Shown here: piece after piece, positions 1 to 64,000 of the stretch
Position numbering within the stretch: the first letter of the stretch is position 1
How the letters are laid out: every line of letters begins with the position of its first letter
Assembly (NCBI GenBank): GCA_001789205.1
Contig: MFYT01000008.1
Coordinates: forward strand, 1-64,000
Direction of reading: 5' to 3'
Source of the DNA: Candidatus Raymondbacteria bacterium RIFOXYA2_FULL_49_16
GTDB lineage: Bacteria; Fibrobacterota; OXYB2-FULL-49-7; XYB2-FULL-49-35
Length of the DNA stretch: 64,000 nucleotides
The notes under the pieces: model-generated
Told to the model about the DNA's origin: nothing
Database searches by the model: none
What the model saw: only the letters and a program-made list of their open reading frames with translations
Position numbers and translations under genes: made by a program

Positions 1-61
1 AAAATTAAAAAAGTGTAAAAATTAAGTGGTCACAGCACTAGTGGACACATTTTCCTCATAT

Positions 62-84
62 AGGGGTGGATTGCAATCGCCCCT
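62..84 (-). terminator. weak hairpin at the end of the HAD gene
   Basis: AGGGG and CCCCT arms enclose an inner GATTG/CAATC pairing. The hairpin begins at the stop codon of the minus-strand HAD gene. No T-run follows on the minus strand, so termination here is only a suggestion. Bases 1-60 hold nothing I can identify. Confidence 0.25.
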
Positions 85-730
85 ACAGGGGAAATGTGTG
101 CAGTATTCCAGGTATGTCGCCTGCTTTATCCGCAAGCAAACACGATCCAGGGCAGAGCGTAATATCAGTTAGATTAGTTTTTACCACAATACAACGTATT
201 CCTGCGGCAACGGCCGACATGGCCCCGCGCGGCGAATCTTCAATTGCCACGCATTCATTGGGCTGTAGCGCGAGCCTTTTCAGCGCAGTCAGATAAGCGT
301 CGGGACTTGGTTTGGACTGCTCATAGTCGTCGTGCGAAACAATTGTTTCGAAAAAAGGGGCCAGGCCGGTGTGAGTATGGACGTTGTCGAAATGCGCCCT
401 GGACGCGCCGGTAACCACGGCAAGCTGGTAGGTGCGCGCCAGTTGCTCGAGTAGATCACGCACTCCAGGCAATATCCGAACATCGCGGGGAATCATGGCA
501 TTGAAATCAGGGTTGCGATCGTCAATAATTTTTTGGGTAACAGGAGAGGGAATCTTGAGCAATTGAGCGATTTCTGATGTATGTTTTCCCACACCCAGAT
601 ACCAGCGTGCCCATTGATCGCGTGTCAACGCATAACCATTGCGCGCAAAAGCCGATTGCGTGGCATTGAAAAAAAGACATTCAGTGTCAACCAAGACACC
701 GTCACTGTCGAAAAGAATGGCTTGTAGCAT
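83..730 (-). CDS. HAD-superfamily hydrolase (phosphoglucomutase/phosphatase-like)
   Basis: A 215-residue haloacid dehalogenase-fold enzyme, probably a cytosolic phosphatase or sugar-phosphate mutase acting on a small phosphorylated metabolite. Motif I is at the N-terminus (FDSDGVLVDTE, nucleophile Asp plus general acid Asp). Motif II is VTGAS, the motif III lysine lies in SKPSPD and motif IV is EDSPRG. The alpha-helical cap between motifs I and II is typical of the beta-phosphoglucomutase/Gph subfamily. I start at the ATG of MLQAILFDSDG (730) because the family begins directly at this strand. The 39 extra upstream codons are AT-rich and not protein-like. No clear Shine-Dalgarno is visible. 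Substrate cannot be told from sequence. It is divergent from tadA. Confidence 0.85.
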   Translation of the reverse strand: MLQAILFDSDGVLVDTECLFFNATQSAFARNGYALTRDQWARWYLGVGKHTSEIAQLLKIPSPVTQKIIDDRNPDFNAMIPRDVRILPGVRDLLEQLARTYQLAVVTGASRAHFDNVHTHTGLAPFFETIVSHDDYEQSKPSPDAYLTALKRLALQPNECVAIEDSPRGAMSAVAAGIRCIVVKTNLTDITLCPGSCLLADKAGDIPGILHTFPL

Positions 731-882
731 AGAAAATAAAAATAAATATTTAACCAGGGACAATGTAGGAACATTACATAAATGGATTCCCCGACAATCC
801 CTGACCGATCCTGGTAAATCATGATTTCCATTCTGAATCATTTTCATATCTGGCCATATATTTAATATATTTATAAACCTTT

Positions 883-1359
883 ATGACAGATTTGCATCTG
901 CGGTTTATGCAGGACGCTTTCCGGCTTGCTGAAAAGGCGTACGAACAGGACGAAGTACCGGTTGGCGCGGTCGTGGTCTTTGAGAACAGGATTATCGGCA
1001 GGGGCTACAACAGGACTGAAGGGTTAAACGACCCTACCGCCCATGCTGAAATCATTGCTTTGGGCGCAGCAGCCGAATATTTAGGCAGCTGGCGCATGGA
1101 AGAAACGACCATCTATGTCACGCTCGAACCGTGTGTCATGTGTATTGGCGCTATTTTAAATGCGCGCGTAGCGAATATCTTCTACGGCGCAAAAGACGAG
1201 CGGTTCGGCTCGTGCGGCAGCAGGTACGATCTGGTGAAGGACAATCCCTACATCAGGAACGTGAGTGTGGTGCCGGGTATTATGGCCGAGGAGTCCGAAG
1301 CGCTTATTAAGATGTTTTTTAAAAATCTTCGCGAAAAGAAGAACGCGAAGAATAATTGA
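883..1359 (+). CDS. tadA: tRNA-specific adenosine deaminase TadA
   Basis: Deaminates A34 to inosine in the wobble position of tRNA-Arg(ACG). It is a 158-residue cytidine/deoxycytidylate deaminase-fold zinc enzyme of usual length. The zinc and catalytic residues are plain: HAE at residues 54-56 (His ligand, Glu proton shuttle) and PCVMC at 83-87 (two Cys ligands). The DERFG segment after the second motif is typical of TadA. A seryl-tRNA gene follows eight bases after the stop codon, so the two may share a transcript. No strong ribosome-binding site precedes the ATG. Confidence 0.95.
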   Translation: MTDLHLRFMQDAFRLAEKAYEQDEVPVGAVVVFENRIIGRGYNRTEGLNDPTAHAEIIALGAAAEYLGSWRMEETTIYVTLEPCVMCIGAILNARVANIFYGAKDERFGSCGSRYDLVKDNPYIRNVSVVPGIMAEESEALIKMFFKNLREKKNAKNN

Positions 1360-1366
1360 ATATAAT

Positions 1367-1453
1367 GGAGAGGTGCCAGAGTGGTTGATTGGGCCGGTCT
1401 CGAAAACCGGTGTACCCGCAAGGGTACCGAGGGTTCAAATCCCTCCCTCTCCG
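1367..1453 (+). tRNA. tRNA-Ser (anticodon CGA)
   Basis: An 87-base class II tRNA. Acceptor arms GGAGAGG (1367-1373) and CCTCTCC (1446-1452) pair perfectly, with discriminator G1453. The anticodon stem CCGGT/ACCGG closes the loop CTCGAAA, giving anticodon CGA, which reads UCG. A long variable arm (GTACCC-GCAA-GGGTAC) marks it as a serine tRNA. The T arm is GAGGG-TTCAAAT-CCCTC. The 3' CCA is not encoded. Confidence 0.95.
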
Positions 1454-1472
1454 AAATTTTATCCCAACCCGT

Positions 1473-2456
1473 ATGAAACGCGCCTGCTTTTCCCGCATAC
1501 AGGATCTCGAACGCATGATCAGTTCGGGCCGCATGACCTCGGCTGAACAGGCAGCAGGCGAACTTGAGGTCTCGGTACGCACCATTGAACGTGACCTTGA
1601 ATCACTGCGGGACTCGTTGGGGGCGGAAATCGACTTTAACCGTGGCCGCGGCTGCTACGAACTGACAGGGGACAAGGTGCGGCTGCCTGCCCTGACCTTG
1701 TCGGCCCGGGAAATAGCCCTTCTGCTCATTGCCGAACGCAGCCTGCGCCTGCATCATGCCGCCAAACTCAATAAACGCTACAGAGACGAGATACACCCGG
1801 TATTCAACAAGCTTCTCGACCCTGTCCGGCACGACAAAAAGCTCATGGATGAGGTGCGCGAACTGGCACGCAGCATTGTTTTCTACAGGCCCTTTGCGCC
1901 CGAGAGGCCTGTGATGCACGAGTATTCAAAGCTGCTTTCAGCCATTCTGGACCGCCGCAGGGTGTGCATGGCGTACAAAGCAGCTCACGGCACACTGACC
2001 GAACGCAATGTGGACCCCTATTATCTGGTGAACAACGGCGGCGACTGGTATGTGATAGGCTTCTGCAGGCTCAAGAACGAAATCCGCACCTTTGCACTCG
2101 ACCGCATATACAATCCCCGCACACTTGAACATGGGTTTGCGATACCCAAAGATTTCAAGATAGACGATTATCTTGAAAAAGGCTTTGGACGCATGCAGGG
2201 CGGCAAGACCGAGGCAATACGCATAAAGCTTTGGGGCACGGCCGTTGCCTGGATCCGCCGTCTTATCTGGCACCCATCGCAGAAAATAGAGGAGAAGCGC
2301 GACGGCAGTATTATCCTGTGTCTCGACTGCCCCATGACCGACAGCCTGGTGCGCTGGGTTCTGCAGATGGGCGGGAACGCGCGCGTGCTAGCTCCGGCCT
2401 CGCTCAAAGCCCTTGTGCGCACCGAAGCGCAGGTCATTTCCGCAAACTACCGCTGA
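1473..2456 (+). CDS. HTH-WYL domain transcriptional regulator
   Basis: A 327-residue DNA-binding regulator. The N-terminal helix-turn-helix (about residues 1-60) contains TSAEQAAGELEVSVRTIERD, the recognition-helix pattern of the DeoR/HTH_11 type. The middle and C-terminal region (about 140-320) carries a WYL domain: YYLVNNGGDWYVIGFC with the WY pair, and the R-x-F-x-x-D segment RTFALDRI. WYL proteins commonly sense nucleotides or nucleic acid, and several control phage-defence loci. The start is taken at ATG 1473; an upstream start at 1389 would lie inside the tRNA. The stop is only four bases from the convergent Hsp70-like gene. A link to the downstream defence operon is inference from position. 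Confidence 0.85.
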   Translation: MKRACFSRIQDLERMISSGRMTSAEQAAGELEVSVRTIERDLESLRDSLGAEIDFNRGRGCYELTGDKVRLPALTLSAREIALLLIAERSLRLHHAAKLNKRYRDEIHPVFNKLLDPVRHDKKLMDEVRELARSIVFYRPFAPERPVMHEYSKLLSAILDRRRVCMAYKAAHGTLTERNVDPYYLVNNGGDWYVIGFCRLKNEIRTFALDRIYNPRTLEHGFAIPKDFKIDDYLEKGFGRMQGGKTEAIRIKLWGTAVAWIRRLIWHPSQKIEEKRDGSIILCLDCPMTDSLVRWVLQMGGNARVLAPASLKALVRTEAQVISANYR

Positions 2457-2460
2457 AGAA

Positions 2461-4869
2461 TCACGCTATATACGCGGGCAGCAGTCCTGTTTTTTCCATC
2501 TCAACCTGATTTTTTCTCTTTGCCTCCTGACGGCGGATTTGCTCCTTTTCAGCCTCTTCGGCCTTGTCTTTTTTTGCGAGCATCTGCATGCATGTCCGGT
2601 ACAGGGAGAGTTCCCAATCGGTCTGCGCACTCATGGGATCAAAAGACGTTGCCGCCTCTTCAAGCACTCGTTTGCTTTCCTTCTGCCGGGAGTCCTTTTC
2701 CAGCACAATGCCTTTCAGCACTTTATAGGGCGCCGAATAGGGTGCCCGGGCAATTGCCTCGTCCACTGCCGCAAGCGCTTTGCCGAGTTCGCCCCGGTCC
2801 TTGTGTACAAGCGCCAGGTTGTAAAGCGGGGATGAAATGTCCGATGCCTGGGTATTGATGGCCTCCCTGTACATTTTTTCCTGCAATTCGCGGTTGCCCA
2901 TCTCACCGTACAGAATTCCCAGCTTGTTCAAAATGTTCGAATCAGGCTGGTTCCAGGTCCTGAGAACGTATTTGTACAGATACGCGGCCTTCTCGCGTTT
3001 ACCCACCTCGGCGTACATGTCAGCAAGCCGCTGATACTCTTTGTCGCGCATGTTATTGGACACCACCCCGGTCTTCAGGTTTTCCTCAAGCTCAAGAATG
3101 GCAATTTCAGTCCGGTTCGGATTAACTATGCAGGTAAGCGGGTTTTCTATCTCTGCTTCGTACGAAGGCCGCTCGATGCCGTCATCGATGATCATCTTCA
3201 GATGGAACATCTGATTCTCATCATATTTATACGAGAGGCGTATGGGATCACCCTTGTTTGCCGCAGTATTCTCTATTGTCCAGACACCGGTAGACACGGG
3301 TCTTCCGTCATTCCCGGCCACAAGCTCCACCCGTACCTTGACCGCATCAGGTCCGGCCTGGGCAGGCATGGCAAAGCCGGTTATCACCCCCCATTCTCCG
3401 TCAGCAGGATAGGGGAGGTGTGCGCCTTCGGGCACAATCTCCACTGGCCCATTGTCCGTGATAATTGAGATTGAATCCTGTGCCACGGTTTCAATAACAC
3501 CCTTGCCGGTAAGAGCAAGCGCGAGCGCATGGTATGCTGCGCCGCGGGCAACCGTGGTCTGAATGCTCTCTGCGTCAGGATACACGAGGGTCACGGCATT
3601 GGAAAAATAGTGCGCCACAGCCTCCTGCACCCGGAGAATAAGCGAACTGCCGCCAGCAAGCAGGCACAGATCTATCTTCTGCTGCGAAAATCCGCACCGT
3701 TCCAGCGCATCGGTTATGGGCGAGAAAATAGAACAGGTATGCCGGTATTCAGTGTCCTTGGAATACAGCAGGGCAGTATCCACAAACGGCTGCAGGATTG
3801 TTTCAAACTGCTGTTCAGTAAGAACCGGGTCTTTCAGGCGTATGACATTGTCGAACACCCTGCATTCGAATGTTCCGGACAATTCGGAAACCAGGTTTCT
3901 ATCCAGCATCTTTGCCACAGGGTTTTTCTCCCTGCGCTTCTGTATCTTATCGCACAGGTCAATTTTCAGCGACTCTGCTATACCCATGAGCGATGGTTCA
4001 AAAAAGCGTTTCTTTTCCTCGTATCCCATGTCCGCGTACCGCAGTCCGTTCTGCCTGCACACAAGGGGGATGAGCAGTTCGTGGACTATTGCCCGGTCAA
4101 TGTCCCCGCCGCCCAGCCTGTGATACCGCGAAATTGCCACCGGCGAAACGCACAGGGCATTGTCCGCTGCCGAAACTGCCACGCGCAGCACTGCCACGTC
4201 GCAGGTGCCTCCGCCAAAATCAAAGACCAGAAGGTTTTTGGGGCCAGAAGTCAGGTCTATGCCTTTCAGTCCGTGGGTAAAGAGATAGTCTAGAAACGCG
4301 GCCACTGGTTCGTCTATGAACCCGCCCAGTAAAATGTCCGCAAACGAGGCTGCCTTGCGCGTATCATTGCGCTGCGCAGACTGGAACGAGGCAGGCACAG
4401 TAAGCACGGTCTTTTCAAAACCAGCAGGGTCTGCTGCACAGGCAGCGTCGTTCAAAAAATTGAGCACTCTGCCGCCTATTTCCCACGCATACCGGAACCC
4501 CTGGGGCGCAAGGTGGTAGGTTGTGCGTATGCCCATGTCGTTTTTGCTTTCGAAAAAGAGGTTTTTGCGCCACATCAGGTTGTTTTCAGCCAAATGCGAT
4601 CGCATGCGTTTTGCGCCATGGCCTATGACCGCGGATCCTTTGTGGATGGCGACCATTGAAGGCACAAACGGGCTTATCGACTTTCCGTCAGGACCGGTCT
4701 GCTCAACAGGTATGCAGCTCACCTGGACAGATATAAGGGATTCCGGGTCAAAGACAGCTTCTGCGGCAGTGGAATTGGTTGTGCCCAGGTCTATGCCCAG
4801 CGCGCGCACCTTTTTTTGCGGCTGAACATTGTTTTGTTTTAGAAATGAGGCAAAAGAAATGGTTTTCAT
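2461..4869 (-). CDS. Hsp70-like ATPase with C-terminal TPR repeats
   Basis: An 802-residue protein with a full Hsp70/actin-fold nucleotide-binding domain. The phosphate-1 loop is GIDLGTTNSTAAE near residue 24, phosphate-2 is FDFGGGTCDVAVL and the adenosine motif is LLAGGSSLI. A beta-rich, substrate-domain-like part follows. From about residue 620 there are tandem tetratricopeptide helices (for example YAEVGKREKAAYLYKYVL and NLALVHKDRGELGKALA), ending in a charged tail. DnaK has no TPRs, so this is a specialised chaperone or scaffold, not the housekeeping DnaK, and no grpE/dnaJ is near. Start at 4869: GGAGGGTCG precedes the ATG; 29 extra upstream codons are unconvincing. It diverges from the defence operon, with a short shared intergenic region. 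Client unknown. Confidence 0.85.
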   Translation of the reverse strand: MKTISFASFLKQNNVQPQKKVRALGIDLGTTNSTAAEAVFDPESLISVQVSCIPVEQTGPDGKSISPFVPSMVAIHKGSAVIGHGAKRMRSHLAENNLMWRKNLFFESKNDMGIRTTYHLAPQGFRYAWEIGGRVLNFLNDAACAADPAGFEKTVLTVPASFQSAQRNDTRKAASFADILLGGFIDEPVAAFLDYLFTHGLKGIDLTSGPKNLLVFDFGGGTCDVAVLRVAVSAADNALCVSPVAISRYHRLGGGDIDRAIVHELLIPLVCRQNGLRYADMGYEEKKRFFEPSLMGIAESLKIDLCDKIQKRREKNPVAKMLDRNLVSELSGTFECRVFDNVIRLKDPVLTEQQFETILQPFVDTALLYSKDTEYRHTCSIFSPITDALERCGFSQQKIDLCLLAGGSSLILRVQEAVAHYFSNAVTLVYPDAESIQTTVARGAAYHALALALTGKGVIETVAQDSISIITDNGPVEIVPEGAHLPYPADGEWGVITGFAMPAQAGPDAVKVRVELVAGNDGRPVSTGVWTIENTAANKGDPIRLSYKYDENQMFHLKMIIDDGIERPSYEAEIENPLTCIVNPNRTEIAILELEENLKTGVVSNNMRDKEYQRLADMYAEVGKREKAAYLYKYVLRTWNQPDSNILNKLGILYGEMGNRELQEKMYREAINTQASDISSPLYNLALVHKDRGELGKALAAVDEAIARAPYSAPYKVLKGIVLEKDSRQKESKRVLEEAATSFDPMSAQTDWELSLYRTCMQMLAKKDKAEEAEKEQIRRQEAKRKNQVEMEKTGLLPAYIA

Positions 4870-5100
4870 GCGACCCTCCATTTTTATGGTTCTACTTGCA
4901 AATATATGGGTATGAACCGTCATATAATGGCGGAGAGAGGGGCAAAGTGTCTGCACATGACGGTCTCAGACTCACACAAACCTCCCTTATGGGAGATACC
5001 AGATGATTGGTTTCTAAATCTAAAACCAGTATTCTTTCTTCACCCTTTCCCATACTTCACGCCGCCGAGTTCCATTTTAACTGTGGACAACCGTCAGGGA

Positions 5101-8040
5101 ATGGCGGAAGAGGAGCTTGACCTTGATTCGCCCTGCGTAAAAATGCATTTTATCTATCAACGTATTACCTTTTTGGGAAACCCGCTTGTGACTTCGTACC
5201 ACTCAAAATTTATCGCATATGACCTTACCCGGCGACTACCGTTGGACAGCGCGGAACGGCTTGCGGGCGCAGTAGTAGATGCCCAGGTAGACCCAAACCC
5301 CCACCAGATTGATGCTGCACTTTTCGCCTTCTCAACGCCCCTCTCACGGGGCGCTATCCTTGCCGATGAAGTTGGCTTGGGTAAAACAATCGAAGCCGGA
5401 CTGGTTATTTCACAACGCTGGGCTGAAAATAGACGGAAACTTCTCGTCATCACCCCTTCCAATCTACGCAAGCAATGGCACCAGGAACTGACGGAAAAAT
5501 TCTTTCTTCCCTGCCGCATTCTCGAAACCAAGGCATATAATGAAGATATCAAACAAAAGAAATTCCGTCCCTTTCTTAGCCAACAGGTCGTTATCTGTTC
5601 CTACCAATTTGCCCGTGCCAAGGCAGCAGACGTGCACGCAATTCAATGGGACCTGGTTGTAATTGATGAAGCGCATCGGCTACGGAATGTCTACAAGCCG
5701 TCCAATATCATCGCCAATACCCTGAAGGGCGCCCTTGAACATGCGCCGAAACTGCTTCTTACGGCTACCCCGCTTCAGAATTCACTACTAGAGCTTTTTG
5801 GCCTTGTTAGCTTTGTGGATGAACATACCTTCGGAGATCTTACCAGTTTCAAGGAACAATTTTTAAACCTCGAACCAGGTGCTATATTCCGCATGCTCCA
5901 AGCTCGATTGCGCCCCATCTGCCATCGTACCCTGCGCCGACAGGTTCTGCCCTATATCAAATACACCAAGAGATACCCTATCCTGGAGCATTTCACACCC
6001 AGCGATTCAGAAGATCAACTCTATAACCTTGTTTCTGAATACCTCGGTCGCCCGAATCTCTATGCACTCCCATCCAGTCAGAGGGGTCTTATTACGCTCG
6101 TTCTCCGCAAATTACTCGCATCCTCTTCCTTTGCGATTGCCGGTGCGTTGCAGGCCATGATAACCCGTCTTCAGGACAAAATTGAGGCCCAACTTCCTCC
6201 AGCACCACTTGCCGATGAACTTGAAAAGGAATATGAAGCGCTCGATTCAATGGCGGATGAAGCTGGTGAAGAGGAAGCACCCGAACCACTCTCTGATGCT
6301 GATATAGAAGCCATAAAGTGTGAAATCGAAGACCTTGAACGTTTCCGCAATCTTGCCGTATCCATCGAGCGCAATGCAAAAGGGGACGCGCTTCTTAAAG
6401 CCCTGGGCATTGCTTTTGCCAAAGCCGAAGAACTCGGCGCTCCTAAAAAGGCCATCATTTTCACCGAATCCCGGCGTACCCAGGACTACCTGCTCCGGGT
6501 CCTGGCCGATAGTCCATGGAAAGATGGTATAGTTCTCTTCAACGGCTCAAATACCGATGTCCGGTCCAAGGCCATTTATGCTGAATGGTTTGAACGAAAT
6601 AAAGACACGGATCGAATTACGGGGTCTAAGACAGCGGATATGCGTTCGGCATTGGTTGATTATTTCCGCGACCAGGGGCGAATCATGATTGCCACTGAAG
6701 CCGGAGCCGAAGGAATCAACCTTCAGTTCTGTGCGCTGGTCGTAAACTACGACCTTCCCTGGAACCCGCAGCGTATTGAACAAAGAATTGGCCGTTGCCA
6801 CCGTTATGGGCAAATGCATGATGTTGTAGTAGTAAACTTTCTAAACAGCAAAAATGAAGCTGATCAGCATGTTTTTCGTCTGCTTGCGGAAAAATTCCGT
6901 ATTTTTGAAGGTGTTTTTGGAGCCAGCGATGAAATACTTGGGGCAATTGAGTCTGGTGTTGATTTTGAACGTCGCATCGCCGCTATATACCAGGAATGCA
7001 GGCGCTCCGAGGACATCCAACAGGCTTTCGAAGTCCTTCAACGCGATTTGGAAGCTGAAATCAGTGATGCCATGACCAATACCCGCCAGAAGCTACTTGA
7101 GCATTTTGATGATGAAGTGCGGGATAAACTAAAAATCAGAGATGAAGAAACAAAGGCCTATATCAAGAAGTACGAGCAGCTTCTGATGGACCTGACCCGA
7201 TTTGAGCTCGCTGAAAAAGCGGAATTCCAGGGCAAATTTTCCTTCCGGCTTCAGGAGTGTCCGTTTCCAGATATGGAACAGACCATACCCCTTGGCCTTT
7301 ACGAGCTCCCTCGCCGATCCGGTGATGCCCATCTCTACCGGATGACCCACCCGCTTGCTATGGCAATTTTTCAACAGGCCAGGGAAAGGGTGTTGCCCAC
7401 TGTTGAAATCACCCTTAAGATTGATGAACATGTCGGAAAGATTTCTATCCTTGACCCCATTCGTGGCTCATCAGGATGGTTATCGCTATCCCTTTTTTCT
7501 GTCGGATCTCTCGACCAACAGGAAGACCATTTAATTTTTTCAACAGTTGCGGATAATGGAGCGGTCCTTGATGAAGAAATTGCGCGTAAACTTCTTTCTC
7601 TGCCCGGGCATGCCGGTAACAATCCGATTGTTCCGCCTGATCCGCAGTTGCTAGATACTTTGTCACAAAAAAGGCGTGAAACAATACAGGGTGATATCTC
7701 AAAGAGGAATGGCGCTCTTTTCGAGGCAGAGGCCATGAAGCTCGATGGCTGGGCCGAGGACCTGAAGCTTGGTCTTGAACGGGAAATCAAGGAAATTGAC
7801 CGCCAAATACGCGAAATCCGCCGGACCACAAATATGGTTCAAACACTTGAAGAAAAGGTAGCAGGGCATAAAAAAATAAAGGTGCTCGAATCAATAAGAA
7901 GTCAGAAAAGAAAGACCCTTTTCGAAGCACAAGACGCGGTGGATCAAAGAAGGCAGGAAATGATAGATAATATTGAGAAAAAGCTTAACCAGACCTTGAA
8001 GACAGAGAGTATTTTTACTATCAAATGGAAACTTGAATAA
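5101..8040 (+). CDS. SNF2-family (HepA/DrmD-like) helicase, first gene of defence operon
   Basis: A superfamily 2 dsDNA translocase of about 979 residues. Visible motifs: Walker A GLGKT (about 92-96), DEAH (189-192), motif III LLTATPLQNS, motif IV IIFTESRRTQDYLL, motif V GAEGINLQ and motif VI RIGRCHRYGQ. The last 400 residues are helical and coiled-coil rich, as in helicases linked to DISARM and type III-like restriction loci. The start is uncertain: ATG 5101 or 5143 agree with where family homology begins (YHSKFIAYDLTRR), but neither has a well-spaced Shine-Dalgarno, and the frame stays open back to 4906. A possible promoter is TTGGTT-N17-TATTCT at 5007-5035. The next gene begins 17 bases after the stop. 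Likely role: DNA translocation for the restriction module. Confidence 0.8.
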   Translation: MAEEELDLDSPCVKMHFIYQRITFLGNPLVTSYHSKFIAYDLTRRLPLDSAERLAGAVVDAQVDPNPHQIDAALFAFSTPLSRGAILADEVGLGKTIEAGLVISQRWAENRRKLLVITPSNLRKQWHQELTEKFFLPCRILETKAYNEDIKQKKFRPFLSQQVVICSYQFARAKAADVHAIQWDLVVIDEAHRLRNVYKPSNIIANTLKGALEHAPKLLLTATPLQNSLLELFGLVSFVDEHTFGDLTSFKEQFLNLEPGAIFRMLQARLRPICHRTLRRQVLPYIKYTKRYPILEHFTPSDSEDQLYNLVSEYLGRPNLYALPSSQRGLITLVLRKLLASSSFAIAGALQAMITRLQDKIEAQLPPAPLADELEKEYEALDSMADEAGEEEAPEPLSDADIEAIKCEIEDLERFRNLAVSIERNAKGDALLKALGIAFAKAEELGAPKKAIIFTESRRTQDYLLRVLADSPWKDGIVLFNGSNTDVRSKAIYAEWFERNKDTDRITGSKTADMRSALVDYFRDQGRIMIATEAGAEGINLQFCALVVNYDLPWNPQRIEQRIGRCHRYGQMHDVVVVNFLNSKNEADQHVFRLLAEKFRIFEGVFGASDEILGAIESGVDFERRIAAIYQECRRSEDIQQAFEVLQRDLEAEISDAMTNTRQKLLEHFDDEVRDKLKIRDEETKAYIKKYEQLLMDLTRFELAEKAEFQGKFSFRLQECPFPDMEQTIPLGLYELPRRSGDAHLYRMTHPLAMAIFQQARERVLPTVEITLKIDEHVGKISILDPIRGSSGWLSLSLFSVGSLDQQEDHLIFSTVADNGAVLDEEIARKLLSLPGHAGNNPIVPPDPQLLDTLSQKRRETIQGDISKRNGALFEAEAMKLDGWAEDLKLGLEREIKEIDRQIREIRRTTNMVQTLEEKVAGHKKIKVLESIRSQKRKTLFEAQDAVDQRRQEMIDNIEKKLNQTLKTESIFTIKWKLE

Positions 8041-8057
8041 TTTTGAAAGGGCAGTCA

Positions 8058-9020
8058 GTGAATAGACAACGATTTTTCAATTTTATAGAAGAGAAACTTA
8101 ATATTCTTGCGTACAGAATCGAGCAACGTGGAAAATTAAATCATCTTGAGTTGCATAATCATAGCGAAAATTTCTATTTGCGGTTTTTAAACGAACTATT
8201 TGGCTGGAAGCTTGAGAATGTAAATGTTTTTAAGTCCAATGTTGCGGCAATCGATCTAATCGATAGAACGAACAGGATTATGATTCAGGTCTCGGCAACA
8301 GCTACCACGGATAAGATTGAGTCAGCGCTTGCAAAAGATATTCATGCATATTCTGGTTATTCCTTTAAATTTGTTTCTATATCTAAAGATGCTGCAAGTT
8401 TGAGAAGACAAACTTATCAGAATCCGTCAAAAGTTACATTTGACCCAAAAAACGACATCTATGATATTACCTCCATTCTAGGTAGCGTACGGGGATTAGA
8501 AATCGAGGCATTGGAAAAGATAGATCAATTAGTAAGACAAGAATTGGGCTCTATAGACGAAACTAAGATTGAAACTAATCTTGCCAAAGTAATTAAGCTG
8601 CTCTCCGAAAACGAATTAGATCCAGATTCAGGAGGCCTTCAAACTATATCATTTGAAATTGATCGTAAAATTGAATTTAACTCTCTGGTTAAGGCGAGGT
8701 ATGTCATCGAGGAACATGCGAAGCATTGTCATAAACTTGACAAGGTGTATGCTGAATTTGACAAGCAGGGGGTTAATAAAAGCACCTCCGTGCTTGCTTC
8801 TATTAGAAAAACCTATGTGCAGAACATGGAAGATTCCGATAATGATTCATTATTCTTTAAAATACTCGACCTTGTAACAGAAAAAGTGCGACAGAGTAAG
8901 AACTATGTTCCAATTCCATACGAGGAACTGGAAGTTTGTGTTAATGTCATTGTCGTAAATGCTTTCCTCCGGTGCAAAATATTTAAAAATCCAAAAGGTT
9001 ATTCCTATGTTGCTCCCTGA
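8058..9020 (+). CDS. SMEK-domain protein of an ABC-three-component system
   Basis: A 320-residue protein whose N-terminal 150 residues match the SMEK domain pattern (RQRFFNFIEEKLNILAYRIE, then LHNHSENFYLRFLNELFGW, then a core with IQVSATATTDKI). SMEK resembles a nuclease-like fold and is found as the effector or N-terminal component of ABC-3C systems, which comparative genomics assigns to biological conflict. The remainder is helical with no family I recognise. GTG 8058 is preferred: AAAGGG lies six bases upstream; an upstream TTG at 8043 has no such site. The stop overlaps the next start by 14 bases. Base composition is visibly more AT-rich than the helicase before it or the methylase after it. 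Biochemical activity is inferred. Confidence 0.75.
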   Translation: MNRQRFFNFIEEKLNILAYRIEQRGKLNHLELHNHSENFYLRFLNELFGWKLENVNVFKSNVAAIDLIDRTNRIMIQVSATATTDKIESALAKDIHAYSGYSFKFVSISKDAASLRRQTYQNPSKVTFDPKNDIYDITSILGSVRGLEIEALEKIDQLVRQELGSIDETKIETNLAKVIKLLSENELDPDSGGLQTISFEIDRKIEFNSLVKARYVIEEHAKHCHKLDKVYAEFDKQGVNKSTSVLASIRKTYVQNMEDSDNDSLFFKILDLVTEKVRQSKNYVPIPYEELEVCVNVIVVNAFLRCKIFKNPKGYSYVAP

Positions 9021-9234
9021 CAATATCCACCCGGAAGATAGCGTTTATTATAACGGATCCTTTGTGTTAAAGGTAATCCACGCAAAGCCAATTCAAGATA
9101 TTCTTGAATTGTATAAGGAAACAAGAAACTTTAAAGAAATGACCTTCCCGGTCTTTCTCTTATGTCTGGATTGGCTCTATTTGCTAAATCTAGTTAAACT
9201 GAATCCTTTGGGGAAAATTGAATTATGTTCCTAA
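9007..9234 (+). CDS. ABC-three-component system middle component (MC6-like)
   Basis: A 75-residue protein with the features of the small middle component of ABC-3C systems: an MLLPDNIHPEDS opening, a short winged-helix-like body, and a closing segment of the type CLDWLYLLNLVKLNPLGKIEL. In these systems the middle component sits between the effector-like protein and the ABC ATPase and is thought to couple them. The ATG at 9007 lies inside the end of the SMEK gene, and the stop overlaps the ATPase start at 9225, so all three are translationally coupled. Subfamily assignment (MC6) is from pattern memory and should be read as likely. Confidence 0.7.
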   Translation: MLLPDNIHPEDSVYYNGSFVLKVIHAKPIQDILELYKETRNFKEMTFPVFLLCLDWLYLLNLVKLNPLGKIELCS

Positions 9235-10961
9235 AATCCCTGATTCTCTCAAGTAATGGTAAAATCATTCGGGATATCAAATTTCATAATGGCATCAATC
9301 TGATTGTAGACGAGACACATACAGCGTTGGGTTCGGAAACCGGTAATAATGTAGGCAAAACGACTGTTTTGATGTTAATTGATTATTGCCTTGGCTCAAG
9401 TGCAAAAGACCTCTATACTGACCCAGAGAGTCGAAAGGAAGAATATAAACTCGTTAAGGATTATCTGCAAAACTATAAAATACTTGTCAGTCTTACATTA
9501 AAAGAAGATTTAGCAAAGGTAAATTCCGATGAAATAATGATAGAACGCAACTTTCTGGCAAAAAAACACCAGATACGAAGAATTAATGGTGTTGACATGC
9601 CCGAAGATAAGTTTGAAGAATCACTGACCGATATTCTATTTCCTGGGCATTATAACAAGAAACCATCTTTTAGACAGATTATTTCCCACAATATCCGCTA
9701 CACCGATCACAGTCTTGGGCATACATTAAAGACGCTTGACCCTTATACAAAGGACGAGGAATATGAAACACTTTATTTATTTCTTCTCGGCTGCGACTTC
9801 CAAGAGGGCGATACAAAACAGAATTTGTTAGCAAAAATAACCATTGAACAAACCTTAAAGAAAAGACTTGAGAGAGAACAAACCAAATCTGCTTATGAAA
9901 CTGCGCTTGCCCTACTCGAAAGAGAAATTGAACAAATCACCAAACAAAAAGCAGAATTCAATCTTAATCCCAGTTTTGAATCAGATTTGGACAAACTAAA
10001 CGGAATAAAATACCAAATTAACCTTACAAGTTCAGAAGTGAGTCAGTTGACTATTCAGAGAGATCTAATCATTGATGCCGAGAAAGATTTACAATCAACT
10101 GCATCTCGTATTGATACGCATCAATTAGAACTGATTTATAGACAAGCCACTGATAAAATAGGGCTCTTGCAAAAAACCTTTGAAGATTTGTTGTCGTTCC
10201 ACAACCAGATGATTTCGGAGAAAGTCAAGTACATTACCAAGGATTTGCCCAGACTGCAGAGCGATATTCAGAAGAAGAGACATCATTTGCAGCGCCTTCT
10301 GGAAAACGAGGCAACTTTTATTAAAGCAATCTCAAAAGGCGAATCATTTGAAGAACTAGAAGAAATAATCAAGCATCTCAATAGTAAGTATCGTAAGAAG
10401 GGAGAATACGAAAGTACTATCCAAAAACTGAATGAGGTTGAAACTAATCTTCAAAAACTAAACGGTAGCTTGAGCGATATTGACAATATGCTGTTCTCGA
10501 AGGAATTTGAACAGACCCTAAAAGACCAACGGGATAAATTCAACAATATTTTCTCGCAAATATCGGATTTGCTTTACGGCGAGCAATATGCTCTTAAGGT
10601 GGACCCAACAATAAATACACGAGGGAAGAAGCTATATAAATTCAGTGCTTTTAATACAAATTTCAGCTCCGGTAAAAAACAAGGCGAAATATCGTGTTTT
10701 GATATTGCCTACACCATTTTCGCTGATACGGAAGGCATCCCGTGCTTTCATTTTATACTCAACGACAAGAAAGAATTGATGCACGACAATCAATTGGTCA
10801 AAATTGCGCAGTTGGTGAACAGCAAGAATATTCAATTTATCGCGTCAATATTGAAGGATAAGCTCCCGGATGAGCTAAACAAAGAAGAACATTTCATATT
10901 AAAACTATCTCAGAACGATAAGTTATTTAGAATAGAAAAGATGGCTGGAGATGAATCGTGA
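9225..10961 (+). CDS. DUF2326 ABC/SMC-like ATPase of an ABC-three-component system
   Basis: A 578-residue Rad50/SMC-like ATPase. The Walker A motif GNNVGKTT is at residues 40-47, after the opening MFLKSLILSSNGKIIRDIKF, which is characteristic of DUF2326 proteins. A long charged coiled coil spans about residues 200-450. The C-terminal half of the ATPase head includes FSSGKKQGEISCFDIAYTIF, the signature-type and D-loop region, then a Walker B-like hydrophobic strand (CFHFILND). As the third gene of the SMEK-middle component-ATPase trio it would power or gate the effector upon sensing DNA or infection. Codon use is AT-rich like its two partners. Trigger and target are unknown. Confidence 0.8.
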   Translation: MFLKSLILSSNGKIIRDIKFHNGINLIVDETHTALGSETGNNVGKTTVLMLIDYCLGSSAKDLYTDPESRKEEYKLVKDYLQNYKILVSLTLKEDLAKVNSDEIMIERNFLAKKHQIRRINGVDMPEDKFEESLTDILFPGHYNKKPSFRQIISHNIRYTDHSLGHTLKTLDPYTKDEEYETLYLFLLGCDFQEGDTKQNLLAKITIEQTLKKRLEREQTKSAYETALALLEREIEQITKQKAEFNLNPSFESDLDKLNGIKYQINLTSSEVSQLTIQRDLIIDAEKDLQSTASRIDTHQLELIYRQATDKIGLLQKTFEDLLSFHNQMISEKVKYITKDLPRLQSDIQKKRHHLQRLLENEATFIKAISKGESFEELEEIIKHLNSKYRKKGEYESTIQKLNEVETNLQKLNGSLSDIDNMLFSKEFEQTLKDQRDKFNNIFSQISDLLYGEQYALKVDPTINTRGKKLYKFSAFNTNFSSGKKQGEISCFDIAYTIFADTEGIPCFHFILNDKKELMHDNQLVKIAQLVNSKNIQFIASILKDKLPDELNKEEHFILKLSQNDKLFRIEKMAGDES

Positions 10962-10983
10962 TTCGCTTGGAAACGAAACGCAA

Positions 10984-11018
10984 CCCCTTTGCCCGTTCGC
11001 GGAAAAAGGGGCAAGGGG
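10984..11018. repeat. imperfect inverted repeat at the cassette junction
   Basis: CCCCTTTGCCC and GGGGCAAGGGG, separated by a 13-base spacer, form an imperfect stem between the DUF2326 stop and the methyltransferase start. It also supplies the AGGGG that acts as ribosome-binding site for the next gene. It looks like a small extragenic repeat. It marks the boundary between the AT-rich ABC-3C genes and the restriction genes, and may be a scar of insertion. Confidence 0.5.
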
Positions 11019-11027
11019 ATGCCGACC

Positions 11028-12812
11028 ATGTCTAAAACCAAACTCGAACTCACCTGGGTGGACAAGGACAAACGTTCCAAACTCGAACCGCGTATCCTTA
11101 TAGAAGAATCGGACAAATCCTACCACGCACCCTTCCGCACTACCAAGAAAGATATCTTTGATAATAGGCTTATTTATGGCGATAATCTTCTTGCCCTCAA
11201 GTCGATTGAACAGGAGTTTGCGGGAAAAGTAAAATGTATCTACATTGACCCTCCATTCAATACGGGTCAGGCAATGGAACATTACGATGATGGCCTAGAG
11301 CACTCAATCTGGCTTTCGTTGATGAGAGATCGTTTTGACATATTAAATCGCCTTCTGTCGAAAGAAGGAACGCTCGCTGTCCATATTGATGACAATGAAT
11401 TAGGTTACCTCATTGTACTGCTGGATGAAATATTTGGACGCAAGAATCGACTATATGTAGTATCCTTCAAACAAGGCTCCGCTACGGGTCATAAAGCCAT
11501 CAACCCTGGTTGTGTAAATACTACCAATTTTATTGTACTTTACGCAAAAGACAAGACTTCATGGACGCCAAATAAGGTATTTACTGGTCGTGAACGCGAT
11601 ATGCGTTATGGGCAGTTTATTGTCAACATAGAAGACGGCTACGAGAGCTGGAGTATGATCACACTAACAAAGGCATTTGCTACAGCTCTTGATGTTTCCG
11701 AGAAGGAAGCGAGAAAGATTATCAAAGAGGATAGTAAACAGATTGAGACGTTTGTGCTTGAAAACGCAAAAAAAGTTATCCGTACTGCTCGCCCAGACTA
11801 TGACAATGTCAGTGAAGCCGCCCGTGAAATGATAGATAAGTCTGATCGTGAACCAACCAAGATATTTAGATTAGAGAGAAACGATCATTCCGATATGTAT
11901 TTTAAAAATGGAGAACGTATTCTGTTTTATTCAGAAAAACTCAAGTTCGTAGACGGTCGGTATGTTGCTGGTGAACCTCTCACGACACTCTGGGATGATA
12001 TTTTATCAAATAATCTGCATAATGAGGGCGGTGTTGATTTTCCAAAGGGTAAAAAACCTGAAGCGCTAATTAAACGTGTTTTAGATTTAACTACGTCCCC
12101 GGGTGATTGGATTCTAGATTCTTTTGCCGGTTCCGGGACAACCGGCGCGGTCGCGCATAAGATGGGTCGCCGTTGGCTTATGGTTGAACTTGGCGCGCAT
12201 TGCCACACCCACATAATTCCCCGTATGAAAAGGGTTATTAATGACGAGGATATAAGTGGTATTACTAAATCTGTAAACTGGAAGGGTGGCGGCGGGTTCC
12301 GTTACTATCGCCTTGCACCCACCCTCATAAAAAAAGACGAGTGGAACAACGAAATCATCAACAAAGAGTTCAATCCCACCATGCTCGCAGAAGCGGTTTG
12401 CAAAATCGAAGGTTTTGCCTTTGCCCCAAGCGAGACCATTTACTGGCAGCACGGAAAATCCACGGAAAACGACTTTATCTACGTAACCACTCAGACACTC
12501 ACACGCGAACAACTCCAAAAACTCACGGATGAAGTAGGCGAAGGGCGATCATTACTCGTTATGTGCAGCGCCTTCCGGATAAAAGACCCTACCGAGTTCC
12601 CGAATCTGACCCTTAAAAAGATCCCGAAAACTATTCTCTCAAAGTGCGAATGGGGCAAGGATGACTACAGTCTGCAGATAAAAGAGCTGCCCGTGCGGCC
12701 GGAAGAAGATGACACCCCGGACAGCAATGGTGCAAAAAACAGCCCCAGAAAACACTTGCCGGGCCAGACCTCATTTTTTGATATTACAGCGAAGAAAGAG
12801 GGCGAAAAATGA
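11028..12812 (+). CDS. site-specific DNA adenine methyltransferase (type III Mod-like)
   Basis: A 594-residue N6-adenine or N4-cytosine methyltransferase of the beta class. The catalytic motif DPPFNTG (residues 74-80) comes before the AdoMet-binding motif DSFAGSG (364-370), the order seen in type III Mod subunits. The roughly 280 residues between them would hold the target-recognition domain. ATG 11028 is chosen because AGGGG is nine bases upstream; starts at 10989 (TTG) and 11019 lack proper spacing. The stop overlaps the next ATG (ATGA). Together with the Res-type gene two places downstream it should mark host DNA as self. Recognition sequence cannot be read. Confidence 0.9.
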   Translation: MSKTKLELTWVDKDKRSKLEPRILIEESDKSYHAPFRTTKKDIFDNRLIYGDNLLALKSIEQEFAGKVKCIYIDPPFNTGQAMEHYDDGLEHSIWLSLMRDRFDILNRLLSKEGTLAVHIDDNELGYLIVLLDEIFGRKNRLYVVSFKQGSATGHKAINPGCVNTTNFIVLYAKDKTSWTPNKVFTGRERDMRYGQFIVNIEDGYESWSMITLTKAFATALDVSEKEARKIIKEDSKQIETFVLENAKKVIRTARPDYDNVSEAAREMIDKSDREPTKIFRLERNDHSDMYFKNGERILFYSEKLKFVDGRYVAGEPLTTLWDDILSNNLHNEGGVDFPKGKKPEALIKRVLDLTTSPGDWILDSFAGSGTTGAVAHKMGRRWLMVELGAHCHTHIIPRMKRVINDEDISGITKSVNWKGGGGFRYYRLAPTLIKKDEWNNEIINKEFNPTMLAEAVCKIEGFAFAPSETIYWQHGKSTENDFIYVTTQTLTREQLQKLTDEVGEGRSLLVMCSAFRIKDPTEFPNLTLKKIPKTILSKCEWGKDDYSLQIKELPVRPEEDDTPDSNGAKNSPRKHLPGQTSFFDITAKKEGEK

Positions 12813-13981
12813 ATTTTGAACAACTGTTGACCCTTTTCAGAGAAACCCATCAAGAGTTGCAAAAACGGGCTGCCCGATCCGTGGACATCTCTCTCGTAAT
12901 CCGCAATTGGCTTTTTGGCTGGTATATTGTTGAATTTGAGCAGGGTGGAGCTGACAGGGCTGTATATGGAACAAAACTGCTCAAACAAATTGCCGCGCAA
13001 ATCAAAATTAAAGGATGTTCGGAACGCAATCTGGCGTCTTTCTGTAAGTTCTACAACAACTATTCCAAGATTTTGCAGGCAGTGCCTGCAAAATCTACTG
13101 ACTCCGAGATCGGCACAAAGAAGGGTGCCGTACAACTTGTTGTAAAACAATCAATTAGGCTTACTCGTGAATTGCTGAAGATAGGGCAGGCACTGCCTGT
13201 CAAATCTCATAAAACGGTCATGAAACTACCCGAAACTTTGCAGGCATTGGCTGCAGAATTGGCAAATCGGTTTGTGCTTGGATGGTCTCACTATGTTACA
13301 CTGTTGACCATTAATAATACAGATGAACGCCGATTTTACGAAGTCGAAGCCCAGGGAAATAGCTGGGGTTACCGCGAACTTGAACGGCAGATTAATTCCT
13401 CACTCTATGAACGGCTTGCCCTTAGCCGGGATAAAAAGGGTATCAAAGAGCTTTCAGAAAAAGGGCAGATTATTGAAAAGCCAGCTGATGTAATCAAAAA
13501 CCCCTATATCCTTGAATTTACCGGCCTGGAAGAGAAGCCGTCATATAGTGAACATGAGCTTGAAACAGCCATTATTAACCGTCTCGAACATTTCCTTCTG
13601 GAACTGGGGAAAGGGTTTCTTTTTGAAGCTCGTCAGAAACGATTCACATTCGACAATGATAACTTCTACGTGGATCTGGTATTCTACAACCGCCTCCTCC
13701 GATGCTATGTCATCATTGACCTCAAGCGCGAGAGACTGGCCCATCAGGATTTGGGCCAAATGCAGATGTATGTCAATTATTTTGACCGCTATATAAAAAC
13801 AGAAGACGAACTGCCAACCATCGGAATTCTGCTTTGCCACACAAAAAGTGACGCATTGGTTGAGTTGACCCTTCCAAAGAATTCAAATATATTTGCATCA
13901 AAGTACCAGCTCTATCTCCCATCTAAAGAGGAGCTGCAAAAACAGCTTGTGGCAGCAATGGATGAGGTAGGCGAAGAATGA
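12809..13981 (+). CDS. YhcG/DUF1016-family PDDEXK nuclease
   Basis: A 390-residue protein in two parts. The N-terminal DUF1016_N region (about 1-160) includes VIRNWLFGWYIVEFEQGG and a tyrosine-lysine rich helical segment. The C-terminal PDDEXK domain (about 230-380) carries the probable active site D289 with D304-L-K306 (YVDLVFYN, then VIIDLKRE) and a downstream glutamine motif QDLGQMQMYV. YhcG proteins are found beside type I and type III-like restriction genes and alone; their exact role is unsettled. Here the gene overlaps both neighbours by four bases (ATGA at each end), so it is built into the operon between methylase and helicase-nuclease. Confidence 0.85.
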   Translation: MNFEQLLTLFRETHQELQKRAARSVDISLVIRNWLFGWYIVEFEQGGADRAVYGTKLLKQIAAQIKIKGCSERNLASFCKFYNNYSKILQAVPAKSTDSEIGTKKGAVQLVVKQSIRLTRELLKIGQALPVKSHKTVMKLPETLQALAAELANRFVLGWSHYVTLLTINNTDERRFYEVEAQGNSWGYRELERQINSSLYERLALSRDKKGIKELSEKGQIIEKPADVIKNPYILEFTGLEEKPSYSEHELETAIINRLEHFLLELGKGFLFEARQKRFTFDNDNFYVDLVFYNRLLRCYVIIDLKRERLAHQDLGQMQMYVNYFDRYIKTEDELPTIGILLCHTKSDALVELTLPKNSNIFASKYQLYLPSKEELQKQLVAAMDEVGEE

Positions 13982-16662
13982 ACCCACATTGCAACGCCAT
14001 CGCCAACCGGCTAAGCCTGCGCGCGCCCCAGCGGGAATCCCTTGATATCCTATCCAGAATATGCGAGCTTCTACCCCTTACAAAGGGCGCAGATGCTGTG
14101 CAGGCACTCGAAACCATAAAAGCAGAGTTCAGCACTGTCACAGATTTTGAACGGGATTTTCCTTCACTCTGCTTTGCCCTGGCAACGGGCGTGGGCAAAA
14201 CCCGCCTCATGGGCGCCTTTATCTCGTATCTCTATCGAGCCAAAAACATTAAACATTTCTTCGTTCTGGCTCCAAACCTCACCATCTACAATAAGCTTAT
14301 TGCGGACTTCACGCCCAACACGCCAAAATATGTATTCCAGGGCATATCCGAATTCGCCGTTGAACCACCGGACATAATTACTGGCGACAATTACGAAAGC
14401 GGGCGGGGTATTCGTAAAACAGACCTATTCGGTGTGGATGAAAGAGTTCATATCAATATTTTTAATATCTCAAAGATAACCAGCCTCGAAACTCCGCAAG
14501 GAGCTATTAGGACAAATGTCCCGCGTTTTCGGCGTCTCCAGGAATATATCGGCGAAAGCTATTTCGAATACCTTTCCAAGCTTGAGGATCTTGTGCTGTT
14601 GATGGATGAGTCCCATCGTTACCGCGCATCTGCAGGTATGAAAGCCATTTCCGAGTTGAAACCGATCATTGGTCTCGAACTGACGGCAACTCCCCAGACC
14701 GAACGCGCCACTGGACCAGTTCCGTTTAAAAATGTAATCTTCAGCTACCCGCTTTCTGCTGCAATGACAGATGGATTTGTTAAAGAACCAGCAGTAGCAA
14801 CACGCGAAAACTTTAACGCAAAAAACTATGATGAACCGGGCCTCGAACGGCTGAAGCTCGAAGATGGCATCCGTATTCACGAAAACACAAAGGTCGAACT
14901 CGAAGTTTATGCCCGTCAGAACGACCGGCCTATTGTAAAACCCTTTGTCCTTGTGGTGGCAAAAGACACGGACCATGCTAATACACTGCTTAAAGTCATT
15001 GAAGATGAAGATTTTTTTGAAGGCCGCTATAAAGGAAAAGTCATTACCGTACACTCCAATCAAAGGGGTGAAGAGAGGGACGAGACGGTTCAACAGTTAA
15101 TATCCGTTGAAAACCCGGACAATCCCACGGAAATCGTCATTCATGTAAACATGCTGAAGGAAGGGTGGGATGTTACCAATCTTTATACCATCGTCCCGCT
15201 CCGTACGGCGAATTCCCAAACGCTGGTGGAACAGTCTATCGGCCGCGGCCTGCGTCTTCCTTATGGGAAAAGAACTGGGGTAGGAGCTGTCGACCGGCTT
15301 ACCATTGTTTCGCACGATCGCTTTCAGGAAATAGTGGATTACGCCAATAGTCCGAACTCTATTATCCGCGGCGGTCTCAAGGTTGTTTATATCAATGATG
15401 AACGAACCAAGCCGGTTATAGTAGATCCGGAAATCATTAACCGGATATCCCAAACCCAATCCGATAACACACCCGGTGGGCAGCAAAACCTTTTATTCGA
15501 CTCTCCCAAGGAACGCGAAGCAGCCAAGGCCACGCTTGAAGTAATCCGTCGTGAATTCGAACGCCTTCCAAAATCCGCTGACCTTGCCAGGCCGGACATT
15601 CAGGAACAGATTGTGGCACGTGTCCGGGAAATGGTCGCACCGGTACAGTTGGAATTGACCCCGGTCACCCAAGAAGTTAACATCGCTGAAGTTGTGGCGA
15701 AAACTATTACCCTCCGCAATGAACTTTCCATCGATATACCACGCATCACGATCCAGCCAGTAGGTGATGTGTCCCGCGGTTTCAGGGATTTTAGTTTGAA
15801 CCTGTCTGGAGTTCATCTTCAGCCAGTGGACAATGAAATACTTATCCAAGAGCTTCAAAAACAGAAACAGTACCGTCTATTAAGCGGGGACGGCGTAGCT
15901 AAAGAGAACCGTCCCGAGGATTATCTGGTCCGAGGGCTTATTGATTATGACGACATTTCCTATGATCAGCATGCAGCGCTGCTTTACAAACTTTCCGGGC
16001 AGATGGTCGCACACTTATACACGTACCTTAAAAATGAAGCTGATGTTCTAAATGTGCTCCAATATCATCAGCAAGCTCTTGTAAATCTTATCCACTCACA
16101 GATGCAGGAGCATTATGTAGAAACAGCCACTTCATATGAGGCCCATGTCAGCAAGGGATTTGTAACTCTCCGGCCCAACAACTATACAGCCCCTGCGGAC
16201 GAATCCGAGAGGGATTATCATACGCCTGTTACGGATCTGTATAATATCAGAAAAATGCTCTTTGCGGGTTTTAAAAAATGCCTCTACCGCATCCAGAAAT
16301 TTGATTCTGATACAGAACGCCGCTTTTCCGTCATCCTTGAAAATGATCCAGCGGTTTCAAAATGGTTCAAGCCGGCCAGGGGCGATTTCCAAATATATTA
16401 TTTGGGTGATTCCGCTTATGAGCCTGATTTTGTCGTGGAGACGGCAACTGGTAAATATCTTTGTGAGACCAAGAAGGCCCAGGACATTGATGATTCAAAA
16501 GAAGTTGCAATGAAGGCCGAGGCTGCCAGAAACTGGTGTGTTTATGCCTCGGAACATGAGAAGAAACATGGCGGAAAACCGTGGACCTACCTGCTTGTCC
16601 CTCACTCGATTGTGACGGACAACATGACGATATCCGGGTTGGCCAGGTTTAGCCAGACATAG
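13978..16662 (+). CDS. type III-like restriction helicase-nuclease (Res)
   Basis: An 894-residue superfamily 2 helicase with a nuclease tail. Walker A is ATGVGKT (69-75), motif II is DESH (210-213), motif III is ELTATPQT, and the motif V/VI region reads SIGRGLRLPYGKR. The C-terminus has a PDDEXK-type endonuclease core: PD at 816-817 and E830-T-K832 in YEPDFVVET and LCETKKAQ. It would translocate on or unwind unmodified DNA and cut it, together with the Mod-like protein upstream. Length and layout match Res subunits. It is the last gene of the operon. The following gene, dapL, is convergent and ends 66 bases away. Confidence 0.85.
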   Translation: MNPHCNAIANRLSLRAPQRESLDILSRICELLPLTKGADAVQALETIKAEFSTVTDFERDFPSLCFALATGVGKTRLMGAFISYLYRAKNIKHFFVLAPNLTIYNKLIADFTPNTPKYVFQGISEFAVEPPDIITGDNYESGRGIRKTDLFGVDERVHINIFNISKITSLETPQGAIRTNVPRFRRLQEYIGESYFEYLSKLEDLVLLMDESHRYRASAGMKAISELKPIIGLELTATPQTERATGPVPFKNVIFSYPLSAAMTDGFVKEPAVATRENFNAKNYDEPGLERLKLEDGIRIHENTKVELEVYARQNDRPIVKPFVLVVAKDTDHANTLLKVIEDEDFFEGRYKGKVITVHSNQRGEERDETVQQLISVENPDNPTEIVIHVNMLKEGWDVTNLYTIVPLRTANSQTLVEQSIGRGLRLPYGKRTGVGAVDRLTIVSHDRFQEIVDYANSPNSIIRGGLKVVYINDERTKPVIVDPEIINRISQTQSDNTPGGQQNLLFDSPKEREAAKATLEVIRREFERLPKSADLARPDIQEQIVARVREMVAPVQLELTPVTQEVNIAEVVAKTITLRNELSIDIPRITIQPVGDVSRGFRDFSLNLSGVHLQPVDNEILIQELQKQKQYRLLSGDGVAKENRPEDYLVRGLIDYDDISYDQHAALLYKLSGQMVAHLYTYLKNEADVLNVLQYHQQALVNLIHSQMQEHYVETATSYEAHVSKGFVTLRPNNYTAPADESERDYHTPVTDLYNIRKMLFAGFKKCLYRIQKFDSDTERRFSVILENDPAVSKWFKPARGDFQIYYLGDSAYEPDFVVETATGKYLCETKKAQDIDDSKEVAMKAEAARNWCVYASEHEKKHGGKPWTYLLVPHSIVTDNMTISGLARFSQT

Positions 16663-16727
16663 AATCAGGGACCGCGCTCATAGCACCTGGACGTTAAAAG
16701 CCATCATCAGGATGCTTTGGTGAGGGA

Positions 16728-17954
16728 TCAAATCTTCAAATTCTTCTGCACGCTTTCAACTGCCTTCTGCACATTCTCAGTATGCCCAAATGCGCTGAGT
16801 CTGAAATACCCCTGCCCATTGGGACCAAAGCCCACACCAGGCGTACCCACAACGTGCGTTTCAGTTAGAAGCTTATCAAAAAACTGCCATGAATCCATTT
16901 TACCAGGCGTTTGAAGCCAGATATACGGTGCGTTAATGCCGCCAAAGACTTTTATCCCTATTTTCTCAAGCCCTTGTTTAATAATACGGGCATTGTTCAT
17001 ATAGTAGTCAATCACAGCTTTGCACCCTTTGCTGCCTTCGGGCGAAAGCGCTGCAATTCCGCCTTCCTGTGCAATATTGGAAGCGCCATTGAACATGGTG
17101 TTTTGCCGTCTCATCCAGAGCGTCTGAATTTTTCCCGGAACAGCGTCTTCAGCCGCTAACTCCTGCGGCACAACAGTCCATCCAAGACGAACACCGGTAA
17201 ATCCGGCTTCTTTGGAAAAGCTGTTTATCTCCAATGCGCATGAGGTAGCGCCTTTAATCTGGAAAATGGATTTGGGAAGCGAAGGATCGGAAATATACGC
17301 GGCATAGGCAGCGTCAAAAATAATGACAGCCTTGTTGGCTATTGCGTAATCCACGAATGCCTTCAATTGCTCTTTGGTGGCCACCGCGCCTGTGGGGTTG
17401 TTTGGACTGCAGATGTAAATAAGATCAACTTTTTTATCAGGCAGGGCAGGGAAAAAGCCGTTTTCCTCAGTGCAGGGCATATACACGAGGCCCGCATACC
17501 GTATGCCATCCCATGTGCCGCCTCTGCCGGCAATCACATTGCTGTCCACATATACCGGATAAGCCGGGTCCTGGACTGCGACTACATTATTGAGGCCAAA
17601 GATAGACTGAATATTGGCAGAATCTGGTTTTGCGCCGTCGCTGACAAAGATATCTGTGTCGTGTATGGGGCAGCCCCAACCGCGATACCTGTCGGCAATG
17701 GCCTTGCGCAGTCTGGCCATGCCAAAGCTGTTGTCCGCATACCCTGTGTAGGTTTCCTTGTGCGCCAGTTTTTCAACGCCCTCTTTCATCCGGGCTATCA
17801 GCTCTTTTGGCAGGGGATGGGTTGTGTCGCCAATGCCCAGGCGCATAATCTGAATGCCGGGGTTTTTTTCGAGGAAGGCTTTTGCGCGTTTTGCTATTTC
17901 AGGGAACAGATAGCCGGCAGCGAGGTTGTTGTAGTTGCCATTGATTGTGGCCAT
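16728..17954 (-). CDS. dapL: LL-diaminopimelate aminotransferase
   Basis: Converts L-tetrahydrodipicolinate plus glutamate directly to LL-diaminopimelate, the short route to lysine and peptidoglycan diaminopimelate. It is a 408-residue fold-type I PLP enzyme. The N-terminus NNLAAGYLFPEIAKRAKAF, the LGIGDTTHPLP segment and the SFSKEAGFTGVR motif with the PLP lysine are diagnostic for DapL against other class I aminotransferases. The start at 17954 lies three bases after the stop of the beta-helix gene upstream on the same strand, so it is likely the last gene of a three-gene minus-strand operon. Confidence 0.93.
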   Translation of the reverse strand: MATINGNYNNLAAGYLFPEIAKRAKAFLEKNPGIQIMRLGIGDTTHPLPKELIARMKEGVEKLAHKETYTGYADNSFGMARLRKAIADRYRGWGCPIHDTDIFVSDGAKPDSANIQSIFGLNNVVAVQDPAYPVYVDSNVIAGRGGTWDGIRYAGLVYMPCTEENGFFPALPDKKVDLIYICSPNNPTGAVATKEQLKAFVDYAIANKAVIIFDAAYAAYISDPSLPKSIFQIKGATSCALEINSFSKEAGFTGVRLGWTVVPQELAAEDAVPGKIQTLWMRRQNTMFNGASNIAQEGGIAALSPEGSKGCKAVIDYYMNNARIIKQGLEKIGIKVFGGINAPYIWLQTPGKMDSWQFFDKLLTETHVVGTPGVGFGPNGQGYFRLSAFGHTENVQKAVESVQKNLKI

Positions 17955-17957
17955 GGT

Positions 17958-18668
17958 CTAAAAAAGCCCTTTCATGAGGTCCCACACGTGGTTGTTGATG
18001 TTTTCACTCTTGTTTTTTCCCATGCTTTCGTCCAGATAAATGTCTTTCTCAGTGTTTGAATTTATAGTGTTTTCACCGACAATTGGCGCCGAAGAGAGGA
18101 TGCAGTAGATGCCATAATTATTGTTTGTGATCTTGTTTTTCTGGATAAGGGGAGAGGAAAAATCGCAATACACGCCGAACTGGTTCTTCTCCATGATATT
18201 GGAAAGAATTTTTGCTGAATTCGAAAAAGAGCAATAAAGGGCATAATTATTGGACGTGAAGGTGCAGTTCTGTATTACGGGGGACGATTTCCACGCCAGA
18301 TTCTTGAAAGCGTATTTTATAGTGCAATAGGAGAGGGTACTGTTGCATTTTTCACCGTAGAAAATAAGCCCGTTCCAGTCGTCGGTTGCGGGTTTTTCTT
18401 TGTTGGAAGTGAAAAGAACCTGATTGTCCTGCGTACCCGTAACAGTGAGTGCGCCCCGGACCAAAATATGAAAATAGCCGTCGAATTTTACTACAACCCC
18501 GGCTTCAATTTTGAGCGACAGCGATTCAGGGACCTCAATGTTGCCACTGACGATTATGGGGTTTTTATCAGCCGTCCAGACCGTGTTTTGCTCAATTGCG
18601 CCAGATACTGAGCCTGCCTGGGAAAGAGTGATCGTGAAAAGCATGGATAAAATAAAAAAGTGTTTCAT
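17958..18668 (-). CDS. secreted right-handed parallel beta-helix protein
   Basis: A 236-residue exported protein. An N-terminal signal peptide (MKHFFILSMLFTITLSQAGS) is followed by a short all-beta entry region and then rungs of a right-handed beta-helix of the NosD/pectate-lyase-like type, seen as repeating N-x-x-[GY]-[IV]-Y-C patterns (NNYALYCSFSNS, NQFGVYCDFSS, NNYGIYCILSS). No catalytic residues are recognisable, so a binding or structural envelope role is more likely than a lyase. The start overlaps the end of the upstream lipoprotein gene by four bases, and dapL follows at once. A longer relative lies across the divergent promoter at 20504. Confidence 0.75.
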   Translation of the reverse strand: MKHFFILSMLFTITLSQAGSVSGAIEQNTVWTADKNPIIVSGNIEVPESLSLKIEAGVVVKFDGYFHILVRGALTVTGTQDNQVLFTSNKEKPATDDWNGLIFYGEKCNSTLSYCTIKYAFKNLAWKSSPVIQNCTFTSNNYALYCSFSNSAKILSNIMEKNQFGVYCDFSSPLIQKNKITNNNYGIYCILSSAPIVGENTINSNTEKDIYLDESMGKNKSENINNHVWDLMKGLF

Positions 18669-19525
18669 TGTTCAATCGCCAGGTCGATGTTTTGGGTTGT
18701 CTCGATCCGGGTAACAAGCGGATCGCCGGTCACCGGGTGCTTAAGCGTAAGGATCATTTTCCCGAATACATACGCCTTGGCGTCTATCATTTCCCCGCGA
18801 TTAATGTCAAAATTGATGTTACCATTGCCGAAAAAACCGAGACGTTCGCCTTCATCGGCCTGGAGAGAAAAATTCTTTTGTTCCGGGAGATCGAATTTCA
18901 TGGTGATCTCAGAGTTGATCTTTGCCACCGGACCAATCGTGTCCATTATGACGAACCGTTTGTATGCCAGCATATTGCCTTTTATCAGTGCGTTTTCGAT
19001 GGGGAACTCTTGCTGGCGGTCCCATTTTTTTCCTATTGGAATGGCTGAATAGGGAAATATCGGATGGGCTTTCATGAGTATTTTAAACAAATTGAAATCC
19101 TCAATCTCCATATGGGGCAGGTCCTCAAGTCCCTTGAAATCCACGATTTCACCATAGGGGGTAAGAGTGATGAAGAGCTGGGCGTTTTTCAGTTTTTTTA
19201 TAGTTTCAACTGATTTCTCCGGTTCCTGTGAATTAATATAGCTGATCTTTTCATAGGTGAAGGCCATTTCCGCGTCGCCGTTTTTCTTTATACTCTGTAT
19301 AACTGCCCTGACCACCATATCGATTTCGATTAGGTATTTATTTACCGTGTTGTCCGTGGCCATTCGTGTGGTAACTTTAGAGACCAGGTGGTATTTGAAC
19401 TCTTTGCCTTTGATATAGTTAAAACGGAGCGCCACGCCTTTTTTCGCGCATGCAGGGACAAGGACTGCCATCCCCAGCAGGGCGGCGACCAACAGGGTCT
19501 TGAGAATAAGGGTGCGTGTTTTCAT
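18665..19525 (-). CDS. lipoprotein of unknown function
   Basis: A 286-residue protein with a type II signal peptide: a basic start MKTRTLILK, a hydrophobic core, and a lipobox around VPAC with Cys at about residue 26. The mature part is rich in beta-strand patterns (YHLVSKVTTRM, VRAVIQSIKKNGDAEMAFTY, NGNINFDINRGEMI) and resembles the DUF6263-like periplasmic lipoproteins, though I would not insist on that family. It is the first gene of the minus-strand operon lipoprotein-beta-helix-dapL. The start codon is 38 bases from the divergent sensor gene at 19564, in an A/T-only stretch (19533-19557) that must hold both promoters. Confidence 0.7.
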   Translation of the reverse strand: MKTRTLILKTLLVAALLGMAVLVPACAKKGVALRFNYIKGKEFKYHLVSKVTTRMATDNTVNKYLIEIDMVVRAVIQSIKKNGDAEMAFTYEKISYINSQEPEKSVETIKKLKNAQLFITLTPYGEIVDFKGLEDLPHMEIEDFNLFKILMKAHPIFPYSAIPIGKKWDRQQEFPIENALIKGNMLAYKRFVIMDTIGPVAKINSEITMKFDLPEQKNFSLQADEGERLGFFGNGNINFDINRGEMIDAKAYVFGKMILTLKHPVTGDPLVTRIETTQNIDLAIEQ

Positions 19526-19563
19526 TGTTGAGTTTATATTATAATAATATATATTATAGGCGT

Positions 19564-20514
19564 ATGGGAATCCAGACTAAGAAATTTTTTAACGGCGACA
19601 TCATTTTCAAGGAAAACGACCGTAGCCGGGAAATGTACATCATTCAGACCGGGAAAATGAAGGTGTACAAGAACGACAAAGGCAATCTGGTCGATATTTG
19701 CGAACTTGGCCCGGGCAGTATAGTCGGGGAAATGTCGCTGCTCGACGGCCGGCCCCGTTCCGCCACAGTGCAGGTAGTTGAAGATGCGGACGTTAAAATA
19801 ATTAGCCCCGATGACTTTGAAAAGAACATGGAGGCCATTCCCGATTGGTTCCTTGGTATTATTAAAATTATGTGTACCCGTCTGCGTGAGGCTGACCGGC
19901 GGCTCAAAGTCACTGTTGATCACGATGACACAGCAAACGTTTCTTCACTCGTGTCCATGCTATTGAATAAGCGGCAGGCAAACGATAAGGAGCAAACTGG
20001 GAATTTTGAGGAAAACTCCCTTGACCTCAAATTCGCGAAAAAAGAGATTGTCGATATCCTCAGTCTTTCCTCGGAAATGGCGACCCGTGCGCTTAAGGAG
20101 CTTGAAGGGCACAACCTCATCCAGATAAAGAGTAATAGGCTTCAGGTGCAGGACAAAGAAAACCTTGTTTTTTTCTCCGAATTCCGCAGAAGCGCAAACG
20201 CGGATTCGTCGGTCAAGCTTTCCGGAAAAATCTCTCCTGAGGCGACCAAGGTGCTTAAATTGCTCTATATTGCCTCAAAAGGGGCAAAGGCCAATACCGA
20301 TGGCGTATGTGAACTGAATGTAAACGATCTTGGCGTGGACGGCAACAAGCTTTTTGCCGATGGCGATTTCCTGAAGGAGCTTACCGAAAACGACGTTGTC
20401 CAGATGGAGGAGGACCAGCTGCAAAAGGCGAACCTGAAAGACCTGCCAAAAATATCGGTCAACCAGAAAAAGATCGCCAATCTTCTTGCCGAGGCCCTGT
20501 TCAATGCCAAATAA
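19564..20514 (+). CDS. cyclic nucleotide-binding domain (Crp/Fnr-like) protein
   Basis: A 316-residue protein. Residues 1-115 form a cNMP-binding jelly roll: FFNGDIIFKENDRSREMYII, then GPGSIVGEMSLLDGRPRSATV, which covers the phosphate-binding cassette with GE and RPRSATV in place of the classical R-T/S-A. A helical region with a possible winged helix follows (KKEIVDILSLSSEMATRALKELEGHNLIQI, about 155-190). The last 100 residues are not a known domain to me. It may be a cyclic-nucleotide-responsive transcription factor or a sensor protein with lost DNA binding. ATG 19564 is used since the 16 codons before it read across the promoter. The next gene starts inside its 3' end. Confidence 0.75.
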   Translation: MGIQTKKFFNGDIIFKENDRSREMYIIQTGKMKVYKNDKGNLVDICELGPGSIVGEMSLLDGRPRSATVQVVEDADVKIISPDDFEKNMEAIPDWFLGIIKIMCTRLREADRRLKVTVDHDDTANVSSLVSMLLNKRQANDKEQTGNFEENSLDLKFAKKEIVDILSLSSEMATRALKELEGHNLIQIKSNRLQVQDKENLVFFSEFRRSANADSSVKLSGKISPEATKVLKLLYIASKGAKANTDGVCELNVNDLGVDGNKLFADGDFLKELTENDVVQMEEDQLQKANLKDLPKISVNQKKIANLLAEALFNAK

Positions 20515-21589
20515 ATTATGTGTTGCCTTGGCAGCGGTTTTTTTATGGCTCCCGGCGGCCGCTGAAGTGAAAATTTGCGGAATCCAGAAAGACGATCTTA
20601 ATTTTAAACAGGAAAACAATCCCTACATCATTACCGGTGATGTTATTCTTAGAAAATGGACCCTTTGGAACATCAATCCGGGTGTTGTGATAAAAATCGC
20701 TAACCCGCCAGTATGCCATCACGATTCAGGTTTTGCGGACACGCTTTTTAAGCGCGACCTGATTACCATCCATGTTTTAGGGTCGTTTCAATGCGTGGGC
20801 GGAAGCGCCAACCGTATTGTCATTGAGCCGCTCAATCCCGTGTCCGAAGGGGGAGTGGCCTGGAATGGCATTGTTTTTGACGGCACCAGCAAGGACTATA
20901 CAAAACTCTTCTATGCAAACATCTCCGGCGCGCGCTGCGCTGTGCGAATTATCAATTCTTCCCTGGTTGTCCGCAACTGTATTTTGCAGAAGAACCAGAC
21001 AGCAATTTTTTGCGATGCACTCTGTAAGAGTCTCATCTATAACAATGATATCGTCAACAATTTCAGCACCGGTATTTTAATCCGCAAGGCATCGCCTTCT
21101 ATACAGAACAACCTAATTGTTGGCAACCTGACCGGGCTTTGGTCAGACCGTACATCCGCGTTTACGGCTGAATACAACGATTTCTGGGACAACAAGGATG
21201 GTGATTTTTTAAACTGCCCGCCCAGTCTTGGCATCAAGGCGAAAAAAAACAAACGGGGCGATTCCTGCGACAAGGACTTCAATATTTTCTTCAATCCCGT
21301 CTTTTTTGGCTCTGCGGCGCACAAAGACTCAATCGACAGGGATTTCAAACTGGCCACAGACACCGCAAAAGCCGATGTCGCGGACAAAAAACTTTCCCGG
21401 GTCATTGTCCAGACCGTTCCCGATTCAATCAAAAAGGCGAATCTGCTGAACAAACCTCATGTGAAGTGGCAGTTGAGCCCCTATTCACGGCTCATCGATG
21501 CGGGAAATCCGAAATCCTCGTTCAAAGACATGGACGGAACCGCAAACGATATCGGGGTCCTGGGTGGCGCCGAATTCAGCGACAACTGA
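20504..21589 (+). CDS. secreted right-handed beta-helix protein
   Basis: A 361-residue exported protein starting at MPNKLCVALAAVFLWLPAAA, a clear signal peptide. The body carries beta-helix rungs (ARCAVRIINSSLVVRNCILQ, NQTAIFCDALCKSLIYNNDI, NFSTGILIRKASPSIQNNLI) and the phrase LSPYSRLIDAGNP with a trailing DMDGTANDIG, which is common near the end of such proteins in FCB-group bacteria. The ATG lies inside the last codons of the sensor gene (11-base overlap), implying translational coupling. It is related in layout to the 236-residue protein at 17958-18668. Function unknown; probably cell surface or periplasm. Confidence 0.75.
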   Translation: MPNKLCVALAAVFLWLPAAAEVKICGIQKDDLNFKQENNPYIITGDVILRKWTLWNINPGVVIKIANPPVCHHDSGFADTLFKRDLITIHVLGSFQCVGGSANRIVIEPLNPVSEGGVAWNGIVFDGTSKDYTKLFYANISGARCAVRIINSSLVVRNCILQKNQTAIFCDALCKSLIYNNDIVNNFSTGILIRKASPSIQNNLIVGNLTGLWSDRTSAFTAEYNDFWDNKDGDFLNCPPSLGIKAKKNKRGDSCDKDFNIFFNPVFFGSAAHKDSIDRDFKLATDTAKADVADKKLSRVIVQTVPDSIKKANLLNKPHVKWQLSPYSRLIDAGNPKSSFKDMDGTANDIGVLGGAEFSDN

Positions 21590-21595
21590 TCAACG

Positions 21596-22090
21596 TTAAA
21601 ATACCAATCCAGCGATAAAGAGAAATGATGTCCATTCTTTACCGGTTTTGAAAGTGTCCAGATAGACCACCGGGGCCAGTTCAAAAAGCGGTTCAAAATA
21701 AAAGTGGCGTAGCATAAGTTTATATCCGATTCCCAAAGCGGGTTCAGCGACAAATCTTCTGTTCAGTGGGCTGGCGCCTGCCTTTTCCTCGGTATATCCG
21801 CCTAAAAGATGGAGTTCAAGGAAGAAGCTGTTTGAATATTTCCGGTAAAAGGCCCCACCGCCATAGGTGGAGTTTTGGATCGAATCAGCCCCATCGTCAG
21901 GTTGGATCATGGCCAGTATGCCAAACGAACTGCTCGGGGTCATTTTTTTTTCAAGCAGCAGATAATAGGTCCCGGTTTTAATATCGAGTATGTTGATCCC
22001 GGCGCAATAATCAAAAGTTTCTCTAACCCTTGCCGCAAAGAGCGGCTGAAGAACTATCAAAATAACAAGGGGCAAGAACCATGGTTTCAT
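21596..22090 (-). CDS. small outer-membrane beta-barrel-like protein
   Basis: A 164-residue exported protein. The signal peptide begins at MKPWFLPLVILIVLQPLFAA. The mature part alternates polar and aromatic/hydrophobic residues in about eight strands (YYLLLEKKMTPSSSFGILAM, GGAFYRKYSNSFFLELHLLG, FVAEPALGIGYKLML, HFYFEPLFELAPVVYL) and ends in FIAGLVF with a terminal Phe, the usual outer-membrane barrel signature. I place the start at 22090 and not 22132 because the signal peptide begins there. It is convergent with the beta-helix gene, with six bases between stop codons. No specific family recognised. Confidence 0.65.
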   Translation of the reverse strand: MKPWFLPLVILIVLQPLFAARVRETFDYCAGINILDIKTGTYYLLLEKKMTPSSSFGILAMIQPDDGADSIQNSTYGGGAFYRKYSNSFFLELHLLGGYTEEKAGASPLNRRFVAEPALGIGYKLMLRHFYFEPLFELAPVVYLDTFKTGKEWTSFLFIAGLVF

Positions 22091-22250
22091 GAGTAGTAAT
22101 AATAAATAGTAATTTGCCCTTATAGTATGCAATTGCTTTATTAATGGTTTAAGTTCCCGTTAATTATTTTTAACTTTTAAAAACAAGAGAAGATAACTTG
22201 TTGCAGTTAAATGAGATAGGTTCTATTGTTGTCCAAGGCACGAAATTTAT

Positions 22251-22278
22251 TGAAGCCCGGCCACACAAATGCCGATAA
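22251..22278 (+). promoter_or_regulatory. candidate sigma-28 (FliA) promoter of flgM
   Basis: The -10 octamer GCCGATAA at 22271-22278 matches the enterobacterial FliA consensus exactly. TGAAGCCC at 22251-22258 is a partial match to the -35 TAAAGTTT, with a 12-base spacer (11 is usual). It lies about 60 bases upstream of flgM, itself the anti-sigma factor for sigma-28, the usual feedback arrangement. A small hairpin (22285-22301) follows in the leader. Confidence 0.55.
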
Positions 22279-22338
22279 ATAGAGTAGAGCTTGAGGCTCT
22301 AAAAAACTTAACATGAAACTTGAAGGAGGTGATTTTTT

Positions 22339-22635
22339 ATGGAACTCACCATAGTCCAGCGGATATCGCAATATGTTGCGGAGAAGCGGACTGGGATACA
22401 GGGAATCCGGAAGGAAGAAATAGTGCAGAAAAATTACCGGGACTCTGTGACCATTTCTCAGGAAGGGAGTGACGTAAAAAAAGTCATCGATGCGATCGAG
22501 CAGAACGCCGCCAAAGACATTGAGCGGCAAGCGAAGGTACAGGCTATCAAGGAGGCCGTGGAAAGCGGAGCATACAAGATGTCGGCCAAAATGATGGATT
22601 CTATCGCTGAACGGATCGCAGAGGCGCTTGTGTAG
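22339..22635 (+). CDS. flgM: anti-sigma-28 factor FlgM
   Basis: A 98-residue protein that would hold sigma-28 (FliA) inactive until the flagellar hook is complete, then be exported. The C-terminal half has the FlgM pattern: SVTISQEGSD, then a helix with RQAKVQAIKEAVESGAYKMS and AERIAEAL, the sigma-binding helices. The N-terminal half is unusually ordered-looking (LTIVQRISQYVAEKRTGIQ) and longer than the enteric form. An excellent ribosome-binding site, AAGGAGGTGA, precedes the ATG. No other flagellar gene is in the window. A strong terminator follows, so the gene is probably monocistronic. Confidence 0.82.
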   Translation: MELTIVQRISQYVAEKRTGIQGIRKEEIVQKNYRDSVTISQEGSDVKKVIDAIEQNAAKDIERQAKVQAIKEAVESGAYKMSAKMMDSIAERIAEALV

Positions 22636-22677
22636 GTCAACGTCAGTCCGCTAAATTTCAGGAACTGCTTTCACAGG

Positions 22678-22710
22678 GCCCGCATACAGTGTATGCGGGC
22701 TTTTTTTCTT
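22678..22710 (+). terminator. Rho-independent terminator of flgM
   Basis: GCCCGCATAC and GTATGCGGGC form a near-perfect 10-base-pair stem with a three-base loop, followed at once by seven T residues (22701-22707). It lies 43 bases after the flgM stop codon. Confidence 0.92.
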
Positions 22711-22750
22711 GTTGCCATGCACTGTGTCAGGAAGTTATTTATGAGACAGT

Positions 22751-23095
22751 ATGGCATACAGTTTTCATCATACCGGCGATATTGTTGTTGCGTCCATAGA
22801 CGGTTTTGAACGCAACGCCGATTGGCAGAGACTGAAAAATGATCTGCGTAAACTACTTGGCAATGGAAACAGGAAGCTGATGATCGACCTTGGCAATGTG
22901 AAGGAAATGCCGGTTTCAGCCTTCTGGAGCATTCTCATTACGGTAAAAAAAGAATACGACAGCGCGGGCGGCAAATTTGTTGTTGCCGGCCAGAGCGGGG
23001 CCGCTCTCGACGACAGTATGGCCGCTCTTGGACTTACCAAAGTTTTTAACGTCACGGCCACTGCCGAAGACGCTATGCTTTTTCTTTCTTCCTGA
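22751..23095 (+). CDS. STAS-domain anti-anti-sigma-type protein
   Basis: A 114-residue single STAS domain of the SpoIIAA/RsbV size. The beta-strand GDIVVASIDGF, the core KLMIDLGNVKEMPVSAFWSI and the later strand GKFVVAGQSGAALDDS follow the fold. At the site where SpoIIAA has D-S-S-G-L the sequence reads P-V-S-A-F: the aspartate is gone and one serine remains, so phosphorylation control is uncertain. Such proteins bind an anti-sigma factor or other partner depending on phosphorylation. It sits alone between the flgM terminator and a convergent exporter gene. A PP2C-type phosphatase that could act on it is at 59517. Confidence 0.75.
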   Translation: MAYSFHHTGDIVVASIDGFERNADWQRLKNDLRKLLGNGNRKLMIDLGNVKEMPVSAFWSILITVKKEYDSAGGKFVVAGQSGAALDDSMAALGLTKVFNVTATAEDAMLFLSS

Positions 23096-23118
23096 AACCG
23101 TTAAAAACCTGCTGAAAT

Positions 23119-25416
23119 TTATTTTCCAAGAAACCGGGGTTTAATTACTTGCATCAGTATGGGCAGCAGCGTGAGCGTTGCGCATGAGGCGGTCACCATG
23201 GTCAGGGCAATGAGATTGCCGAGTCTGATGAGCGGTATAAACGACGACAGATTAAGCACCAGAAACCCTGCAGCAACCGACAGGGCGTTGAATAGAATAG
23301 CGCTGCCCGAGAGACGGGTGGCTTTCTCGCAAGCCCCAGACGGGCCTCGAGCGTCCCCGGCATTTTTTTTGACTGAGTTGATATAGTGGATGGCGTAATC
23401 AACTCCCACCCCTATGGCAATTGAGGCCGTGAGCGCGGTACCTACTTCAAGCGGTATGCCCAGGAAGCCCATGACGCCGAAATTGATGACCACGGCGACA
23501 GTAAGCGGCACAATGGTCAGTAAACCACCGGTAATGGATCTGAAGACCGCGGCGGAGAGCAGCAGGACGATAATTGCCGAGGCGATGATTGAACTTATCT
23601 GACCTTTAACAACCAGACGATTGACGGTAAGCATAAGATCCGCGGTACCGGTCATGGATATGTCCGCATATTCCTTCATGCCCGCGGGAACAAGCGTCTG
23701 AATCTTTTTAATGACATCGCGGTAATAATCTGTGCTTGCCTCTTTTATCTGCACGACAATCCTTCCCTCGGTGAATGATTCGTCAACAAGCGTCTCATAA
23801 TCTTCGTACGATATCAGAAGAAGATACTGGGCTATCATATCGGGTGAGGCTGGGATCGATGAAAATGCGTCGCTGTTGTTGTTCATAGAGCGATGTATGC
23901 GTTTGATATAGTTTGCAAAGGAGATGGTTTTGCCAACACCGGGAATGGTGTTAATACGGGTCTGCAGGGTATCCAGAAGCACGAGAAACCCCGGGTTCCG
24001 GAACACCTCCTGGTTTTTTCCGGTAATAACCACGGCCAGTTCCGAAGTGCCGCCGATAAAAGAATTGAGGACTTCATCGGCAATACGTATCTCAGAGTTT
24101 TTTTTGAAGTATTTCACCATCACGTTATCTGACGTCAGGCGCGTTGCCAAAAACCCGGATACGGCGAGTATGGCTATGGTAATGAGCAGTACGAAAACGC
24201 GGTGACGCAGCACCCATGCCATATATACGGGGAGCAATGTACCGATTTTTTCGTCGAAAAAGGACATTGCCTTCTGCTGTTTCGGAGCAAACCAGCGGTC
24301 CGGAAAAACGGAAAGTACCGCGGGAATGAGGAGTACTGAGACTACAAGCGCGGTAAACGTCCCTACTGCAGTAAAGCTGCCGAATTCCTTTATCGGCACA
24401 ATGGATGAGGTGATCAGCGATCCGAAGCCCGCCATAGTGGTCAGAGCCGCCATAAGCACGGCAACACCCACGTTCGAAAGCGTAGTGTTCAACGCCTCTT
24501 CCCGGCCCAGCCCGTTTGTCCGCTCGTGATAATACCGGTGAATAATATGGATAGCGTAGGCGCTGCCTATGGCCACCAGAAGAACGGGGATAGAAGTGGA
24601 GATGAGAGACATCCGTATCCCAAGCAAAGACATGAGACCCATGGTCCAGATAAGACTTATGGTAATGGAGGAGAGGATGAGGCAGACGCCGCCGATATTT
24701 CCTATGGAAAGCAGCAGCAAAATGACGACCACAATGAACACAAGGGGAACCAGCATGGCGATATCGTGCTGCATTTGTTTTGTAATGAGCGAAATGACCG
24801 CGGGTTCACCGGCAACATAGAGATGGGCGTGCGGAATTGGATTGGCATCAATAATTTTCCGGATCGAGGTATAGAGTTCCAGCTTTTCCAGGTCGCTCAG
24901 GCGTTGATTTATACCATTGACGATCCGCTGCTTTGGATACCGGATGCCTATGATGAGGGCTTTGCCATCTTCTGAGACCAGGCTGTTGCGGAATACCTCC
25001 CAGCCAAAGACCCGGCGTTTAAACTCCTGCATTTCCGGCCCTGTGTGTGGCATAGTTTCAAAAAGAGGGCCCACCACCAGTCCCATTGAATCGCCTTCGA
25101 TATAATTGGTACGGGACACACTCAGAAGGTCCGAAACGTTCTTCAGGGTCTCGAAGGTGTCGCAAAAGAACGACGCTTTTTCCAATAGATCGCTGCGGAA
25201 CACAGAATCCTGGCTGACAATGCCGACAATAACGGTATTCGAGAGCCCGAACTTCTCGTGGGTCTGATCAAAAAAGGTTTTATGAGGATCGTCTGCTGGA
25301 ATCATTCTGGTCACTTCATTGTCGAGTTCCATGAAGGGAATGAACGCACCCAGGAAAATAGTCAGAATGGTTATCGCTGATATTACAAATCTAGGATGGC
25401 GTAAAAAAAAATGCAT
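23119..25416 (-). CDS. RND-superfamily (MMPL-type) exporter
   Basis: A 765-residue inner-membrane protein with 12 predicted helices in two repeats. TM1 is at residues 10-30, followed by a large periplasmic loop (about 35-200), then TM2-6 (about 210-385), TM7 near 405, a second loop (about 425-590) and TM8-12 to the end. Each half has the family core, LVAIGSAYAIHIIHRY in the first and IGVGVDYAIHYINSV in the second, and the GPSG-type loops. MMPL/HpnN-like RND proteins move lipids or hydrophobic molecules using the proton gradient. It has no membrane-fusion partner next to it. It is a distant paralog of the exporter at 28521. Substrate unknown. Confidence 0.85.
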   Translation of the reverse strand: MHFFLRHPRFVISAITILTIFLGAFIPFMELDNEVTRMIPADDPHKTFFDQTHEKFGLSNTVIVGIVSQDSVFRSDLLEKASFFCDTFETLKNVSDLLSVSRTNYIEGDSMGLVVGPLFETMPHTGPEMQEFKRRVFGWEVFRNSLVSEDGKALIIGIRYPKQRIVNGINQRLSDLEKLELYTSIRKIIDANPIPHAHLYVAGEPAVISLITKQMQHDIAMLVPLVFIVVVILLLLSIGNIGGVCLILSSITISLIWTMGLMSLLGIRMSLISTSIPVLLVAIGSAYAIHIIHRYYHERTNGLGREEALNTTLSNVGVAVLMAALTTMAGFGSLITSSIVPIKEFGSFTAVGTFTALVVSVLLIPAVLSVFPDRWFAPKQQKAMSFFDEKIGTLLPVYMAWVLRHRVFVLLITIAILAVSGFLATRLTSDNVMVKYFKKNSEIRIADEVLNSFIGGTSELAVVITGKNQEVFRNPGFLVLLDTLQTRINTIPGVGKTISFANYIKRIHRSMNNNSDAFSSIPASPDMIAQYLLLISYEDYETLVDESFTEGRIVVQIKEASTDYYRDVIKKIQTLVPAGMKEYADISMTGTADLMLTVNRLVVKGQISSIIASAIIVLLLSAAVFRSITGGLLTIVPLTVAVVINFGVMGFLGIPLEVGTALTASIAIGVGVDYAIHYINSVKKNAGDARGPSGACEKATRLSGSAILFNALSVAAGFLVLNLSSFIPLIRLGNLIALTMVTASCATLTLLPILMQVIKPRFLGK

Positions 25417-25754
25417 ATGTCTGTTAAGATTAACCAGTTAAAATATTAATATAAATAATATTGCGGAGAAAAAAATATTGAAAGGTTAAAATAACCGCCA
25501 ATGGTTGTTTCAGTCGATACGAAACACGACCAAAGAGCCTGTATCATACAGCCCCATAAGGCCGGATATATGCAGAACATTTGGGCTTTCAAGAACGACT
25601 TTCTACCGGCATATAAGGGTTGGCCGCTAACGTGCTATATTTTCCCTTTCCTGTGCGACGCCTATAAACATCTTTACCTTCCAGCATGTGTTCTTGTATC
25701 TTTTTAAAAGGCCACTTCCTTATCAGTTATTATTAAAAGAATCAGGGGATCTAT
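25417..25754. other. intergenic region between exporter and CsgG-like gene
   Basis: This 338-base AT-rich gap separates two divergent genes and should hold both promoters. The only structure seen is a 13-base perfect palindrome, GGTTA-AAA-TAACC, at 25484-25496, which could be a regulator site. No convincing gene is present; a 68-codon plus-strand ORF (25501-25707) is not protein-like. Confidence 0.4.
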
Positions 25755-26903
25755 ATGGTGCGCACCGGAAAAATACGAATTTTCGCCTTTATCCTTTTAG
25801 CCGCAGAGGCAATCTTCAGCCAGGCGCCGGTCAATATCGCGGTGCTGGAACTGGAGGCCAAGGGCATTGCGGTCCAGGATGCCTCGGTACTTACCGACAA
25901 GCTTCGTGGAGAGTTGATTTCCACCGGCAGGTTCCAGGTGATAGAGCGGGGCATGATGAACAAAGTCCTCGAGGAACAGGGTTTTCAGCAAAGCGGTGCC
26001 TGCACTTCCAATGAATGCGTGGTGGAGATCGGCCAATTGATCGGCGTCAATCAAATGGTGGCCGGTAGCATTGGAAAAATAGAAAACACGTATCTGATCT
26101 CCATCCGGCTGGTTGACGTGGCTACGGGCAGGATCAACAAGAACGTGCAGCGCGAAATTACCGGTACGCTCACGGACATTCTAAAAAAAGGCATTGCTGA
26201 AGTATCAGCAGAACTGGCGGGCAAGGTTGCCCCTCCGGCAGCAGCGGCATCTCTGCCAACTCCGGTTGCCACCGTTCCGGAAACAAACGTAAAAACAACG
26301 ATTCCTCCCGAGGAAAAGCCGGTTAACCCGCCCCCGCCACAAGCGGGAAAAAAGACCGGATTCAGCGTGGGCGCCGGATATCTGATGAGCATGGGATTCC
26401 TTAACCTGTCGGAAGATGATGCCACGCTTCCCACGCACGGCGGATTCCTGCGGGTGGGCTACAAATCCAGACGGAACTTCCTTGGACTGGAATATGTTTA
26501 CACTCACGGAACGAACGATCTTTCCGACGCACTCCGCTATCTTACAGGACCAACCCAGCCCCCCCTGTATAAAGAGATGACCACCAATACCACGGGAGGC
26601 GGCGTGGTCTGGTACTGGGAAGGATGGGTGATCGGCGGCCTGGTCACTGTTGCGCCAGGCCTTAGGGCAGGATTCTGGCATACTGCCGACGAATTGCTCT
26701 TTACCACAGGGATTCGAAAAAATTACTCCACACAGGAATTCGGCGGCTGCCAGCTGAAAATCAAGTTCAGCGGCGTACGTTTCGGCTGGTATCTGGAAGC
26801 CGGCGAACTGGTGGGCCCGGCCTGGGAGGACGACACTGATAATTATCGGAACCGGATTGAGCCGATGCTGCTGGTTTCCACCGGGATTGAGTTTGTCTTT
26901 TAG
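25755..26903 (+). CDS. CsgG/LpoB-like envelope protein with C-terminal barrel
   Basis: A 382-residue exported protein. Signal peptide at residues 1-22. Residues about 25-155 follow the CsgG-like fold of curli-secretion and LpoB-type proteins: VNIAVLELEAKGI, LRGELISTGRFQVIERGMMN, a Cys pair in GACTSNECVVEIGQLIGVN, and MVAGSIGKIENTYLISIRLVD. A proline-rich linker (about 175-205, with NPPPPQAG) leads to a C-terminal beta-rich region of barrel type ending in EFVF. That fits a periplasmic sensor or assembly domain tethered to the outer membrane. AGGGGATC precedes the ATG. It stands alone; no curli or PBP genes are adjacent. Confidence 0.75.
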   Translation: MVRTGKIRIFAFILLAAEAIFSQAPVNIAVLELEAKGIAVQDASVLTDKLRGELISTGRFQVIERGMMNKVLEEQGFQQSGACTSNECVVEIGQLIGVNQMVAGSIGKIENTYLISIRLVDVATGRINKNVQREITGTLTDILKKGIAEVSAELAGKVAPPAAAASLPTPVATVPETNVKTTIPPEEKPVNPPPPQAGKKTGFSVGAGYLMSMGFLNLSEDDATLPTHGGFLRVGYKSRRNFLGLEYVYTHGTNDLSDALRYLTGPTQPPLYKEMTTNTTGGGVVWYWEGWVIGGLVTVAPGLRAGFWHTADELLFTTGIRKNYSTQEFGGCQLKIKFSGVRFGWYLEAGELVGPAWEDDTDNYRNRIEPMLLVSTGIEFVF

Positions 26904-26936
26904 CTTGGAAAACGGGACCGTGAAAAAAGGTTGGGT

Positions 26937-27146
26937 TTAATTTCGTTCTTGGCCTGTATCAAAATTGATAGGTTTGTTTTTCAAGACACATAAGGTTTCA
27001 CTGGTATCTGTAGGGCGCACTCTTTTCCGGTATTCGATAAAGGCCCCCTCTATTTCCCTGATTCCGCACTGGAAGTAGCCCTCCTCGTCAAGAAAATAAC
27101 CATTCCCAACCGCAAAATAAGAAAATAAAAAAGGCCCAGATAGGGG
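26937..27146 (-). pseudogene. 5'-truncated coding remnant
   Basis: On the minus strand an open frame of 69 codons reads as ordinary protein (FAVGNGYFLDEEGYFQCG, then IREIEGAFIEYRKRVRP, ending NFDTGQERN and TAA) but has no start codon. Its upstream edge runs into an in-frame stop inside the GGGGTCACC of a possible inverted-repeat end at 27143. I do not recognise the family. It looks like the C-terminal piece of a gene cut by insertion. Confidence 0.35.
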
Positions 27147-27169
27147 TCACCACAGAAAACGGAATATAA
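27143..27169 (+). repeat. possible left terminal inverted repeat
   Basis: This 27-base segment, opening GGGGTCACC, matches the reverse complement of 28212-28238 at 20 of 27 positions without gaps. The first nine bases are identical. The pair would bound a gene-poor 1.1 kb segment. Confidence 0.35.
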
Positions 27170-27650
27170 CGTACGTTTAGACGAAAATGGGGGCTTCAGC
27201 AGTCTGAAAAAGTCTTTTCAGTGTCTTTTCAGGTTGGGCCAGGTGATTGAGCCAAAATTCATGTGTTTTGTGCATGGTAACTGCCTTTTTAAAAAATTGA
27301 CTGCTGTAACGCTGCTCGCGCCTGGATCGCTGCAAGTGTGCAGATGAAAAACGACTCTTTGCGTATGGTGTGGGAATACGAAAAGACCGCCCATGAGGCA
27401 GAGGGCACCGGATAGCCTGCAGGAGTGGCAACCATGCAGAACTCATGGCGCTGCAGAGCCAGACGGATGCCCCAGCATGGAGAAAGAGACTGACCGGACC
27501 GCTGCCAGAAGCCGGACAACCGAGCGACCGCTGCTGCCCGCTTGGTAAGGTTTTTTTAAAAAGATATTCTTGCCAGGACATGGGTATATATTTTCGCTAA
27601 ACGGGGTTGGTTTTATGTATTACAAAGAAAATGGAATACGTACAATAAAC
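27170..27650. other. gene-poor segment with possible degraded coding
   Basis: No intact gene. On the plus strand around 27300-27545 short stretches read like protein but need a frameshift to join (ARAWIAASVQMKNDSLRM then a stop, with continuation in another frame). A 134-codon minus-strand ORF (27177-27581) lacks protein-like composition. The segment is richer in GC than its surroundings. It may be a decayed mobile element or gene. Confidence 0.3.
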
Positions 27651-27679
27651 TTGATAGTAAGCAAATTAAATGGTATACT
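27651..27679 (+). promoter_or_regulatory. near-consensus sigma-70 promoter
   Basis: TTGATA (27651-27656), a 17-base spacer, and TATACT (27674-27679), with an extended -10 TG one base upstream of the hexamer. Transcription would start near 27686, leading into a structured leader and two small ORFs. Confidence 0.55.
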
Positions 27680-27700
27680 TAAAGGGGGCGTTAAATAATT

Positions 27701-27835
27701 ATGGAAAGCGGGGGGCCACGAGGGCAAATACCGTCAAACAACCCGGCGCACCCGTACCACTTCCTAAAACGAGGGTGTAGGAAAAGACAATCTTATAAAA
27801 TAATAACAAAAAAGAGGAAAGATGGAAACAGATAA
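27701..27835 (+). CDS. possible 44-residue leader or small protein
   Basis: ATG to TAA, 44 codons, with AAAGGGGG upstream (spacing about 13, long). The product is strongly basic at its C-terminus (LKRGCRKRQSYKIITKKRK) with a proline/asparagine-rich front. It begins about 15 bases after the predicted transcription start and overlaps the start of the 72-residue ORF at 27822 by 14 bases in another frame, so it could couple translation. The DNA also folds (TTCCTA/TAGGAA at 27761-27783). It may equally be a non-coding leader. Confidence 0.25.
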   Translation: MESGGPRGQIPSNNPAHPYHFLKRGCRKRQSYKIITKKRKDGNR

Positions 27836-28040
27836 AAACGAAGACCCTGCATGGTTGAATTCAAAAAATGATCGTAAAACACCCTATACAGATGAAGAGA
27901 TAGAATATTTCGTAAATGATTTTATTCAAGAATTTCCTGAACATTATAATGAATTAGTGAAGAATGATGGGCCCATTATTGCAAGATTGATCCTGAGAGA
28001 TCGATTTAAAGCAAAAGATGAAAACAGAAACCAGATTTGA
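27822..28040 (+). CDS. small hypothetical acidic protein (72 aa)
   Basis: A 72-residue soluble protein with natural-looking composition: a polar N-terminus, then DEEIEYFVNDFIQEFPEHYN and IIARLILRDRFKAKDENRN, probably two or three amphipathic helices. GAGGAAAG lies immediately upstream of the ATG and supports translation. It is the only plausible intact gene in the 1.6 kb between the CsgG-like gene and the second exporter. A good promoter lies at 27651. I recognise no family. The helix pattern would suit a small regulator or a toxin/antitoxin partner, but nothing else supports that. Confidence 0.5.
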   Translation: METDKNEDPAWLNSKNDRKTPYTDEEIEYFVNDFIQEFPEHYNELVKNDGPIIARLILRDRFKAKDENRNQI

Positions 28041-28202
28041 AAGTTTACATAAGACATATTATGTGTGTCGCAGCTAATTTATTGATAAAGACTTACAAAA
28101 CATACCGTTATAAGTAGGTCAAACCAGGTTGTTTACATAAAATGATTTACCAAGCAAAAAATGCCCACCTTCTTTTTAAATTCAGTTTACGAATATTTCT
28201 GA

Positions 28203-28222
28203 TATAATTCCTTATAATTCCT
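28203..28222. repeat. tandem 10-base repeat (2 copies)
   Basis: Two perfect adjacent copies of TATAATTCCT, one helical turn apart. The second copy overlaps the inner edge of the possible right terminal repeat. Confidence 0.7.
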
Positions 28223-28238
28223 TTCGTTAGGTGACCCC
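28212..28238 (-). repeat. possible right terminal inverted repeat
   Basis: Reads GGGGTCACC on the minus strand and matches the left end at 27143-27169 in 20 of 27 positions. No clear target-site duplication is visible outside the two ends. Confidence 0.35.
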
Positions 28239-28287
28239 AATAAATACCTTTTCCCCTTTGACCTTTGGTCGTCTGGGCGAGTGCTCC

Positions 28288-28321
28288 GCTGGCTATCGCG
28301 CAGCTACGCAGCGCGACCAGC
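28288..28321. repeat. GC-rich extragenic hairpin
   Basis: Arms GCTGG/CCAGC and TCGCGC/GCGCGA, with a three-base bulge and a nine-base loop. No T-run follows on either strand, so a terminator is unlikely. It has the look of a repetitive extragenic palindrome. Confidence 0.5.
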
Positions 28322-28520
28322 CGACCTGCTTGCTCCTTACCTGGAAACCTTAGGGGCGGCAAGCAACCCGGAAGCAGAGGCTGTTCGATATTACGAGTGA
28401 TCTTTTATCTATTACGTGTGGCCTAAATTAATTTAATTTTTATTTGGTGGTGATGAGGAGGGAGGAAGTTTTGTATTTTACGGGGGCGGATTAATCTTAT
28501 CAGGGTCTTAAGGTGATGTG

Positions 28521-30947
28521 ATGAAAGAACGTATAATACATTTGACGGTTTCGCATACCCGCGCGGTTGTTGCCGTCATGGTGATTATGTCCCTGGGATT
28601 TGCTTCGGGCCTCATCAACTGGGGCGCTGCCGCGCGATATGTAACGCAGGGAATAAAAAACAACTCTGTTCCCGCTATTGTAAAAAATATACTCTGGTTT
28701 CCCTTTCAAGTCTATCTGGACAAGGCCCTGAGCGCTCCACCTGGGCTTTTCAGGCTCATCATCGAGGACGACATACAGGCAATGATCCCCGAGCACCTGG
28801 AATCGAAGAAGACATGGCGGGCCATGGAACGTCTTTTCGGGTCGTCTGAATTTACTATCGTAGCTTATGGAGACAGTGGGGCCAGTGTTCTTAACGAAAA
28901 AAACCTTTCTCAGACCAGGATACTGTCACAAGCCCTTGAGGGCATCCCCGAGGTTGATAAGGTCAGGAGTCTCGCGACCATCAACAAGATCGAATCATCC
29001 GAAGGCGGGTTTGCTGTGTCGCCTTTGTTGCCTATTGACCCGGATACGCCCATTGATTCATCATGCCTTTGGCATGTACGCGCCTATCTTGCAAAGAACC
29101 CTGATCTGAAATCGAGTTTTATCTCGCGCGATGGCATGTACGCGTGCGCGCTTGTTTTTTATAAAACCACGGGTATCAATGAGAAAGAAGCGGCTCGGAA
29201 GGTCGTTGCCTGCGCTGATAGTGTCCTGAAAGGGGAGAAGGCGGTCATAGCCGGAACGCCTTTTATGCGCGCCGTACTTGCCCGCAGCATCTTCAGCGAC
29301 ATCATTACGCTCATGCCCCTGGTTATTCTTGTGCTTTTTGTAATGCTTATCGCTTCGTTTCGCACCCCGCATGTCATACCCCTTGTCTTTCAAGTGGTGG
29401 TACTTACTGTCTTTTCAACCCTTGGGCTTATGGGATGGTTTGGTTACCGGTTTATGCTGATTAATTCCACGATGCCGGTGGTACTGCTTTCCATCGCATG
29501 CGCCGATGCGATTCATATTATTACTCACTTTTTCCGTCTTTCGCGTACCGGGCTTTCACCCGAGGCGGCGGTGCGTGCAACCATGACCGACCTCATGCAG
29601 CCTGTTTTTCTCACGTCGTTGACAACTATTGCGGGTTTTATTACGCTGACCACCTCACCGGTCACGGTCATGGTGCCCTATGGCCTGTTTCTCTCGTTTG
29701 GCGTTGCCTGGGCCTGGGTGCTGTCCGTGTTTCTGCTTCCAGCGCGTCTGAGTACGTACGTTCCTCCAGCGGTTCGGCTTTTGCGCGGCCGCAACGAACC
29801 AGTTTCACAGAGTAGCAGGTTTGTTGACACTCTGGGCAATGCCGTGTGCCAGCGCCCAAAGATAGTCCTGATTGCGAGCATCGCGCTGGTCTCTGTGTCC
29901 GTTTATGGAATATTCCGGGTTGAAATCGAGGTGAATTTCAATAATTTTTTTCCGCGCACAAATCCCATACGCGTTGCCAACGAATTCATCGATATGCATT
30001 TTAACGGCGTCACCAACATTTGCGTTATGGCCCAAACCAGCAAGGACAATGGCGTCAAAGACCCCGCTGTGCTGGGTGTTGTACGCGACATCGCCGCATA
30101 TATCGAAAGAATCCCGGGTATGGGAACAACGATGTCGCTTCCCGCGGTAATCGCCAAAATGAACCGCACTATCAACGACGATTCCGCATCGTACGAACGG
30201 CTCCCTGAAACGCGCGAACAAGTTGCCCAGCTGCTCGAACTGTATTCCATGTCAGGTGATCCATCTGATTTCGAAAAGATGGTGAATAACGAATATACCG
30301 CAACCCTTATCAATGCGCCCATGCGGTCGCTTTCTACACGGCACATCTCAGCTATTATAGATTCTATTGACGCATACAAAGCAACGCATGCCAACACGGC
30401 CTTGGTACATCTCAGCACCACTGGGTTTGCCGTGTTTATCAGGGATTTCGTGGGTCTGATCATCAGGAGTTCGTTGCTAAGCATTATCTGTTCTATTGTT
30501 CTCGTGTTTTTTATTTCGTCTATCGCGTATCGGTCGTTTCTATGGGCGTTTTTCTCCATACTGCCGCTCTTGTGCGCGGTCGTGCTGCTTTTTGGCCTCA
30601 TGGGATTGTTTGGCATTGAGCTGAACCATGTCACAGCCCTCATGACCTCACTGATCATTGGAGTTGGCGTTGATTTTGCCGTGCACTTTATTTCCCAGGC
30701 GCGTCTGCTTCTGCGGAATGGGGAAGAGCGTGAAACGTTTGTGCGCACGACCATCAGGAACGTGGGCGGCCCTATTTTGGTGAATTCGCTGACAGTATCA
30801 GCCGGGTTTTCCGTACTGCTTTTTTCCAATTTTGTGCCAATGCGTTTTCTTGGCGCACTTGTGGGCATATCCCTGCTCTCGTGCGCGTTTGGCGCACTCA
30901 CCATTATGGCCGCATCGGTTCACCTGATGAGGCATAGGATACGATAA
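28521..30947 (+). CDS. RND-superfamily (MMPL/HpnN-like) exporter, operon with LolA-like and barrel proteins
   Basis: An 808-residue inner-membrane transporter with TM1 near residue 20, a long periplasmic loop to about 250, TM2-6, a second loop (about 470-640) and TM7-12. Core motifs are SIACADAIHIITHFF in the first half and LIIGVGVDFAVHFISQ in the second. The N-terminal loop is longer than in the paralog at 23119. I use ATG 28521 because AAGGTGA lies just upstream; the GTG one codon earlier is also possible. The LolA-like gene follows 35 bases downstream and a DUF1302-like barrel after it. This trio resembles envelope lipid-transport operons, with the exporter passing cargo to a LolA-fold carrier. 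Cargo unknown. Confidence 0.85.
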   Translation: MKERIIHLTVSHTRAVVAVMVIMSLGFASGLINWGAAARYVTQGIKNNSVPAIVKNILWFPFQVYLDKALSAPPGLFRLIIEDDIQAMIPEHLESKKTWRAMERLFGSSEFTIVAYGDSGASVLNEKNLSQTRILSQALEGIPEVDKVRSLATINKIESSEGGFAVSPLLPIDPDTPIDSSCLWHVRAYLAKNPDLKSSFISRDGMYACALVFYKTTGINEKEAARKVVACADSVLKGEKAVIAGTPFMRAVLARSIFSDIITLMPLVILVLFVMLIASFRTPHVIPLVFQVVVLTVFSTLGLMGWFGYRFMLINSTMPVVLLSIACADAIHIITHFFRLSRTGLSPEAAVRATMTDLMQPVFLTSLTTIAGFITLTTSPVTVMVPYGLFLSFGVAWAWVLSVFLLPARLSTYVPPAVRLLRGRNEPVSQSSRFVDTLGNAVCQRPKIVLIASIALVSVSVYGIFRVEIEVNFNNFFPRTNPIRVANEFIDMHFNGVTNICVMAQTSKDNGVKDPAVLGVVRDIAAYIERIPGMGTTMSLPAVIAKMNRTINDDSASYERLPETREQVAQLLELYSMSGDPSDFEKMVNNEYTATLINAPMRSLSTRHISAIIDSIDAYKATHANTALVHLSTTGFAVFIRDFVGLIIRSSLLSIICSIVLVFFISSIAYRSFLWAFFSILPLLCAVVLLFGLMGLFGIELNHVTALMTSLIIGVGVDFAVHFISQARLLLRNGEERETFVRTTIRNVGGPILVNSLTVSAGFSVLLFSNFVPMRFLGALVGISLLSCAFGALTIMAASVHLMRHRIR

Positions 30948-30982
30948 GTCCCAGGATTTTATTATTTAAGAGGAGGTGTCGC

Positions 30983-31744
30983 ATGATAGTTAAAGTCCTT
31001 GTCGCCGCCCTACTGCTGGCTGCAAACATTCAGGCCGTATTCGCGCTGACAGCGCTGGAGATCATGGAAAAGGTCGATACCAAGGCAGAGCCCAAGGATG
31101 TACGCTCTGATATGACCATGACGCTTATCGACAAAAATGGGGGAGAGCGCAAACGGACCATACGCATGATACGTCAGGGCAGCGAAAAGCAGATCATGTG
31201 GTTCCTTGAGCCCGCTGACGTGCGCGGCACCTCGTTTCTCAAGGTTGAGCAAAAAGGCGATTTTGACGACATGCGGCTCTATCTGCCCGCGTTCAAGAAG
31301 GTGCGCAGAATATCCTCAAGTGCCAAATCGGAAAGTTTCATGGGTTCGGATTTCACCTATGAAGATATGACGAAGAGAAAAATCGAAGAATACGATTATA
31401 CCCAGCTCTCAGACAGCACCATCGACGGCAAGGTTTGTTTTGCCGTTGAGAGCAAGGTCAAATCAGGAATTAAAACAGACTACCGGCGCATTGTCTCTTT
31501 TATTTGGAAAGATGAGTTCATTATTTTATACGAGAAGCTCTATGATAAGCGCGACCAGCTCCTCAAAATCAGAACAGTGGGAGACTTCGAGAAAATCAAG
31601 AATTACCAGATTATGAAATTGATACGTATAGATAATGTACAGAAAAACCATGTTACCATACTCACGCTGGCCAACATTACAGTCGACGGCAATGTCGATC
31701 CGGGACTTTTCCACGAGCGAAATCTCCAGAAAATGCCACAGTAG
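30983..31744 (+). CDS. LolA-like outer-membrane lipoprotein-sorting protein
   Basis: A 253-residue periplasmic protein. Signal peptide MIVKVLVAALLLAANIQAVFA, then a LolA/LolB-type open beta-barrel: SDMTMTLIDKNGGERKRTIR, RMIRQGSEKQIMWFLEPADV, GTSFLKVEQKGD and DMRLYLPAFKKVRRISSS. The MGSDFTYEDM and DYTQLSDSTIDG segments are typical of the subgroup encoded beside RND/MMPL exporters, distinct from housekeeping LolA. It would carry a lipid or lipidated cargo across the periplasm. AGGAGGTG stands four bases before the ATG. It is the middle gene of a three-gene operon. Confidence 0.82.
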   Translation: MIVKVLVAALLLAANIQAVFALTALEIMEKVDTKAEPKDVRSDMTMTLIDKNGGERKRTIRMIRQGSEKQIMWFLEPADVRGTSFLKVEQKGDFDDMRLYLPAFKKVRRISSSAKSESFMGSDFTYEDMTKRKIEEYDYTQLSDSTIDGKVCFAVESKVKSGIKTDYRRIVSFIWKDEFIILYEKLYDKRDQLLKIRTVGDFEKIKNYQIMKLIRIDNVQKNHVTILTLANITVDGNVDPGLFHERNLQKMPQ

Positions 31745-31762
31745 CACAGGAGGAAATATACA

Positions 31763-33079
31763 ATGAGAATGATGGTCGTTATATTTATGGCCGCCTGTCT
31801 GGTGTGGGCCGAAAATAACATGGCCCTGAAAGGGGAGATAGCGCCTCAGGTCATGATAAGCAAAAACGGCAATTTTATCCGTCTTCCATACCGGCTGCTC
31901 ACGCTCGAGGCCACGACATCGCGTAACGCTGTTTCAGGCGCCCTTCGTTTTGATTGTGAACATGCTCCCCTTACCAACGATATTAATTTTGATATTAGGG
32001 AGGCGTATGCAGCGTGGAACCATTCCCTTGGCGAGCTTCACGTTGGAAAGGAGATTGTGGCATGGGGCAGTGCTGACGCGAATAATCCAACGGACAATGT
32101 GAATCCGTTTAATTATTATTATCTGATGAAAGAGGGTGTCAACCGGAAGGTTGGCAAACTTATGGTACGCGAAGACTTATTTTATAAGGATATTACGTTT
32201 TCTCTGGTCGTAAGCCCCTATTTTTCGCCTGCAATTGTTCCGTTTGACGATCCTGACATGCCTATTTTTTCACGACCGGTCTCAGTCGCTTATCCCATCA
32301 AGGTGCCGCTTGCGGGGATCGATACGATCGTTAACATTGCCTTGAACAATCTTGTGGTTGATCCGAAAAACAGTGTTCGCAATTCTGAGGTGGGTGCTCG
32401 CGCTCGCGCCTCATTTTCAGCAGGAGAAGTGTCTGCCAGTTTTTTTGAAGGATTTGACCGTATGTATTCGCCTGTCTTGGGGTTGCTGGCGCTTACCATA
32501 CCACCGTTGCCATCTTCGATAATTCTGCCTGCTCAAAAGTACTACACTTTTCACCGCACCCAGGTGTATGGCCTTGAAGGGGTCGGACTGTATCAGGATT
32601 GGGCCCTGCGTCTGGAAGGCGCATATTTCCGGACAAAAGACCTGGATGGCGTTGATCCTGTCATCCGAAACCCGTATGTTCAATATGTCGCCCAAGCTGA
32701 CTGGAACGCTCCTGCACGGACGTCACTCATTATCCAATATCTGGGCATGCATTCGCTCAAGGTCGATTCAACGGCAGAGGAAGAGGCCGAAAACAGGCTT
32801 CCGGTGGGCATGGGAGCGCTCTTCTGCGGATTTGCACATTCGGGTATCATGGCTGTCGCGCGCAAGGAAATCGGCGATGCTCCCCATACAATCGAAGCCC
32901 GTGGTTTATACGATTTTGATAAAGGCGGCTATATGGCAGGGGGCGCAATTTCTTTCTCGCTTGCCGAGGCGTTTTTTATTAAATTGTCCATCAATTATTT
33001 CAACGGGGATGCGGGAAGTATATTTCATAATATGACGGATTTCAGTCATCTGATTATACAAGGGATATACAACTTCTAA
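31763..33079 (+). CDS. DUF1302-like outer-membrane beta-barrel protein
   Basis: A 438-residue exported protein with signal peptide MRMMVVIFMAACLVWA. The mature part is a chain of amphipathic strands. Features of DUF1302-type proteins are present: INFDIREAYAAWNHSLGELH, then VGKEIVAWGSADANNPTDNV followed by NPFN, and a mid-protein strand-turn array ending in ...LIIQGIYNF with a terminal Phe. Such proteins are found with RND/MMPL exporters and LolA-like carriers and are thought to be their outer-membrane part. AGGAGGAAAT precedes the ATG. It is the last gene of the operon; no clear terminator follows. Confidence 0.75.
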   Translation: MRMMVVIFMAACLVWAENNMALKGEIAPQVMISKNGNFIRLPYRLLTLEATTSRNAVSGALRFDCEHAPLTNDINFDIREAYAAWNHSLGELHVGKEIVAWGSADANNPTDNVNPFNYYYLMKEGVNRKVGKLMVREDLFYKDITFSLVVSPYFSPAIVPFDDPDMPIFSRPVSVAYPIKVPLAGIDTIVNIALNNLVVDPKNSVRNSEVGARARASFSAGEVSASFFEGFDRMYSPVLGLLALTIPPLPSSIILPAQKYYTFHRTQVYGLEGVGLYQDWALRLEGAYFRTKDLDGVDPVIRNPYVQYVAQADWNAPARTSLIIQYLGMHSLKVDSTAEEEAENRLPVGMGALFCGFAHSGIMAVARKEIGDAPHTIEARGLYDFDKGGYMAGGAISFSLAEAFFIKLSINYFNGDAGSIFHNMTDFSHLIIQGIYNF

Positions 33080-33167
33080 GACATTGTGGTAAAAAGCGAT
33101 ACCGTTATTTGCTAATGTTATAAATCTTGTGCTTGCCTCTTAAATTTATCAAATTCTATTTTTTTAT

Positions 33168-33196
33168 TTGAATTACCCTGCCGGATATTTTATATT
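33168..33196 (+). promoter_or_regulatory. candidate sigma-70 promoter of ppdK
   Basis: TTGAAT (33168-33173), a 17-base spacer, and TATATT (33191-33196). The start of transcription would be near 33203, leaving a leader of about 60 bases before the ppdK ATG. Confidence 0.5.
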
Positions 33197-33261
33197 GATG
33201 AATCTCAAATTCAAGATAAACTTATGTGACACAAAAAAATAACCAAGCAGGAGGTATTAGA

Positions 33262-36051
33262 ATGGCGACAAAAAAAGCAGCGAAGAAAAAGGTAAAGAAA
33301 CCAGCCAAGGCCAAAAGCGCCAAATACGTGTACTTTTTCGGCGGTGGACGCGCTGACGGCAACGAATCCATGAAAAACCTGCTTGGCGGCAAAGGTGCAA
33401 ACCTTGCCGAAATGGCCGGCCACAAGAGCCTGCGCCTTCCCGTGCCTCCGGGATTCACTATCACCACGGAGCTCTGTACCTACTACTACGACCACAAAAA
33501 GACCTTTCCAAATGAACTCAAGGCCCAGGTCAACACTGCATTGGCAAATGTTGAAAAACTCATGGGGAAAAAGTTTGGTGATACAAAGAATCCTCTTCTT
33601 GTTTCCGTACGTTCCGGCGCACGTAAATCCATGCCCGGCATGATGGACACTGTGTTGAACGTAGGACTCAATGACGAAACCATTCAGGGCGTCATCGCCC
33701 TTACCGGTAATCCCCGTTTTGCGTACGACGCCTATCGCCGCCTGGTAATGATGTACGCTGATGTTGTCATGGAAAAAGCCGAAGGTATTGTACCTAAAAA
33801 CGGCAAAGGTATCCGCAAGGTGCTTGACGAACGCCTCGATCAGGTCAAGCATTCAAAAGGATATAAGAGCGATACCGACCTTACCGCCGAAGAACTTAAA
33901 GCAATGGTTGCCGACTTCAAGCAGATTGTGCTTGATGTCCTGGGCAAGCCCTTCCCCGAGAAACCGGAAGATCAGCTTTGGGGCGGCATTGCCGCTGTTT
34001 TCGCCAGCTGGAACGGTAAGCGCGCTATTGAATACCGCCGCATTGAGCATATCCCGGACGAATGGGGCACTGCGGTAAACGTGCAATCAATGGTTTTCGG
34101 AAATATGGGCGACGATTCCGCCACTGGTGTTGCTTTTACCCGCAATCCCGGAAATGGCGAGGGCCATTTCTACGGAGAATATCTGATCAATGCGCAGGGC
34201 GAAGATGTTGTGGCTGGTATCCGTACACCCAGCCCCATCAACGATTATTCAAAGAACGATCAAAGCCGCGACCTGCCTACGCTTCAGGAAATTATGCCTG
34301 CGGCCTTCAAACAGCTCAACGACATCCAGAAACGGCTCGAGAAGCATTATCGCGATATGCAGGACATTGAGTTTACCATCGAGAAAGGCACGCTCTACAT
34401 GCTTCAGTGCCGCGTGGGCAAGCGCAATGGTGTTGCCGCTGTCCGTATGGCAACGGATATGTACAAAGAAAAGCTCATTGACGCCAAAACAGCGGTTTCA
34501 CGCGTCCAACCCGGCCAACTCGTTGAACTGCTTTTGCCCATGATTGATCCCAAGGCAGAGCTTGCGACAAGGCCCGTGGCCAAAGGACTCCCTGCGGGTC
34601 CCGGTGGTGCAAAGGGCAGGGCGGTTTTCTCATCAGACGATGCGGTTGCCTGGGCTTCCCGCGGAGAAAAAGTCATTATGGTCCGCGAAGAGACTTCTCC
34701 CGAAGACGTGGATGGCATGCACAAATCGCAGGCCATTCTGACAACCAAAGGCGGCATGACCTCGCATGCAGCGCTTGTCGCCCGCGGCTGGGGAAAATGC
34801 TGCATTGTGGGCTGCTCTGAAATCGAGGTTGGCAGCGATGGCAAGTCTTTCCACACCAAAAACGGCACGGTTATCCGCGAAGGCGACATGATCACGCTTA
34901 ATGGCACAAAAGGCCTTGTGTATCAGGGCGGCCTCGACTTGGTCGATGTGGACATTGAACACAACCAGGCATATGTCGAACTCATGAAGCTGGTCGATAA
35001 AATCCGGGTCCTCAAAGTGCGCACCAACGCCGACACGCCAAAAGACACAAAAAAGGCCATCCAGTTTGGCGCCGAAGGCATTGGCCTTTTCCGTACTGAG
35101 CACATGTTTTACGGCGAAGGCAGCGACAAGCCGCTTTTCCTGCTGCGTAAAATGATCATGTCAAAGGGCGTTGCCGAACGTCGTGCGGCCCTCAACGAGC
35201 TTTTCCCGTTTGTGAAAAACGATGTCAAGGCCACCATGGAGGCCCTCGACGGATATCCAATCACCATTCGCCTGCTCGATCCGCCGCTTCATGAATTTGT
35301 GCCGCACAACGAGGAAAAGTTGGCGCAGCTTGGTGCTGAACTGCAGATTTCCAAGGAAGAGCTGACAAAGCGCGCGGACGGCCTTCGGGAAAACAATCCC
35401 ATGCTTGGGCACCGCGGCGTGCGTCTTGGCGTCACGTATCCTGAAATATCCGAGATGCAAATTAGGGCCATTCTCGAGGCAGCGGGCGAACTGATCAAGG
35501 CAGGGAAGAAAGCATTTCCCGAAATCATGATTCCCGTAACCTGCAGCGTCACTGAGCTCAACGACCAAAAGGCCATTGTCGAGAAGGTATACAAAGAGGT
35601 TTGCGAAAAGGTAGGCCTCAAAAAGATACCGTATATGTTTGGTACCATGATCGAGATACCGCGCGCAGCGCTTACCGCGAACAAAATGGCCGAGACAGCC
35701 GAGTTCTTCTCGTTTGGTACAAACGACCTGACGCAAATGGGTTTTGGCTTTTCGCGCGACGATATCGGCAGCTTTTTGCCCGATTATCTCGAAAAGAAGG
35801 TGTTGCCTGCGGACCCGTTCGCGACCATTGATCAGGAAGGCATTGGCGAGCTCATTACGTTTGGCATCAATCGGGGCCGTAAGACCCGTCCCAATCTCAA
35901 AGTTGGCATATGCGGGGAACACGGCGGCGATCCCGAATCCGTGGTGTTCTGCCACAAAGTGGGCATGAACTATGTCTCATGCTCTCCGTTCAGGGTGCCT
36001 ATCGCACGGCTGGCTGCGGCACATGCGGCGCTACAGGACAAAAAGAAATAA
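33262..36051 (+). CDS. ppdK: pyruvate, phosphate dikinase
   Basis: Interconverts ATP + Pi + pyruvate and AMP + PPi + phosphoenolpyruvate; in PPi-based glycolysis it runs toward pyruvate and ATP. It is a 929-residue enzyme with the ATP-grasp N-domain (NLLGGKGANLAEM, SVRSGARKSMPGMMDTVLN), the phosphohistidine swivelling domain (GGMTSHAALVARGWGKCC, catalytic His) and the PEP/pyruvate TIM barrel ending in ICGEHGGDPESV and SCSPFRVP. Start at 33262, seven bases after AGGAGGT. Unusually, the first 21 residues are a Lys/Ala tail with ten lysines (ATKKAAKKKVKKPAKAK), absent from usual PPDK, which begins near YVYFFGGG. First gene of ppdK-hppA-adk. Confidence 0.96.
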   Translation: MATKKAAKKKVKKPAKAKSAKYVYFFGGGRADGNESMKNLLGGKGANLAEMAGHKSLRLPVPPGFTITTELCTYYYDHKKTFPNELKAQVNTALANVEKLMGKKFGDTKNPLLVSVRSGARKSMPGMMDTVLNVGLNDETIQGVIALTGNPRFAYDAYRRLVMMYADVVMEKAEGIVPKNGKGIRKVLDERLDQVKHSKGYKSDTDLTAEELKAMVADFKQIVLDVLGKPFPEKPEDQLWGGIAAVFASWNGKRAIEYRRIEHIPDEWGTAVNVQSMVFGNMGDDSATGVAFTRNPGNGEGHFYGEYLINAQGEDVVAGIRTPSPINDYSKNDQSRDLPTLQEIMPAAFKQLNDIQKRLEKHYRDMQDIEFTIEKGTLYMLQCRVGKRNGVAAVRMATDMYKEKLIDAKTAVSRVQPGQLVELLLPMIDPKAELATRPVAKGLPAGPGGAKGRAVFSSDDAVAWASRGEKVIMVREETSPEDVDGMHKSQAILTTKGGMTSHAALVARGWGKCCIVGCSEIEVGSDGKSFHTKNGTVIREGDMITLNGTKGLVYQGGLDLVDVDIEHNQAYVELMKLVDKIRVLKVRTNADTPKDTKKAIQFGAEGIGLFRTEHMFYGEGSDKPLFLLRKMIMSKGVAERRAALNELFPFVKNDVKATMEALDGYPITIRLLDPPLHEFVPHNEEKLAQLGAELQISKEELTKRADGLRENNPMLGHRGVRLGVTYPEISEMQIRAILEAAGELIKAGKKAFPEIMIPVTCSVTELNDQKAIVEKVYKEVCEKVGLKKIPYMFGTMIEIPRAALTANKMAETAEFFSFGTNDLTQMGFGFSRDDIGSFLPDYLEKKVLPADPFATIDQEGIGELITFGINRGRKTRPNLKVGICGEHGGDPESVVFCHKVGMNYVSCSPFRVPIARLAAAHAALQDKKK

Positions 36052-36094
36052 TGTAATGTATAGACGAAACAATAATAACTAACCGGAGGTATTG

Positions 36095-38164
36095 ATGTAC
36101 ACCATCGCGTATTATGCACCATGGCTTGGCGTATTGGGGCTGGTCGTCATTGCCCTTATTTCCATGTCCATTTCAAAGGCCGACGACGGCAATGATAAAA
36201 TGCGCCATATCGCTTCCCTTATTAAGGAAGGCGCCATGGCCTATATGTCACGCCAGCTCATCAATGTCGGCATCTTCATTGCTTGCGTTGTCATCCTGCT
36301 TGCCTTGTTTCTGAAACCCTATGGGATAGAGACCGCGATTGCCTATGCAGCTGGCGGCATCATTTCCATTTTATGCGGTTTCATCGGTATGCGCGCGGCC
36401 ACCAAGGCTAATGTACGCACAGCTGCGGCGGCGAATAAATTCGGCATGGCCAAAGCCCTCGCAATGGCTTTTAACGGCGGCGCGGTCATGGGACTCGCTG
36501 TTGCCAGCCTGGGTCTTATCGGCTTTGGCCTGCTCTACTGGTTCCTCATGACCAAATACGGAGCAGACGGAGATTATTCAAAACTAGCAATTATGAACGG
36601 TTTTGGCATGGGCGCAAGCTCAATTGCCCTGTTCATGAGGGTTGGCGGTGGTATCTATACTAAGTCTGCTGATGTGGGTGCGGACCTTGTCGGAAAGGTC
36701 GAAGCTGGCATTCCTGAAGACGATCCCCGAAATCCCGCGGTTATTGCTGACAATGTCGGCGACAATGTGGGTGATGTGGCAGGCATGGGCGCCGATCTTT
36801 TTGAAAGCTATTGCGGTTCCATTATTGCATCCATTGCCTTGGCAGCCACTACCTCAGCCACGGCCTCAATTTCTGGCTTGGCCATTTCAGCAAATCCAAT
36901 GGCCTTTGCCGCGTTTCCTATTCTTATCGCAGCGGTCGGTCTTATCGGCAGCCTCATCGCTGTTGCGTCAATGAAGATTCTCCAGCGCTCAAATCCGCCT
37001 TTGGCGCTCAGGGTTGCAACCTGGGTGGCTGCGGCAATTATGATTCTCCTTACATATGCTATCGCTTCATATCTTGGTATTGAACCGCGTTTTGCCCACC
37101 CGGTCGCTGCCGGATGTCTTATTGGCATCTGCATTGGCCTTCTTTCAGAATACTATACTTCAGGCAAACCCGTGCGCGATATTGCTGAATCAGCAAAGAC
37201 AGGTCCTGCAACCGTGATCATCGCCGGACTGGCCATTGGCATGGAATCCCTTATTCTGCCTGTTATTGGGATCTGCGTTGCCATGGGTATGAGCTACTAC
37301 TTTGCCGGTTTATACGGAATTGCACTTGCCGCAGTTGGCATGCTTGGTACAATTGGTGTAACCATGGCGGTCGATGCCTATGGTCCCATTGCCGACAATG
37401 CAGGCGGCATCAGCGAAATGAGCGAACTCGGTCCTGAAACCAGGGCGATAACCGATACGCTCGATTCTCTCGGCAATACAACAGCCGCCATTGGCAAAGG
37501 CTTTGCCATCGGTTCCGCGGCCCTCACAGCCCTAGCACTCTATGCGGCCTACAGTCTTGCGGCCGGAGTCCATCAGATTGATCTCACCAGCACACGTGTA
37601 GTTATTGGAATGTTTTTAGGCGGACTGGTGCCGTTCTTTGTCGCTTCTAGCACCATGCGTTCCGTAGGCGATGCTGCATTTGCAATGGTTGAGGAAGTCC
37701 GTCGCCAATTCCGCGAGATCAAAGGTCTTATGGAAGGTACGGGAAAGCCAGATACCGCCCGTTGCGTTGATATTGCCACCAAAGCTGCAATCAAGAAAAT
37801 GATGGCCCCTGGTATTGTCGCGGTTGCTTTCCCTGTTGTCGTTGGCTTCCTGCTTGGCAAAGAGGCTCTTGGCGGCGCGCTTGCGGGAGCAACACTTTGC
37901 GGAGTCATGGTCGCGCTGCTCATGGCAAATGCCGGTGGCGCGTGGGACAACGCGAAAAAGTACATTGAAGCTGGCAAGCTCGCGGGATTTGGCAAAAAGA
38001 GCGATCCGCACAAGGCGGCGGTTGTTGGCGATACAGTGGGCGATCCTTTTAAAGATACCTCGGGCCCGGCAATGAACATTCTGATAAAGCTCATGTCAAT
38101 AGTGAGCCTTGTCCTAGCCCCATTGCTTAAAAGCGCCACGCCTCTGTACAAGCTGTTCTATTAA
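36095..38164 (+). CDS. hppA: K+-dependent membrane-bound ion-pumping pyrophosphatase
   Basis: Hydrolyses PPi in the cytoplasm and pumps H+ or Na+ across the inner membrane (or makes PPi in reverse). It has 689 residues and about 16 helices. The substrate site is visible in [39 protein letters not shown] and the late [29 protein letters not shown] (460-469) has Ala and Gly where K+-independent enzymes have Lys and Thr, so this is the K+-dependent class; whether it moves Na+ or H+ cannot be settled by eye. GGAGGT stands four bases before ATG 36095. It lies 43 bases after ppdK, so it is probably co-transcribed. Confidence 0.95.
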
Positions 38165-38187
38165 GTAGCGTACGTTTGTGAATATGT

Positions 38188-38213
38188 GTGTGGCCGGTTT
38201 ATGCCGGCCATAC
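38188..38213 (+). other. intercistronic hairpin between hppA and adk
   Basis: A ten-pair stem (core GGCCGG-TTTATG-CCGGCC) begins 23 bases after the hppA stop. No T-run follows, so it is more likely an mRNA stability or processing element than a terminator. Confidence 0.45.
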
Positions 38214-38249
38214 TTGTTCTGGAACAATATCAGCACAAAGGAATTTAGC

Positions 38250-38894
38250 ATGAATATTATACTGTTTGGTCCTCCGGGCGTGGGCAAAGGCACCCAGGCT
38301 GCGCGCCTCAAAGAAGCCTACAATCTATTGCATCTTTCAACCGGAGAGGCGTTACGCGAAGAGGTAAAAAATCAGACCGAATTGGGCAAAAGAGCCAAGG
38401 AAGCCATGAATAAAGGTGAGCTTGTTTCCGATGAAATAGTCGTTGGCATTGTGATCAATACCATGGAAAAAGCTTCAGGTAAAAATGGCGTCATGCTCGA
38501 TGGTTTTCCCCGAAATATACCTCAGGCTCAGACCCTCGATGCGCTCCTGTCAAAGAGAAACATTACGATCGATCATGTGCTCAGTCTTGAGTCGGATCAG
38601 GAGATTATTCTGAAGAGGCTTGCGGGCCGGCGCTTCTGTAACAAGTGCGGCAAGGATTATAATATTTATTTTAATCCTCCCAAGGTAGAAGGCGAATGCG
38701 ACGCCTGCGAAGACGGCATTTTGGCGGCGCGCGCTGACGACAACGAGAAGGTCCATCTCGACCGTCTCAATGTCTATGCCAGCCAGACCGAACCGCTCAA
38801 GGAATACTATGCTAAAAAAGGCCTTCTCCGGCCCATTGATGGCATGGGCAGTCCGGACGAGGTTTTTGAGGAAGTGAAGAAGATCCTGAACTAG
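38250..38894 (+). CDS. adk: adenylate kinase (zinc-lid type)
   Basis: Catalyses 2 ADP <-> ATP + AMP. It is a 214-residue long-form enzyme. P-loop GPPGVGKGT at residues 7-15, AMP-binding LSTGEALRE, DGFPRN in the core, and a LID carrying four cysteines, CNKCG then CDACEDG, which bind zinc in many non-enteric Adk proteins. The ATG at 38250 is preceded by AAAGGA; 24 upstream in-frame codons cross the intercistronic hairpin and are rejected. Placed after ppdK and hppA, it would recycle the AMP handled by PPDK. A terminator follows 24 bases after the stop. Confidence 0.96.
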   Translation: MNIILFGPPGVGKGTQAARLKEAYNLLHLSTGEALREEVKNQTELGKRAKEAMNKGELVSDEIVVGIVINTMEKASGKNGVMLDGFPRNIPQAQTLDALLSKRNITIDHVLSLESDQEIILKRLAGRRFCNKCGKDYNIYFNPPKVEGECDACEDGILAARADDNEKVHLDRLNVYASQTEPLKEYYAKKGLLRPIDGMGSPDEVFEEVKKILN

Positions 38895-38918
38895 CCATCA
38901 ATAATTCAGCTCTAAAAC

Positions 38919-38948
38919 AAAGAAGAGGGCCCCCCCCCCTTCTTTTTA
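38919..38948 (+). terminator. terminator of the ppdK-hppA-adk operon
   Basis: AAAGAAG and CTTCTTT form the base of the stem and GGG/CCC the top, with a loop inside a run of ten C residues (38930-38939). It ends in CTTTTTA. Confidence 0.75.
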
Positions 38949-38961
38949 TTATTTTAAGGCC

Positions 38962-39702
38962 ATGCTCTGGATATATTCCCTTGTCAGCGTTGTCCTTGTC
39001 AGTCTTATTTCCCTGGCCGGTATTCTCACAATAGTGATACGCAAGGAGCAATTGGGCAAGATACTCAATTTCCTCGTCGCTTTTGCGGTTGGCGCTTTGT
39101 TCGGCGACGCCTTCATCCATCTTCTACCCGAGGCGTTTGAAAAAATCCCCTCGCATCTTCTTGTCGGGCTGTATGTCATCGCCGGTTTTTTGCTTTTTTT
39201 CATGATCGAAAAATTCATCCGCTGGCGGCACTTTACCATGCCGCATACTGAACATGTAAAGCCGGTCGTAGCGCTCAACCTTATTGGCGATGCTGTTCAT
39301 AATTTCATTGATGGCATGCTTATAGCTGGAAGTTTCATGGTCGACTTTCACGTGGGCATTGCGACCACCATAGCGATAGTGTTGCACGAAATACCCCAGG
39401 AGCTAGGCGATTTCGCTATTTTGATAAAGGGCGGATTGTCCGTGAAAAAGGCGCTGATGCTTAACCTGCTAACGGCCCTTACCGCAGTTGCCGGCACTGT
39501 AATGACCCTTGTGGTCGGTTCGTTTATCGGTTCTTTTTCAATCGTTCTGCTTCCCATAACCGCTGGCAGCTTTTTGTATATCGCAGGTCCGGATCTTATT
39601 CCAGAACTTCACGCAGAGACCAAGCCTTCCTCGGCGCTCTGGCAGTTCATCGCCATCGTAGTGGGAGTGGGGATTATGGTCGCTTTGACGCTACTTGAGT
39701 AG
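38962..39702 (+). CDS. ZIP-family divalent metal transporter
   Basis: A 246-residue inner-membrane protein with eight predicted helices that imports zinc or another divalent metal. The metal-site helices are clear: LIGDAVHNFIDGMLIA (TM4, H-N-x-x-D) and TTIAIVLHEIPQELGDFAIL (TM5, H-E-x-P-x-E). The FGDAFIHLLPEAFE segment in TM2 is also typical. The loop between TM3 and TM4 is short, with a modest histidine cluster (RWRHFTMPHTEH). AAGG lies just before the ATG. The 3' end overlaps that of the convergent beta-helix gene by 12 bases. Confidence 0.9.
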   Translation: MLWIYSLVSVVLVSLISLAGILTIVIRKEQLGKILNFLVAFAVGALFGDAFIHLLPEAFEKIPSHLLVGLYVIAGFLLFFMIEKFIRWRHFTMPHTEHVKPVVALNLIGDAVHNFIDGMLIAGSFMVDFHVGIATTIAIVLHEIPQELGDFAILIKGGLSVKKALMLNLLTALTAVAGTVMTLVVGSFIGSFSIVLLPITAGSFLYIAGPDLIPELHAETKPSSALWQFIAIVVGVGIMVALTLLE

Positions 39703-41187
39703 CGTTGCCCGTACGCTTTTAGATGCTCCTGTATTGCCTGTGGAAACAATCACAAATATTCCCGAAGGCAGGGCGGAAGCGTCCCAGGTGGCGCAGCCGT
39801 TCTTCAGGTTTGTTGTCAAATCCGCTACCATTCGACCGGCAGTGTCAAATACGCGGAGCGTTGCCGGTTCATATGAATTCATATGAATGGTCAGTACCGG
39901 GTTAAAGGGGTTTGGGCTAACAGAGAGACTTGTCTCAGCGCTTCTTGGCACAATGGATTCAATGGCATCCGCGGGAGTATATTCATCCGCTCCAATGTCC
40001 GGCGTGGCGTCGATTGAATCACGGGTCTGCTTGTCCCAGTCATCGACAAGGGAGGCGCCCAGGATCATGCCTTTGTTAATGGCTGCTGTGGCAGTGGGCA
40101 AAAGGTGAAAGTCGTTCAGCGCCCTGCTTTGAAAGATAAAAGCCCCTACTATATACCGCAGATTGTGCGATGTGTCGGGCATGATGCCGCCGTTGAGTAA
40201 AACACCGCCATACACAATGGTGTTTTTTATTTCATTGCCGCTCCCATTCTGGTACAGGTGAATAGTGCGGGAATAGGTCGCGTCAGAACTGTATATCGTG
40301 TTGTTGTAAACTTTAACATTTGAACAATAACATAGTTCAAGCCCGATGTATGCGCCGCGGTTGATAATGTTGTTGCGTATGATGGCGCTATCTACATCGT
40401 TGCTGCCCGACGGATTGCCAAAGCAGATGCTGCGGTCGCAGCCGATAAACATGTTGCGCTCCACGGTCATGTTCGTGTTGCCCTGCCACCAGAAAATCCC
40501 GCCGCGGCCGCCAGCGGACGCGCCTTTTATGTTTTTGAAATAAGAATCGCTCACGATCCATCCGCTGCCGTTCATGATGTCCATGCCCGCAATGTAATTG
40601 CCCGCGTCATGGGCACCGCAACGGTCCGCGGCTGGGACCTTGTTGTCCTCAAAATGGCAGTAACGGATGGTCCAATTTTGCGGATTATAGGCCGAGCCGC
40701 CTTTGATCATACGCTCACCGATATTTATGAACCGCATGTTATGTAGCAGTATGTTGTCCGCGTTTGCATGCTCTATTTTTAAACCGTGGCAGCGCGATTC
40801 CATGATGGTAAAGTCCGCAAGGGTAATGTTGCCGCTATAGAGAACAAACATTTCCTCGTCTACGTTTGTGCAGCTTTCAAAGCCCCTGCCTTGGACCAGC
40901 ACCTTGGTCGGATCGCCCGATTCTCCGCGTATGGTGATGTTTGCCACGTCAAGGCTCATCGGCTCATAACCTGCCATAAGGTAGGTACCGTCTTTGAGGA
41001 GGATGGTGCGACCAGAGGTGGCGCTGTTTATTGCCTGGTTGAACGTTGCTGCGGTAGAGCAACGCACAACAGTTCCGGATGGCACAGGAAGAGTGGGGAC
41101 TGTTTTGCCGTCAGCGGTAGTGTAAGCGCTTAAATGAATTGGGATAAAAAAAAGACCGGTCAGTCCAATAATATAAAGAGCTTTCAT
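39691..41187 (-). CDS. secreted beta-helix protein with C-terminal sorting-type domain
   Basis: A 498-residue exported protein. Signal peptide at residues 1-21, then a right-handed parallel beta-helix of about 350 residues (ITLADFTIMESRCHGLKIEH, NWTIRYCHFEDNK, NGSGWIVSDSYFKNI, VKVYNNTIYSSDA). It resembles the polysaccharide lyase/chondroitinase-B fold, and a DGTYLMAG opening is usual there. The last 75 residues (SVSPNPFNPVLTIHMNSYEP ... LRVFDTAGRMV ... GIFVIVS) match the FlgD-like/type A C-terminal domain that directs secretion or surface attachment in FCB-group bacteria. A lyase or binding role on polysaccharide is likely but no catalytic residues can be named. AAGGGGAT precedes the ATG. Confidence 0.78.
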   Translation of the reverse strand: MKALYIIGLTGLFFIPIHLSAYTTADGKTVPTLPVPSGTVVRCSTAATFNQAINSATSGRTILLKDGTYLMAGYEPMSLDVANITIRGESGDPTKVLVQGRGFESCTNVDEEMFVLYSGNITLADFTIMESRCHGLKIEHANADNILLHNMRFINIGERMIKGGSAYNPQNWTIRYCHFEDNKVPAADRCGAHDAGNYIAGMDIMNGSGWIVSDSYFKNIKGASAGGRGGIFWWQGNTNMTVERNMFIGCDRSICFGNPSGSNDVDSAIIRNNIINRGAYIGLELCYCSNVKVYNNTIYSSDATYSRTIHLYQNGSGNEIKNTIVYGGVLLNGGIMPDTSHNLRYIVGAFIFQSRALNDFHLLPTATAAINKGMILGASLVDDWDKQTRDSIDATPDIGADEYTPADAIESIVPRSAETSLSVSPNPFNPVLTIHMNSYEPATLRVFDTAGRMVADLTTNLKNGCATWDASALPSGIFVIVSTGNTGASKSVRATLLK

Positions 41188-41274
41188 AATGTATCCCCTT
41201 TCCCCCTGTTTTATGGTTTTAAATCTATAACGTTAAGATACATTATTTTTTAAAATGATGCAAATAATCGGGTA

Positions 41275-41303
41275 TTGACTTTTTTTTGTATATACTGTAT
41301 ATT
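41275..41303 (+). promoter_or_regulatory. lexA promoter
   Basis: TTGACT (41275-41280), a 17-base spacer and TATATT (41298-41303). The -10 hexamer lies inside the LexA operator, so repressor binding would block RNA polymerase directly. Confidence 0.75.
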
Positions 41304-41312
41304 TATACAGCA
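41293..41312. promoter_or_regulatory. LexA operator (SOS box)
   Basis: TACTGTATATTTATACAGCA contains the perfect palindrome CTGTATA-TT-TATACAG (41295-41310). This is the gammaproteobacterial CTGT-N8-ACAG type. It covers the lexA -10 region, giving classical autoregulation. Confidence 0.85.
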
Positions 41313-41326
41313 TAAAGGAGAAGTTC

Positions 41327-41950
41327 ATGGAACAGCTCACAAAACACCAGGAAAACGTCCTAGAATTTATCGAATCTTATTATGCCACAATCGGTTGCGC
41401 GCCAACATTCAGCGAAATAGCGGATAATTTCAAATTCCGCTCCCTCAATGCGGTTACAGACTATGTGACTGTACTGCGGAAAAAGGGCTACATTGACTTT
41501 GAACCGGGCAAAAGCCGGGCAATTGTACCAAAGCGCGTCAAAAGGCTTACAGAGGCCCAGCAAAGGCCTATTCCCATTTTAGGCGCCATTGCCGCGGGCA
41601 AACCCATAGACGCAATTGAAAACATCGAGGCCGACCTCGACCTGCAGCAATTGAGTTTTGATAATGTCGCAGGCGATAAATTCGCTTTGCGGGTAAAGGG
41701 CGATTCCATGATCGGCCGCGGCATACACGATGGCGATATTGTCGTGGTCAAAAAACAGAAAACCGTCAACCCCAACGATGTCGCTGTTGTGCGCATAGGA
41801 AACGAGGCCACGCTCAAGTATGTAAGAAAAGACAAAGGCAATGTTTTTCTAGTGCCGGACAATCCAACCATGGAACCATTTTTGGCATCACCGGACAGCG
41901 ATTTCGAGATATTGGGGAAAGTAATGGGGCTGGTGAGAAAAAAAATTTAA
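41327..41950 (+). CDS. lexA: SOS repressor LexA
   Basis: A 207-residue repressor of the SOS regulon. N-terminal winged helix (residues 1-68) with LTKHQENVLEFIESYY and PTFSEIADNFKFRSLNAV; the recognition helix carries RSLNAV in place of the enteric RSPNAA. C-terminal S24 peptidase domain: self-cleavage site Ala90-Gly91 in GAIAAGKP, nucleophile Ser127 in GDSMIGRG, and Lys164 in ATLKYV. AAAGGAG precedes the ATG by seven bases. The operator lies on its own promoter. dnaE2 follows after 152 bases, with two hairpins between, so the mutagenesis genes are probably partly read from the lexA promoter. Confidence 0.97.
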   Translation: MEQLTKHQENVLEFIESYYATIGCAPTFSEIADNFKFRSLNAVTDYVTVLRKKGYIDFEPGKSRAIVPKRVKRLTEAQQRPIPILGAIAAGKPIDAIENIEADLDLQQLSFDNVAGDKFALRVKGDSMIGRGIHDGDIVVVKKQKTVNPNDVAVVRIGNEATLKYVRKDKGNVFLVPDNPTMEPFLASPDSDFEILGKVMGLVRKKI

Positions 41951-41958
41951 AGGCTATT

Positions 41959-41998
41959 GGCCACGGCCCTTCGACTTTGCTCAGGGGCCGTGGCTTTT
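41959..41998 (+). repeat. REP-like hairpin 1, possible lexA terminator
   Basis: GCCACGGCCC (41960-41969) and GGGCCGTGGC (41985-41994) form a perfect ten-pair stem around the loop TTCGACTTTGCTCAG. TTTT follows, so on the plus strand it can also terminate lexA. The loop sequence is shared, inverted, with the hairpin at 42051-42080. Confidence 0.7.
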
Positions 41999-42050
41999 GA
42001 CGTTCAGTTGTTGCTACTGGGTAGTTCATTATTCGTTAAAAATGTCATAC

Positions 42051-42080
42051 GCGCTCGTTGAGCGGAGTCGAAACGAGCGC
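42051..42080 (-). repeat. REP-like hairpin 2, inverted relative to hairpin 1
   Basis: GCGCTCGTT and AACGAGCGC form a nine-pair stem around GAGCGGAGTCGA. Its reverse complement TCGACTCCGCTC matches the loop core TCGACTTTGCTC of hairpin 1, although the stems differ. No T-run follows. Confidence 0.7.
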
Positions 42081-42102
42081 CTGTGTCTAGGTATGGATAA
42101 TT

Positions 42103-45100
42103 ATGAGTGCCTTCATTCATCTTCACCTTCACTCAGAGTTTTCATTCCACTCCGGTGTTGCCTCTGTGGAGGCACTGGTTAAAAAGGCTGTTGCATTGGG
42201 CATGCCCTCGCTTGCCCTTACCGATACCGACCGTATGAGTGGCCTCATTCTCTTTTACAAATCCTGCCTCGAATACAACATCAAGCCAATCCTTGGCGTT
42301 GAACTCACCAATCCAAATGCGCCGACCGAACATGTGGTCGTACTGGTAAAAAACAGCAGCGGCTATGGAGACTTGTGCGAATTGACTACCAAACGCCATC
42401 TTGAGGAAAAGACATTTTTATTTGAGCGCATATTCAGCGCTTTTTTCCCAAATCTTTTCCTGCTTACGCATACGCCCGCGCTTTTGCGCATGCTCGCCAA
42501 TACGCCCAACAGGCAGAACGTGTATGGAGAGCTGATCAACTGGGACAAGAAATCCCGTGCGTGCAGCAGGGAAGTCGAAGCAGTTGCCCGCGAATTCGCT
42601 ATACCGCTTGTTGCCGCAAACAATGTGCATTTTATTGAAAAAAGCGATTGGGAAACGCATCGGATACTCAAGGCAATAGGCCTTGGGTCTGCGCTTTCCC
42701 GGCTGGGAGAGGAGGAGTATGTTCCGGAAAAGGCCTGTTTCAGAAGCGGGAAGGAGATGCACGGTCTTTTCCCAAATCATACGGAAGCGCTTTTGAATAC
42801 ACAGCGCATTGCAGACAACTGCAAGGTGGATCTGGTGCTGGGTTCGTGGATATTGCCGCGTATTGAAGTGTCTGGTGGCCAGTTGCCCGAAGAACATCTC
42901 AAGGAATCAGCATACAGGGGACTGGAAACAAATTATGCAGACACAGCTGAATACGACAAGGCAAAGGCAATTCAGGACAAAGAGCTTGCTGTAATAAACA
43001 AGCTGGGCTATGCCTCGTATTTTCTCATGGTAAAACAGATACGCGACTGGGCAAACAACAGGCTTGCGCATGGCTATCGCAGAGCAAACGACTGTACGCT
43101 TATGCGTGGATCAGCTGCAAACAGCATCACTTTCTACAATATAGGCGCAAGTGACCTTGATCCAATAAAATACAATCTTTATTTCGAGCGTTTTCTTAAC
43201 GAAGAACGGGCTGATCCTCCTGATGCTGACCTTGATTTTGGCTGGGACGAGCGCGATGCGGCCTTTGATTATTTTACGCAAACATGGGGTTCGGACCGCG
43301 TGGCAGTCATGTGCACTACAAATCGCATGCGAAACAGGGCTGCCTTCAGAGAGACAGCCAAGGTTTTTGGGTTAAGCGAAGAACAGGTAAGCGCCCTTTT
43401 CGATTCACGCGATATGCCTGTTGATGATCCTGATATCAGAAAGATCATGTACTATGCTGAGAAAATAACCGGAAAGCCCCGTTTTCTGGGACAGCACCCT
43501 GGCGGCATTATTGTCACCAACGACCCCATCTGGCGCCATGTCGCGTGTGAACGTTCGGGCGGAGCAAAAAACCGGGTTATCACTCAGATCGACATGCATT
43601 CAGGCACCGATGACTTGGGACTCATTAAATTCGATATTTTGGGCAATGGCAGTCTTTCGGTTCTGCGCGATACCCTCACACAACTGAAGGAACAAGGACA
43701 CGAAGATCCCCGCGTATGGGACAATGAACACGTGCGCACCAATCCTGCGGTATGCCGGCTTATTGCAAACGGTCTCACCAGAGGCATCTTTTATATCGAA
43801 TCTCCTGCCCAGATAAAACTCAACCGCAAGGCAATGGCAGGCACCTTTGAGGAGATCGGTATCACCTCCAGTGCTGTGCGGCCCGCGGGCGCTGCTTCAA
43901 CAAAAACCTTTGTCGAACGCCACCGCAAACTCAAGCAGGGTGTTGTAGACTGGGAATACCTTCACCCGTCGCTCAGGCCGCTGTTGTCCGAAACCCACGA
44001 CTGCCTCATCTATCAGGAGGATGTGATAAAAGTGTGCCATGAGGTGGCTGGCCTCAATTTTAAACAGGCCGACAGGGTGCGCAAAATAATGAACAGCATG
44101 CACTACGGCAAACCCCATGATTACGATGCCGTTGCCTGCGAATTCCTCAACGGATGTGCTGAGCACAGCGGTCTTACGCAAACGCAGGCCATGGAACTGT
44201 GGGAGAGGGTCTGTTCTTTTTCCGGCTTTTCCTTCTGCAAGTCGCACAGTCTCAGCTATGCCCAACTCTCATTCAAGTGCGCCTATCTCAAGGCCCATTT
44301 TCCAGCCCAGTTTCTTGCAGCTGTTGTTTCCAATAACCACGGCTTCTATGCTACCTCAGTTTATCTCAATGAAGCGCGTTGTTTTGGTATACGCATCCAG
44401 CAGCTCGACATTAACAAGAGCGATGCGAGTTATGTGGGTAGGGGGCAATTTATGATACCAGGCCTCATGCATATCAAGGGCCTTGGCCATGCCACCATAC
44501 ATCAGTGCGTGGAAGAACGCGCAACGCAGGGCCGCTATGCCAATCTCATCGATTTTCTTCTGCGTACGCGTGCGGGTCTCAAGGAGACAGAGATTCTCAT
44601 AAAAACCGGGTGTTTTGACGGTTTCAATATGAATCATCCCGAACTTCTTTCCCTGCTTCATGCCGAATATGGCAAAATACGCAGGGATAGCAGCGGGCTT
44701 TTCGACTATGCGCAGAATTTCAGGGACGAGTTTCATCCGGGCCTTGCAGACTATTCGTTTACCCAACGCTGTCTCAATGAACTTGAAATACTTGGTTTCA
44801 TGCTTTCAGGCAATATTCTTTCCATTCTCGATCTCCATCCTGCGTCAAAGACTGCTGTACCTGCGGCTGACATATGCCGCTACGCAGGCAGGCGGGTCAA
44901 GCTTCTCGGCTGGCCCATTACCGCGCGGCCGCATCATATTCCCGACCGTGGAGAAATGAAATTTATTACTGTTGAGGACAATTCTGGATGCGCGGACATT
45001 GTTCTCTGGCCCGAGGCATATACGAAATATGCTCATGTGACACACGGGCCAGGACCCTATGAAATTTTTGGCAGGGTGAAGGAAGAGTGGGACACTTATT

Positions 45101-45240
45101 CGGTCTTTGTCGAAAAGATGAGCGCAGTCACCTGGTCGCCTGTTCAAATCGATTTTGAACGGGCTGCCGGCCGTTTGAGGGATTCTTACAGGAGTTTTGC
45201 ACGTGAACCAATTGTCAGGCCAACTGTTGTTGCGGCCTAG
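42103..45240 (+). CDS. dnaE2: error-prone DNA polymerase DnaE2/ImuC
   Basis: A 1045-residue C-family polymerase used for damage-induced mutagenic synthesis. N-terminal PHP domain (HLHLHSEFSFHSGVASVEAL), polymerase palm with the catalytic PDADLDF (Asp374, Asp376, Asp378), fingers, helix-hairpin-helix region (LIDFLLRTRAGLKETEILIK) and a C-terminal OB fold (VKLLGWPITARPHHIP, then MKFITVEDNSGCADIVLWPE). At 1045 residues it is shorter than replicative DnaE (about 1160) and lacks the C-terminal tau-binding part, as usual for DnaE2. It follows lexA and overlaps the imuB-like gene. No LexA box of its own was seen upstream. A weak ribosome-binding site (AGG, 11 bases) precedes the ATG. Confidence 0.93.
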   Translation: MSAFIHLHLHSEFSFHSGVASVEALVKKAVALGMPSLALTDTDRMSGLILFYKSCLEYNIKPILGVELTNPNAPTEHVVVLVKNSSGYGDLCELTTKRHLEEKTFLFERIFSAFFPNLFLLTHTPALLRMLANTPNRQNVYGELINWDKKSRACSREVEAVAREFAIPLVAANNVHFIEKSDWETHRILKAIGLGSALSRLGEEEYVPEKACFRSGKEMHGLFPNHTEALLNTQRIADNCKVDLVLGSWILPRIEVSGGQLPEEHLKESAYRGLETNYADTAEYDKAKAIQDKELAVINKLGYASYFLMVKQIRDWANNRLAHGYRRANDCTLMRGSAANSITFYNIGASDLDPIKYNLYFERFLNEERADPPDADLDFGWDERDAAFDYFTQTWGSDRVAVMCTTNRMRNRAAFRETAKVFGLSEEQVSALFDSRDMPVDDPDIRKIMYYAEKITGKPRFLGQHPGGIIVTNDPIWRHVACERSGGAKNRVITQIDMHSGTDDLGLIKFDILGNGSLSVLRDTLTQLKEQGHEDPRVWDNEHVRTNPAVCRLIANGLTRGIFYIESPAQIKLNRKAMAGTFEEIGITSSAVRPAGAASTKTFVERHRKLKQGVVDWEYLHPSLRPLLSETHDCLIYQEDVIKVCHEVAGLNFKQADRVRKIMNSMHYGKPHDYDAVACEFLNGCAEHSGLTQTQAMELWERVCSFSGFSFCKSHSLSYAQLSFKCAYLKAHFPAQFLAAVVSNNHGFYATSVYLNEARCFGIRIQQLDINKSDASYVGRGQFMIPGLMHIKGLGHATIHQCVEERATQGRYANLIDFLLRTRAGLKETEILIKTGCFDGFNMNHPELLSLLHAEYGKIRRDSSGLFDYAQNFRDEFHPGLADYSFTQRCLNELEILGFMLSGNILSILDLHPASKTAVPAADICRYAGRRVKLLGWPITARPHHIPDRGEMKFITVEDNSGCADIVLWPEAYTKYAHVTHGPGPYEIFGRVKEEWDTYSVFVEKMSAVTWSPVQIDFERAAGRLRDSYRSFAREPIVRPTVVAA

Positions 45241-46426
45241 TCTATGGTGGCTTGTAGTGCGTATGCCCGAATTTCCAGCCCAGGTTCTGGCTTCGTGGAA
45301 CCCTGGCATGCGCAAACAGCCTTTTGTTGTGGTCCGCCAGAGCGTTGACAGCCACAAAAGTATGGTCATATCGGTTTCTCCACATGCATCACATATGGGC
45401 GTCCACGCAGGCATGCCTGTACGCATGGTCAGAAAGCGCTTCAGAAACCTCGAAATTGTGCAGGAAAACAAAGAGCAGGAAAAGAGCGCGCTTCTTGAAC
45501 TCGAATCGCTTCTGCGTGCCTATGTTCCCGAACATGCTGTGCGCGTGCATGCGGCTGGCATTGTTGTGGATCTTTCGGGCATGGACCGTCTGCATCCCGA
45601 AGGCATGGAAGCCTTTTCACGTGTGATTCTTGATGTCATAATAAGGTCGCTTAATTTCACTGATGTGCGCGCAGGCCTTGCCGTATCATTATTTGTCAGC
45701 AGATTGTGCGCAAAGACAGCAGGGCCTGGGGAAATAAAAGTATGTGTCCCTGGCCGCGAACAAGCGGAACTCCTGCGCATACCAGTCTCGTATCTTCCCG
45801 GCTTGTCGGTTACAGCGCGCAACCGCCTTCTGGACTATAATCTGACAACCATAGGCCACGTGCAGAAGCTCGATTTTTACTTTCTTGAAAGCAGGTTTGG
45901 CGAAGAGGGCGGGCGCATCTATCACATGGTCAGGGGCAGGGACATGGAGCCTGCTGCGCAGGACCGGAAAAAGGCTGTCTGCGAAGTATCAAAAACATTC
46001 GAACGCAATACCAACGATAGTGCGTCAATTCGGGTCAGTATCCGGTATATTGCCGATGAACTGGCCATGCGCCTGCGGGTCCGCAGGAGCTGTGCGCGCT
46101 CCCTTACGTGCAGTGTTCGTTTTTCCGATAACAAGACAGCCCAGCGTACAGCCAGACTGCCGGAGCCAACCGCTGCGTTTATTCGGCTGCACGATACAGC
46201 ACAGGAGCTCTTTAATCTGTTATATTTTCGTAGAGTGGCTCTTTCGCGCATTTCGCTTGTTGCCGGCAATCTCGAACCTGACAATGGCCAGACAGGGTTG
46301 TTTGTCACCCGGGAAGAGCTCAAGATGGAAGCAGCTGCAAAGGCCATAGACCGGGTACGCAAGAAGATGGGATTTGAAGCAGTGTTAAATGCGAGTGTAA
46401 TCCCCCATGCAACAAGAACCATTTGA
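45203..46426 (+). CDS. imuB: ImuB-like Y-family polymerase homolog, catalytically inactive
   Basis: A 407-residue relative of DNA polymerase IV that serves as clamp-binding partner of DnaE2. The Y-family fold is recognisable (HASHMGVHAGMPVRMVRKRF, the SYLPGLSVTARNRLLDYNLT helix-hairpin-helix, and the little-finger end AIDRVRKKMGFEAV). All catalytic acids are gone: HVDMD is VVRMP, and the S-x-DE site is HAAGI. A beta-clamp motif QTGLF is at residues 363-367. I choose GTG 45203, eight bases after AGGAG; it overlaps dnaE2 by 38 bases. No imuA gene is in the window. Confidence 0.85.
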   Translation: MNQLSGQLLLRPSLWWLVVRMPEFPAQVLASWNPGMRKQPFVVVRQSVDSHKSMVISVSPHASHMGVHAGMPVRMVRKRFRNLEIVQENKEQEKSALLELESLLRAYVPEHAVRVHAAGIVVDLSGMDRLHPEGMEAFSRVILDVIIRSLNFTDVRAGLAVSLFVSRLCAKTAGPGEIKVCVPGREQAELLRIPVSYLPGLSVTARNRLLDYNLTTIGHVQKLDFYFLESRFGEEGGRIYHMVRGRDMEPAAQDRKKAVCEVSKTFERNTNDSASIRVSIRYIADELAMRLRVRRSCARSLTCSVRFSDNKTAQRTARLPEPTAAFIRLHDTAQELFNLLYFRRVALSRISLVAGNLEPDNGQTGLFVTREELKMEAAAKAIDRVRKKMGFEAVLNASVIPHATRTI

Positions 46427-47432
46427 TAAACTGGATCTTTCTGAAAATGGATATGCATCCCCCTCCTTTAAAAAGGGGGGAGGGGGGGAGGGATTTTTGC
46501 CCAGGATAGGTCCTTTGGAAAACTGGCATCCGCCCGAAATTCCGCCAAACCTTTCCCAGCAGGGTTTTTATGTGGGAACATCGGGGTATTATTTTGATGA
46601 CTGGGTCGGACTTTTTAATCCTCCCCGGCTTAGTCAAAAGCAAAAACAACTGCTTGACCCCGAACAAGCAGAAGCATTCGATCGTCTCAAGTTCTACCAG
46701 AGATATTTCAGGTTTATTGAAATTAATTCAAGCTTTTATACCGAGCCGTCTATCCAGACCTACATAGATATTGAAGAGCGGTCCAGAGATGATTCTCTTT
46801 TTTCAGTCAAGGCTAATAAAAATGTCTCGCATTCCAGGGAGCTGGATGCGAAAAAAGGGGCCGAATTGATGAAAGCGCACATCGAGGCCGTAAGCCCTCT
46901 TGTTGAAACCGGCAGGTTTTATAGCTTCCTGATCCAACTCGAAGACCGCAACCAACGCAGTCAAAAAGCGCTCGATTATCTGTGCGCGGTTTCCGAACCT
47001 GCAATCAGAAAACGCATGGATGTGCACATAGAATTTCGGCATGTCAGCTGGCATAGCGAACACGTGCTCCAAACGCTCAAGGACAATGGTATTGGCATCT
47101 GTAACACAGAGATTCCCCCGGTACCACATGCCTTTCCCTTAAAGGCATATGCCACTACCGACAAAGGGTATGTCCGGTATTCGGGAAAAAATCTGGAACA
47201 CTGGTATGCGCAGGAAAAAGCAACCACCTCAAAGGAGCGCATCGCGCAGCGTAATGCCCGATACGACTACAACTACAGCGAAGCCGAAATACAGGAGAGG
47301 GCCCAGGGACAGCAGCAATTGGCAAAAAAGACCTCGGTCGTGGCCATTGCGTACAACAACCATTATAAAATACAGGCTGTGTTGAACGCGATTTATAATC
47401 TGCAGGTTTTGAAAATGCAGTTGGGTATCTGA
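46407..47432 (+). CDS. DUF72 (YecE-like) family protein
   Basis: A 341-residue TIM-barrel-like DUF72 protein. The domain starts near residue 52 with [16 protein letters not shown], followed by [50 protein letters not shown] and the [15 protein letters not shown] end, all usual. Function of the family is not established; nuclease-like or sugar isomerase-like roles have been guessed. The ATG overlaps the imuB-like stop by 20 bases, so it is probably part of the SOS cassette. The first 50 residues are atypical and partly encoded by a C/G-rich mobile-type repeat (46459-46492), read as [15 protein letters not shown]. Confidence 0.88.
46459..46492. repeat. C/G-rich inverted repeat inside the DUF72 gene
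   Basis: CCCCCTCCTTT, five A residues, then GGGGGGAGGGGGGGAGGG. This pattern (C-rich arm, TTTAAA centre, G-rich arm) is a common dispersed intergenic repeat in several bacterial groups. Here it lies in frame within coding sequence. Confidence 0.65.
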
Positions 47433-47469
47433 ATGCCAGAGGCGCCTGTTACTTATTATATTATTGCCT

Positions 47470-48900
47470 ATGACATACGAAACCGTCATTGGACTTGAAA
47501 TTCACGCCCAGCTTTCAACCGCTTCAAAAATATTCTGCGGGTGCACCATGGATTTCGGTACAGAGCCGAATTCCCAGACCTGTCCCATCTGCCTTGGCAT
47601 GCCAGGAACCCTGCCGGTGCTGAACAAACGCGTGGTCGAATATGCCATGCGCATGGCATTGGCCACGCAATGCGCTATCAACACCCGAAGCGTCTTTGCA
47701 CGAAAGAACTATTTTTATCCCGATTTGCCAAAGGGATACCAGATTTCACAGTACGACAGACCTCTGTGCGAAAAAGGTTTTATGGAAATCGAGATACATG
47801 GAGCAAGAAAAAGGATAGGCCTTACCCGTATCCATATCGAGGAAGATGCCGGCAAGCTTATACACGATAGAAGCCCCACGCAGTCGCACGTTGACCTTAA
47901 CCGATGCGGCACACCCCTTATCGAAATAGTCAGCGAGCCCGATCTTCGTTCCGCGGAAGAAGCGGGTGAATATTTCCGGAAAATCCACCAAATTTTACGG
48001 TATCTCGATATTTGCGACGGCAATATGGAAGAGGGCAGCCTCAGATGCGACGCCAATGTTTCCATCAGGCCTGTTGGCGAGACAATGCTGGGCACCCGTA
48101 CCGAGATGAAAAATTTAAATTCATTCAGGAATGTTGAACGTGCCATTGAATTTGAAATAGCGCGCCAGATTGCCAAAAAAGAGAATGGTGAAACAATAGA
48201 GCAGGAGACCCTGTTATGGGACGCTGCGACAGGAACATCCCGGTCAATGCGCGACAAAGAAGACGCCCACGATTACCGGTATTTTCCAGAGCCCGATCTC
48301 ATGGAACTCAGAATTGATGACGCGTGGATCGAAGCTGTACGGTCAGCCATGCCCGAACTGCCCGATATCAGGGTCAATCGGTTTGTCCGGCAATTCGGGA
48401 TCCCCGAATACGATGCTGCCGTGTTAACCGAAAACAAGCTGTTGGCGGATTATTATGAAAAAGCAACCATGGGATCGGTAAACCCCAAGGCAGTATCAAA
48501 CTGGGTAATGACTGATGTCATGCGCATATTGAATGAACAAAAAATACTCATTAAGGACCTGAAGATCAGACCCGAAGGCGTGGCCGAACTCGTGAACGCT
48601 GTTGAAAAAGGCCTCATCAGCGGCAAAATCGCAAAAACCGTTTTTTTGGAAGCAGTGGAAACGGGAGAATCGCCAAAAGCGATTATTGAAAGCAAGGGGC
48701 TTGTTCAGATCAGCGATTCAGCTGAAATAGAAAAGGTTGCGCACCAGATTATTGACGCTAACCCTGCGCAGGTACAGCAGTACAAAACAGGCAAAAAAAA
48801 CGTTCTTGGTTTTTTTGTCGGTGAAGCCATGAAAGCGACTAAGGGCAAGGCAAATCCAAAAATTGTCAACGAACTTTTGCGGAAATATCTCGATGGATAA
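47470..48900 (+). CDS. gatB: Asp-tRNA(Asn)/Glu-tRNA(Gln) amidotransferase subunit B
   Basis: Subunit of the GatCAB complex, which converts mischarged Glu-tRNA(Gln) and/or Asp-tRNA(Asn) to the correct species. It has 476 residues. Opening [20 protein letters not shown], zinc-site cysteines (CGCTMDFG, then CPICLGMPG), [35 protein letters not shown] and a C-terminal YqeY-like tRNA-binding tail ([13 protein letters not shown]). The ATG at 47470 is preferred over a TTG two codons earlier. gatA and gatC are not in the window. Confidence 0.97.
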
Positions 48901-49204
48901 ACGGCTGCGGTATTCTTACGTGCAGCATGGGAGACTGTTGGCTGGAACGGTCGCGGCCCTGCTGTGTTTTGTACTTGTCTTTCCCTGCAATACAGCGTCC
49001 CAGATATTGCCAAATCAAAAATCAGGATCTCCGGCTGCAACAGATTCACTCTCCGAAGCCGCCTTGGCCGATACGCTTCAGAACGCCAAGCCCATTGTCA
49101 TTAAAAAGGACATAAATGCCTCCGCGCAGGTGAAAATGGGCGTCACTGTCATGACCTTTATTATTGTGGTCATGGTATTGGCGAATAATTTTAATCCAGA
49201 CTGA
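48893..49204 (+). CDS. small exported or membrane protein of unknown function
   Basis: A 103-residue protein with an N-terminal hydrophobic segment ([18 protein letters not shown], about residues 15-32; signal anchor or lipoprotein signal) and a second one near the C-terminus ([18 protein letters not shown], about 80-98). Between them lies a polar Ser/Ala/Asp-rich stretch. It was probably built as a bitopic or hairpin inner-membrane protein. The ATG overlaps the gatB stop codon by eight bases, indicating coupled translation. No family recognised. Its stop codon abuts that of convergent holA in TGATCA. Confidence 0.6.
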
Positions 49205-50308
49205 TCAGAGAATTGTTTCCATCCGGTGTTTGTCCGAATACATGATACTCAGGATTACCCGTTCCATATCAATCAGGCCGCCTTTAAATAGACCAGTTTT
49301 AAGATTGACGTCTATCGTGGCAAGATATCGCAGAATATAGGTTAGTTGATCGAGCGAATAATTGTCTAGCTGGTCGAGAAGGCGTGGCAGTACAATACGC
49401 GCATAGATCATGTTCGGCGGCAGAGGACGCTCAGAAAATCTGCTCTCTTTTATTGCTTCGGCCATCAGCCTGTTGAATTCATCCTTGCCCCTGAAACCCA
49501 TGCGCGCCAGTTTTTTTGTCTGCGCAAGGAGTTCTCTCTGGTTCGAAAAATAAATTTTGAGCCGTAGAAGACCCGCGAAATGCGTGTTCAGCGCGTATAA
49601 CATTTGAAGCGCGGGTGTGTTGAATTCGAATAAATTGGCGAGAATTCCTAATGCCGAGTCTATTTCTTTTCGCGCAACAGCAGGGGCCAGGTCCCAGGGC
49701 TGCTTTTCTCCGGCGCCGCCTGTATATTCACGGATTTCTTTTTCGCCGATCTCCATACCGGGATTGAGCACAATATCGAGCTTCTCCAGTTCGCTCGTAA
49801 TACGAGATTGGTTTGTGCCGGTACATTCGATGAGCAGGCGCGCCGCGTCTTCGTTGAGACTGCGTTTGTAACGTGATCTGGATGTTTCACTCGCCCATTC
49901 GTGCATTTTGTAGTCAGGAGGAGAGGGGCATTCAACAAGGGTAATAAACTTTTTTGATTCTTTGAGCGCTCTGGTAAATGGGTGGTCTTTCCCCAGTTTT
50001 TTCCCAATGGAGGCGCCTTCGCAGATCAGGATGGTTGTTGGCGATGGGGCTTTGAAATAGACCGCGAGCGCTTCAAGCGCTTCGGACCTTAGATTCTGGC
50101 ACTCGGTGATAATAATGAAGGATGTTGTTCCAAAGAGATTGGGGGTAGAGGCGTCGGATATTACGGTTTCAATCGCACTATCGCCTGCCCGATACCTGAT
50201 TATCTCAGGTTCTGGCCCTCCTTTTGGGGATGCGGCGCGGGCCAACTCACGTAGTACACGTTCCTTCTCAGTTTCATTATCGCCGACGACAAGATGTATC
50301 TGGGTCAT
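49205..50308 (-). CDS. holA: DNA polymerase III delta subunit
   Basis: A clamp-loader subunit that opens the beta sliding clamp. The 367-residue length is usual. The order of the HolA fold is visible: an N-terminal AAA+-like domain without a functional P-loop (IHLVVGDNETEKERVLREL, TPNLFGTTSFIIITECQNL), the middle domain with LLIECTGTNQSRITSELEKL, and the C-terminal collar with ALGILANLFEF and MLYALNTHFAGLLRLKIY. It is divergent from mutL, with 79 bases between start codons. Confidence 0.88.
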   Translation of the reverse strand: MTQIHLVVGDNETEKERVLRELARAASPKGGPEPEIIRYRAGDSAIETVISDASTPNLFGTTSFIIITECQNLRSEALEALAVYFKAPSPTTILICEGASIGKKLGKDHPFTRALKESKKFITLVECPSPPDYKMHEWASETSRSRYKRSLNEDAARLLIECTGTNQSRITSELEKLDIVLNPGMEIGEKEIREYTGGAGEKQPWDLAPAVARKEIDSALGILANLFEFNTPALQMLYALNTHFAGLLRLKIYFSNQRELLAQTKKLARMGFRGKDEFNRLMAEAIKESRFSERPLPPNMIYARIVLPRLLDQLDNYSLDQLTYILRYLATIDVNLKTGLFKGGLIDMERVILSIMYSDKHRMETIL

Positions 50309-50387
50309 GCAGTTAAAATAAGTTGTTGATTAAAAAACAAACAATATCATATTTTATACTCGAATTGTATCGGCCAGGACTGTACCA

Positions 50388-52139
50388 CTGAAACACATCC
50401 AGAAATTAACCGAAGATACCATCAACAAGATCGCTGCGGGTGAGGTTATTGAACGTCCCGCGTCAATTGTCAAAGAACTCGTGGAAAACGCCCTCGATGC
50501 AGGAGCAACCCGCGTTGTACTCGAGCTCAAGGCAGCGGGCAGCGAATCGATAACCGTGTCCGACAATGGCTTGGGCATCAACAAGGTCGATGCGGAACTT
50601 GTTTTTGAACGGTACGCCACCTCAAAAATCCACACCATTGATGATCTCAACAATCTTGAAACAATGGGGTTCAGGGGAGAAGCGCTATCGAGCATAGCCG
50701 CCATTGCAGTGGTAGAAGTGCTCACCCGGGTCCAGGAGGATGCTACAGCCACCTTTCTCAGAAAAAGACCCGGCGATGCGCTTGAAATACGTGAGGCGAG
50801 CCGTACCCGTGGTACCACGATTACGGTACGCGATGTCTTTTTCAATGTCCCTGCGCGGAAAAAATTTCAAAAATCAGGCAGCGCCGAACTGACCCGGATC
50901 ATTGCGCTCTTTTCCTCTCTTGCCGTGGCAAACAGTTCAGTCGCCTTTGTCTTGGTCACCGATGGCAAGGAACGGATCAATCTTCCGGCTGTGCAAGACC
51001 CGCGGGAACGGATCGGCGGCGTCTTTGGCGCCTCGCTTGAAAAGAGCCTGCTCTATGCGGAGTATAACGATGAAGCCTGCTCGGTGAAAACATATTTCAG
51101 TAATCTCGATGTCACAAGAAGCAACAGGTCTGGACAGCTTTTTTTTATTAATCGCAGGCCTATTGAGAACAGATCATTTTACCAGGGCGTCCACCTCGGG
51201 TATCGCGATACGCTGCCTGCAGGACGTTTTCCCATAGCATTTGTCTTTATCACACTGAATCCTGTTGAAATAGACGTGAATGCTCATCCGGCAAAGAAAG
51301 AGGTCCGTTTTTCCGACGAATCCAGGATTGTGCGGGCCATTTCCAGGAGTATCATGGCTGGTTTTCAGAAGACCAGCGTCTATCATACCTGGAAAACGCC
51401 GTCAGGGAACAATGCTGGAACAGCGCCAACTGTTTTTCCAGCAGCACGGGTTGCAGCAACGCTTCCTGACGCCCCCTCGCTTTTCAGCGCGTCTGGAAAA
51501 GGGCTGGGTCAAAATGAAGCGTCAGCCATGCCTGTTGAAACTGTATCCGCTGGGCCGGCGCCACATAAACTGCTCATACCATATTTTCAGCTTCATGACA
51601 CCTACATTCTTTGCCAGATTAAAAACGGACTGCTCATCATTGACCAGCACGTGGCCCACGAGCGTATTTTGTACGAGAAGGCGCTCCGCGATCTAGAGCA
51701 CGCTGATGAAGCGCTTGCGCAGCAACTGCTCTTTCCTGTCACGCTTGACCTGAGCATAGAACAGAAGTTGTTGGCGCACGAATATGGCGATTTTTTCGCA
51801 ACCATGGGGTTCAGCATGCGGTTCCTTTCGGGAAACACCCTGCTTGTCGATGGCGTGCCTGCGCGATTAAAAGACAATCCTGTCAAAGCAATGGTTTTAG
51901 ACATTCTGGACGAACTTACCAAGGAGGTCCCGGACAAGCATAGTCTCGACAAGCATTTTGCCCGTTCTTTTGCCTGTGGTGCTGCCATCAAAGCGGGAAC
52001 GCCGCTTATGCTTGAAGAGATCAACGCCCTGGTCGACCAGCTCTTCCAATGTGAAAATCCCTATACCTGTCCGCATGGCCGTCCGGTTGTTGTACAGATA
52101 CCTCTCGACGAAATAAACAGAAGATTCATGCGACCATGA
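50388..52139 (+). CDS. mutL: DNA mismatch repair protein MutL
   Basis: A 583-residue mismatch-repair matchmaker with GHKL ATPase (TINKIAAGEVIERPASIVKE, NALDAG, DNGLGI, TMGFRGEALSSIA) and C-terminal endonuclease domain. The nuclease motif DQHVAHERILYE, the C-G-A-A-I-K-A-G motif and CPHGRPV are present, so it is the nicking type found in species without MutH. No ATG, GTG or TTG exists upstream of the essential ATPase motif. The frame is open from 50334, and CTG 50388, with AGGA eight bases upstream, gives LKHIQKLTEDTINK, the exact family start. Starting at GTG 50481 would delete motif I. It overlaps the next gene by four bases. Confidence 0.93.
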   Translation: MKHIQKLTEDTINKIAAGEVIERPASIVKELVENALDAGATRVVLELKAAGSESITVSDNGLGINKVDAELVFERYATSKIHTIDDLNNLETMGFRGEALSSIAAIAVVEVLTRVQEDATATFLRKRPGDALEIREASRTRGTTITVRDVFFNVPARKKFQKSGSAELTRIIALFSSLAVANSSVAFVLVTDGKERINLPAVQDPRERIGGVFGASLEKSLLYAEYNDEACSVKTYFSNLDVTRSNRSGQLFFINRRPIENRSFYQGVHLGYRDTLPAGRFPIAFVFITLNPVEIDVNAHPAKKEVRFSDESRIVRAISRSIMAGFQKTSVYHTWKTPSGNNAGTAPTVFPAARVAATLPDAPSLFSASGKGLGQNEASAMPVETVSAGPAPHKLLIPYFQLHDTYILCQIKNGLLIIDQHVAHERILYEKALRDLEHADEALAQQLLFPVTLDLSIEQKLLAHEYGDFFATMGFSMRFLSGNTLLVDGVPARLKDNPVKAMVLDILDELTKEVPDKHSLDKHFARSFACGAAIKAGTPLMLEEINALVDQLFQCENPYTCPHGRPVVVQIPLDEINRRFMRP

Positions 52140-52816
52140 TCAACAAAATTAACTTTGCAGACAGGGTGGTCATTTTTGTACCTGCGGACGTATCCGCCGA
52201 TTGGGCAACGGAATTCATGGACGCTGTTTCGGAAGCTTCCCTGACCGCACAGCGGCGGATAGACGTTGATCTGGGCGCAATTCTTTTGCTCGACTCCTAT
52301 CTTATCGGCCTGTTTGTCAGGGCGAATAAGATTCTTCATCAAAACGGAGGCAGCTTTTATCTGGCAAACCCGAATGAGTATGCTGTGCAGGTGCTCAAAC
52401 GCAATGCCCTAGACCAGGTTTTCCCCATTGCTGCGGCTGGCAACACCGGTTCTGAACAGACAACGGCGTATAAGAGCGGCATCAGTTTTGAAAAAGTGGA
52501 CACTCTCGGGATTTTAACAGTGACCGGCATCATTGATAATCCCGAATACGTCACTGAGTTGCGGAATATTTCCGCCGGACGCTTCAGCGGCCTTAAAAGC
52601 GTCATTGTCGACTTCTCCAAGACCATCTTTGTCGACAGTCTGTTTATCGGAGAACTGGTCAACCTTCACAGAAGAATGGCCGGCCTAGGCGGCTCAGTCG
52701 CTTTTTCCGGCCTCAACGACATCATCAAGGAGCTTTTCGACCGGCTAGGTTTCGGTCTTCTGGTTCCATTATACAAGGACATTAATGAAGCAAAGAAACA
52801 ATCAGAAAAAAACTGA
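52136..52816 (+). CDS. tandem STAS-domain protein
   Basis: A 226-residue cytoplasmic protein made of two STAS domains in tandem, about residues 5-100 and 118-220. Each carries the strand and loop holding the usual phospho-acceptor serine after Asp: LLLDSYLIG with Ser54 and IFVDSLFIG with Ser168. STAS domains take part in partner-switching with anti-sigma or other kinases; a double unit is uncommon. It is encoded between mutL (ATGA overlap) and the RNase R-type gene (overlap 32 bases), so it is in an operon by position only. The PP2C phosphatase at 59517 is a candidate partner. Confidence 0.78.
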   Translation: MINKINFADRVVIFVPADVSADWATEFMDAVSEASLTAQRRIDVDLGAILLLDSYLIGLFVRANKILHQNGGSFYLANPNEYAVQVLKRNALDQVFPIAAAGNTGSEQTTAYKSGISFEKVDTLGILTVTGIIDNPEYVTELRNISAGRFSGLKSVIVDFSKTIFVDSLFIGELVNLHRRMAGLGGSVAFSGLNDIIKELFDRLGFGLLVPLYKDINEAKKQSEKN

Positions 52817-54518
52817 CAAAACAGACAAAAAACCCACCTGCTATACCGGGGTATATCGGCTCGAACGCAATCATGGAAAAATAATTTCTGACGGCCAATC
52901 CACTGCTGATATTGTTGTGCAACGCAGAAATGCCATGGGTGCCCGCGATGGCGACAGGGTCGAATTTCAAATTGCAGGAAGAAGGTATGCGAAAGGCGCC
53001 TATGAGGGCAGGATCGTTAAAATATTCGACCAAAGAAGTGCTTTTATCGCCGAAAAAACGTTGCTTCCCGTAAAATACGGTATTGAGGTACCTTTCAAAC
53101 CGAATACCATTGCCGAGACCAAGCGCTTGGGCGCTGTTTCCGGAGACTCAGACAGAAAAAATCTTACCGGCTGCCTTTGCTGCACTATTGATCCTGTTGA
53201 TGCGCGAGATTTTGATGACGCTGTTTCCCTGGAGCGCCGGGGTGATGGCTGGGAACTTGGCGTGCATATCGCCGATGTGTCTCATTTTGTACGCGAACGG
53301 ACAGCGTTGGATCGTGAGGCGTTGAGTAGGGGATTAAGCGTCTATCTGCCATGGATGGTAATCCCCATGCTTCCGCCGCGTCTGTCCGAAGATCTCTGTT
53401 CTCTTGTCGAGGGGAAGGAACGGAATACGGTCACATGCTTCATGCGCATAGGTCCAAACGGCGGCATTGAGAATTTTGATGTATTTAAAAGCCTGATAAA
53501 AAGCGCAAAACGCCTGGACTATGGTGCTGCTCAAGCCATGATAGACAATGCGACCGCAGCGGATCCGGCGCTTACCGCCATGCTGCAAAGCATGGCAGAG
53601 GTCGGGGCGCTTTTGAAAAAACGGAGATTGGCGCAGGGGTCGCTTGATTTTGATCTGCCCGAGGTTAAGGTTGTCATGGATGCTGATGGGTTTCCCTGCG
53701 AGGTGAAGCCCTATCCGAAATACAATACCAATGGCATCATAGAGGAGTTCATGCTGTGCGCTAACCAGTGCGTTGCACGCAGACTCGAGGAAATGGGCAA
53801 CGGAGCGCTCTATCGGGTGCATGGCGAGCCCGAGGAAAAGGAAGTTGCACAGATACACGCGTTTTTAAAGGCAAATGGTTTTGCGATCGACCGTTTTACG
53901 GGCCTGGGAGCGTATAAAAATATTATTGAAGCGGTCCGGGGAACGCCTCATGAAAAGAGGATCAATACCATGCTGCTGCGTTCAATGCCAAAAGCGGTAT
54001 ATGCGACACGGAATATCGGACATTTCGGCCTTGCGTTCAAGACCTACACGCACTTTACGTCGCCTATTCGCCGCTATCCGGACCTTCTGGTCCATAGAAT
54101 GCTTTTCATGGATTCCAACAGCATAAAAACGCAGAAAGAGTGGCGAAACCATTTGAACAGGGTTGCGCAGCAATGTTCAGAGGCCGAGGAACGCGCTCTC
54201 AAAGCAGAACGTGACGGTATGTCACTTGCCGCGGCAATGTATCTGTCCGATAAGATTGGGCAAATATACGATGGAACAGTGACCGGGATCATCGAATCCG
54301 GCATCTTTGTGTCCCTGGGCGGCTTGCAGATAGACGGCATGGTGCATGTTTCAAAACTCGGCGACGATTATTTTAATTTCAGCCCCGCGAACATGACCAT
54401 GACGGGTGAACGGACCAATCGGTGCGTGCGTATTGGCGACCGAGTGCGTGTTGCTGTTGCCACTGTCAATATTTCCCTGCGCCGGATCGATTTGACAATA
54501 ACCGAATATTTACCCTGA
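52785..54518 (+). CDS. rnr: ribonuclease R/II-family exoribonuclease (short form)
   Basis: Processive 3'-5' exoribonuclease, 577 residues. A basic N-terminal tail (KQRNNQKKTDKTDKK) is followed by one cold-shock-like domain (about 20-85), the RNB catalytic domain with the metal-binding aspartates in DPVDARDFDDAVSL and the signature HFTSPIRRYPDLLVHR, and a C-terminal S1 domain (GQIYDGTVTGIIESGIFVSL). It is shorter than RNase R (usually above 700), lacking the N-terminal helix-turn-helix and one OB domain, so it is intermediate between RNase R and RNase II. AAGGA precedes the ATG by five bases. Confidence 0.9.
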   Translation: MKQRNNQKKTDKTDKKPTCYTGVYRLERNHGKIISDGQSTADIVVQRRNAMGARDGDRVEFQIAGRRYAKGAYEGRIVKIFDQRSAFIAEKTLLPVKYGIEVPFKPNTIAETKRLGAVSGDSDRKNLTGCLCCTIDPVDARDFDDAVSLERRGDGWELGVHIADVSHFVRERTALDREALSRGLSVYLPWMVIPMLPPRLSEDLCSLVEGKERNTVTCFMRIGPNGGIENFDVFKSLIKSAKRLDYGAAQAMIDNATAADPALTAMLQSMAEVGALLKKRRLAQGSLDFDLPEVKVVMDADGFPCEVKPYPKYNTNGIIEEFMLCANQCVARRLEEMGNGALYRVHGEPEEKEVAQIHAFLKANGFAIDRFTGLGAYKNIIEAVRGTPHEKRINTMLLRSMPKAVYATRNIGHFGLAFKTYTHFTSPIRRYPDLLVHRMLFMDSNSIKTQKEWRNHLNRVAQQCSEAEERALKAERDGMSLAAAMYLSDKIGQIYDGTVTGIIESGIFVSLGGLQIDGMVHVSKLGDDYFNFSPANMTMTGERTNRCVRIGDRVRVAVATVNISLRRIDLTITEYLP

Positions 54519-54524
54519 TTTTAC

Positions 54525-55778
54525 ATGCGAACTGTCTTCATTCAAACGCTAGGGTGCCGGACAAACCAGTACGACTCGGCGTCAATAGCTTATCAGCTAA
54601 ATCTTGAAGGCATCACTTCGGTCGCCCGTCCGGAAATGGCCGACGTATGCATAGTCAACACCTGTACTGTCACTGCACGGGCCGACGCAAAAAGCAGGCA
54701 AATAATCCACGGGGCAATCAGAGCGTGCGGAAAGAAACCAGTTATTGTCGTTGGATGCGGGCCGCAGAACAATAAAGCCATGTTTCAGTCAATTCCCGGG
54801 GTCACGGCAGTTTTCGGTGTCAATGCGGCCAAACAGATCTGCAATTTTCTGAGTTTGCCGGAGAAGACAATTTCAGTCTCCTTCGGACCCGTATCAACTC
54901 TGGAAAACAGGACAAGGGTCCACCTGAAAATCCAGGATGGATGTGATTCATTCTGTACATACTGCATTGTTCCCTTTATGCGCGGCAAACCGGTTTCCCG
55001 TCCGTTCTCCGACGTCATTGATCAGATCCGGACGCTAGCCGATTCTGGATACAAGGAAATCGTTTTAACGGGAATCCATATAGGAAGGTACGCTGATAAT
55101 GGAAAGACACTCGATGATGTTGTTGAAACTGGCGCTGAAATACCGGGTTCGTTCCGCATCCGTATCAGTTCAATAGAACCCCAGGAAATTTCACCGCGTC
55201 TTATTGAACTGACAGTGAATCATCCGAAGGTGTGCAACCATCTGCATGTTTCTATTCAGAGTGGTGATGATGAGATACTCAAACTCATGGGCAGGCGATA
55301 TGCGGCAGGCACCGTCTTTTCTCTTCTCGAAAAGATCCGCGTCCGCGATCCGCTGTTCGGGCTTGGAGCTGATTTTATCATTGGATTTAATGGGGAGTCA
55401 GAGCGTCATTTCAACTCGACCCTCAGCCGGGTTGCTGAGAGCGTGCTGTCATATGGCCATGTCTTTCCGTTTTCCTTGCGCAAAGGCACTGCCGTCGAAC
55501 ATCTGCCCGGCGCAATAGCATCCGTGGAGAAGAGCAGGCGCTGCAGGGAGATTAAGGCAGCGTTCCAGAAACATAAACAAGCGTTCCTGGCGGCAAATAT
55601 GGGGAAAAACCATGTCATTGTTTATGAAAATGACCAAACGGGATTAACTTCCAATTATATTCGGGTACTCTGCGCCGAACCGGCCGAACAGGGAGACATG
55701 ATCCCTGTCGTTATCACCGGGTATGGTAAAGATTTTGCCCGCGGCGCAAACCTGAGGGGGAACAATGGCGTTGCTTGA
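54525..55778 (+). CDS. mtaB: tRNA t6A37 methylthiotransferase MtaB
   Basis: A radical SAM enzyme that adds a methylthio group to t6A37 of ANN-decoding tRNAs. 417 residues. N-terminal UPF0004 domain with Fe-S cysteines (QTLGCRTNQYDS, NTCTVTARADAKSRQII, VVGCGPQN), the radical SAM cluster CDSFCTYC, then IVPFMRGKPVSRPF and HLHVSIQSGDDEILKLMGRRY. The GCRTNQYDS and TVTARADAKSRQ forms distinguish MtaB from MiaB and RimO. A TRAM-like C-terminal part follows. It overlaps ftsY by 14 bases. Confidence 0.92.
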   Translation: MRTVFIQTLGCRTNQYDSASIAYQLNLEGITSVARPEMADVCIVNTCTVTARADAKSRQIIHGAIRACGKKPVIVVGCGPQNNKAMFQSIPGVTAVFGVNAAKQICNFLSLPEKTISVSFGPVSTLENRTRVHLKIQDGCDSFCTYCIVPFMRGKPVSRPFSDVIDQIRTLADSGYKEIVLTGIHIGRYADNGKTLDDVVETGAEIPGSFRIRISSIEPQEISPRLIELTVNHPKVCNHLHVSIQSGDDEILKLMGRRYAAGTVFSLLEKIRVRDPLFGLGADFIIGFNGESERHFNSTLSRVAESVLSYGHVFPFSLRKGTAVEHLPGAIASVEKSRRCREIKAAFQKHKQAFLAANMGKNHVIVYENDQTGLTSNYIRVLCAEPAEQGDMIPVVITGYGKDFARGANLRGNNGVA

Positions 55779-56694
55779 TGGCCTTCAGAAAACAAGGACA
55801 TCCTTTTTTTCAAAATTTAAGGCTTTAATCACCTTCAGGAAAAGGATTGACGACAATTTGCTGGACAAAATCGAGGAGGCCCTTATCACGTCGGACGTGG
55901 GCGTTGAAATCGCCGTACAACTCATTGAGCGTCTCAAGGCACTGGTTGCCGAAAACCGGCTTGTTGAAAGCGATGCGATCCTCGAAGCGCTTAAAAACGA
56001 GATGGCCGCTCTTTTCCCCGCTCTGCAGGAAAAAGAGGGCTTCCTCCCCGAAAATGGCCGTGTCCCCGGGGTACTACTTGTTGTCGGAGTAAACGGATCA
56101 GGAAAAACCACCACCATTGGAAAACTGGCCCGATATTTCATCAGAGAAAGAGGTAAAAAGGTCCTGCTTGCGGCCTGCGATACCTTCAGAGCAGCGGCAA
56201 TTGAACAACTTACAGTGTGGGCCGAACGGACCGGGTGCGAATTGATTAAGGGAGTTCCCGGAGGCGATCCTGCGGCAGTGGCCTTCGATGCGCTTGTTGC
56301 CGCAATAAATCGCGGCCACGACTTGCTTATTATCGACACTGCCGGCCGGCTGCACACCAAGGTCAACCTCATGGAGGAGTTACGCAAAATCCGTCAGGTA
56401 CTGCTGAAAAAGAGGCCCGATCTATTTGTTCATACACTCCTGGTACTCGACGGCACTACAGGCCAGAATGCTCTCATGCAGGCGCGTGAGTTCAACGGCG
56501 TTTCAGATGTCTCTGGACTTGTGGTAACCAAACTCGACGGCACGGCGAAAGGCGGTATTGTTTTTTCAATCTGCAAGGACCTCAGCATCCCCGTGGACTT
56601 TATCGGCACCGGTGAAGGTCCCGATGACTTGGTTCCCTTCAGTCTCCCCGCATTCATTGAATCATTTTTTAAAAAAGAAGGGTTGACGATTTGA
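55765..56694 (+). CDS. ftsY: signal recognition particle receptor FtsY
   Basis: The SRP GTPase that docks ribosome-nascent chains at the inner membrane. 309 residues, with a helical N domain and a G domain carrying GVNGSGKTTTIGK (108-120), DTFRAAAIEQL, DTAGRLHTK, TKLDGTAKGG and the closing GTGEGPDDLVPF. The acidic A domain found in enteric FtsY is absent; the protein starts at MALLDGLQKT with a short amphipathic helix, as in many non-proteobacteria. The start lies inside mtaB (14-base overlap). Confidence 0.95.
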   Translation: MALLDGLQKTRTSFFSKFKALITFRKRIDDNLLDKIEEALITSDVGVEIAVQLIERLKALVAENRLVESDAILEALKNEMAALFPALQEKEGFLPENGRVPGVLLVVGVNGSGKTTTIGKLARYFIRERGKKVLLAACDTFRAAAIEQLTVWAERTGCELIKGVPGGDPAAVAFDALVAAINRGHDLLIIDTAGRLHTKVNLMEELRKIRQVLLKKRPDLFVHTLLVLDGTTGQNALMQAREFNGVSDVSGLVVTKLDGTAKGGIVFSICKDLSIPVDFIGTGEGPDDLVPFSLPAFIESFFKKEGLTI

Positions 56695-56721
56695 ACCCCA
56701 TATATTAGATTATAGGTATCA

Positions 56722-57144
56722 ATGGTTCACCTGACAAACAGCCATCCACGGCGCACACGAAAAAAGAAAGACCAGCGTGTCGTGCTTGTCATCGAAGATG
56801 ACGCATCGGCCTCTGAAATGCTGACCCATTTTCTTGAACGGAAAAATTGCCGGGTGGCAACTTCAGAAAACGGTCTAATTGGTCTCACCATGATTAAATT
56901 TTTGAAACCCGACGTCATTATAACAGACCTGATGATTCCAGGACTCGATGGCCGTGTTCTGGTCGAACGGATCCGTGAAAATATCTACATGAAGGGTAAA
57001 ATGGTCGTGGTCGTCTCAGGCATGTTTACCGAGCGTTATAATGGCGAACGAATACACGATATTGATGCTGACGCTGTTTTTTCAAAACCAGTGAATCTCG
57101 CACGCTTGCACGCGGCAATTGAACGGTATTACGCCAAGGGGTAA
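56722..57144 (+). CDS. stand-alone receiver-domain response regulator
   Basis: A 140-residue CheY-like protein with no output domain. After a basic N-terminal tail (HPRRTRKKKDQR) the receiver fold has the acidic pair in VIEDDAS (25-27), phospho-acceptor Asp69 in IITDLMIPGLDG, Ser99 in VVVVSGM and Lys122 in VFSKPVNLARL. Such proteins work in chemotaxis, phosphorelays or as inputs to partner proteins. No histidine kinase is nearby. It lies 27 bases after ftsY and converges on pta, with five bases between the genes. Confidence 0.85.
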   Translation: MVHLTNSHPRRTRKKKDQRVVLVIEDDASASEMLTHFLERKNCRVATSENGLIGLTMIKFLKPDVIITDLMIPGLDGRVLVERIRENIYMKGKMVVVVSGMFTERYNGERIHDIDADAVFSKPVNLARLHAAIERYYAKG

Positions 57145-57149
57145 TACTC

Positions 57150-58151
57150 TCAGGAATTTACCGCGGTAATCGCGATAATCTTGAAAATATCGTCCGCCGA
57201 ACATCCCCGCGAGAGGTCGTTGACCGGTTTGTTAAACCCCTGCAATATGGGCCCCAGCGCAATTGCTTTTGCGAATCGTTCGGTCGCCTTGTAGCAGATG
57301 TTTCCCGCATTAAGGTCAGGGAAAATCAATGTATTCGCGAATCCGGCCATGGCGCTGTCTGGCGCTTTACGTTTGCCAATCGATGGTATTACGGCAGCAT
57401 CAAGCTGGAATTCCCCATCAATGGTGATGTCAGGCCGTTTCTGTTTCACGATGTTCATGGACTGGAGCACCTTGTCAATATTTTCGTGTTTAGCGCTCCC
57501 TTTAGTGGAATAGGTGAGCATGGCAACCTTGGCATCTTCTCCAACCAGGCGTTTGTAACTGTCCGATGAGGCGATAGCGATATCAGCCAGCTGTTCAATA
57601 GTGGGAAAGGGCAGGAGACCGCAATCAGCGAACACAAAAGGAGTATATGCTTCCCCCTCCTTGAAGTTTGGGACCAGCATAAGGAAAAAACTCGATGCTG
57701 TTTTCTCTTTTGTTCCAATGCAATAAAGCGCTGCTTTGACTACATTTCCGGTTGAATTCACCGCTCCCGCGACACAGCCGTCCGCGTTTCCCGAACCCAC
57801 CAGCATGTCGGCAAAATAGAGATGCGTCCGTACAAGCGTGGCCGCTTCAGCGGCGGTCATTCCTTTGGCTTTTCTCCGTTCAAAAAGACCCTGTGCCAGG
57901 ACGTCGATTTCCTTGTATTCAGCCGGAACAATGACCTCAATGTCAGAAAGACTGATGGCATTGTCTTTTGCCAGTTGCCGCACCTTTCGGTTCTCGTCAA
58001 CAAGAATGACTTGTGCAATCCGTGCATCGGTCGCGAGACGCGCTGCTTGTACGGTTCGCAAGTCATCGCCCTCGGCAAGTACAACGGTTTTAGCCAGCTT
58101 TTGGGCCTTTTCGAAAATTTTGTCGATAATCTGCGGATTTTTCCCTGACAT
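57150..58151 (-). CDS. pta: phosphate acetyltransferase
   Basis: Interconverts acetyl-CoA + Pi and acetyl phosphate + CoA, for acetate fermentation or assimilation. 333 residues, the short form holding only the catalytic domain. Family segments: VVLAEGDDLRTVQAAR, GMTAAEAATLVRTHLYFADM, GSGNADGCVAGAVNSTGNVV, FADCGLLPFPTIEQLADIAI, TYSTKGSAKHE, GEFQLDAAVIPSIGKRKAPDS, ANTLIFPDLNAGNICYK and ALGPILQGFNKPVNDLSRGC. GGAGGT lies six bases before the ATG. ackA is not in the window. Confidence 0.95.
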   Translation of the reverse strand: MSGKNPQIIDKIFEKAQKLAKTVVLAEGDDLRTVQAARLATDARIAQVILVDENRKVRQLAKDNAISLSDIEVIVPAEYKEIDVLAQGLFERRKAKGMTAAEAATLVRTHLYFADMLVGSGNADGCVAGAVNSTGNVVKAALYCIGTKEKTASSFFLMLVPNFKEGEAYTPFVFADCGLLPFPTIEQLADIAIASSDSYKRLVGEDAKVAMLTYSTKGSAKHENIDKVLQSMNIVKQKRPDITIDGEFQLDAAVIPSIGKRKAPDSAMAGFANTLIFPDLNAGNICYKATERFAKAIALGPILQGFNKPVNDLSRGCSADDIFKIIAITAVNS

Positions 58152-58341
58152 ATATTACCTCCGGAGTGAATGGTGAACCATAAAATAGTTATATCGTTAT
58201 ATCAGATCAATTATAAACAAAACTATATTATTTCCATGTGCAGGAACGATCATCGCGCCTTTCATTTTGGTTTTTTCATTGTTGGACGGCATTTTGGCAG
58301 ATGCTAAAGGTAAAGTACCCCCGATGCAGAGAGGGACATCA

Positions 58342-59079
58342 ATGATGTATAAATATCTATTTGGACCGATACAGTCACGCAGGCTCGGACGCTCGCTGGG
58401 CATAAACCTGTTGTGCGGAAAAATCTGCAATTTTAATTGCGTATATTGCGAGTGCGGCCGTACCGAGCGATTGACAGGGCAACGGGCCGAATATGTACCA
58501 CGCAATGAAGTTATTGCCGAACTCACGGATTTTCTTACGACTGGCCCCAAGCTTGACTATATAACCTATGCCGGATCAGGAGAACCGCTTTTGCACAATG
58601 GTATTGGAGAAATAACGGCTTTTCTGAAAGATAACTTTCCCTTATACAAAGTCGCGCTTTTAACCAATGGCGCGGTATTTGTAAATCACAACGTGATCGA
58701 CGAGGCTATGCAATGCGATCTTATTGTTCCATCGCTCGATGCTGTTTCCCCGGACATATTTAATAGGGTCGTACGGCCATTGCCGGGAACATGTCCAGAT
58801 GCTGTCATTGAAGGGTTGGTAATGTTGCGGAAGAAATATAGTGGCGCTCTATGGCTTGAAATTTTCATTGTTCCAGGGGTCAATGATACCAAACATGAAC
58901 TGCTACTCCTTGCCTCTGCGGCCAAACGTATTTCTCCCGATAGGGTCCAGTTGAATTCGCTGGACAGAAAAGGGACGGAAGCCTGGGTAAAACCTATTGG
59001 GCAGGAGACATTGCAGGTCATCGCGGCAAAATATTTCGGCGCTTTTTCCGTTGATATTGCGGCCAAGAAAGATCAATGA
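58342..59079 (+). CDS. radical SAM domain protein
   Basis: A 245-residue AdoMet radical enzyme. The cluster motif CNFNCVYCECG (C-x3-C-x2-C) follows the opening YKYLFGPIQSRRLGRSLGIN, which is typical of a small uncharacterised radical SAM group (COG0731/wybutosine-like). The barrel continues with TYAGSGEPLLH (the GGE-type motif), VALLTNGAV and EIFIVPGVND. No auxiliary cluster is evident. GAGAGGG precedes the ATG pair at 58342/58345. Start choices further upstream (58267, 58324) are not supported by similarity. Substrate unknown. The 3' end overlaps the convergent zinc-ribbon gene by seven bases. Confidence 0.82.
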   Translation: MMYKYLFGPIQSRRLGRSLGINLLCGKICNFNCVYCECGRTERLTGQRAEYVPRNEVIAELTDFLTTGPKLDYITYAGSGEPLLHNGIGEITAFLKDNFPLYKVALLTNGAVFVNHNVIDEAMQCDLIVPSLDAVSPDIFNRVVRPLPGTCPDAVIEGLVMLRKKYSGALWLEIFIVPGVNDTKHELLLLASAAKRISPDRVQLNSLDRKGTEAWVKPIGQETLQVIAAKYFGAFSVDIAAKKDQ

Positions 59080-59309
59080 TGCGCGCAGCAACGGTTTGCC
59101 ATGGCGCATGTGGAAGGATCGGCGCCACAGCCTGCCGAACCGCATACCGGGGTACTTGATGAGGTTTTTGACAAAAAACCGGCGCCACCGCTTATTACCC
59201 GTACAGCTTCTTTTCCACACGCAACACACCGTTCATTGCTCGATTCCCGGATGCTTTTTTCCTTTTCAAAAACATGACCACACTCTGAGCATTTGAAATC
59301 ATAAAACAT
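59073..59309 (-). CDS. FmdB-family zinc-ribbon protein
   Basis: A 78-residue protein with an N-terminal FmdB zinc ribbon: MFYDFKCSECGHVFE (CxxC) and RCVACGKEAVRVISGG (CxxC), four cysteines that would bind one zinc. The tail is rich in Cys, Ser and His (VCGSAGCGADPSTCAMANRC, then CAHH) and may bind a second metal. FmdB proteins are proposed small regulators, with no firmly known target. The upstream region on this strand contains a tandem decamer repeat. Confidence 0.82.
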   Translation of the reverse strand: MFYDFKCSECGHVFEKEKSIRESSNERCVACGKEAVRVISGGAGFLSKTSSSTPVCGSAGCGADPSTCAMANRCCAHH

Positions 59310-59334
59310 AGATCAAATTCCCTTGCTACAAAAG

Positions 59335-59362
59335 ATACATTAAAATACATTAAAATACATTA
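59335..59362. repeat. tandem 10-base repeat (2.8 copies)
   Basis: ATACATTAAA repeated in phase at 59335, 59345 and 59355 (the last copy is eight bases), in the intergenic region between the FmdB-type and phosphatase genes. The period is one helical turn. The rest of 59310-59516 is AT-rich with no gene. Confidence 0.75.
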
Positions 59363-59516
59363 CTTGCATATCGGCTGTCAAAGCAACAATTCCTACAAAT
59401 TCACGCAAATGCGCCTAACATAATGAATTGGCTTGACATGCTTTTTAAAATATTATAGATTTTGTCAGAATCTTCATTGGGCGTATAAACATTAAACACC
59501 CTGGAATAATATTTTC

Positions 59517-61445
59517 GTGATATATTTTTCAATAAGCCGTCTTCTCATATATACTTTATTTTTCAGTGTTGTTGGAGGGGAACTCAAAGGTTTCAAGCGC
59601 GAACGAATCACTGTTCGTATAAATGCCGGCGCCTTTGCTGTTTTGGCGCTTGGTGAGGCGATTCTCCTTGTTTTTAGTCTGATCCAGAAAGCGGATTTCT
59701 CGCAGTTCCCTGTCAGGAACTTTTTTGAAATAGCCGCTCTTCTCATTATCTCGTTTTCCTGCAACCATGAGGTTAATAGACATAACCCTAAGCATTTCAA
59801 GACGATAAAAGTGTACTATTGCCTCACACTCATCGTTCCCGTTGTCCTCTTTTTTATTTTCAGCCGCGATGTCAGTAAGTTTATCCTCTATGGGTTAGAA
59901 GTTGTCCTTTTCTCAAAAATCCTTATAAACATCAGCGACAAGATAGATGAGACCATAGAAAAGAAAGAGCTTATTGTTGTGGCTTTTTCCTTGCTTTTCT
60001 TTATCGTCGACCTCTTTTTGCGCCTCCTCGATGGCTACCAGGGTTTCCTGCTCGCGTTTGCCATTACCGGGTTTTGTATTGGATTCCTTACCTATGTTGT
60101 CCGGGAGACCAAGCGGGACATCGAGCGTGAAATTTCCACAAAGGAAAAAGAAATAAAAATCTTTGCCGATATCACAAAAAAGCTTAACGCCACTTTCGAT
60201 CTCAAACAACTCCTCGATAATTTTGTTGAGGAAATATGCGAAACTCTCGACGCCTATTCCGGGGCGCTCTTTCTCGAAAAGAAGAGCGATGGGATACTCG
60301 TGTGCGAGGCACTGCACGGATTTTATCCTCCGTTAAAGCCCGTAAACGAACGCGCGGTCACAAAGCTCGAATTTCTGCACAAGCTTCTAAAAGCGCATTC
60401 TATCAATAAGGACATGGGCATCATCGGCAGAGTCTTTAAAGCGGGAAAGGGCGAGTTGTCCTGCGCTCTTGATACCAGTAAAACATTTGTTCAAACGATT
60501 CCGACCATTTCACTCACAAAGACCATGATCACCATGCCCCTTTTGCGCGACGAAACCGTGTATGGCGTACTCCAGCTGGTAAACAAGAACAACGGGGAAA
60601 ATTTCACTGAGAAAAATTATCAATTCGCCGGCATGATTGTCGATCAGGCAAGCCTCGCTATACACAATGCTTTCATGATCGGAGAAATGCGGGCAAAGCA
60701 GGAAACCGACGCCGATCTTCGCGCCGCGCAGGAAATACAGCGTTCTCTTATTCCAAAGACGATTCCGGAAAACATTAAACTCGATATTGCAGCGCTTTTT
60801 TCGCCGACCAAACAGATTGGCGGCGATTATTACGATTTCATCAAAATCGACGATACTCACATCGGTGTCATTGTCGCGGATGTTTCTGGTAAAGGGGTTA
60901 CCGGGGGGCTTGTCATGAGCGTCATGCGTACAATTATGCGCATGATTTCATCAAACAACTATTCGCCGAAACATGTATTGCGAGAGCTCAATCATGGCGT
61001 TGAAATTGCCGTCAGGGAAAAACATATGTTCATTACTGTCCTTTACTCCATCTTCGATACGCTGAACAGAAAAGTGACGGTATGCAGGGCCGGGCACAAT
61101 CCGTTTATCATATGCAGCGGTGGAAGTGGAGATATTGTCTGCCACAAACCACAGGGCATTGCCCTTGGCATCATAGATTCAGAGTCTTTTGACCGGCTGA
61201 CCGAAGAGATCACGGTATCATACGAGCCGGGGGACACCATCTTCTTGTATACGGACGGCGTTGTGGAGGAGTTTGACGATGAACACAATATGTACGGCGA
61301 AGAGCGTCTTCTCGAGTTTCTGAAAAAGCACCGAAAAGAAAGTTCTGAAGCGGTCATCGAGGCCCTAAAAAATGACCTTGAGGCGTTCCGCGGCGAACAG
61401 ATGCAGCACGACGACATCGCCATGATTCAGATAAAAACGTATTAA
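59517..61445 (+). CDS. membrane GAF-domain PP2C-type (RsbU/SpoIIE) phosphatase
   Basis: A 642-residue signalling phosphatase. Residues 1-200 hold about seven hydrophobic helices (membrane sensor). A coiled-coil linker (DIEREISTKEKEIKIFADIT) leads to a GAF domain (about 215-400) and then the SpoIIE/PPM phosphatase (about 430-640) with AAQEIQRSLIP, GGDYYDFIKIDDTHIGVIVA, DVSGKGVTGGL, YTDGVVEEF and QHDDIAMI, the metal-binding aspartates all present. Such enzymes dephosphorylate STAS-domain antagonists. STAS proteins lie at 22751 and 52136, but the pairing is inference. GTG at 59517 is used; there is no nearby ATG and the ribosome-binding site is weak. Confidence 0.88.
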   Translation: MIYFSISRLLIYTLFFSVVGGELKGFKRERITVRINAGAFAVLALGEAILLVFSLIQKADFSQFPVRNFFEIAALLIISFSCNHEVNRHNPKHFKTIKVYYCLTLIVPVVLFFIFSRDVSKFILYGLEVVLFSKILINISDKIDETIEKKELIVVAFSLLFFIVDLFLRLLDGYQGFLLAFAITGFCIGFLTYVVRETKRDIEREISTKEKEIKIFADITKKLNATFDLKQLLDNFVEEICETLDAYSGALFLEKKSDGILVCEALHGFYPPLKPVNERAVTKLEFLHKLLKAHSINKDMGIIGRVFKAGKGELSCALDTSKTFVQTIPTISLTKTMITMPLLRDETVYGVLQLVNKNNGENFTEKNYQFAGMIVDQASLAIHNAFMIGEMRAKQETDADLRAAQEIQRSLIPKTIPENIKLDIAALFSPTKQIGGDYYDFIKIDDTHIGVIVADVSGKGVTGGLVMSVMRTIMRMISSNNYSPKHVLRELNHGVEIAVREKHMFITVLYSIFDTLNRKVTVCRAGHNPFIICSGGSGDIVCHKPQGIALGIIDSESFDRLTEEITVSYEPGDTIFLYTDGVVEEFDDEHNMYGEERLLEFLKKHRKESSEAVIEALKNDLEAFRGEQMQHDDIAMIQIKTY

Positions 61446-61520
61446 TAACTGTAAAAAAAGTGTGTTTTCACGACCTTTGAATAATTATATTATTGTTTCC
61501 TTTTTAACGGTTGCAAAATA

Positions 61521-63905
61521 ATGGCCAAGAAAAAAGCATATACTACCGAGCAGTCATATCAGGAACTGGTCTATGGCAAGTATATTTTCGCCCTTAAAAT
61601 AGGCGCTTTAATCATAGGAATAGTTTTTGCCGCATACCTTATCCTAAATGGACTTGGCCGTTCTCTGGGTGAAAAAAAAGAGTTTCTGACTATTGAGCAA
61701 TTTCTCCAGAAGGATGAAAAGGCAAGGGCCCAATACCGTGTCGATGTGCGGAATTTCCTGATTGGCGATGTTTTGAAATATCGAACCGATACCGTATTTA
61801 TTGTTGTCAATGATTCAGCGTATCTTTTCCCTGACGACAAAGGCGTATACAAACTACCCGAAGAGCACGCGATCTACGATTGCAAACTGTATGCCATTGA
61901 GCTTATGCTCAAACGCTCACTTGTCGAACTCAAGTATCCTTTTGTATTTACCATGACCATACACAAAAATTCCTTAAAGTCCATGGACTTGTCGAATTTT
62001 CGGGAAATAGACAGTTATTTTCCTTTGTATATAACTAAAAAAATCGCGGACAAGTATATTATTCAGCAAACCCTTGAAAATGGGGAAAGCATCCAACGGA
62101 CGGTTTTCTTGCCCGATTCAATAGCCGGTATGTTCAAGGAACTATACCAGGAACGCTTTGCCCAAAACCTTATAGAAAAATATGTGGGAAGCGGTCCTGC
62201 CGGCGCCTATAAAAATCTTGGTATTAGCGAATTTGCATGCCTCAACGACCAAGAAAAGATGGAACAGCGGCGCGCTTTTTTCGTCCTTACTCCCGACCAA
62301 AGAAAAACCGTGCGCAATGTCCAAATTGGCGTCCAGTCATTATATGGCGTTCCTGCCCTTGACGAGCCATCTGGTCCATTTTTTTCCAGCCTGCTCGCAA
62401 GAAAGTTGCATGAGGGCGACATCACCCAGATCCTTCTGCCAGTCTTTGATATGGCAACTTTTTCACTTATGTATCCAATGGTGCGCATTGTTAATGCGCC
62501 TTTCCAGCAAGATCCGTCAACGGATAATTTCCAATCGCTTCTTTTTATCGCGTTGAAATCGGGCATTGCACCCGCTCAATATGGTCTCATGCGCAAGGAT
62601 TGTCCCAAGGTCCTCAAGAACGGCATGTATGCCGACATAACAGAGCACATCGCTAATTGGGACCAGTTCAAATATTTTCCAAAGTTCGTCATGTCCGAGA
62701 TTTCATTGAATGGAGACAGATACTTTGGTATTCCCGACAGGGTCATTAATACTGATGCGGTTCAATATAGACGCGACTGGCTCGAGGAACCGGGAATTAT
62801 TGAATGGTTCCAAAAAAAGGGATGGATTCATCCAAAGGACAAAAGACCCTATATCCCATTTGACTGGAGCTACGACGATTTTCGGACCATTGTTAGTCTT
62901 ATCACAAAGAACGATCCGACCGGCAAACGAAAAGGAATGGCCGATGCGCCAAGCGATTTTATGTACCTATTTGCCTATTCACTTTTTCATCTTGTACCCG
63001 AACAGTTGTTTAAACCAAATCCCACGCAAAAAACAACATGGGTGTTTTTTGATGACAACCCCGTATTTCGGAATGGTCTCGAAACCATTAATACTATGTT
63101 TTGGAAAGAGAAAAGCATACGTGCCGGTGTTGAAATCAGCTATAGCGCTGCTCAGAGCGATTTTCTTGGAGGCAGATCGGGAATATGCAATACAACCTGC
63201 AGATCTGTACTGTGGAATTCGCTCATGAACAAATACGCGTATTTTGGCAAAGAAAAATCATACGGTGAGGTTGTTGGTCTTACCTCATATCCCGGTTGCG
63301 GGCGCTTTCCAAACCTTACTCCGGCTGACTGCAATATTATAGGGTTTAATTCCTACCTAAAACCCGATCAACTCCAAGCTGCGGTCGAATTCATGAAAGA
63401 CGCGTATTACGGCGAAAGCTTTAACAACGATCTTTTTTTTAAAGTAAGGGAAAACCGAACATTGGGCAGTGAAAGCACCATCTACAGAGATGCGCTTGCC
63501 TCCCCCTACAAACTTGATACTTCTAAAATTCGAGTCAATTTTTACGATATTTTTCCCGCGAATTACATTGAATTTTTTGATTATATAAAGGAATCCCAAT
63601 ATATTCCAGCCGAACCAAAAATAGAAAATTTCGGCCTATACGAGCCACCAAAACGCGAACTGCAGGATGAGGTGTTTAAGCGTATGTTTCAGAAGGTTTT
63701 TATGGATTCAGTGGTCGACTACGACCGTATTATCAAGGAAACCGCCAGCTATTGCAACACGGTTATCTTGAATTTTAAAGATGATGGCATGGTAGAAAAA
63801 CTCGATGCATATTACCAGGCAATGCTGGAATATTATAAGAAACATGTTCCTGAATATTATCCTATATACAAAGAACGGTTTGAGAAACATCTGAAATTTT
63901 GGTGA
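61521..63905 (+). CDS. very long membrane-anchored ABC solute-binding protein
   Basis: A 794-residue protein, nearly twice the usual length. A basic start (MAKKKAYTTEQ) and one helix (IFALKIGALIIGIVFAAYLI, about 23-45), with no lipobox, anchor it in the membrane. Residues about 50-300 are an N-terminal region I do not recognise. From about 300 the sequence follows family 1 extracellular sugar-binding proteins: DGDRYFGIP-like NGDRYFGIPDRVINTDAV, YRRDWLEEPGIIEWFQKKG, IPFDWSYDDFRTIVSLIT and late AVEFMKDAYYGE. The next gene begins nine bases after the stop and looks like its permease. Likely sugar or oligosaccharide uptake; ligand unknown. Confidence 0.75.
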   Translation: MAKKKAYTTEQSYQELVYGKYIFALKIGALIIGIVFAAYLILNGLGRSLGEKKEFLTIEQFLQKDEKARAQYRVDVRNFLIGDVLKYRTDTVFIVVNDSAYLFPDDKGVYKLPEEHAIYDCKLYAIELMLKRSLVELKYPFVFTMTIHKNSLKSMDLSNFREIDSYFPLYITKKIADKYIIQQTLENGESIQRTVFLPDSIAGMFKELYQERFAQNLIEKYVGSGPAGAYKNLGISEFACLNDQEKMEQRRAFFVLTPDQRKTVRNVQIGVQSLYGVPALDEPSGPFFSSLLARKLHEGDITQILLPVFDMATFSLMYPMVRIVNAPFQQDPSTDNFQSLLFIALKSGIAPAQYGLMRKDCPKVLKNGMYADITEHIANWDQFKYFPKFVMSEISLNGDRYFGIPDRVINTDAVQYRRDWLEEPGIIEWFQKKGWIHPKDKRPYIPFDWSYDDFRTIVSLITKNDPTGKRKGMADAPSDFMYLFAYSLFHLVPEQLFKPNPTQKTTWVFFDDNPVFRNGLETINTMFWKEKSIRAGVEISYSAAQSDFLGGRSGICNTTCRSVLWNSLMNKYAYFGKEKSYGEVVGLTSYPGCGRFPNLTPADCNIIGFNSYLKPDQLQAAVEFMKDAYYGESFNNDLFFKVRENRTLGSESTIYRDALASPYKLDTSKIRVNFYDIFPANYIEFFDYIKESQYIPAEPKIENFGLYEPPKRELQDEVFKRMFQKVFMDSVVDYDRIIKETASYCNTVILNFKDDGMVEKLDAYYQAMLEYYKKHVPEYYPIYKERFEKHLKFW

Positions 63906-63914
63906 TAAAGAATC

Positions 63915-64000
63915 ATGTGGGAACCAAAACCGGTTACAACCGATAAAACGTATTTTTTTAGAAAGTTCATGTTCCGCTGGGGCATCAGCGCGCCCGGACT
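63915..64000 (+). CDS. ABC transporter permease, 5' part only
   Basis: An ATG at 63915 opens a frame of 28 codons to the window edge: MWEPKPVTTDKTYFFRKF, then MFRWGISAPG. A charged cytoplasmic N-terminus leading into a WGISAPG-type start of the first membrane helix is typical of MalF/UgpA-type sugar permeases. The position directly after a solute-binding protein supports this. Incomplete. Confidence 0.5.
   Translation, partial: MWEPKPVTTDKTYFFRKFMFRWGISAPG

Follow-up and report, generated by a model that had tools for sequence, protein, structure and literature searches.

Type III restriction–modification (RM) systems methylate one strand of an asymmetric site, and their cleavage requires two sites and ATP. 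CTD10 and MC6 are curated families of the ABC-three-component (ABC-3C) systems. ABC-3C has been placed within the Lamassu superfamily (PMC10586767). Defence genes are known to lie embedded in restriction, BREX and Hma loci, examples being TgvAB and DarTG2 in type I RM, the auxiliary effectors of BREX and PrrC in EcoprrI (PMC11411939, PMC12255303, PMC12839542, PMC12707154). The HECs and PDCs embedded in Hma loci are those of Payne et al. 2024, cited here through other papers, and the PDC families were defined by guilt-by-embedding (PMC12988326, PMC10855318). The locus described here offers a setting in which to ask if embedded defence genes simply travel along or are coupled to restriction.

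The locus combines a SNF2 helicase and a type III-like Mod and Res, three genes that we refer to as the chassis, with an ABC-3C trio between helicase and Mod (slot 1) and a YhcG nuclease between Mod and Res (slot 2). As in type III RM systems such as EcoP15I, Mod is of the beta class with a variable region between the motif blocks, Res is an SF2 protein with a PD-ExK nuclease, and the two genes are adjacent in most relatives, though YhcG lies between them here. Unlike type III RM systems, the chassis also has the RapA/DrmD-like SNF2 helicase as a conserved third gene, as well as two slots for cargo. With DISARM class 1 it shares a helicase that is nearest to the DrmD models, whereas the operon lacks drmA, drmB and drmC and its Mod is type III-like. 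The trio follows the Lamassu/ABC-3C order of effector, small middle component and Rad50/SMC-like ATPase, but it lies inside a restriction operon and its match to LmuB is weak. HEC-01, HEC-06, PDC-S02, PDC-S05 and PDC-S06 are found in the chassis slots as they are among Hma-embedded cargo. In Prevotella, Pin17FIII also has a SNF2 helicase upstream, but is annotated as type IIG, with a different type of methylase.

We found no named system composed of helicase, ABC-3C trio, Mod, YhcG and Res, in keeping with what a first-pass annotation of this DNA had stated, and the SNF2–Mod–Res chassis, with its hypervariable internal slot for defence genes, apparently has no name either. Our literature search found no description of this chassis as a host locus, nor of an ABC-3C trio inside it; Payne et al. 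2024 may include either. What appears to be new is the chassis as host, the on/off statistics of its slot, the measured turnover of cargo and the filling by trio plus YhcG. YhcG and the DUF2326-type ATPase themselves are already PADLOC candidates (PDC-S02 and PDC-M68B).

The seven-gene operon

The window is the whole 64,000-nt stretch of DNA that was analysed. At 5101–16662 (+) it holds seven intact ORFs, closely packed on one strand. The first-pass annotation had described seven same-strand genes with short gaps or overlaps, joining three modules in one transcription-unit-like array, and domain searches bear out each of its gene assignments; the array is confirmed too. The spacings are, in order, +2 (or +17), −11, −10, +27 (or +57 to +66), −4 and −4 nt. 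For the second gene, a GTG at 8058, preceded by GAAAGGG, is a likelier start than 8043, the third has a TTG start overlapping the stop of the second, and for Mod an ATG at 11019 or 11028 is likelier than 10989. The GC content of the trio is 36%, against 44–48% in the other four genes.

The first backbone gene, the SNF2 helicase at 5101–8040 (+; 979 aa, in an ORF that opens at 4906), matches Pfam SNF2-rel_dom (1e-33) and Helicase_C and has the motifs DEVGLGKT, DEAH and QRxGRxxR intact. It scores 679 bits against PADLOC DrmD, and 689 bits (DrmD_b; cut-off 950) and 239 bits (cut-off 610) against the NCBIfam DrmD equivalogs; since it falls far under these cut-offs, it is a relative of DrmD and not DrmD itself, which is as far as its earlier description as DrmD-like can be upheld. 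RapA is its best PDB match by profile and also the best fold match, over ~1030 columns, of a model weak enough (pTM 0.40) that only a RapA-like layout is taken from it. The protein is probably a DNA translocase aiding sensing or restriction.

Membership of DISARM was considered and rejected, the DrmD cut-off being missed and drmA/B/C being absent among the seven genes, as was membership of BREX, for which pglZ and brxC are absent from the same seven. Neither PglZ, BrxC nor any of DrmA/B/C is the best assignment in Pfam, PADLOC or NCBIfam for any of the seven proteins, and the first-pass annotation was thus correct in setting the operon apart from both systems.

Slot 1 holds the ABC-3C trio. 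Its effector, SMEK-CTD10 (8043–9020, +; in the LmuA-like position), matches Pfam SMEK_N (1.7e-40) and CTD10 (1.3e-29); the middle component, MC6 (~9010–9234, +; in the LmuC-like position), matches its family at 6.2e-25; and the LmuB-like Rad50/SMC-like ABC ATPase (9225–10961, +) matches DUF2326 at 3.8e-22, with PADLOC scores of 144 bits for PDC-M68B and a weak 49 bits for LmuB. The CTD10, MC6 and DUF2326 matches are above the Pfam cut-offs and in the canonical order of effector, middle component and ATPase, in agreement with the ABC-3C/Lamassu scheme, where the SMC-like protein is the sensor (PMC10586767). The P-loop of the ATPase reads TGNNVGKTT, of which GKT is common to all eight homologues checked. 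The N domain of SMEK is predicted to run alpha-beta-beta-beta-alpha-beta, a strand order like that of PD-(D/E)XK enzymes, with E37, D66, Q77 and K86 invariant, and a nuclease fold is plausible; the top PDB match in a fold search, EcoT38I (E 0.14, TM ~0.23), is not significant, and the nuclease role of SMEK therefore stays a putative one.

Mod, the second backbone gene (10989–12812, +), matches Pfam N6_N4_Mtase (3e-37) and PADLOC MTase_III (645 bits). DPPF at 87 and FAGSGT at 379 are separated in the alignment by a variable recognition region, and its best PDB relatives are the type III Mods 6k0w, EcoP15I and Mbo45V. Res, the third (13978–16662, +), matches Pfam ResIII (5e-21) and PADLOC REase_III (775 bits); the motifs DESH and, at the C-terminal end, PD-x-ExK are intact, P816 D817 ... 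E830 x K832 being invariant in six relatives, and in the PDB it is closest to EcoP15I Res (E 1.2e-10, along a short segment). On these matches, a type III-like pair is the most likely identity of Mod and Res.

Between them, in slot 2, lies YhcG (12809–13981, +), with Pfam YhcG_C at 1.3e-53, DUF1016_N also above its cut-off, a PADLOC score of 419 bits for PDC-S02 and an intact PDDEXK motif, DLV...DLK. Within the DUF1016_N part of the gene, and in frame, are two 29-nt palindrome-like arms at 13068–13096 and 13179–13207, the first of which is a near-perfect palindrome on its own; the two span an apparent insertion in the domain, and no further copies of them were found in the genome.

The operon is flanked by a gene for LL-diaminopimelate aminotransferase and by a segment with tRNA-Ser, a WYL regulator and an Hsp70-TPR protein. 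In G167, a genome of the same order, the aminotransferase and the neighbours on one side are kept and different genes stand at the position of the operon, which is therefore accessory. A search around it for the direct (att-like) repeats that would flank an integrating element found none. Upstream, 1366–2456 holds a tRNA-Ser(CGA) gene and then the WYL-domain regulator; such regulators are often tied to defence loci (PMC9122601). The Hsp70-ATPase protein with TPR-like repeats at 2461–4956 (−) is divergent from the helicase and possibly lies within the accessory segment.

A conserved backbone with two slots

Relatives of Mod were sought in plasmids, viral contigs, the phylum of the window and one genome per species (84,980 species), the best 80 matches being kept in the last of these searches, and at least 127 Mod loci remained among the matches listed after removal of near-duplicates. 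A helicase lies upstream of Mod on the same strand in 77 of the 127 listed loci, and 74 of the listed loci are complete, Res following after helicase and Mod; the named genome loci with the chassis span at least 14 phyla. Among the matches listed, the helicase is present in 47 of the 51 strong-Mod loci with at least 8.5 kb of upstream sequence, and absent from 26 of the 86 Mod loci whose upstream sequence is long enough to tell, mostly the more distant ones. Since distant Mod–Res pairs without a helicase exist, it is a clade-level partner and not a universal one. The conserved unit is helicase–Mod–Res, and the comparison shows an SNF2 helicase–Mod–Res backbone with two cargo slots.

The gap between helicase and Mod is bimodal: it is below 20 nt in 17 of the 77 listed pairs and 500–5539 nt in the other 60, with none between. 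The filled slots contain 0.5–5.5 kb of same-strand genes; of the 90 ORFs in them that reach 150 aa, 88 are on the operon strand, and the median coverage of the slot by cargo ORFs is 99%. A start codon overlaps the helicase stop at 28 of the 60 filled junctions, opening at least 60 codons in 21 of these, where only ATGA and TGATG overlaps were counted. Many of the next ORFs also overlap the end of the helicase gene by 16 nt, but this pattern was rejected as an artefact of an NTG in a conserved Trp codon. Slot 1 is filled in 58 of the 74 complete loci. On the outer flanks a same-strand neighbour within 100 nt is less frequent, with 16 of 59 on the side downstream of Res and 13 of 54 on the side upstream of the helicase, a difference with p about 1e-9. 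The mean GC shift of the cargo across all loci is not significant (p 0.16); the spread of GC is 5.3 points (sd) for cargo versus 1.7 for the backbone.

The trio of the window occurs at none of the 76 other helicase–Mod pairs among the matches listed, and was not found at the slot in plasmids, 399 genomes of other phyla (2 matches), 168 genomes of the same phylum or viral contigs. The copies found elsewhere are away from any chassis, stand-alone or near a contig end; complete stand-alone trios are present on a plasmid of Priestia and in one further genome of this phylum. Seven viral contigs also have one each, and an eighth viral-contig trio is cut by the contig end. According to the first-pass annotation, absence of the trio from this junction in all relatives would indicate a chance insertion. 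Such absence was indeed found at the other listed junctions; chance insertion does not follow from it, because most junctions are filled, almost always by same-strand ORFs that cover nearly the whole slot. As the trio was seen only once at this junction, a functional link between trio and chassis rests on the slot pattern.

Slot 2 behaves in a similar way. The Mod–Res gap is below 60 nt in 72 and at least 400 nt in 29 of 104 loci among the matches listed, and the fillings identified in the listed loci are YhcG (9), RhuM (9), Fic (1), Abi_2 (1) and Schlafen (1). By its distribution, YhcG is a member of this second cargo slot, apart from the conserved unit. Slot 2 is filled only where slot 1 is filled (24 vs 0 of the listed loci; p 8e-4 with relatedness ignored).

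Cargo identity and turnover

An identified or recurrent family is found in slot 1 in 55 of the 60 filled loci among the matches listed, the family labels resting on one tested member per sequence cluster. In these listed loci the most frequent is AIPR/AbiU (12 loci), followed by a Rad50/SMC-like ATPase with weak similarity to LmuB (6), DUF2130 (5), OLD/Ppl-like ATPases, a GcrA-domain protein and Abi_2/AbiD (4 each), and OLD ATPase + DUF4276 (HEC-01 in the one tested, PARIS-like), HTH-ImmA/IrrE and GmrSD (HEC-06) (3 each). Schlafen, Septu, IetAS, Abi_C and Bro-N are found in two loci each, and Thoeris, Dsr2, PrrC-like AAA_13, PLD nuclease, Fic, DUF6119, DUF3800 and SocA in one each; among these slots, only that of the window holds the ABC-3C trio. 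Whole known systems occupy the slot (Septu, IetAS, Thoeris, Dsr2, HEC-01, HEC-06/GmrSD, AbiD, AIPR/AbiU and PrrC-like), and PDC-S02 YhcG, PDC-S05 RhuM and PDC-S06 are also present in the two slots.

The Rad50/SMC-like ATPase, of 770 aa, fills slot 1 of L018, L019, L020, L047, L056 and L088. It has a CPLC hook motif in the three checked and is preceded in several loci by an ORF of 64–81 aa without a Pfam match, so placed that the two resemble LmuC–LmuB without a recognised LmuA.

Exchange of cargo far outpaces the evolution of the backbone, with unrelated cargo even beside nearly identical helicases. A 68-row tree of the helicases shows 45 changes of cargo state, compared with 49–55 when the labels are shuffled, and of the 41 pairs of helicases no more than 0.6 changes per site apart, 23 have no cargo in common. 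The turnover, although high, is not fully random, since the number of changes stays below the shuffled range, so that some cargo is inherited.

Interpretation of the locus

We consider it likely that the locus is a modular restriction operon, a chassis with exchangeable cargo in which the cargo forms a second or backup layer. Mod would methylate adenine at an asymmetric site and so mark self, and Res, with its SF2 motor and PD-ExK nuclease, would cut unmodified DNA in the manner of EcoP15I; the RapA/DrmD-like translocase may assist by moving along DNA or by remodelling bound protein. The DUF2326 ATPase together with MC6 may sense foreign or abnormal DNA and thereby release SMEK-CTD10, which, as a likely nuclease, would attack DNA, probably as abortive infection. 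The YhcG nuclease occupies slot 2, and cargo in general, probably co-expressed with the chassis, is exchanged among lineages around a constant chassis. By analogy, it would be a backup against phages that escape or block restriction, most likely in the form of independent layers that come into play once restriction has failed.

The one strand with overlaps or short gaps throughout, and three modules whose genes probably share a transcription unit, would also suit a single integrated machine of seven interdependent components. We regard this as very unlikely, given that the trio is missing at the 76 other listed junctions, stands alone elsewhere and differs in base composition from the other operon genes, that YhcG is swapped for RhuM, Fic or nothing in most relatives and that slot 1 is empty in 17 listed relatives. 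The joint system proposed in the first-pass annotation is accordingly retained as modules together in one array, but the seven genes are not one conserved unit. A chance pile-up in a defence island, with a junction that carries no meaning, would agree with the general clustering of defence genes and with an accessory locus that in G167 is replaced by other genes next to the aminotransferase; it is made very improbable by the bimodal gaps, the near-uniform strand of the cargo ORFs, the start–stop overlaps and a slot that is filled more often than the outer flanks.

A closer tie is proposed by a model in which the chassis guards the cargo, keeping its effectors inactive until inhibition of restriction by a phage releases them. 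PrrC-like AAA_13 and OLD-ATPase + DUF4276 (HEC-01, PARIS-like) modules do occupy slot 1, PrrC–EcoprrI (T4 Stp) and the sensing of Ocr by PARIS provide precedents, and relatives of both the PrrC-like protein and the PARIS-like module sense inhibition of restriction (PMC12707154), so that such a relationship is possible for part of the cargo. As an account of the locus it is unlikely: Septu, IetAS, Thoeris, Dsr2 and GmrSD are autonomous and known to work without the chassis, and the trio stands alone on other replicons. We think it quite unlikely, too, that the helicase–Mod–Res complex would act as a shared sensor and controller of cassettes, the trio included, that are silent until a phage blocks restriction.

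As a modular operon with exchangeable cargo, the locus bears on the question of carriage or coupling. Since versions exist that are empty or hold one of ~25 fillings, the chassis is a clean test bed for distinguishing genes that are carried along from those that are functionally tied. With two highly conserved borders and a range of at least 14 phyla, the slot can be seen as a natural trap for defence genes. Most of the cargo that can be named belongs to known or candidate anti-phage families, and the unmatched cargo is therefore a shortlist of genes likely to be new defence genes. No significant Pfam family was matched by L108 8615–9946, L111 9226–10002, L112 9127–9972 (through its similarity to L111), L126 9198–10031 and 11694–13139, L017 9509–10015, and L028 9362–9958 and 11625–12410; by their position, these are candidates for new defence genes.

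ABC-3C genes adjoin a restriction locus of another kind on an Acinetobacter plasmid (L101 7777–15822), where MC6- and DUF2326-like genes lie directly before hsdM, next to the hsdM, hsdS and hsdR of a type I locus. In a further relative (L048 10001–13259), two tandem Mod genes precede Res, possibly giving one Res two recognition specificities.
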